From the NCBI GenBank assembly GCA_021828185.1, contig JAKASI010000015.1:1-23022 (forward strand): DNA of 23,022 nucleotides, in the 5' to 3' direction. The position numbers and the translations under genes are program-made. This stretch comes from an archaeon. GTDB lineage: Archaea; Thermoproteota; Nitrososphaeria; Nitrososphaerales; UBA183. A model generated the notes under the pieces. The model was given only the letters and a program-made list of their open reading frames with translations, was not told the origin of the DNA and searched no databases. This document shows positions 1-23,022 of this stretch, in pieces; position 1 is the first letter of the stretch, and every line of letters begins with the position of its first letter.

Positions 1-74
1 TAGCCCGGCTAGGATTCGAACCTAGGTCGCCGGCTCCAAAGGCCAGCATCCTTGACCAACTAGACGACCGGGCT
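1..74 (-). tRNA. tRNA-Gln (anticodon TTG), no intron
   Basis: The reverse complement folds into a full cloverleaf. The acceptor stem is AGCCCGG with CCGGGCT and discriminator A. The anticodon stem is CTGGC/GCCGG around the loop CTTTGGA, which gives anticodon TTG. The T-arm is CTAGG/CCTAG around TTCGAAT, and the variable loop has four bases. No CCA is encoded. A TATA-like element lies about 29 nt upstream, inside the end of the neighbouring gene. Confidence 0.93.
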
Positions 75-97
75 GCAGCAGGACGCAGGGAGAATGG

Positions 98-107
98 GGA
101 TTTTAGG
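98..107 (-). promoter_or_regulatory. TATA-like element of tRNA-Gln
   Basis: Read on the minus strand, CCTAAAATCC is centred about 28-29 nt before the 5' end of the tRNA, the usual archaeal spacing. It overlaps the stop codon (103-105) of the upstream DUF354 gene, so the two units are packed end to end. Confidence 0.5.
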
Positions 108-1173
108 GTTGAACCGCGGCCCTGGCGATATAGCGTGAGATTTTCGGGACCGGGTCCTCCATGGAACCCAGGACGCGCCTCGCCTTTTTCGCATACTTCC
201 CCCTGAACGGGTCGGCTAGGAAGCGCTTTGCCTGTGACAGGAGAGCGGAAGGGGTCAGTGCCCTCCCCAGGAGCCCGACCGACTGGAGGTAGCGGTCGGT
301 ATAGAGGCTGCCCTGGAAGGCGGAGATGGTCGGCACTCCCATGAGCGCCGCTTCGGCATTCATGGTACCCCCCATGCCGACGAAGAGGTCCGTCTCGGCC
401 AGGAGGTCGTGTCCGCCTACCACCTGATCAGGCACGATCAATTTGGACCCGAACTTGGAACGCACCTCCTTCACCTGATAGTCGTACCGGCAGAGAGCCA
501 CCAGGTTGGCGTCTGGGAAGGCACCCAGGAGCGACTCGAGGAGCGTGTCCACCCACTCCATCCTCGCTTTAGCAAGATAGGGAGCGTCGCTCTCCTGCAC
601 GCGGACCGTGATGGTCTTCCTGCCGGGGTCGAGGTCCGGGACCGGGCCTGGGACCGGTTCGCGCTTCAACCAGGCCGCCGGGTCGAGAGCGCGATAGGTC
701 GTGATCTGGGCCCTTCGAAGCCCGAAGGGCTCCCACGCCCGGTAAGGTATGACCCAAGGGCAGAGCAGGTGAAAGCTCAGTGGGAGCGAGAGTCTCCCGG
801 CCACCTCGGAGTGAGGAGAGTCGTTCACCGCCAGGTGCCTGACCCCGAGCCCGAAGGCGACCCGGGCGCACACCGCGGAGGCGACCGAGACCGCAACTTG
901 CGGGTCGAACTCCTTGACCAATGGTATCAGTTCTGCCTGGCGTCTGGTGGCAGCCAGGAGCTGGTCCTCTCTGCCCCTCTCTCCTCTGTCGCCGACGTAC
1001 TGCAGCTTGAGGCCCGCCCTTTCCGCCAGCGGCCCGACTTCGCGGTATCTCCGAGACGTGGCGAGGACTTCGGCCCCTGAGCGTCTCAGGCTCTCGATGA
1101 CCGGATTGAAGAAGAGCACCTGCTTCGGCGTCAGAAGATCGAACCAGGCGCGCAATCTGGGCTCCTCGCGCAT
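103..1173 (-). CDS. DUF354 family protein (glycosyltransferase/2-epimerase-like)
   Basis: This 356-residue protein starts at ATG 1173. Its N-terminus (FDLLTPKQVLFFNPVIESL) matches the usual opening of DUF354 proteins, which have the two-domain GT-B fold shared by MurG-type glycosyltransferases and UDP-GlcNAc 2-epimerases. The C-terminal half has GMGGTMNAEA, resembling the nucleotide-sugar-binding loop of that superfamily. No membrane segment is obvious, so it is probably cytosolic. It is divergent from a nucleotide-sugar dehydrogenase-like gene and lies near WbpB- and WbpD-like genes, which suggests a role in surface-sugar synthesis. Whether it is a 2-epimerase or a transferase cannot be decided here. 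A TTG at 1155 is an alternative start; no strong promoter favours either. Confidence 0.8.
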   Translation of the reverse strand: MREEPRLRAWFDLLTPKQVLFFNPVIESLRRSGAEVLATSRRYREVGPLAERAGLKLQYVGDRGERGREDQLLAATRRQAELIPLVKEFDPQVAVSVASAVCARVAFGLGVRHLAVNDSPHSEVAGRLSLPLSFHLLCPWVIPYRAWEPFGLRRAQITTYRALDPAAWLKREPVPGPVPDLDPGRKTITVRVQESDAPYLAKARMEWVDTLLESLLGAFPDANLVALCRYDYQVKEVRSKFGSKLIVPDQVVGGHDLLAETDLFVGMGGTMNAEAALMGVPTISAFQGSLYTDRYLQSVGLLGRALTPSALLSQAKRFLADPFRGKYAKKARRVLGSMEDPVPKISRYIARAAVQP

Positions 1174-1216
1174 TCCGACCGGGGCAGGCTACTAATCCGT
1201 TTGCCCGCCTTTCAAA

Positions 1217-1224
1217 GTATAATA
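1217..1224 (+). promoter_or_regulatory. TATA-like element, dehydrogenase-like gene
   Basis: GTATAATA is centred about 25 nt before the GTG at 1245. A transcript from it would begin at or next to the start codon, so the mRNA is probably leaderless. This supports the GTG over the later ATG at 1275. Confidence 0.6.
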
Positions 1225-1244
1225 CTAAACAGGCACGGAGCCAG

Positions 1245-2384
1245 GTGGAGATTTTGCCAAAGACCAAGGTCGCGATGTACGGGCTCACAAGCGAGGCGTA
1301 CAAGCTGGCCGCCGACCTGGTCGACCGGGCACAGGTCACCATCGTGGACGAGACCCTGCAGATGGCAATGGACATAGAGCCGGGGTTCCTGAAAGAGAAC
1401 CCGAACCTTCAGGAGGTGATGTCGGGAGAGCCTCTGCTCAGCTTCAAACCCCTGGAGCAGGTGCTGGGGGACGCCCAGGTGATATTCTTCACCCCCAAGC
1501 TCAGGAGACCGACCGACGAGACGCTGACAGAAGCCGGAACGAAGCTCCGGGAACTGGCCAAGTACCTCTCCAAAGGGGTTACCCTGGTCAACTCGCTCCC
1601 CACCGGCCCCGGCGGCAACTCCGAGAACATCATGTTAGCGGAGAAGCAGACGGGACTTCAGATCGGGTCGACGCTGACCTACGCCTACATGCCCCTCAGG
1701 CCGAGAGACCCGAAACCTGCCGTGATCTCTGCCGCCGGCTTGCAGGAGAAGGGGCTGCTCCAGGGGTTGGGTTATGCCCCCAATTCCCAGAACGTATTCT
1801 CCGCCGAGTTGGAGTACGCGTCGGGGGTCATAGAGGCTGCCGTGGCGTCAGTCACAGAGATAGAAATGGCGAGGAGAGCCAGGGAAGCCAAGGTCACCCT
1901 GCAGCGGAGGTCCGAAGTGTACCTCGACGAGTTCTCGAAGTACCTGTACGACCTCAAAGCCATCCAGGCGAGCGAAGAGACCGGCGAGGCGATTTCGTAC
2001 CTCGCAGGAGCCACCCTGAAGAGCTTCGACAACTACGTGAGATACGTCGTAGATGAGACCCGGGAGGTGCTCAAGGAAAAACAGTTGAAAGCCAGCCGGA
2101 CCAAGATCTCCCTCCTCTGGAACCTCGACAGGTACGAGATGCGGGGGGAAAGGCTACAGGTGGCGGAGAGCATACAGCAGAGGCTGAGGGACTACGTGAC
2201 GGACGTAGACATAGTCTCAGGCTCCAGGGTAAGAGGGAACCCCGGAGTCTTCGAGCCGTTGAAGCACAACGTGGTGATCGTCTGCTCGAAGGAGGACCAG
2301 GAATCCTTCAAGGCCATGAAGAAGGGGCTGGGGGAGGCGGAGGTCACCGTCATCTCGGCCACGCCGGCCCTGCGCAGGGATTGA
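1245..2384 (+). CDS. Nucleotide-sugar dehydrogenase-like protein lacking catalytic motifs
   Basis: This 379-residue protein starts at GTG 1245. The layout resembles UDP-glucose/GDP-mannose dehydrogenases: an N-terminal Rossmann-like strand and helix (KVAMYGLTSEAYKLAADL), a second strand at about residues 78-83 (QVIFFTPK), a helical middle region at about 190-290 rich in charged residues, and a C-terminal alpha/beta domain. The dinucleotide loop is YGLTSEA rather than GxGxxG. I find no GGxCLPKD-type active-site motif; the only cysteine is near the C-terminus (CSKEDQ). It is therefore probably a non-catalytic or altered paralogue, perhaps binding a nucleotide sugar or regulating glycan synthesis. 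It is single-gene and leaderless, and is followed convergently by the Rieske operon. Family placement is by overall pattern and is less certain than the motif absence. Confidence 0.6.
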   Translation: MEILPKTKVAMYGLTSEAYKLAADLVDRAQVTIVDETLQMAMDIEPGFLKENPNLQEVMSGEPLLSFKPLEQVLGDAQVIFFTPKLRRPTDETLTEAGTKLRELAKYLSKGVTLVNSLPTGPGGNSENIMLAEKQTGLQIGSTLTYAYMPLRPRDPKPAVISAAGLQEKGLLQGLGYAPNSQNVFSAELEYASGVIEAAVASVTEIEMARRAREAKVTLQRRSEVYLDEFSKYLYDLKAIQASEETGEAISYLAGATLKSFDNYVRYVVDETREVLKEKQLKASRTKISLLWNLDRYEMRGERLQVAESIQQRLRDYVTDVDIVSGSRVRGNPGVFEPLKHNVVIVCSKEDQESFKAMKKGLGEAEVTVISATPALRRD

Positions 2385-2394
2385 TCTCCCTCTC

Positions 2395-2874
2395 CTAGTT
2401 TATCCTGGCCTGGCTGACGTAGAGCATCCCCCCCATGGTCGTGACGCCGTACTCGGGTAGGGGCAAAGGGGGAGGGCCGCCCTGGACGCTCCCGTTCGAT
2501 GGGCTGAAGGACCCTGCATGGCAAGGGCAGTAGATTGCCGAGCCCGTGAAATTGACGACGCACCCGGCGTGGGTGCACAGGGCGCTGAAGGCGCGCCACT
2601 GGCCTCCGAAGTCGACCAGGATGGAGGACCCGTAGGCGGGGTGATTGAAGTACGCCGAAGTCTTTCCTGCCAACGCGGTCAACGGGGCCACGAACACGTA
2701 CCCCGCGGGCGCCTGCAGCGACCCGCTGGCGGTGGTGCTTATCTGGAGAGAACCAGTTTGAGACTGGTCGGCGAGCTTGGAGAATGCTTCGACGAACCCC
2801 AACACTCCGATGACGCCGAACACCGCCGACATCGCTGCCCTTCTGATGAACTCGCGCCTGTCCAGGGCCCTCAC
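2395..2874 (-). CDS. Tat-exported Rieske [2Fe-2S] protein
   Basis: This 159-residue protein starts at GTG 2874, overlapping the upstream gene by 4 nt (GTGA). The N-terminus has a twin-arginine motif (DRREFIRR, R6-R7) followed by a hydrophobic stretch at about 13-30, so it is probably exported folded and stays anchored. Both Rieske boxes are present. CTHAGC at 100-105 supplies C100 and H102, and CPCHAGSF at 116-123 supplies C116 and H119. C105 and C118 can form the disulfide of high-potential Rieske proteins. Electron transfer outside the membrane is the expected role, with the five-helix His-pair protein encoded just upstream as likely partner. The conserved Pro loop follows box II (GGPPPLPLP). 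Confidence 0.92.
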   Translation of the reverse strand: MRALDRREFIRRAAMSAVFGVIGVLGFVEAFSKLADQSQTGSLQISTTASGSLQAPAGYVFVAPLTALAGKTSAYFNHPAYGSSILVDFGGQWRAFSALCTHAGCVVNFTGSAIYCPCHAGSFSPSNGSVQGGPPPLPLPEYGVTTMGGMLYVSQARIN

Positions 2875-3359
2875 CTCTGTCGCGGGCGAAGCTTCTTCAT
2901 GTTGTAGGCTCCGCTGACGAGCGCGATCGACCCTGCGGCCACCAGCGCAGGGACAGCGACGTAGGAGGGGAAGTTCACACCAGAGGCCGCGGCGTGGACC
3001 ACTACCAGGGCGACCACAGCAACGGCCACAGATCCGTGGAGTAGGAAGGAGTCCCTGTTTCGCTCAAGGAATCCGACGCCAGTGACCCAAAGTAAGATCC
3101 CGAGGATGAAAGCCCCGTAGCCGAGGTCGAGGGGGATTGTGACCGGGAGGTTGAACAAGAGCCCGATGTGGAGGGCGAGGAAGACCAGCGCGACCACTGA
3201 GACGATTACATGAGCGCTCCTGAGAGATTCAGTCCCGCCCATGGACTTCACGAGCCGCGCCCTGAGGGCCATCATGAACGCTGAAAGGCCCACAAACGCA
3301 AGTGCGGCGAACCCAGTGATGTCACCTAGGAAAAGGGCCTGTGCCAACTGACTGGGCAC
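2871..3359 (-). CDS. Five-helix membrane protein, putative di-heme b-type cytochrome
   Basis: This 162-residue protein starts at GTG 3359 and has about five membrane helices (roughly 11-32, 49-69, 80-97, 107-126, 131-150). Helix 2 carries H50 and H64, and helix 4 carries H108 and H122. Each pair is 14 residues apart on one helix. This is the arrangement by which cytochrome b/b6 and ferric-reductase-type proteins hold two stacked b hemes. The protein is much shorter than cytochrome b, lacks its quinol-site helices, and resembles only the four-helix heme core. It sits between a small anchored protein (gap 3 nt) and a Rieske protein (4-nt overlap), so the three are co-translated and probably form one complex. 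Heme binding is inferred from the His pattern only. Confidence 0.75.
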   Translation of the reverse strand: MPSQLAQALFLGDITGFAALAFVGLSAFMMALRARLVKSMGGTESLRSAHVIVSVVALVFLALHIGLLFNLPVTIPLDLGYGAFILGILLWVTGVGFLERNRDSFLLHGSVAVAVVALVVVHAAASGVNFPSYVAVPALVAAGSIALVSGAYNMKKLRPRQR

Positions 3360-3362
3360 CGG

Positions 3363-3590
3363 TTAGCTGTCCAGGGACCCGCCACCGCCGTCGTCCCCGC
3401 CCGTCTGTGAAGCGGGAGGTTGAGACAGCAGGGTGCTGTTCGAGCCTGCGCCGCTCGACCCTGTGACAGGCGGGCCTGCCTGGGGCTGCGCGGGTGAAGA
3501 TAGGAGAGCCGGGTGCACGAAGACGGCGAAGGCGAGGATCCCACCGACCGCCACGAGAGCTGCGAGTGAGATGAGCGAGAGCCTGTGCAT
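3363..3590 (-). CDS. Small membrane-anchored extracytoplasmic protein
   Basis: This 75-residue protein starts at ATG 3590. One hydrophobic segment (about residues 5-31) is followed by a low-complexity tail rich in Pro, Ser, Gly, Gln and Asn, ending in an acidic glycine-rich stretch (GGDDGGGG). It looks like a signal anchor with a flexible external stalk. It is the first gene of the operon, 3 nt before the His-pair membrane protein, and has its own leaderless promoter. I do not recognise a family. A small accessory or assembly subunit of the Rieske/cytochrome unit is the simplest guess. The length and tight spacing make a chance reading frame unlikely. Confidence 0.6.
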   Translation of the reverse strand: MHRLSLISLAALVAVGGILAFAVFVHPALLSSPAQPQAGPPVTGSSGAGSNSTLLSQPPASQTGGDDGGGGSLDS

Positions 3591-3614
3591 TGGGACACAG
3601 AGCGGAGTCGGAAT

Positions 3615-3624
3615 CTATTTAATT
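3615..3624 (-). promoter_or_regulatory. TATA-like element of the Rieske/cytochrome operon
   Basis: On the minus strand AATTAAATAG is centred about 29 nt before the ATG at 3590, consistent with a leaderless transcript covering three genes. Confidence 0.6.
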
Positions 3625-3720
3625 CTAGAATCTTGAACTGCCCACGCGAGCCCCAGGACGGGGTCCAGAAGGTCCCCGGGGCGCCGGGTCTCCCTTGGTG
3701 TGACGTTTTGCGACATTAAC

Positions 3721-3728
3721 CCTATATC
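3721..3728 (+). promoter_or_regulatory. TATA-like element, Gfo/Idh gene
   Basis: CCTATATC is centred about 28 nt before the TTG at 3753. There is no Shine-Dalgarno site. The spacing selects this TTG as a leaderless start. The roughly 90 bases between this box and the divergent operon promoter contain nothing else I can name. Confidence 0.55.
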
Positions 3729-3752
3729 GGAAGGCTTCCGGCCGACGCTCTG

Positions 3753-4691
3753 TTGGTCCGCATCGGCGTGGTCGGCACCGGAGGCTGGGGAAAGAACCAC
3801 GTCCGCGTGCTGAACGAACTGCAGTGCCTCGCTGCCGTGTGCGACACGGATACGCAGCGGGTGGATTCGTTCTCGAAGAATTTCCACGTCCCTGGGTATG
3901 CCTCGATGGACGCCATGCTGAAGAAGGAGAAGCTCGACGCGGTGACTATCTGCACCCCCGCCTCGACCCACTTCCAGATGGCGACCCAGGCTCTGGCCGC
4001 GGGCGTCCACGCGTTCGTCGAGAAACCGATGACCACAACGGTGAAAGACGGAGAGTTGCTGATAGAAGCCGCCAAGAGCGCCAACAGGTTCCTAACTGTA
4101 GGGTTCATCGAGAGGTTCAACCCGCCCATAACGGCGCTGAAGCAGGTAATTTCGGACGGCAAGATGGGGGAACCGATCCTCATGGAGTTCCACAGGGAGA
4201 ACAGGCGGGGACAGAACATAAGCGACGTTGGGATTGTGAAGGACGCCTCGGTCCACGACATCGACACAGCCTGCTGGCTGTTCGGGGAGGTCCCGAAGGT
4301 GGTCTATGCCAGGGTGGGAGCGGTGTACGTACCCCTGGAGCACGAAGACTTCGCTACGATACTGCTGGGATTCTCAGGGCAGAAGACCGCCTTCTTGGTG
4401 ACCAATTGGGTCACTCCCAACCGGGTGAGGACCCTCAGTGCGGTCTTTTCTGGGGGCGTCATCGACGTCGACTTCGTGACCCAGCAGACGAGCATCCATG
4501 AGGGGTCGGCGACGACCGTTCCCACCAGGCCCGTACAAGAACCGTTGAAGCTCGAGCTGAAGGGGTTTGCAGACTCGATAGACGGGAAGAGGCAGCCTCT
4601 AGTGACCGGCAGGGACGGCCTCAACGTGCTCAAGGTCGCCGAAGCGGTGCTGGCCTCCAGCTCAACCGGGACCCCGGTGTACATCGAGTGA
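3753..4691 (+). CDS. Gfo/Idh/MocA oxidoreductase, WbpB/WlbA-like
   Basis: This 312-residue protein starts at TTG 3753, and the Rossmann strand begins immediately (VRIGVVGTGGWGKNH). The family catalytic lysine is K91 in the EKP motif (FVEKPMT). The later Asp/His pair is D164 and H168 (DASVHDID). GFIERFNP at about 117-124 is typical of sugar-nucleotide members. WbpB/WlbA enzymes oxidise C3 of UDP-GlcNAc-uronic acid in the route to UDP-2,3-diacetamido sugars. The gene directly following (4-nt gap) is a WbpD/WlbB-like acetyltransferase, which makes that assignment more likely than a generic myo-inositol-type dehydrogenase. The matching aminotransferase (WbpE) is not in the window. It should act in the cytosol with bound NAD. 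Confidence 0.83.
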   Translation: MVRIGVVGTGGWGKNHVRVLNELQCLAAVCDTDTQRVDSFSKNFHVPGYASMDAMLKKEKLDAVTICTPASTHFQMATQALAAGVHAFVEKPMTTTVKDGELLIEAAKSANRFLTVGFIERFNPPITALKQVISDGKMGEPILMEFHRENRRGQNISDVGIVKDASVHDIDTACWLFGEVPKVVYARVGAVYVPLEHEDFATILLGFSGQKTAFLVTNWVTPNRVRTLSAVFSGGVIDVDFVTQQTSIHEGSATTVPTRPVQEPLKLELKGFADSIDGKRQPLVTGRDGLNVLKVAEAVLASSSTGTPVYIE

Positions 4692-4695
4692 GAAG

Positions 4696-5181
4696 ATGAA
4701 GGTCACGAACTACGTGTCCCCCGACGCCAAGATCGGGAAGAAGGTCAGGATTTGGCACTTCGCCTATGTGGGCTCGAAGACCGTCATCGGAGACGGCGTC
4801 AAAATCGGCTCTCTGGCGCACGTCGACTACGACGTCAAGATCGGGAGCGGGACCATGATCGAAGGCAGCGCCTACATCCCGCCGATGTCCAGGATCGGAA
4901 AGAACGTGTTCATCGGCCCTGCTGCCGTGCTCACCAACGATCCGTACCCGCCGAGCAAGAAGATGATTGGGGTCACCATTGAAGACGGCGCGGTGATTGG
5001 GGCCAGGGCCGTGCTCAGGGCCGGGGTCACCGTTGGGAAGGGCGCGGTTGTCGCCATGGGAGCCGTGGTCACCAAAGACGTGCCGCCTGGGAAGGTCGTC
5101 ATGGGGGTGCCGGCCAAGGTCGTCTACACGAGGAAACAGTTCGATGCTAAGATGAGGGCCTGGGAGAGCTCCCGATCTTAG
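4696..5181 (+). CDS. Left-handed beta-helix N-acetyltransferase, WbpD/WlbB-like
   Basis: This 161-residue protein starts at ATG 4696, 4 nt after the WbpB-like gene, so the two are one operon. It has repeated hexapeptides (for example IGDGVK, IGSGTM, IGKNVF, IGARAV, VGKGAV) of the trimeric left-handed beta-helix acyltransferases. The NDPYPPSKK segment at about 76-84 matches the NDxYP signature of UDP-2-acetamido-3-amino-glucuronate N-acetyltransferases. The expected reaction is acetyl-CoA-dependent 3-N-acetylation after transamination of the WbpB product. The usual end (MGVPAKVV) is present and is followed by a short charged tail. Its last 35 bases overlap the convergent small membrane gene. 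Confidence 0.87.
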   Translation: MKVTNYVSPDAKIGKKVRIWHFAYVGSKTVIGDGVKIGSLAHVDYDVKIGSGTMIEGSAYIPPMSRIGKNVFIGPAAVLTNDPYPPSKKMIGVTIEDGAVIGARAVLRAGVTVGKGAVVAMGAVVTKDVPPGKVVMGVPAKVVYTRKQFDAKMRAWESSRS

Positions 5182-5398
5182 ACTTCACGTAGAGGTTGGT
5201 AAGCCCGTTCAGCACCAGGAACCAGACCGCGCCTAGAACTAGGATCAGCACCACTTTCAGCAGCGCGAACGAAGTATACTCCGTAGGGGAGTGCGGTATC
5301 GGCCCCAGCGGGACCACCAGTATGAAGAAGACGTAGGTCTCGGCGATTATCAGAAGGAAGGCGACAGTCTCAATCAGGAGGAGGGGAAGGAGCTTCAT
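5147..5398 (-). CDS. Small two-helix membrane protein downstream of GlcNAc-1-P transferase
   Basis: This 83-residue protein starts at ATG 5398, one base after the transferase stop, so it is almost certainly translated from the same mRNA. Two hydrophobic segments (about 2-30 and 45-68) are joined by a short external or internal loop (GPIPHSPTEYTS). The C-terminal tail is short, basic and Ser/Pro-rich and overlaps the convergent acetyltransferase gene by 35 nt. I do not recognise a family. The position suggests an accessory subunit of the polyprenyl-phosphate sugar transferase, but nothing in the sequence proves interaction. Confidence 0.6.
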   Translation of the reverse strand: MKLLPLLLIETVAFLLIIAETYVFFILVVPLGPIPHSPTEYTSFALLKVVLILVLGAVWFLVLNGLTNLYVKSKIGSSPRPSS

Positions 5399-5399
5399 G

Positions 5400-6434
5400 C
5401 TAGTACACCCAGGTGAGGACCGAAATGGCCACGGAGAACAGGCTGGCCGCCGCGGTCAGGATGACGATGTCTCTGACCAATTCCTTCTCCGAGAGCGGCG
5501 ATGCGAGCAGCACCAGGCGCACCAGTGTGTTTGGAGCGTCCTTGTCGGTCGAAGCGTGCAGCAGACCATCTTGGCCGACGAAGGTGGGCCGTGACGCCAT
5601 CTTCCGCCGTTCGACGAACCCCCTGACGCTGGACAGAGTGTAGAAGGAATTCAGGATTGCTGGAACTATGGCGATCATGGCAGCTATCTCCACCCCGCTG
5701 GTGATTGCGAGCCCCGCGAACATCGCCCCGAACATCAGGCTCCCGCTGTCGCCGTCGAAGGCCCTCGCCGGGTACCTGTTGTAGACGAGGAAGCCGGCTG
5801 ACACGGCGACCAGAGGAAGGACGGAAGCGACCTTCGCCGATGAGGAGGCAGACGTCATGGCTTCGTGAAGGACCACCCCCACCAGGAGGGCGAGCGACGT
5901 GAGGAGTGTGAACCAGGATATCTCCCCGTTGAAGGCGTCCATCATGTTGAAGGCGTTTGTGACCACGGGGAAGGCGATCACTGCGAGCACTGTGTAGATT
6001 ATGAAGTGTGGGCTCGTGTCGCCCAGCAAGGGGAAAGTCAGTGCGGGCCGATACAGCGAGGGCGCGACTGCGACGAACCCGACGAAGCCCAGGCCTGCGA
6101 CCAAGAGCAGGAGAGGCTTCGTCACCCCGCCGAGGACGTAGACGTCGTCGGCGAGCCCTATGGCGAAGGCGACGCCAGCGCCGGCGATCAGGGCCAGAGG
6201 CACGAGCGACCCGTAACCCGCAGCGACGATGAGCTCCCCCGCGAGGATGGCGATGAACAGGATGGGCCCTACGGGCTCGGGGACCTTGGTCGGGGGAGTC
6301 TTGTGGGCGTCATCCGAGACCCAACCCGCCCTGGAAAGATACCGGAGGAACGGCGGGAATGCGAGCAGGAGAAGCACCAAGGGGACCATGAACGAAAGGA
6401 GCAGAAGGCCCGCTTGGATCAGCCATGAGACCAA
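5400..6434 (-). CDS. UDP-GlcNAc:polyprenyl-phosphate GlcNAc-1-P transferase family (MraY/WecA/DPAGT1-like)
   Basis: This polytopic protein of about 344 residues belongs to the polyprenyl-phosphate N-acetylhexosamine-1-P transferase family. Visible motifs are the substrate loop KTPPTKVPEPVG after the first helix, the Mg-binding aspartate pair in GLADDVY (about 96-97), NAFNMMDAFNGE (N163, D166), and FDGDSGS (about 226-232) with the catalytic Asp. About ten membrane helices are expected. It transfers sugar-1-P from a UDP-sugar to dolichyl phosphate, the first step of a lipid-linked N-glycan. I chose TTG 6434 because an AT box lies 30 nt upstream. A longer reading to 6617 would run through the divergent SSB promoter and coding start. 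A small membrane protein follows in the same operon. Confidence 0.88.
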   Translation of the reverse strand: MVSWLIQAGLLLLSFMVPLVLLLLAFPPFLRYLSRAGWVSDDAHKTPPTKVPEPVGPILFIAILAGELIVAAGYGSLVPLALIAGAGVAFAIGLADDVYVLGGVTKPLLLLVAGLGFVGFVAVAPSLYRPALTFPLLGDTSPHFIIYTVLAVIAFPVVTNAFNMMDAFNGEISWFTLLTSLALLVGVVLHEAMTSASSSAKVASVLPLVAVSAGFLVYNRYPARAFDGDSGSLMFGAMFAGLAITSGVEIAAMIAIVPAILNSFYTLSSVRGFVERRKMASRPTFVGQDGLLHASTDKDAPNTLVRLVLLASPLSEKELVRDIVILTAAASLFSVAISVLTWVY

Positions 6435-6459
6435 TTGATGAAAGGCAGCGAATCCTTTC

Positions 6460-6468
6460 TGATTAAAC
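6460..6468 (-). promoter_or_regulatory. TATA-like element, GlcNAc-1-P transferase
   Basis: On the minus strand GTTTAATCA is centred about 30 nt before the TTG at 6434. It supports the short start and a leaderless mRNA. Confidence 0.5.
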
Positions 6469-6498
6469 GGTTTCCAGCCCCCTTTTCGGTGCTTCAAT

Positions 6499-6506
6499 GT
6501 TAAATA
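6499..6506 (+). promoter_or_regulatory. TATA-like element, SSB gene
   Basis: GTTAAATA is centred about 29 nt before the ATG at 6532. The 97-base gap with the divergent transferase gene thus holds two back-to-back promoters. Confidence 0.6.
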
Positions 6507-6531
6507 ATGCCCCCGGGCGACCAGCCCTCGC

Positions 6532-6825
6532 ATGAATGTACGCGACTTGCGCGACGGCATGAGAAGGGTGGACGCCGAAGGCGAGATTGCAGAGATGCAG
6601 GAGCCTAGGACGGTCAACCTGAGGACCGGGGGGGAGGCAAGGGTAGCCGACTGCCAGCTGAAGGACGACAGCGGTCAGATCAAGCTCTCGCTCTGGGACG
6701 ACCAGATTGACCAGGTGAAGGTGGGGTCCAAGGTCAGGGTGACGAACGGATACACCAACAGCTTCAGAGGGGAGTTGCGTCTTAATGTGGGCAAATACGG
6801 TCGTCTCGAAGTATTAGAGCAATAA
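6532..6825 (+). CDS. ssb: Single-OB-fold ssDNA-binding protein, crenarchaeal type
   Basis: This 97-residue protein starts at ATG 6532 with a leaderless promoter. The whole length is one OB fold related to Sulfolobus SSB. The N-terminal lead-in is NVRDLRDGMRRVDAEGEI. The central strands are ADCQLKDDSGQIKLSLWDDQ (about 39-58), with W55 at the place of a base-stacking aromatic, followed by VGSKVRVTNGYTNSFRGEL. Unlike Sulfolobus SSB it has almost no acidic C-terminal tail. It should coat single-stranded DNA in replication and repair, or serve as an RPA-like accessory subunit. It is followed 13 bases later by an unrelated LAGLIDADG gene. Confidence 0.87.
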   Translation: MNVRDLRDGMRRVDAEGEIAEMQEPRTVNLRTGGEARVADCQLKDDSGQIKLSLWDDQIDQVKVGSKVRVTNGYTNSFRGELRLNVGKYGRLEVLEQ

Positions 6826-6838
6826 TCCCAGCTGTAGT

Positions 6839-7264
6839 TTGGATGTTGCTTCCCTCGGATGGGCGGCGGGGTTATTCGAAGGAGAAGGTAATGCGAAAGT
6901 CTACGTCTCCCACCCACGTAGCTTCAACAGGACCGAGGGTAGGTTTGTAAGATATCCCGCGAACAGGCCTTCCATCCAAGTTGTGAACACCGACATGCCA
7001 CTGCTTGCGAGATTCCGAGTGATAGTTGGTGTGGGAACGATTAGGATGGCGAAGAGGGCAAATGGAAACCAAGAAACGCTGTTTCACTACCGAGTAGCGG
7101 GCAGGAAAGCGTACCGGGTGGCGCAGTTATTGCTTCCTTTCGTGGTCTCTCTTCGGAGACGGCGACAACTCCAATCCATCGTTGATTTCTGCGACAATTT
7201 TGTCCCAAGTCGACACCAAAGTGAGGCATCAGGGAAAGTCTGGGCGAGCTACACCCTGGAATAG
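6839..7264 (+). CDS. Single-motif LAGLIDADG homing-endonuclease-like protein
   Basis: This 141-residue protein starts at TTG 6839. The motif GWAAGLFEGEG at residues 7-17 is the LAGLIDADG helix with the usual terminal acidic residue as Glu. Downstream, IQVVNTDMPLLARF and LLLPFVVSLRRRRQLQSI fit the following strands and the closing helices of LAGLIDADG_1 domains. Only one motif is present, so an active form would be a homodimer of about I-CreI size. The gene is free-standing between the SSB and phosphatase genes, with no split gene around it. Its base composition is visibly lower in GC than its neighbours, with codons such as AGA, AAA and ACG mixed, which suggests recent arrival. A GC-rich palindrome lies just after the stop. 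Activity is unproven. Confidence 0.8.
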   Translation: MDVASLGWAAGLFEGEGNAKVYVSHPRSFNRTEGRFVRYPANRPSIQVVNTDMPLLARFRVIVGVGTIRMAKRANGNQETLFHYRVAGRKAYRVAQLLLPFVVSLRRRRQLQSIVDFCDNFVPSRHQSEASGKVWASYTLE

Positions 7265-7270
7265 AGGCGT

Positions 7271-7284
7271 GCGAGGCGCCTCGC
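7271..7284. repeat. 14-bp perfect palindrome after the LAGLIDADG gene
   Basis: GCGAGGCGCCTCGC is a perfect inverted repeat without a spacer, a few bases beyond the LAGLIDADG stop codon. It could be a transcript-end hairpin or a junction mark of the inserted gene. The remaining bases to 7337 show nothing else. Confidence 0.6.
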
Positions 7285-7337
7285 TATCTCGATCGGTCGA
7301 AAACGCCACAAGGGCCAAGCTCGCGAAGATCCAAAGC

Positions 7338-7345
7338 AGATAAAC
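7338..7345 (+). promoter_or_regulatory. TATA-like element, phosphatase gene
   Basis: AGATAAAC is centred about 28 nt before the ATG at 7370, consistent with a leaderless mRNA. Confidence 0.5.
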
Positions 7346-7369
7346 ATGTGACACATTCGCAACCCGCAG

Positions 7370-7894
7370 ATGGGCATCGGAGGCAAGCTTCTGAGGAGAC
7401 TCAGGGCGAAGGTAGAGGACAGACCGACGGGTTTCGTCTGGGTCGAAGATCAGTCCCTGGCAGGCACCGGCTATCCTGCCTCAAGGTCCCAGGTGGAATG
7501 GTTGGTCAAGAACGGCATAGGGAGCATCCTGAGCCTTACCGAAGAGCCGCTGCCGCACCCGTGGGTGGAGGGGTTGGCGTTGGTTGTGGAACACGTCCCA
7601 ATGAAGGACCACGAAGCTCCGACCGTCGACTCGATGGACAGAGGGGCCAGGTTCATCGAAGGGGAGCTCAAGGCAGGGCGAACGGTCGCGGTGCATTGCC
7701 TTGCGGGTGAGGGCAGGACGGGGTGCGTGTTGTCAGCGTACCTGATAAGAACGGAAGGGCTGACCGCAGACCAGGCCATGGCGAAGTTGAGGTCCCTGAA
7801 GCCTGGGTTCGTGGAACCAAAGCAGGAGGCTGTGGTGTATGACTTCGCGACGAAACAAGGATCCGTTCGAGGGGCGCCTAACCCGATGCCGTAG
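7370..7894 (+). CDS. Dual-specificity protein phosphatase, DUSP23-like
   Basis: This 174-residue protein starts at ATG 7370. The cysteine-phosphatase P-loop is HCLAGEGRTG at 109-118, with nucleophile C110 and arginine R116. The general acid is probably D80 in VPMKDHEAP. The order of elements (ILSLTEEPLPHP, VEHVPMKDHEAP, HCLAGEGRTG, LRSLKPGFVEPKQE) follows small atypical phosphatases such as DUSP23/VHZ and archaeal relatives. It should remove phosphate from Tyr and/or Ser/Thr in the cytosol; the substrate is unknown. The last 17 bases overlap the 3' end of the convergent cupredoxin gene. It has no operon partner. Confidence 0.9.
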   Translation: MGIGGKLLRRLRAKVEDRPTGFVWVEDQSLAGTGYPASRSQVEWLVKNGIGSILSLTEEPLPHPWVEGLALVVEHVPMKDHEAPTVDSMDRGARFIEGELKAGRTVAVHCLAGEGRTGCVLSAYLIRTEGLTADQAMAKLRSLKPGFVEPKQEAVVYDFATKQGSVRGAPNPMP

Positions 7895-8468
7895 CCGTGG
7901 CCGGGTGATTAGCTGGCCTGACCGACCGCCTTGCGAAGAGGTACGAAGCCGCCACGAAGACCGAGATTGCGGCAACTGCAGCGAAGCTGTAGGGGAACTC
8001 TGGCACACCTCCCGTTGTGTTCGAGGTAGTGCCGGCGTGACTGGTCGTTGAAGGCGGAGCGCTAGACGTGGTCGTTGTTGTGGTTGTGGTGGTCGAAGCG
8101 GATGCTGGATTGACCACGACCACGGTCCCCTTCATGTAAGTATGGATGCTGCAGTGATACTCGAAAGTCCCCGCCGCCGTGAAAATATGGGTGTACGACT
8201 GCCCAGTACTCAGGGTGCCGGACCCCCACGTACCGTTGTTTGACGTGACTGTATGTGGGACACCGGTCTGCTGGTTTGTCCAGGTCACCGTGTTGTTCAC
8301 CCCGATTACTACGGTGATGTGGGGAGGGAGGAAGGAGTAGTCGTTTATGGTCACCTGAACTGTTGTTTGAGCAAAAGTTGCGGGGACAAATATCGCAGCC
8401 AGACCCGCAGCAAGAAGTGCGACCACAAATGTCGCAGCAAGTATGCTACTGTTTCTAGAGCCAGACAC
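7878..8468 (-). CDS. Membrane-anchored cupredoxin with PEF-type C-terminus
   Basis: This 196-residue protein starts at GTG 8468. A signal peptide (about 9-33, ending TFAQ) is followed by a plastocyanin-like domain at about 35-120. Type 1 copper ligands are H72 (VPHTV) and C106, H109 and M112 in HCSIHTYMKG. A Thr/Ser/Pro stalk (about 124-150, with a run of nine threonines) with possible N-glycosylation sequons leads to VPEFP (155-159), a hydrophobic helix and an RR pair at 180-181. That tail resembles archaeal PEF-type sorting signals, which are processed by archaeosortases, although here 15 more residues follow the RR. It should carry electrons on the outer membrane face. A box shared with the divergent dehydrogenase may drive it. 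Confidence 0.88.
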   Translation of the reverse strand: MSGSRNSSILAATFVVALLAAGLAAIFVPATFAQTTVQVTINDYSFLPPHITVVIGVNNTVTWTNQQTGVPHTVTSNNGTWGSGTLSTGQSYTHIFTAAGTFEYHCSIHTYMKGTVVVVNPASASTTTTTTTTTSSAPPSTTSHAGTTSNTTGGVPEFPYSFAAVAAISVFVAASYLFARRSVRPANHPATATASG

Positions 8469-8493
8469 TGCATTCGATTACTACTCAGACTTG

Positions 8494-8503
8494 GCAATAA
8501 AGT
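8494..8503. promoter_or_regulatory. Possible shared bidirectional TATA-like element
   Basis: GCAATAAAGT is the best AT-rich box between the cupredoxin GTG (8468, minus) and the SDR start (8524, plus). Its centre is about 30 nt from one and 26 nt from the other, so it has promoter spacing for both directions (CAATAAAG on plus, CTTTATTG on minus). Confidence 0.4.
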
Positions 8504-8523
8504 CTTGGGTCGTGCACCATTAT

Positions 8524-9408
8524 GTGCATCCAGTCGAGGAAGAGCGAACGCCTTATGTCCCAAAAGCAGGACGGCCCGATGACTTGGCTGGGAAGGTCAT
8601 AGTAGTCACTGGAGCCAGCAGCGGCATCGGGGCAGCGCTTGCACGTCAGCTGGGGAAGAGAGGGGACCGGGTGGTGCTGGGTGCACGCAGGGGCGAGCTG
8701 CTCGGGAAGGTGGCTGCCGAGTCAGGCGGGGATTCGATGGCCGTCGTAGTCGACGTCACCAAGCGCGCCGAGGTGGATCACCTCAGGGATGAAGCCGTCA
8801 AGAGGTTTGGCCATGTCGATGTCTGGGTGAACAACGCGGGGCGCGGCTTCACCAAGAACGTGGATGAACTGACCGACGACGACGTAAGGATGGTCTTCGA
8901 CGCCGTCGTCATGTCGGTGCTCTACGGGATGCAGTCCATCCTGCCGCACTTCAAAGCCCGAAAGGCGGGGCACATCGTAAATGTGTCGTCCTTCCTCGGC
9001 CGAGTGCCGCTGCTCCCCTATCGCTCGATATACAGCGCGTCCAAGAGCGCCGTGAATGTCCTGAGCGCCAACCTGAGGATGGATCTGGCGTCGACTTGGC
9101 CGGATATTCATGTGTCGGTGGTGTTGCCGGGGATAGTCGACACCCCCTACCATGACATTGCCGGTCCCGGGCTGAAGGTGAGGGCGGGAGGGTATCTGGG
9201 GCCCACCAGGGTGGAATCGGCGGAGGAAGTCGCTTCGAAGATCATCGAAGTCATAGATTGTCCCGCGGCAGAGACATATACCAATCCGTCGTCGGCCGAG
9301 CTTGTCGGGCCCTACTTCAGAGACGTGGGCGCCTTTGAGGAGGACCTGGCAAGGCGGAGGCAGGCTGGCGGGGATGCTTCTGCAGGAAGCGCAAGACCCT
9401 CTTCATGA
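8524..9408 (+). CDS. Short-chain dehydrogenase/reductase (SDR)
   Basis: This classical SDR has about 294 residues. TGASSGIG at 29-36 binds the dinucleotide, VNNAG follows about 80 residues later, and the catalytic set is the Ser of NVSSFLG with YSASK. The acidic or basic selectivity position after strand 2 reads GARRGE, which favours NADP. The substrate is not predictable. GTG 8524 was chosen because a TATA-like box lies 26 nt upstream; TTG 8584, directly before the first strand, is an alternative. The 3' end overlaps the convergent hydrolase gene by 92 nt, where both proteins encode low-complexity tails. Confidence 0.87.
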   Translation: MHPVEEERTPYVPKAGRPDDLAGKVIVVTGASSGIGAALARQLGKRGDRVVLGARRGELLGKVAAESGGDSMAVVVDVTKRAEVDHLRDEAVKRFGHVDVWVNNAGRGFTKNVDELTDDDVRMVFDAVVMSVLYGMQSILPHFKARKAGHIVNVSSFLGRVPLLPYRSIYSASKSAVNVLSANLRMDLASTWPDIHVSVVLPGIVDTPYHDIAGPGLKVRAGGYLGPTRVESAEEVASKIIEVIDCPAAETYTNPSSAELVGPYFRDVGAFEEDLARRRQAGGDASAGSARPSS

Positions 9409-10237
9409 AGGCGTCTCTCTCCTCCCAGAAGGCGAGATGCGAGCTGTTAGGGAAGATTGTCAGTTCAGAGCCTTTGATGTGACGGTGGATTTCGCGCGCC
9501 ACCAACGGAGACACTTCGTCGTATCTCCCCCCTAGCACCAAGGTCGGAACGCGGATCCTGTGTAGCTCCTCCGTGACGTCCCAGTAACGGATGTTGCCTA
9601 TTATCGTGAACTCGTTCGGTCCGTTCATGGTACCGTATACAGGCTTGCTGATGTGCTCCAGGGAGTAGGCGACCTCGGCTGGCCACTCGTCCAGCCTGCA
9701 GAGGAATTTCTTGTAGAAGACCATTACAGCGCTCTTGTACTCTGGGTGCTCATATTCACCTGTGGCTTCGTACTTCGCCATGATTTTCTGGACGCCTGAC
9801 GGCAGGGTCTTCTTCATCCGCTGCATCTCCCTGACCGTCAGAGGGACGCTGTGCAAGCCTCCGACGGTCGTCATGGAGCCGATGTTCCTCTGGTACTTGA
9901 GGGCATGGGCGATGGCGAGCATGCCTCCCCAGCTTGAGCCGATCAAGTGGGGCCTTCCGAGCCTCATCTCCTTGCGGAACGCATCGACCTCCTCCACGTA
10001 GCGCTCTGGAATGAAGAGTGCAGGGTCTTTTGGGACCTGTGAGCGGCCACAGCCCAGCTGGTCGTAGAGGGTCACACGGTAGCCGTGGTCGGCGAGGTCG
10101 AACAGGGGGACCAGGTAGTCGTGGGTAGCGCCCGGACCACCATGGAGCCCGAGGACTTCGCCTAGAAGTGGCTCCCCTACCTGGCGGTAGTAGAGGTCGT
10201 GGCCGAGTACGGAGACGTAGCCTTCTCCGTGCTGCAT
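9317..10237 (-). CDS. Proline iminopeptidase-like alpha/beta hydrolase
   Basis: This 306-residue protein starts at ATG 10237. HGGPGATHDY at about 32-41 forms the oxyanion loop. The nucleophile elbow is GSSWGG with S102. The acid is the Asp in GGRYDEVSP and the base the His in NSSHLAFWEE. Order and length fit the S33 proline iminopeptidase/tricorn-interacting factor F1 group, which removes N-terminal residues, often proline, from short peptides. The start is supported by an AT box about 27 nt upstream and by the family-like opening MQHGEGYVSVLGHDLYYR. A GTG at 10300 would add 21 residues with no promoter. It overlaps the convergent SDR gene by 92 nt. Confidence 0.88.
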   Translation of the reverse strand: MQHGEGYVSVLGHDLYYRQVGEPLLGEVLGLHGGPGATHDYLVPLFDLADHGYRVTLYDQLGCGRSQVPKDPALFIPERYVEEVDAFRKEMRLGRPHLIGSSWGGMLAIAHALKYQRNIGSMTTVGGLHSVPLTVREMQRMKKTLPSGVQKIMAKYEATGEYEHPEYKSAVMVFYKKFLCRLDEWPAEVAYSLEHISKPVYGTMNGPNEFTIIGNIRYWDVTEELHRIRVPTLVLGGRYDEVSPLVAREIHRHIKGSELTIFPNSSHLAFWEERDAFMKRVLRFLQKHPRQPASALPGPPQRRPRL

Positions 10238-10259
10238 CCAGGCTGGAATCTCCCGGACG

Positions 10260-10268
10260 GCTTTAACC
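10260..10268 (-). promoter_or_regulatory. TATA-like element, hydrolase gene
   Basis: On the minus strand GGTTAAAGC is centred about 27 nt before the ATG at 10237. It decides the start in favour of the shorter protein. Confidence 0.55.
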
Positions 10269-10568
10269 TTAGCTGGTCGAGGAAGAAGTTCTGATCTCAC
10301 CGCGTGGGCGGCAAGCTAACTGGATTGGGCGCCCGACCTTGATGAGGGCGACAGCGGCTTCCTAAAAGGGCGAGACGTCTCGTTCAAGGGGACGGTTCTG
10401 AAGATTTCAAGGGTGTCAGCTTGGCTCGTGACAGGTGAAGGGTACGAATCTTGTGGGCTCTGGGTCGATGCCTGGACCGCCACGGCTGGATTCCGCGCCG
10501 ACAACACGGCCATAAGGGCCACGGCCGCGGGCGGGGAGAGGCAGGTCGGGAAGACAATCAGGGAAAAG
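10269..10568. other. Unassigned 300-base interval with an open but start-less frame
   Basis: No confident gene. On the plus strand a frame is open from 10320 and reads protein-like (for example SFKGTVLKISR, then GLWVDAWTAT), with an OB-fold-like alternation. Its first standard start is GTG 10413, and in frame it runs into the antisense of tRNA-Leu. The antisense strand has a 68-codon frame (10522 to 10316) of unremarkable composition with no promoter. It may be a decayed gene fragment. Confidence 0.3.
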
Positions 10569-10653
10569 TGCGGGGGGAGGGATTTGAACCCTCGAACCCC
10601 TAAGGGATGGGAGCCTCAGTCCCACGCCGTTGACCATGCTGGGCGACCCCCGC
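10569..10653 (-). tRNA. tRNA-Leu (anticodon GAG), no intron
   Basis: The reverse complement gives acceptor GCGGGGG/CCCCCGC with discriminator A, and anticodon stem TGGGA/TCCCA around CTGAGGC (anticodon GAG, reading CUC/CUU). A 14-base variable arm with a CCCTTAGGG hairpin marks a class II tRNA. The T-arm is GAGGG/CCCTC around TTCAAAT. An AT box lies 29 nt upstream. Confidence 0.95.
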
Positions 10654-10677
10654 GCGAAGTCCAGCCCGCCAGGATTG

Positions 10678-10687
10678 TTCTAAAAAG
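10678..10687 (-). promoter_or_regulatory. TATA-like element, tRNA-Leu
   Basis: On the minus strand CTTTTTAGAA is centred about 29 nt before the tRNA 5' end. It lies about 19 bases from the divergent threonine synthase box. Confidence 0.5.
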
Positions 10688-10697
10688 CCTCCGAAGG

Positions 10698-10704
10698 GTT
10701 TAGG
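10698..10704 (+). promoter_or_regulatory. TATA-like element, threonine synthase
   Basis: GTTTAGG is centred about 29 nt before the GTG at 10730. It is weak in sequence but correctly placed for a leaderless mRNA. Confidence 0.4.
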
Positions 10705-10729
10705 ACGTAAAGCACAGCACGCCGTCAGA

Positions 10730-11893
10730 GTGACCTTGGTGGGGTCGGACCTGCCGCGCTCGGCCATCCTGGAAGTCCGGTGCGTCTCGTGCCGCAGGAG
10801 CTTCGGCTACAGCAGGCCAATCAACACCTGCCCGGAGTGCGGATCCATGCTGAGCTGCAACTACGACTACGAGAGGGCGAAGGAGACGCTTACACCGACC
10901 GCCCTGCTGGTGAGGGTGAAGAGCCTCTGGAGATACCGGGAAGTGCTCCCTGATGTCTCCCCCGAGAATGTCATAACACTTGGGGAGGGCTGCACCCCTG
11001 TGGTCAGGCTGAGGAACGGCCTTCTCATCAAGGACGACGGGCAGATCCCCACAGGGACCTTCAAGGCAAGGGGGATGGCGGTAGCCGTGTCGAAGGCGAG
11101 AGACTTGGGGCTCGCGAAGCTGACCGTTCCTTCTGCGGGGAACGCGGGGGCAGCCCTGGCATGCTACGCAGCACGCGGGGGTCTCACAGCCAGGGTCTTC
11201 ATGCCCAAGGAGACGCCGAGGTCGATTGTGAGCGAATGCATGGCGTACGGTGCCGAAGTGGTGCAGGTAGACGGGAACATAGGAGATGCGGGGGCCAAGA
11301 TGAAGACGATGATGGATGGCTACTTCGAGATGTCAACACTAAGGGAGCCGTACAGGCTCGAAGGGAAGAAGACGATGGGCTACGAGATAGCCGAGCAGAC
11401 GGGGTCCGATCTTCCAGACGCGATACTCTATCCGACCGGGGGCGGTACCGGTCTACTCGGGATGCGCAAGGCCTTCGACGAGATGGAAAAGCTGGGGTGG
11501 ATGGGGCGGGACAGGCCTAGGATGTTCTCGGTGCAGGCAGAAGCGTGCGCCCCGATAGTGGACGCCTTCTACTCGGGGAGAGAAGCGCCGGACGCCGGAT
11601 ACGCCGATGGGACCACCGTCGCAACTGGGCTCCGGGTGCCAAGGCCATTCGCCGGTAAGGAGATACTTTCGGCAATTCGAGAGAGCAGGGGCGGAGCGGT
11701 AAAGGTGCCAGACGGGAAGATACTCGAAGCTATGCGGGCACTCGCACGGGAGGGGATCTTCGCGTGCCCCGAGGGCGCGGCGACCCTCGCGGGCTACAAT
11801 GAGCTACTTGAACGGGGCGACCTGGACACTGGTGACAGGGTCCTGCTCTACAATACGGGGACAGGCCTGAAGTATCCGGACCTCGTCAGCTGA
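10730..11893 (+). CDS. thrC: Threonine synthase-like PLP enzyme
   Basis: This 387-residue protein starts at GTG 10730. An N-terminal zinc ribbon (C18-C21, C34-C37) precedes a fold-type II PLP domain. K112 in PTGTFKARG is the likely Schiff-base lysine, PSAGNAGAAL holds the substrate carboxylate, and PTGGGTGLLG is the phosphate-binding glycine loop. The C-terminal YNTGTGLKYPD is typical of threonine synthases. It converts O-phosphohomoserine to threonine and phosphate in the cytosol. Most family members read SFKDRG where this has TFKARG. A paralogue such as a cysteate-synthase-like enzyme is less likely but cannot be excluded. No neighbouring threonine pathway genes are seen. It is followed by tRNA-Thr, which may be coincidence. 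Confidence 0.88.
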   Translation: MTLVGSDLPRSAILEVRCVSCRRSFGYSRPINTCPECGSMLSCNYDYERAKETLTPTALLVRVKSLWRYREVLPDVSPENVITLGEGCTPVVRLRNGLLIKDDGQIPTGTFKARGMAVAVSKARDLGLAKLTVPSAGNAGAALACYAARGGLTARVFMPKETPRSIVSECMAYGAEVVQVDGNIGDAGAKMKTMMDGYFEMSTLREPYRLEGKKTMGYEIAEQTGSDLPDAILYPTGGGTGLLGMRKAFDEMEKLGWMGRDRPRMFSVQAEACAPIVDAFYSGREAPDAGYADGTTVATGLRVPRPFAGKEILSAIRESRGGAVKVPDGKILEAMRALAREGIFACPEGAATLAGYNELLERGDLDTGDRVLLYNTGTGLKYPDLVS

Positions 11894-11906
11894 GTGCGGG
11901 TCAAGG

Positions 11907-11914
11907 CTTTATTG
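11907..11914 (+). promoter_or_regulatory. TATA-like element, tRNA-Thr
   Basis: CTTTATTG is centred about 28 nt before the tRNA 5' end at 11939. The intact promoter argues that this unusual tRNA gene is transcribed. Confidence 0.55.
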
Positions 11915-11938
11915 CGTGTCGTAAGGGGCAGAACTCGA

Positions 11939-12032
11939 GCCGGCGTAGCTCAGCCAGTAGAGCACTCCCATTTCTCTGGGGCTCAGGCGCCTCGTAAGCG
12001 CGGGGTCGAGGGGGCAGAGCCCTCCGCCGGCT
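11939..12032 (+). tRNA. tRNA-Thr (anticodon CGT) with a 21-nt intron and atypical D and T loops
   Basis: The acceptor stem GCCGGCG/CGCCGGC is perfect, with discriminator T. G1-C72, C2-G71 and T73 fit archaeal tRNA-Thr. The D-stem is GCTC/GAGC. Removing 11966-11986 makes the anticodon stem CGCGC/GCGCG perfect around the loop CTCGTAA (anticodon CGT). The variable loop is GGGTC, and the T-stem GAGGG/CCCTC has exact 5-7-5 geometry. However, the T loop reads GGCAGAG instead of TTCRANT, and the D loop AGCCAGTA lacks the usual GG. The mature form would be 73 nt with every stem paired. It is either a functional but unusual tRNA or one starting to decay. Confidence 0.72.
11966..11986 (+). other. tRNA-Thr intron at position 27/28 with bulge-helix-bulge
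   Basis: The D-stem strand GAGC (11960-11963) pairs with intronic GCTC (11981-11984) to form the 4-bp central helix. The 3-nt bulges are ACT (11964-11966) and AGG (11985-11987), each cut after its second base. The inner stem is CCCA/TGGG (11967-11970, 11977-11980) with a 6-nt loop. The predicted cuts coincide exactly with the boundaries needed to complete the anticodon stem. Confidence 0.78.
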
Positions 12033-12150
12033 TGTGAATTCCTTGGCAGGTCGCGGGACCCTGTGGTGGTCGTCCGAACCGAGGGAATACTTCTGCACCC
12101 GGGTTTGGCTCCCGGCTGGATTTGCGGCGCACCTGCAACTATTGTTTGAA
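12033..12150 (+). other. Non-coding interval with strong potential RNA hairpins
   Basis: No gene was found between tRNA-Thr and the deaminase promoter. ATTCCTTGG (12038-12046) can pair with CCGAGGGAAT (12079-12088) with one bulged base. It encloses a hairpin, CAGGTC (12047-12052) with GACCCTG (12057-12063), also with one bulge. A separate 5-7-5 hairpin at 12099-12115 (CCGGG, loop TTTGGCT, CCCGG) looks like a tRNA T-arm but has no acceptor partner. It may be a tRNA trailer or a small RNA. Confidence 0.35.
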
Positions 12151-12159
12151 CGCTTAAGT
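12151..12159 (+). promoter_or_regulatory. TATA-like element, deaminase gene
   Basis: CGCTTAAGT is centred about 30 nt before the TTG at 12185. It favours that start over the GTG at 12158, which lies inside the box. Confidence 0.5.
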
Positions 12160-12184
12160 GTTCAGGACGGACTTTTGGGCGCAC

Positions 12185-13222
12185 TTGACGGAGAGCGAGC
12201 CGGTTCGTCTCAAACGAATGGCACGGCAGCTCCCGAAGTCGGAGTTGCATCTGCACGTCGAAGGCACCCTCGAACCGGAACTGATGCTCAGCCTTGCCCG
12301 GCGCAATGAAGTGAAGGTCGCATACGCCACGCCTGAGCAAGCGAGGGCCGCCTACAGTTTCACAGACCTCCAGAGCTTCTTGGACATATACTACGCGGCC
12401 ATGAGCACGCTGCGAGAAGAACGAGACTTCTATGACCTGACCTTGGCCTACGCGAAGAAGGCAGCCTCTGAGGGAGTCGTGCACGCCGAGATCTTCTTCG
12501 ACCCTCAGGCGCACACCGGTAGGGGAGTACCCTTCGACAACGTGGTCGAAGGCATCCATCGTGCGCTCGAAGACGCCAGGTCAAGTTTCGGCCTCACTTC
12601 GAGTCTCATAATGTGCTTTCTCAGGGAGATGAGCGCCGAATCTGCGATGGAGACCCTGGATCAGGCGCTGAAACACAAGGCTTTGATAAAATCGGTCGGG
12701 ATGGATTCGAAGGAGCTTGGGAACCCGCCGAGCAAGTTCCTGGACGTGTTTGCGCGGGCGAGGGCCGAGGGGTTCATCGCGGTTGCCCATGCAGGTGAGG
12801 AAGCCCCGCCTGAGTATGTGTGGGATGCCCTCGAGTCGTTGAAGATTTCCAGGATAGACCACGGATATCATATGTTCGAAGACCCCGACCTTGTCAGCAA
12901 AGTGGTAGCGGAGAGGATCCCAGTGACCTTCTGCCCGCTCGCTTCGGTTGGAGTCGAGTACTTCAGATCGGTTGCGGAAATGCCTGTCAGGAGGGCCCTT
13001 GACCTCGGCATGCTGGCCTGCATAAACTCCGACGACCCTGCCTACTTCAAGGGATACATCGCTGAGAATCTTGACGCTGTGATAGATGCCTTCTCTCTCG
13101 GGGAGAAAGACGTCCTGCAGCTGCTGAAGAATTCCTTCGAAGCCTCGTTCCTGGACAAAGTTGCCAGAGAGGAGCATATCAGGGAGCTTGACAAGCGGGC
13201 AGCGGAACAGGTCCTGGACTGA
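12185..13222 (+). CDS. Adenine deaminase-type enzyme (adenosine deaminase superfamily)
   Basis: This protein of about 345 residues starts at TTG 12185. The amidohydrolase zinc ligands are visible: HLH in KSELHLHVEGTL (H22, H24), the His and catalytic Glu of AHAGEE, DHGYH, and the Asp pair in NSDDPAYF. The segments IDHGYHMFEDPDLV, FCPLASV and NSDDPAYFKGYI follow the fungal/bacterial adenine deaminase (Aah1) pattern rather than adenosine deaminase, which reads NTDDP. The expected reaction is adenine to hypoxanthine plus ammonia in purine salvage. Adenosine or a related purine as substrate remains possible. It stands alone, with its 3' end next to the convergent Rieske oxygenase gene (4-base gap). 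Confidence 0.85.
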   Translation: MTESEPVRLKRMARQLPKSELHLHVEGTLEPELMLSLARRNEVKVAYATPEQARAAYSFTDLQSFLDIYYAAMSTLREERDFYDLTLAYAKKAASEGVVHAEIFFDPQAHTGRGVPFDNVVEGIHRALEDARSSFGLTSSLIMCFLREMSAESAMETLDQALKHKALIKSVGMDSKELGNPPSKFLDVFARARAEGFIAVAHAGEEAPPEYVWDALESLKISRIDHGYHMFEDPDLVSKVVAERIPVTFCPLASVGVEYFRSVAEMPVRRALDLGMLACINSDDPAYFKGYIAENLDAVIDAFSLGEKDVLQLLKNSFEASFLDKVAREEHIRELDKRAAEQVLD

Positions 13223-13226
13223 CCGC

Positions 13227-14195
13227 TCAGGAAGTCCCGAAAGTAAGCCCCAGCTGCTTCACCCATTTCCTGTAGGCTACAGCTATCCTGTCTGATCGGA
13301 GATGGAGTTCTGCCTGCAGATCGAGCGGGAGCCTCTCGGGTCTCTGTGACTCGACCACTGGTATGTCCTGCTCGGTTATCAGACTCTGCGTCCTGACCAT
13401 CTCCTCCTCTGGGATCTCAGTGCCGTAGTTCATCGCAATCCAGAACCAAGCGACAGAGTCGAACTCGCTCAGCGGACAGACGGACGCGAAGATGGAGAAC
13501 CTCCCGGCGAGCGTGTCCTTGGAGAGGTACATGGTGAGCGGCCTGGAGACCTTGTAGGTGTAGTTGACGTCCTTGGCGACGCCTGTCCCGTCCGGGTCGG
13601 GTTGCCAAATCCTCACGTTTCTGGCGACAACGCCTTCTTCCGTCTGCTCCACTTCGTAATCCTGAATCTCCGCGTGGGCTCTTTCTCCCAGGACGCCTTC
13701 GTGGACGAAGGGGAGGTGCGCTACGTCAAGAAAATTTTCCACGGCCCGGGTGCCGCTGGCCCTGTACCGGAACGGCCCGCAGCACACTTTCCTGAAGGAG
13801 GGGTCGCCCCACTCCTCGAACGGCGGCAATTCCTTGGATGGTTCGCCCAGGCAGGCCCACACAAGCCCGTAGCCTTCTCTTGCGTGGTAAGTCTGCACCT
13901 TTGCCTTGGCCGGGGGCTTCTGCTCGGGGTGGGCAGGCATCCTTACACATTCTCCATCGCCGTTGTAGGTCCAGCCGTGGTACGCGCACTCGAGGAGGCC
14001 CTCTCTCAGACGCCCCAGGGAGAGCCTCGTCCCTCTGTGGACGCAGAGGTCCTGCCAGACCCTGACTTCGCCCTTCGCTCTCCATATGACCAGGTCCTCG
14101 CCGAGAAGCCTTGCCGGAAGGACTGATGCCTCTGGTACGTCAGAAGACTTGGCAATGGGGTGCCAGTCGTTCAGAAGTACCGGGTCCTCGATCAT
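13227..14195 (-). CDS. Rieske non-heme iron oxygenase, oxygenase subunit
   Basis: This 322-residue protein starts at ATG 14195. The Rieske centre is CVHRG (C51, H53) and CAYHGW (C70, H73). The mononuclear iron site is NFLDVAHLPFVHEG with H160 and H165, plus a carboxylate further on. This is the VanA/pheophorbide-oxygenase-like branch of ring-hydroxylating or demethylating oxygenases. It should use O2 and electrons from a separate reductase, which is not in the window. It begins 8 bases after the permease stop and is co-transcribed, so the permease probably imports its substrate or a relative. The substrate is unknown. The frame stays open upstream to 14999, but that part overlaps the permease and is not coding. 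Confidence 0.9.
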   Translation of the reverse strand: MIEDPVLLNDWHPIAKSSDVPEASVLPARLLGEDLVIWRAKGEVRVWQDLCVHRGTRLSLGRLREGLLECAYHGWTYNGDGECVRMPAHPEQKPPAKAKVQTYHAREGYGLVWACLGEPSKELPPFEEWGDPSFRKVCCGPFRYRASGTRAVENFLDVAHLPFVHEGVLGERAHAEIQDYEVEQTEEGVVARNVRIWQPDPDGTGVAKDVNYTYKVSRPLTMYLSKDTLAGRFSIFASVCPLSEFDSVAWFWIAMNYGTEIPEEEMVRTQSLITEQDIPVVESQRPERLPLDLQAELHLRSDRIAVAYRKWVKQLGLTFGTS

Positions 14196-14203
14196 GGCGG
14201 GCT

Positions 14204-15832
14204 CTAATCGGGCGGGAGTTCCTTGTAGTTCAGGTCGATGTTCATGCCGCGCTTCTTGTGGTACCATCGCGACACCAGGTAGATGACGGCCCCGGCGATC
14301 AGGGTGGTCACTATGTACGCCTCGTTCAGCCATGCCGGATTGACGGTGAATATGCTGAAGGTTGGGCTCGTCAGATACTGGTAGACGAGGAAGGCAAAGG
14401 CGCCAGCGTCGAGGATGCCGAACACCGCCAGCAGGGTCCGCGCCGTCCCCTTCTCCTTCCTGATCCCGTGGGTGGCAGCGGTCAGACCGACTATCGTGAA
14501 GTAGATCATTGAAGCGATGATTGTGCCGAACAGCGCGAAGAAAGTGCTCGAGAAGTAGGAGGCAAGCGCGATGAGGAGGACGGCCACCACAAGGTCGACC
14601 GCCATGGCCACTACCGGGGAGCCGAACCTCGGGCTCACGTATGACAGCTTGGAGGGGAGGAACCTGTCGAGAGACTGCGCGAGCATGTACCTTGAGAAAA
14701 CGATGACACCGTAGGCGATCACCCCGAACTGCATTAGGATCGAGCCGATGCCGATTATGCCCGCAATCCAGATGTTGCCCGAGACGGCCATCGCCAGCGT
14801 AAAGAAGTTCAGCCCGTCGTTGGCCCAGGCGTGACTGGCGAAGGCGGAGTTGACGAAGGGCATCCCCGCCACCCCATAGAGGACCGCAAGCGCTCCAGTG
14901 AGGAGAACAAAGGCGGTGACGGCCGAGATCGGGACGTTCCACTTCAGGGCCCTCTTGTCCTTGATCTCGGATGCGACTGCGGGAGCCGCGTTCAGCCATG
15001 GGTAGACGAATGCAAAGATCACCGGCATGATGTAGATTGTGTTGCCTAGGTTGATGCCGAACAGACCGCCCGAAGCCACATAGTGGGACGTCAGATACTC
15101 GTAGGTGGAGTTGGCCCCACCGTACTGCAGGTAGGGGGCCGTCCCGTCGATGTATGCCTTGACCCCAGCCTGGCCGGCGTAGAGTAGCTCCGCCATAGAC
15201 AGCAGCAGGGTGAAGACCCCGATTATCGTGAGGATCGATACAAGTCTGTAGCCTGCCTTGGGCTTCCAGATGTTGAGCAGAATCACAGCGGCGAACGGGA
15301 CCGCGCCGACGAGGAACTGGGTGGCTGGGTCTGAGAAGAGGTTGAACCAGTTGAAGTACGGCGGGGCGCCCACCCCAGAGTATCCCCAGTAGGAGAAGGA
15401 CATCGTGAGCCCAGCGCTCCCTACTGTGAAGTCAGTCAGCATGGCCACGAGGGCAAGGAAGGCAAGGGTCTCCATGGTGTAGCCGAAGAAGGACATGGTA
15501 CTGCCGAAGAAGCCCCCGAAGGTCCTGGAAATCCACACGTAGTCTCCGCCGGTGCGCGGGAACCGCCTCGACATCATGGTGTAGACCACGACCTGTGGGA
15601 TTGCAAGAATGAACGCTATAATCGACGCGGCGATCAGATTGAGCCCCGTGACAGAAGGTACGATGAAGAGCGTCGCAGTGGTCGAACCTGCGATCGTCGT
15701 GAGGAGCGGGCCTATCGACATGTTGCTCAGGTTGAGCGCGATGCTGTCGAGGAACGAGACGTTCTTCACGAGGCCCGTGCTTTCCCTTGCGAAGACCGTC
15801 GGGCCCTTGTTCTCTTCCTGAGAACCGCTCAT
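14204..15832 (-). CDS. APC-superfamily amino acid permease
   Basis: This 542-residue polytopic protein starts at ATG 15832 and has about 12 hydrophobic helices. The N-terminal cytoplasmic segment (ESTGLVKNVSFLDSIALNLS) runs into helix 1 (IGPLLTT), followed by RRFPRTGGDYVWISR between helices 2 and 3, a hallmark of amino acid/polyamine/organocation permeases. A conserved-looking segment PWLNAAPAVASEIKD lies mid-protein. The cytoplasmic C-terminus is short and charged. The start is set by a strong TATA box 27 nt upstream; an ATG at 15865 would lie within the box region. It is first in an operon with a Rieske oxygenase. The substrate is probably an amine or amino acid, by family only. Confidence 0.9.
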   Translation of the reverse strand: MSGSQEENKGPTVFARESTGLVKNVSFLDSIALNLSNMSIGPLLTTIAGSTTATLFIVPSVTGLNLIAASIIAFILAIPQVVVYTMMSRRFPRTGGDYVWISRTFGGFFGSTMSFFGYTMETLAFLALVAMLTDFTVGSAGLTMSFSYWGYSGVGAPPYFNWFNLFSDPATQFLVGAVPFAAVILLNIWKPKAGYRLVSILTIIGVFTLLLSMAELLYAGQAGVKAYIDGTAPYLQYGGANSTYEYLTSHYVASGGLFGINLGNTIYIMPVIFAFVYPWLNAAPAVASEIKDKRALKWNVPISAVTAFVLLTGALAVLYGVAGMPFVNSAFASHAWANDGLNFFTLAMAVSGNIWIAGIIGIGSILMQFGVIAYGVIVFSRYMLAQSLDRFLPSKLSYVSPRFGSPVVAMAVDLVVAVLLIALASYFSSTFFALFGTIIASMIYFTIVGLTAATHGIRKEKGTARTLLAVFGILDAGAFAFLVYQYLTSPTFSIFTVNPAWLNEAYIVTTLIAGAVIYLVSRWYHKKRGMNIDLNYKELPPD

Positions 15833-15854
15833 CGTTCTCCGCAAAAAGGATAGC

Positions 15855-15863
15855 GTATATAAC
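15855..15863 (-). promoter_or_regulatory. TATA box, permease-oxygenase operon
   Basis: GTATATAAC on the plus strand (GTTATATAC on the minus strand) is centred 27 nt before the ATG at 15832. It is one of the strongest boxes in the window and indicates a leaderless operon mRNA. Confidence 0.7.
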
Positions 15864-15907
15864 AAGTCTTTAACATGAATCAGTGAATCTTTCTGTTAGC
15901 TGTGAAA

Positions 15908-16075
15908 TCAGTATCCTATTTCCGAGCTCGGACGGAGGTGGCGCAAGGACTTCACCCTCCCGCACCTCTTGCACCTGTAGAGCCCCCTCCCTCGTGGATT
16001 GTAGTCCCTGGTGTCCACTACCGCTTCGTGCTCCGTCCTCGTGCCGCACTTCTCGCACCAGCGATACTCTGCCAA
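15908..16075 (-). CDS. Small zinc-ribbon protein (55 residues)
   Basis: A TTG at 16075 opens a 55-residue frame ending at TGA 15908. Two knuckles, WCEKCG (C7, C10) and YRCKRCGR (C35, C38), are 24 residues apart and would bind one zinc. The rest is basic (many Arg and Lys, for example RHLRP), suggesting nucleic-acid or ribosome contact. No family name can be given with confidence. It is divergent from the DUF131 pair and upstream of the permease promoter. An AT-rich stretch about 30 nt upstream (AAAAAACC on plus) may be its promoter. Cysteine spacing and composition make it a real gene rather than chance. Confidence 0.68.
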   Translation of the reverse strand: MAEYRWCEKCGTRTEHEAVVDTRDYNPRGRGLYRCKRCGRVKSLRHLRPSSEIGY

Positions 16076-16103
16076 GGAACGGGGCCCAGTGGCAACCCCC
16101 TCC

Positions 16104-16119
16104 CGAAAAAACCTTTAGC
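16104..16119. promoter_or_regulatory. AT-rich divergent promoter region
   Basis: The stretch CGAAAAAACCTTTAGC lies about 26-28 nt before the GTG at 16142 (box CCTTTAGC, plus) and about 30 nt before the TTG at 16075 (box TTTTTTCG, minus). It probably serves both directions. Confidence 0.45.
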
Positions 16120-16141
16120 GATATGGGCCTCTGTCCGTTCC

Positions 16142-16372
16142 GTGGCCGACCTGATTTCAGCCGGCCTGGTGCTCGCGCTGGCAGGGATGGGGATGATGGC
16201 GGCGGCGGTCCTCTCTCAGAGCCGCGGGCAGGGGGGCGAAGTGAAAGGGGGCGGAGTAGTGATGATCGGCCCCATCCCAATTGTCTTCGGCTCGGACGCC
16301 AAGTGGGCCAGCGCTGCCATATTCCTCGCAATTGTATTGATCCTCGTTTCCCTGGTGGCGACGGTGATCTAG
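16142..16372 (+). CDS. DUF131-family small membrane protein, copy 1
   Basis: This 76-residue protein starts at GTG 16142. Two membrane helices (about 3-23 and 54-75) flank a loop ending in GGGVVMIGPIPIVFGSD, the signature of archaeal DUF131 (TIGR00304) proteins. The function of the family is unknown. A frame open further upstream would extend it, but those residues overlap the divergent zinc-ribbon gene and its promoter. The stop codon lies one base before the start of copy 2, so the pair is translationally coupled. Confidence 0.85.
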   Translation: MADLISAGLVLALAGMGMMAAAVLSQSRGQGGEVKGGGVVMIGPIPIVFGSDAKWASAAIFLAIVLILVSLVATVI

Positions 16373-16373
16373 G

Positions 16374-16622
16374 GTGGCGCAGAAGCTCTTCGCACTGGGT
16401 CTTCTTGTCTTCCTCGCGGGGCTGGGGCTGGTCTTCGCAGGGACCCTGGGTCAGGGGAACGCTTCCTTCGGGGGCGTTGTCTTCGTTGGTCCGTTCCCCA
16501 TAGTGTTCGGCTCGGGCCCGGGGGGGTGGATACTGGCCCTCGGCTCGGTGGTGATAGGGGCGGTTATGCTCATCATGGTCCTAATCTGGGAGCTGCGGCT
16601 TTCACACGTGAGAGAGGGATAG
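16374..16622 (+). CDS. DUF131-family small membrane protein, copy 2
   Basis: This 82-residue protein starts at GTG 16374, one base after copy 1. It has the same plan: a first helix (about 4-22), a loop with GGVVFVGPFPIVFGSG, and a second helix (about 51-72), then a basic tail (RLSHVREG). It is a clear tandem paralogue of the preceding gene. The two probably form a hetero-oligomer in the membrane, but this is inference; the family has no known activity. Confidence 0.85.
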   Translation: MAQKLFALGLLVFLAGLGLVFAGTLGQGNASFGGVVFVGPFPIVFGSGPGGWILALGSVVIGAVMLIMVLIWELRLSHVREG

Positions 16623-16635
16623 GACCAGGAAAATA

Positions 16636-16643
16636 TTATATAC
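16636..16643 (+). promoter_or_regulatory. TATA box, A-type Fe-S carrier
   Basis: TTATATAC is centred about 27 nt before the ATG at 16667. It is a strong box and picks this ATG over the in-frame ATG at 16646. Confidence 0.65.
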
Positions 16644-16666
16644 GAATGACCCTAACTTGGATTAAG

Positions 16667-17014
16667 ATGCAGAAACTTCAGCCTCTGGTGATGTTCACGC
16701 CGTTGGCCCGGCAGAAGCTCGGGGAGGTCATTGAGCAGGAGAGGGCCGCAACTTCGTTCCTGAAGATAGAGGTCTACCAGGGGGGCGGCTGCGCCTGCAG
16801 CGGGGGGTTCAGATATGCCCTCAGCCTCGAGAAGGCCCCAGGGGAGGCCGACCTCGTTGAGGATGTGAGCGGCCTGAAAGTGATGGCAAACAAGACCGAC
16901 GCCGAGATGATCAGGGGCTCGAAGATAGACTTCGTGGAAGGCCTTCAGAAGACAGGGTTCAAGATTGAGAACCCCAACGTCCATGCTGAGGCATGCGGCT
17001 GCGGCGGTCACTGA
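16667..17014 (+). CDS. HesB/IscA/ErpA-family iron-sulfur carrier
   Basis: This 115-residue protein starts at ATG 16667. It opens with MFTPLARQKLGEVIEQE, as in A-type carriers. The three usual ligand positions are present: C42 in QGGGCACSGGF, and C110 and C112 in EACGCGG. A fourth cysteine, C44, makes the first site a CxC with a small insertion compared with the common GGGCSGFQY pattern. The middle segment KIDFVEGLQKTGFKIENPN is a close family match. It should accept Fe-S clusters and pass them to apo-proteins in the cytosol; the window holds several Fe-S clients (two Rieske proteins). It is monocistronic. The terminal aromatic common in the family is His here. Confidence 0.9.
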   Translation: MQKLQPLVMFTPLARQKLGEVIEQERAATSFLKIEVYQGGGCACSGGFRYALSLEKAPGEADLVEDVSGLKVMANKTDAEMIRGSKIDFVEGLQKTGFKIENPNVHAEACGCGGH

Positions 17015-17029
17015 AAGTTTCGGACAAGA

Positions 17030-17037
17030 ACTTAAGA
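17030..17037 (+). promoter_or_regulatory. TATA-like element, fumarase
   Basis: ACTTAAGA is centred about 28 nt before the TTG at 17062, supporting a leaderless start there. An in-frame stop at 17041-17043 excludes a longer N-terminus. Confidence 0.5.
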
Positions 17038-17061
17038 GCATAAGGCTTCCGCGACTCTGCG

Positions 17062-18387
17062 TTGAAGTACGTGGAAGGCTCGAAGCGGGTCTTTCTCAGT
17101 ACGGGGACCCGTTTTCCAAGGGAGGTAATCTGGGCGGTCGGGGCTGTCAAGCTCTCGGCAGCGAAGGCCAATGTCGAGCTGGGGCTGCTCGACAGGGAAG
17201 TGGGGAAGGCAATCCAAGCAAAAGCGAAGGAACTGATGAACGGCAAGCACGATGACAAGATGGTCGTGGATGTCTTCCAGACCGGGTCCGGGACGGGCCT
17301 TAACATGAACGCCAACGAAGTCATCGCGGAGCTGTCCTCGGAAGTGCTCCGCAGGAAGGTCCACCCCAATGACCACGTCAACATGAGCCAGTCCTCGAAC
17401 GATGTCGGTCCCACCGCAATCCGGGTGGCCGCGGTCGTGGCTGTGGCCGAGAACCTCATCCCCGCCCTTGAGAAGACGCGGTTGAGCCTGTCGGCACTCG
17501 CAAAGAAGACATCCACCGTATACAAGTCAGGAAGGACGCACCTGCGTGACGCGCTCCCGGTGACGATGGGCCAGGAGTTTGGCGCCTACGCAGACGAGTT
17601 CTCAAGGGACGCCGACCTGGTCGAGAAAACGATGAGCTACCTGCTTGAGCTCCCCATAGGAGGCACCGCGGTCGGGACAGGATTGAACTCTGACCCGAAG
17701 TTCGGGGGGATGGTCGCAAGGGAGATTGCAGGTCTCTCGGGCCACAAGTTTGTGAGCGCCAGGAACAAGTTCAGGGCGACGCGGCTCCTTACAGACATGT
17801 CGTCGCTGAGCGGCACAATGAGGACGGTGAGCCTGAGCCTCTATCGGCTGTGCCAGGACCTGAGGCTAATGTTCTCTGGCCCCCTGACTGGGATTGGAGA
17901 GATCGACATCCCGACGCAGGAGGAGGTAGCCGGGAGCAGCATCATGCCGGGGAAGACCAACCCGGTGACGGTCGAAAGCGCGCTCTTGGCCTCGACCGAG
18001 GTGCTTGGGCTCGACAGCGCCAACGCCTTCGCAGCGTCGCTGGGCGAGTTCGAGCTCACCATGGGGGTGCCGCTGATGGGCTACAACCTGGTGCTCCAGG
18101 CGAAGCTGCTCTCAGAAGCGTTGAGCAAGGTCTCTGACCTCGTAATTGATCACATAGTGCCAATCAGGGCCAAAGCACTCGCCTATGCCGAGGCCAGCCC
18201 CGCCCTCATCACGGTCGTCTCGCCCAAGATAGGCTACGACAAGGCAGCGGTGTTAGGCAAAGATATCGCGAGAGGGGTCTCCATCAGGGCTGCGCTCAAG
18301 AAGCTCGGGTATGGGCAGAAGGAGATTGATTCAATCCTCGACATGAGACGCCTGGTCGAGCCAGGAATCCCGTCCAAGAAGGTCTGA
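17062..18387 (+). CDS. fumC: Class II fumarase/aspartase-family lyase with short N-terminus
   Basis: This 441-residue protein starts at TTG 17062. Family motifs are QTGSGTGLNMNANEV (73-87), HVNMSQSSND (105-114), GRTHLRDALPVTMGQE (157-172) with the catalytic-site His, and the signature loop GSSIMPGKTNPV (291-302). These fit FumC-type fumarase, which interconverts fumarate and malate in the TCA or carbon-fixation cycles; aspartase is a closely related alternative. The N-terminus is about 25-30 residues shorter than usual and lacks the VPxxxYYGxQTxR segment. An in-frame stop just upstream rules out extension. The residues that build the composite active site are otherwise present, so activity is likely. 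Confidence 0.88.
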   Translation: MKYVEGSKRVFLSTGTRFPREVIWAVGAVKLSAAKANVELGLLDREVGKAIQAKAKELMNGKHDDKMVVDVFQTGSGTGLNMNANEVIAELSSEVLRRKVHPNDHVNMSQSSNDVGPTAIRVAAVVAVAENLIPALEKTRLSLSALAKKTSTVYKSGRTHLRDALPVTMGQEFGAYADEFSRDADLVEKTMSYLLELPIGGTAVGTGLNSDPKFGGMVAREIAGLSGHKFVSARNKFRATRLLTDMSSLSGTMRTVSLSLYRLCQDLRLMFSGPLTGIGEIDIPTQEEVAGSSIMPGKTNPVTVESALLASTEVLGLDSANAFAASLGEFELTMGVPLMGYNLVLQAKLLSEALSKVSDLVIDHIVPIRAKALAYAEASPALITVVSPKIGYDKAAVLGKDIARGVSIRAALKKLGYGQKEIDSILDMRRLVEPGIPSKKV

Positions 18388-18416
18388 CGCCCGTTTTCGA
18401 CTGAAAACCATGGTAT

Positions 18417-18914
18417 TCATCGCCTGACCCTGACCCCGATCTTTTCCATCAGCTTTCCCAGCTCTGAGTCATCGACCGCGTCCATCCTCAGATACTTCAG
18501 AATCTCATACTCTTCCATGCCGACACGCCTCGCTTCGGCCACGGTGGTCCTATACGCCTCCAGTTCGGTTGGCCTGTCGACATACTCGAACGCCTGGTCA
18601 TAGAGCTCCTTCCCCTCCAGGAACTGCCGCACGTGGACGAGGACGTGTATGACGTCGAGGTAGAGGAAGTCGTTCTTCGCAGCCGCAAGATGTTTCGACC
18701 CGATGCAGATAGTCCCCGTGTCCCTGTCGAGCCAGAGGCCGGAGTCGTTCCGCTCCACTCTGAGCTTGAGGTGGCTCATGATCTTCTTCATCTGCGTCTT
18801 GGAACCGAAGACCTTGAGCAGGGCCGACGAGTACTCGAGCCCGGTGAAAACCTCTGAGAGCTTGTATTCGCCAACGCCGGCGCTCCTCCGGACACGAAAT
18901 GACCTTACCCGCAA
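18417..18914 (-). CDS. Zincin-like protein with degenerate HExxH (HVLVH)
   Basis: This protein has about 165 residues from TTG 18914; TTG 18926 is an equally possible start, and the frame is open to 19007. The C-terminal half reads FLYLDVIHVLVHVRQFLEG, then VDRPTELEAYR. The pattern H-x3-H-V-R-Q followed by E-x2-A-Y is that of metallopeptidase-like (gluzincin-type) helices, but the catalytic Glu of HExxH is Val here (codon GTC). Zinc could still be held by the two His and the downstream Glu, without peptidase chemistry. The N-terminal half (ALLKVFGSKTQMKKIMSHLK) is unassigned. It is convergent with fumarase. The fold assignment is inference from the motif pair. Confidence 0.55.
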   Translation of the reverse strand: MRVRSFRVRRSAGVGEYKLSEVFTGLEYSSALLKVFGSKTQMKKIMSHLKLRVERNDSGLWLDRDTGTICIGSKHLAAAKNDFLYLDVIHVLVHVRQFLEGKELYDQAFEYVDRPTELEAYRTTVAEARRVGMEEYEILKYLRMDAVDDSELGKLMEKIGVRVRR

Positions 18915-18938
18915 ACTGAGACACAAGAGCCTCTGGCC

Positions 18939-18948
18939 AATCAAAAGA
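18939..18948 (-). promoter_or_regulatory. Candidate TATA-like element, zincin-like gene
   Basis: On the minus strand AGTCTTTTGATT contains a weak box centred about 30 nt before TTG 18914. A second candidate (CTTTTTGAGT, 18954-18963) would suit TTG 18926 less exactly. The start therefore stays open. Confidence 0.3.
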
Positions 18949-19038
18949 CTGGAACTCAAAAAGTCGTATTGGCGCGGTGAAGTTTGGTTCACATGAAGCC
19001 GCAGCACGCGGGCTGAAGCCGCCCTCTGGGGATATCCT

Positions 19039-19047
19039 TACGTTATC
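19039..19047 (+). promoter_or_regulatory. Weak promoter candidate, first phosphohexomutase
   Basis: TACGTTATC lies about 34 nt before the ATG at 19077. It is a weaker and slightly more distant box than elsewhere in the window, so the start site is not fixed by it. No clear Shine-Dalgarno site is seen. Confidence 0.3.
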
Positions 19048-19076
19048 CGGGCGCAGGGAGATGAGACTGGGACGAC

Positions 19077-20378
19077 ATGATCGCTTCGCTCAGCGGAATA
19101 CGGGGCGTGTACAACCTGGACCTGACCCCTGTTGAAGCTTCGAAGTTCGTCAGGAACTTCGGGAGGGCGACCGGTTCGAACGAGTTCCTGCTGGCCAGGG
19201 ACTCGCGGACCTCAGGACCGTCGATCAGCAAAGCGGCATCGGCGGGACTGCTGTCGCTGGGGGCCACGGTCTACGACTACGGCATCGTCACCACCCCCGC
19301 CATCTTCAGGGAGAGCAGGACGAGGAGGCTGCCCGCTGTCATGGTGACTGCGTCTCACAACGAGCCAGAGTTCAACGGCCTGAAGTTCATAGTCGACGGT
19401 GCCGGGATCGGGAAGGACCTCTTGGACAAGGTCATTCCGGGTCGGAGGGCCACTCCGGGAGGGTTCGGCAGCGGGACACTGAAGCGGGGACGGCGGCCCG
19501 GCTATGTGGACGACCTCGTGTCAAGGTTCCGTGCCGGTTCCGCCAAGGGAATCAGAGTGGCTGTTGACTTCGGCGGAGGGGCAGCCATTGCGCACGCGGT
19601 TCCCCTTCTTACCCGCATGGGCTGCGAAGTGACGTCCCTTAACGACAGCCTTGGGGTGTTCGCCCGCAGGGTCGACCCTGTAGCCGATGACCTTGTCCTC
19701 CTGCGCCGGACGGTGAAGGAAAAGGGGTGCGACATCGGCCTTGGGTTTGACTGCGACGGAGACAGGCTCGTGATAGTCGACTCCGAAGGGAGGAAGAGGA
19801 CGGGAGACCACATGCTCACTCTGGGTCTGGCGGTGCTGCTCCCACAGACGGGTGAGAAGAAGGTCGTCGTGTCGCTTGACACCACCCAAGCGGTGGACGA
19901 CATGGCCGGGAAGCTAGGCTGTCAGGTGTTCAGGTCCAAGGTGGGGGAAGCCAACGTGGTGGGAGTGATGAGAGAGAAAGGTGCCCGTCTCGGAGGAGAG
20001 GGAAGCAGCGGGGGGATGATCGATGGCGCCTTCAACTACTGCAGGGACTCGATGCTGGCGGCCCTGGCGATAATCCATGGACTGACGGCCCATGGGAGGG
20101 GATTCTACGATTCAGTCCCTGCGTATCATCAGGTCCGTCTGGCGCTTGAGATACCCAAAGCCAAGGCACAGAAAGCGCTAGGGCGCCTCTCAGGTGAGTA
20201 CAAGGGCGGCGACCTTACGGACGGCCTGAGGCTCACGCTCCCGAAGAAGTCGTGGGTGCTGATGAGAACCTCAGGGACGGAGGACGTCGTGCGGGTTTCG
20301 GCGGAGTCGACTTCGTCCCAGAAGGCAGAACAGCTGGCAAGGTCGTTCGCGAAGAAACTGAAGGGGCTGAGCAGGTAG
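19077..20378 (+). CDS. Phosphohexomutase (phosphoglucosamine/phosphomannomutase family), copy 1
   Basis: This 433-residue protein starts at ATG 19077, with the alpha-D-phosphohexomutase domains in order. Domain 1 begins LSGIRGVYN, the phosphoserine loop is TASHNEPEFNG (S93), the metal loop is DCDGDR (225-230), the sugar-binding loop GGEGSSGGMI lies in domain 3, and the phosphate-binding loop RTSGTEDVVRV lies in domain 4. The GGEGxGG form resembles archaeal-type enzymes. It would interconvert 6- and 1-phospho sugars, feeding UDP-GlcNAc or mannosyl donors. Two loop residues differ from the common form: Glu for Pro after SHN, and Cys in the metal loop. ThiL follows 34 bases later on the same strand, probably co-transcribed. 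Confidence 0.88.
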   Translation: MIASLSGIRGVYNLDLTPVEASKFVRNFGRATGSNEFLLARDSRTSGPSISKAASAGLLSLGATVYDYGIVTTPAIFRESRTRRLPAVMVTASHNEPEFNGLKFIVDGAGIGKDLLDKVIPGRRATPGGFGSGTLKRGRRPGYVDDLVSRFRAGSAKGIRVAVDFGGGAAIAHAVPLLTRMGCEVTSLNDSLGVFARRVDPVADDLVLLRRTVKEKGCDIGLGFDCDGDRLVIVDSEGRKRTGDHMLTLGLAVLLPQTGEKKVVVSLDTTQAVDDMAGKLGCQVFRSKVGEANVVGVMREKGARLGGEGSSGGMIDGAFNYCRDSMLAALAIIHGLTAHGRGFYDSVPAYHQVRLALEIPKAKAQKALGRLSGEYKGGDLTDGLRLTLPKKSWVLMRTSGTEDVVRVSAESTSSQKAEQLARSFAKKLKGLSR

Positions 20379-20412
20379 CACGCCGGACGAACTCGAGGTC
20401 ATCTCCTCGATT

Positions 20413-21339
20413 GTGAGGGCCGCGGGCAGGCTTCCGAGGGGATACTCCAGGATCGGGGACGACGTCGCAGCCTTCCCTTCCAGATCAGGCAAGGTCGTAT
20501 TCAAGACGGACATGCTGGTCGAACGCACCGACGTGCCTGCAGGGATGACATACCGCCAGGCAGCTCGCAAAGTCGTGGCTATGTGCGTGAGCGACTTCGC
20601 TGCCAAGGGCGTCAGGCCGGACGCCTTCATGGTCTCGATTGGGCTGCGGAAGGGGGTGAGCCGGAGGGAGGTCGAAGAACTGTCGGTCGGCCTGCAGGAC
20701 GCTGAAAAGCGGTGGGGCGTTCATCTTGTCGGAGGGGACACGAACGAGTCCGATGAGCTCGTAATCGACTGCGCCATGGTTGGTTTCGCCGACAGGGTAG
20801 TCACGCGGGACGGCGCAGCCCCGGGGGACGTCTTGGTGGTGAGCGGACCCTTTGGATATCCTCCTTCAGGCCTGAGGATTCTGACCTCGGGGGCGAAGGC
20901 TGGCCAGAAGCTCGGCCGGAGAGCGACGAGGAGCGTCCTCGAGCCCAACCCCAACCTTGAGGCCGGCCTCGCGCTGGCGCCATTCCTCACTTCGTCCATG
21001 GACTCGAGTGACGGCCTGGCCAGGAGCGTCCACACGCTTGCGAGGGAGAGTGGGGTGGGGTTTGAGATCACCAGACTCCCAGTGGGGGAAGGGGTCGAGA
21101 GTTTTGCGTCAGCAAACAGCCTGGACGCCGAGAGGCTCGTCCTCGAAGGGGGTGAGGAGTATGTCATCGTTGGGACTGTCAGGAAGTCGAAACTTCAGAA
21201 GGCGTCGGCGGCGGCGAAGAAGGCTGGAGGCAAGTTGATTGTGATCGGGTCAGCCAACGGAAGAAAGGGGAGGGTCGTGCTGAGGACGGATGATGCGGTC
21301 AGGCCGCTCAGGGACGAAGGATGGCTGCACCTACGCTGA
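20413..21339 (+). CDS. thiL: Thiamine-monophosphate kinase-like protein (ThiL)
   Basis: This 308-residue protein is annotated from GTG 20413. It has the PurM-like layout: YSRIGDDVAAF (nucleotide/Mg loop), KTDMLVERTDVPAGMTYRQA, AMCVSDFAAKG, VGGDTNESDELV, VSGPFGYPPSG, SSMDSSDGL and EGGEEYVIVG, in the ThiL order. It would phosphorylate thiamine monophosphate to the diphosphate cofactor with ATP. The start is doubtful: the frame is open from 20371 and the codons before 20413 read TPDELEVISSI, which looks like the family's first helix, but no ATG, GTG or TTG lies there. It overlaps the convergent phosphohexomutase gene by 9 nt. Confidence 0.85.
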   Translation: MRAAGRLPRGYSRIGDDVAAFPSRSGKVVFKTDMLVERTDVPAGMTYRQAARKVVAMCVSDFAAKGVRPDAFMVSIGLRKGVSRREVEELSVGLQDAEKRWGVHLVGGDTNESDELVIDCAMVGFADRVVTRDGAAPGDVLVVSGPFGYPPSGLRILTSGAKAGQKLGRRATRSVLEPNPNLEAGLALAPFLTSSMDSSDGLARSVHTLARESGVGFEITRLPVGEGVESFASANSLDAERLVLEGGEEYVIVGTVRKSKLQKASAAAKKAGGKLIVIGSANGRKGRVVLRTDDAVRPLRDEGWLHLR

Positions 21340-22698
21340 AGCCGCCTTCACGAGTCTGGCGAACTTCTTGACCAGCTGGTCCGCTTCTTCCTGAGTCTCG
21401 GCTTCGGAGAAGATCCTGATTATGGGCTCTGTGCCGCTTGGTCTGACCAGCACCCAGGAGTGCTCCCCCGCCCAGACCTTCACTCCATCCACCTTCTCGA
21501 CCTTCCCCCCGGCCTTCCTCTCGACAGACCTCATCGCCGCCTCGACTTTCTTGGGGTTGACCTCCATCTTCGCCTTCGATTGGAAGTATCTGGGGACGAC
21601 GAAGGCCAACGCCTTGGAGAAGGACATGCCCCTGCTTGCAAGGCACTCGAGCATCAGCGCGGTGGTCATGCCCCCGTCCCTGACAGGAATGTGCGGCTGA
21701 AAGATGCAGCCCCCGTTCTCTTCGAATCCGAAGACCGCGTTCCTCTCGATTATCGTCCTGGATATCTCGACGGCGCCGACCTTCGTCCGGAGGACCTTGG
21801 CCCCATGCTTCTTGGCCACGGCTTCGATCGCCTGGCTGGAGGCGACCGAGGTGACGACTGTGCTCCCCTGATTCTTGTCCAGCACGAAGTCTGCCACGAG
21901 GCACCCGCTCTGGTCCCCCCAGAGTATCCTTCCGGTCTCATCGCAGAAAATCGACCTGTCGCCGTCCCCGTCGTAGGCTACCCCGAGGTCTGCCCCGACC
22001 GACCTCACCGCAGACGACAGATCCTTCAGGGTGTCAGGGGTGGGCTCGGGCCCCCTCCCTGGGAAGCTCCCGTCGACCACCGAGTTCAGGGTAATCAGCT
22101 TACACCCCAGGGACTCGACGATGTATGGAGCGGCCACCGACTGTGCGCCGTTTCCCAGATCCATGACCACGGTGAACTTCCTGTCGGCGACCGCCTTGGC
22201 GTCTACTTTGGAGAGGACGCCCTTCTGATAGGTCCTCACGACCGACCCGTCCTCGCGCGCGACCCCCACCGTTTTCCAGTCCGCCTTCGTCTGCGACCTG
22301 TCGAAGTAAATCTTCTCAATCCTCTGCTCGTCGAGGCGGGGGACCTCGACGCCGTCGGAGCCGGATACCTTGACCCCGTTGTAGTCCGCGGGGTTGTGCG
22401 AGGCGGTCACCATTACCCCTCCCCTGTACCCCAGGGTCTTCACCGCGTACTGGAGGGCAGGTGTGGGGACGACACCCCCTTCTGCAACGTCGCGCCCTGA
22501 GCTGAGCAGTCCCGAGATGGCCGCGTTCGTGACGGCGGGGCCGGACAGCCGGCCGTCCCTGCCTACGAGTATCTCACCGCCGCCGAAGTAGGTACCTATG
22601 GCCTCGCTGAGGCTGATGACAAAATCAAGGTCATGAGAGACGCCCGGGACGAACCTTACGCCGTTGGTCCCGAAGAGCCGCTGTTGTGATGCGGCCAA
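21331..22698 (-). CDS. Phosphohexomutase (GlmM/phosphomannomutase family), copy 2
   Basis: This 455-residue protein starts at TTG 22698, fixed by a box 27 nt upstream; a frame open to 22839 is not family-like. Motifs are LFGTNGVRF at 8-16, VTASHNPADYNG with phosphoserine S100, the metal loop DGDGDR (243-248), FEENGGCIFQ (sugar specificity loop), and RPSGTEPIIRI near the C-terminus. The EENGG form resembles archaeal phosphomannomutase/phosphoglucomutase, and the FGTNGVR opening resembles GlmM. It provides a sugar-1-phosphate for nucleotide-sugar synthesis, as needed by the glycan genes early in the window. It faces a second paralogue across ThiL. Exact substrate is not decidable. Confidence 0.9.
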   Translation of the reverse strand: MAASQQRLFGTNGVRFVPGVSHDLDFVISLSEAIGTYFGGGEILVGRDGRLSGPAVTNAAISGLLSSGRDVAEGGVVPTPALQYAVKTLGYRGGVMVTASHNPADYNGVKVSGSDGVEVPRLDEQRIEKIYFDRSQTKADWKTVGVAREDGSVVRTYQKGVLSKVDAKAVADRKFTVVMDLGNGAQSVAAPYIVESLGCKLITLNSVVDGSFPGRGPEPTPDTLKDLSSAVRSVGADLGVAYDGDGDRSIFCDETGRILWGDQSGCLVADFVLDKNQGSTVVTSVASSQAIEAVAKKHGAKVLRTKVGAVEISRTIIERNAVFGFEENGGCIFQPHIPVRDGGMTTALMLECLASRGMSFSKALAFVVPRYFQSKAKMEVNPKKVEAAMRSVERKAGGKVEKVDGVKVWAGEHSWVLVRPSGTEPIIRIFSEAETQEEADQLVKKFARLVKAASA

Positions 22699-22720
22699 CG
22701 GCTGACGATTCGCTTCCGGT

Positions 22721-22729
22721 GGATAAAAC
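22721..22729 (-). promoter_or_regulatory. TATA-like element, phosphohexomutase copy 2
   Basis: On the minus strand GTTTTATCC is centred 27 nt before TTG 22698 and decides that start. Confidence 0.6.
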
Positions 22730-22886
22730 CTTCCGATTCTCACTCTGGCCGCTATCGCAAAACACCACAGGGCTCGTTGTAAGGAGACACCGGTCATGGA
22801 CCTGCGAGTCGACTCGATTTGGATGCGTTGTGCAGCCATGGGCGAGACTCGTCGCCTCCCAGGTTGGGAGCTGAAGCAACAAACCG

Positions 22887-22894
22887 TTATAATA
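22887..22894 (+). promoter_or_regulatory. TATA box, tRNA-Arg
   Basis: TTATAATA is centred about 26 nt before the tRNA 5' end. The bases from 22730 to 22886 between the two promoters show no gene or clear structure. Confidence 0.65.
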
Positions 22895-22947
22895 CGACAT
22901 AGAAAATCTGGAAGTGGGCCCGTAGCGCAGTACGGATAGCGTGGCAG

Positions 22948-22961
22948 AGAAGCGCGCCAAT
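22948..22961 (+). other. tRNA-Arg intron 1 (14 nt), position 30/31
   Basis: Central helix: exon TGGC (22942-22945) with intronic GCCA (22956-22959). The bulges are AGA (22946-22948) and ATC (22960-22962), each cut after its second base. The inner part is only a 7-base loop closed by one possible G-C pair, so this is a relaxed bulge-helix form. Removal restores the anticodon stem. Confidence 0.85.
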
Positions 22962-22976
22962 CCTTCTAAGCTGTAG

Positions 22977-22994
22977 AGAGCGTGGCTCGCAGAG
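22977..22994 (+). other. tRNA-Arg intron 2 (18 nt), position 45/46
   Basis: Central helix: exon CTGT (22971-22974) with intronic GCAG (22989-22992). The bulges are AGA (22975-22977) and AGG (22993-22995), each cut after its second base. The inner stem is GAGC/GCTC with a 3-nt loop. Removal leaves the standard variable loop AGGTC. Confidence 0.87.
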
Positions 22995-23022
22995 GTCGTG
23001 GGTTCAAATCCCACCGGGCCCG

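Follow-up and report, generated by a model that had tools for sequence, protein, structure and literature searches.

Positions 22916-23022 of the window, the whole 23,022-nucleotide stretch of archaeal DNA that was analysed, are confirmed as a tRNA-Arg(UCU) gene with introns at positions 30/31 and 45/46. Judging from this sequence and those of its relatives, it is almost certainly a functional Nitrososphaerota gene whose precursor would carry two protein-spliced bulge-helix-bulge (BHB) introns. On the plus strand, exon 1 (22916-22947) encodes tRNA nucleotides 1-30 and includes the acceptor strand GGGCCCG, which pairs with the 3'-end CGGGCCC; it is followed by intron 1 (30/31; 22948-22961, 14 nt), a relaxed BHB, by exon 2 (22962-22976; nucleotides 31-45) with the anticodon TCT at 22965-22967, by intron 2 (45/46; 22977-22994, 18 nt), a BHB with a 4-bp inner stem, and by exon 3 (22995-23022; nucleotides 46-73), which carries the T arm, the 3' strand of the acceptor and the discriminator G. 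Excising both introns yields a 75-nt tRNA that ARAGORN calls tRNA-Arg(tct) over positions 1-75. The first-pass annotation had named a covariance-model fold that forms an intact tRNA with the introns in place as a refutation, and neither ARAGORN nor the Rfam covariance model at its gathering threshold detected a tRNA in unspliced 22916-23022; the only tRNAs that these programs find in the window are tRNA-Gln (1-74) and tRNA-Leu (10568-10653). A split or permuted tRNA gene was ruled out, all exons being collinear within 107 nt.

In both introns the predicted cuts lie within two 3-nt bulges that flank a 4-bp central helix. For intron 1, TGGC (22942-22945, plus strand; exon nucleotides 25-28, including T25) pairs at 4/4 positions with GCCA (22956-22959, plus strand), the bulges are AG↓A and AT↓C, and the inner stem amounts to one pair at most. 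For intron 2, CTGT (22971-22974, plus strand; exon nucleotides 40-43) likewise pairs at 4/4 positions with GCAG (22989-22992, plus strand), with bulges AG↓A and AG↓G and an inner stem of 4 pairs (GAGC/GCTC). Both motifs are classed as relaxed because the outer helix is a single pair in each, a point that counts against them. This sequence parse returned the same splice sites, intron lengths, helices and bulges as the first-pass annotation had given, and upheld its remark that intron 1 has almost no inner stem. Before splicing, exon nucleotides 25-28 would pair with intron 1 and nucleotides 40-43 with intron 2, and since both central helices borrow the strands of the anticodon stem, that stem would close only after excision. 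A heterotetrameric EndA would cleave after the second of the three nucleotides in each bulge, and the exons would be joined by RtcB into the 75-nt tRNA; for the precursor of the window, we infer both cleavage and ligation from the sequence.

When the letters of each intron were shuffled, a 4/4 central helix was reached in 2.4% (30/31) and 5.7% (45/46) of cases. Among the distinct exon/intron combinations of the window and its relatives, which are related sequences and not independent counts, the central helix is complete in 11/11 combinations at 30/31, in 18/20 at 45/46 and in 5/6 at 37/38. The first pair of the 30/31 helix is T25-A in the window and C25-G in all 10 other combinations, a compensatory difference, the third is G-C in 8 combinations and G-T in 3, and the fourth inner pair at 45/46 is C-G, T-A, G-C or T-G in 16/20. 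D-loop introns form four pairs in 3/19 combinations and three pairs, with G10 unpaired, in the other 16, so that of all four sites they depart furthest from the canonical form and have the most uncertain cut points. Energy folding was dropped as a proof of the BHB fold because it does not single this fold out: the minimum-energy structure of the precursor (-42.4 kcal/mol) is not the BHB fold (-37.3 kcal/mol), and the folding energy is unremarkable (z -1.65; 15/200 shuffles equally good). These figures are neutral or tell slightly against the BHB fold. Base 25 varies with the presence of the 30/31 intron, C25 occurring in 12 distinct genes with the intron and 4 without, and T25 in 1 with and 12 without; once relatedness is removed, 7 independent pairs remain (median p 0.06), and the association is no more than suggestive.

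The exon/intron boundaries are better settled by orthologues in which the sites are naturally empty than by folding. The divergent neighbour of the tRNA gene is glmM (21334-22689, minus strand), and a GlmM query retrieved 17 loci from the genome collection, 15 of them labelled archaeal (Thaumarchaeota, Nitrososphaerota, Nitrososphaerales or archaeon). The same tRNA gene is present at 15/17 loci, 14 of these 15 being labelled archaeal and the other (L017) being labelled bacterium; the two loci lacking it are L014, where the contig starts within glmM, and L016, whose glmM is bacterial. GlmM of the window is nearest to that of L001 (89-90% identity), and because of its relatives the host is taken to be a Nitrososphaerota archaeon. 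Orthologues were parsed by a script from 99 names, comprising the window and loci around glmM or the tRNA, with many genomes present twice; the script requires near-identical ends, so that divergent genes were left out, and no sequence that it picked up failed to parse. It yielded 29 distinct tRNA-Arg(UCU) genes with near-identical exons, all reducing to 75 nt, in nine intron states: D-loop and 45/46 (11 genes), 30/31 and 45/46 (5, the window among them), D-loop, 30/31 and 45/46 (4), all four sites, namely D-loop, 30/31, 37/38 and 45/46 (3), 37/38 alone (2), and one gene each with 45/46 alone, with D-loop, 30/31 and 37/38, with D-loop and 37/38, and with no intron. Six more distant genes adjoining glmM, read by eye, have the 37/38 intron alone.

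L001 carries a 45/46 intron identical to that of the window and nothing at 30/31, whereas L002 lacks both introns of the window. The 30/31 intron is missing at the exact point in L001, L002, L004, L008, L012, L013 and the intronless L091; the latter gene (G046; L091/L109) is 75 nt long and matches the plain Rfam tRNA model with 69.7 bits. Such orthologues, in which one intron or both are absent at precisely these points, are stronger evidence than that offered by the first-pass annotation. ARAGORN made no call for 23/29 distinct unspliced UCU forms. The shortest 30/31 intron among the parsed UCU genes, 12 nt long with a full central helix, is that of L092 (G132).

Splicing enzymes were sought in 11 relative genomes. 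PF01974 matched in 10/11, twice in G001, G002, G003, G009 and G010, once in G004, G005, G006, G007 and G011, and not at all in G008. The EndA-type proteins are of two kinds, both present in 5/11 relatives including the closest, G001; the presence of a single kind in 5 others and of none in G008 counts against the splicing model. Kind 1 is nearest to the catalytic subunit of Aeropyrum pernix (3p1z_B, E 1.2e-44); its active-site His falls on the position occupied by Ala in 3ajv, and one of its Lys residues on position 44 of the chain. Lys44 of the crenarchaeal-specific EndA loop is an important residue. Kind 2 is closest to 5x89 and 1a79 and has Pro where both have that His. Specific EndA loops are given a role in broad specificity in PMC12397907, and the EndA of Thaumarchaeota is described as alpha2beta2 in PMC4090602. 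We infer a heterotetrameric EndA, and likewise the make-up of the enzyme in the cell from which the window came. The suggestion of the first-pass annotation, that the gene belongs to a TACK lineage whose endonuclease has broad specificity, fits the recurrence of the gene at the glmM loci, the two EndA-type subunits of the relatives and the affinity of the catalytic one to Aeropyrum pernix. RtcB is encoded in 11/11 relatives. In G010 and G006 (L198:210-3299, L199:108-3101) it contains an intein (PF14890) after approximately profile position 49; the remaining 9 relatives have a continuous match over 1-426.

The states of the four sites were mapped onto a 34-row GlmM tree. Duplicates, short pieces and L017 (88 residues) had been removed beforehand, L143 (302 residues) stayed in, and for six rows the state (37/38 alone) was assigned by eye. 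The fewest changes needed are 5 for the D-loop, 9 for 30/31, 3 for 37/38 and 4 for 45/46, as against averages of 10.9, 10.0, 10.6 and 9.5 in 500 label shuffles. Only 30/31 is unclustered, 169/500 shuffles needing 9 changes or fewer, versus 0/500 for each of the other sites. Of the inner branches 16/31 are well supported, and a change count cannot separate gain from loss. We read the four sites in the UCU and CCU genes of this archaeal family as repeatedly filled and emptied, the window gene representing one such state.

It is possible, though less likely than not, that the 30/31 intron of the window gene was newly acquired, by recombination or through an integrating element as proposed for the tRNA-Thr of Caldiarchaeum, and not inherited from an ancestor and lost in sister lineages. 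The sisters L001, L002 and L013 lack this intron, the GlmM tree requires a minimum of 9 changes at the site (169/500 label shuffles do with as few or fewer), and the approximately 175 bases directly upstream of the gene (22741-22915) matched none of the relatives tested. On the other hand, the best match of the intron is the 30/31 intron of the UCU gene of L006, from a near clade (score 8; next 4), and not a CCU intron, which fits inheritance with several losses. Nothing in PHROG matched the upstream 47-codon ORF (22796-22936), which overruns into the tRNA and has, by eye, a ribosome-site-like AAGGAG, and viral contigs gave no match to two tRNA patterns. DNA 22730-22915 was also compared with 46 family genomes in a search run without a positive control (0/46 matched), and nothing significant was obtained in the gathered loci. 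The idea of the upstream stretch as an integrated element was set aside. A possible TATA box, TTATAATA (22887-22894, plus strand), was recognized by eye 21 nt before the tRNA and may serve as its promoter; in the four aligned relatives (L001, L002, L013 and L004) a promoter-like AAAGCTTATG stands in its place.

Two further explanations would deny that the window records a functional two-intron gene. The gene sits at the very end of its contig, and it could be argued that this end is chimaeric, the 30/31 and 45/46 introns not being combined in any one gene of the organism: the contig stops exactly at a tRNA 3' end, as does its other end, breaks of this kind would be typical where strains share a tRNA, and the last 61 bases are those of L001. 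We consider this very unlikely, since L017, L087, L090 and L093, four distinct orthologues away from the window, have the same pair of introns, T25 of the exon fits the A of the intron, and the gene is divergent to glmM as in the relatives. Still less credible is the idea that the gene is a pseudogene in decay, or what is left of a mobile-element attachment, with insertions that are never spliced. For it one may cite the unmatched bases upstream and the replacement in the window of the promoter-like GCAAAAGCTTATG that several relatives retain. Against it stand exons that are those of L001, L002 and L013 while the introns differ and their pairs change in step, the presence of a TATA-like box, and a UCU pattern found exactly once, with no spare copy, in each of the 28/46 family genomes matched, in a count that a copy of other sequence would escape. 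Both ends of the window (1 and 23022) are exact tRNA 3' ends; perhaps the assembly broke at tRNA genes that several strains have in common.

The isoacceptor tRNA-Arg(CCU) uses the same four sites (D-loop, 30/31, 37/38 and 45/46) with exons nearly identical to those of the UCU gene. Both were parsed across all loci gathered, including a few from outside the archaeal family, and assigned to UCU or CCU by exon pattern, which gave 59 distinct genes (31 UCU, 28 CCU) parsing to 75 nt. Four introns are present in 10/59 of them, 3 UCU (G007, G008 and G144) and 7 CCU; when spliced, 10/10 are called Arg, as compared with 0/10 unspliced. G036, G005 and G155 share one identical four-intron CCU gene, and G055 (L184) has a near-identical version of it. 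As G005 and G155 also have a second CCU gene, contamination of these two bins is possible. The CCU-like genes of L045 and L050 (G170 and G158) have C at exon position 33 instead of the near-universal U.

The UCU gene of L002 has the 37/38 intron only. Compared with 34 other 37/38 introns, four parser-missed CCU genes with such an intron being left out, it scores highest, with values from 8 to 4, against six introns that are all from CCU genes, and at score 3 two CCU introns tie with one UCU intron (L104); when it was shuffled, 0/2000 versions reached a score of 8 against the CCU set. A CCU-type intron in a UCU gene suggests an exchange between isoacceptor genes, and part of the likeness could come from shared helix needs. 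We therefore entertain, at somewhat less than an even chance, that introns pass between the UCU and CCU genes at their four common sites by gene conversion or anticodon change, building up to as many as four per precursor, and that the window gene arose in this way. The exchange signal itself is not extended to the window gene, since its 30/31 intron matches that of a UCU gene. The T arm GTGCG/CGCAC is found in 4/29 distinct UCU genes (L007, L017, L067 and L086), all with a 30/31 intron, and is common among CCU genes, again a hint of exchange. Some CCU 37/38 introns, by eye and not used as proof, mismatch C34 with an A that would fit U34.

Sites 30/31 and 45/46 are already among the archaeal intron sites listed in PMC4090602, so that the window gene is of a known type. 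Multiple-intron tRNA genes are on record for Thermoproteales (Sugahara 2008 and Fujishima 2010, as cited in PMC4033280 and PMC4090602); judged by these citing texts, their introns, like the present ones, are short BHB elements in both canonical and non-canonical positions, with several in one gene and similar ones across isodecoders. They differ in having three introns per gene at most in the reviews, versus four in 10/59 genes here, and in that the genes described here are from the phylum Nitrososphaerota. The tRNA-Thr(GGU) of Caldiarchaeum, as outlined in the section concerned of PMC3293823, has 24/25 and 45/46 introns plus a one-intron variant; the 45/46 intron and a second intron present or absent among close relatives are common to both cases, whereas no fragment gene or integrase was noticed beside the tRNA in the window, and four sites and two isoacceptors are concerned here. 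The tRNAscan-SE 2.0 paper (PMC8450103) models non-canonical introns of Thaumarchaeota and reports 107 of them, from the same phylum and of BHB form; it puts the upper limit at three introns in one archaeal tRNA gene, in contrast to four here. Three is the stated maximum in PMC8450103, PMC4033280 and PMC3293823, and no claim of four introns in one archaeal tRNA appeared among the titles and abstracts listed by searches of a mainly open-access library. The four-intron genes of the relatives thus look like a new extreme of a known type.

How tRNA introns are gained is an unsettled question, and the mechanism of their transposition is still unknown according to the review passage in PMC4090602. 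Here one gene near the same neighbour has anything from zero to four introns and a paralogue uses the same four sites, so that a tree can show where introns were gained, lost or exchanged; if the exchange reading is true, intron gain and loss could be read directly from sister genomes. The tRNA sets of such archaea may look incomplete because simple tools miss interrupted genes. The plain tRNA model matched 23 times in G001, 29 in G010 and 27 in G021, which bear introns, versus 41 times in G046, in genomes listed with no completeness values, and these lower counts suggest that other tRNAs may be interrupted too. In G046 both Arg genes are intronless.
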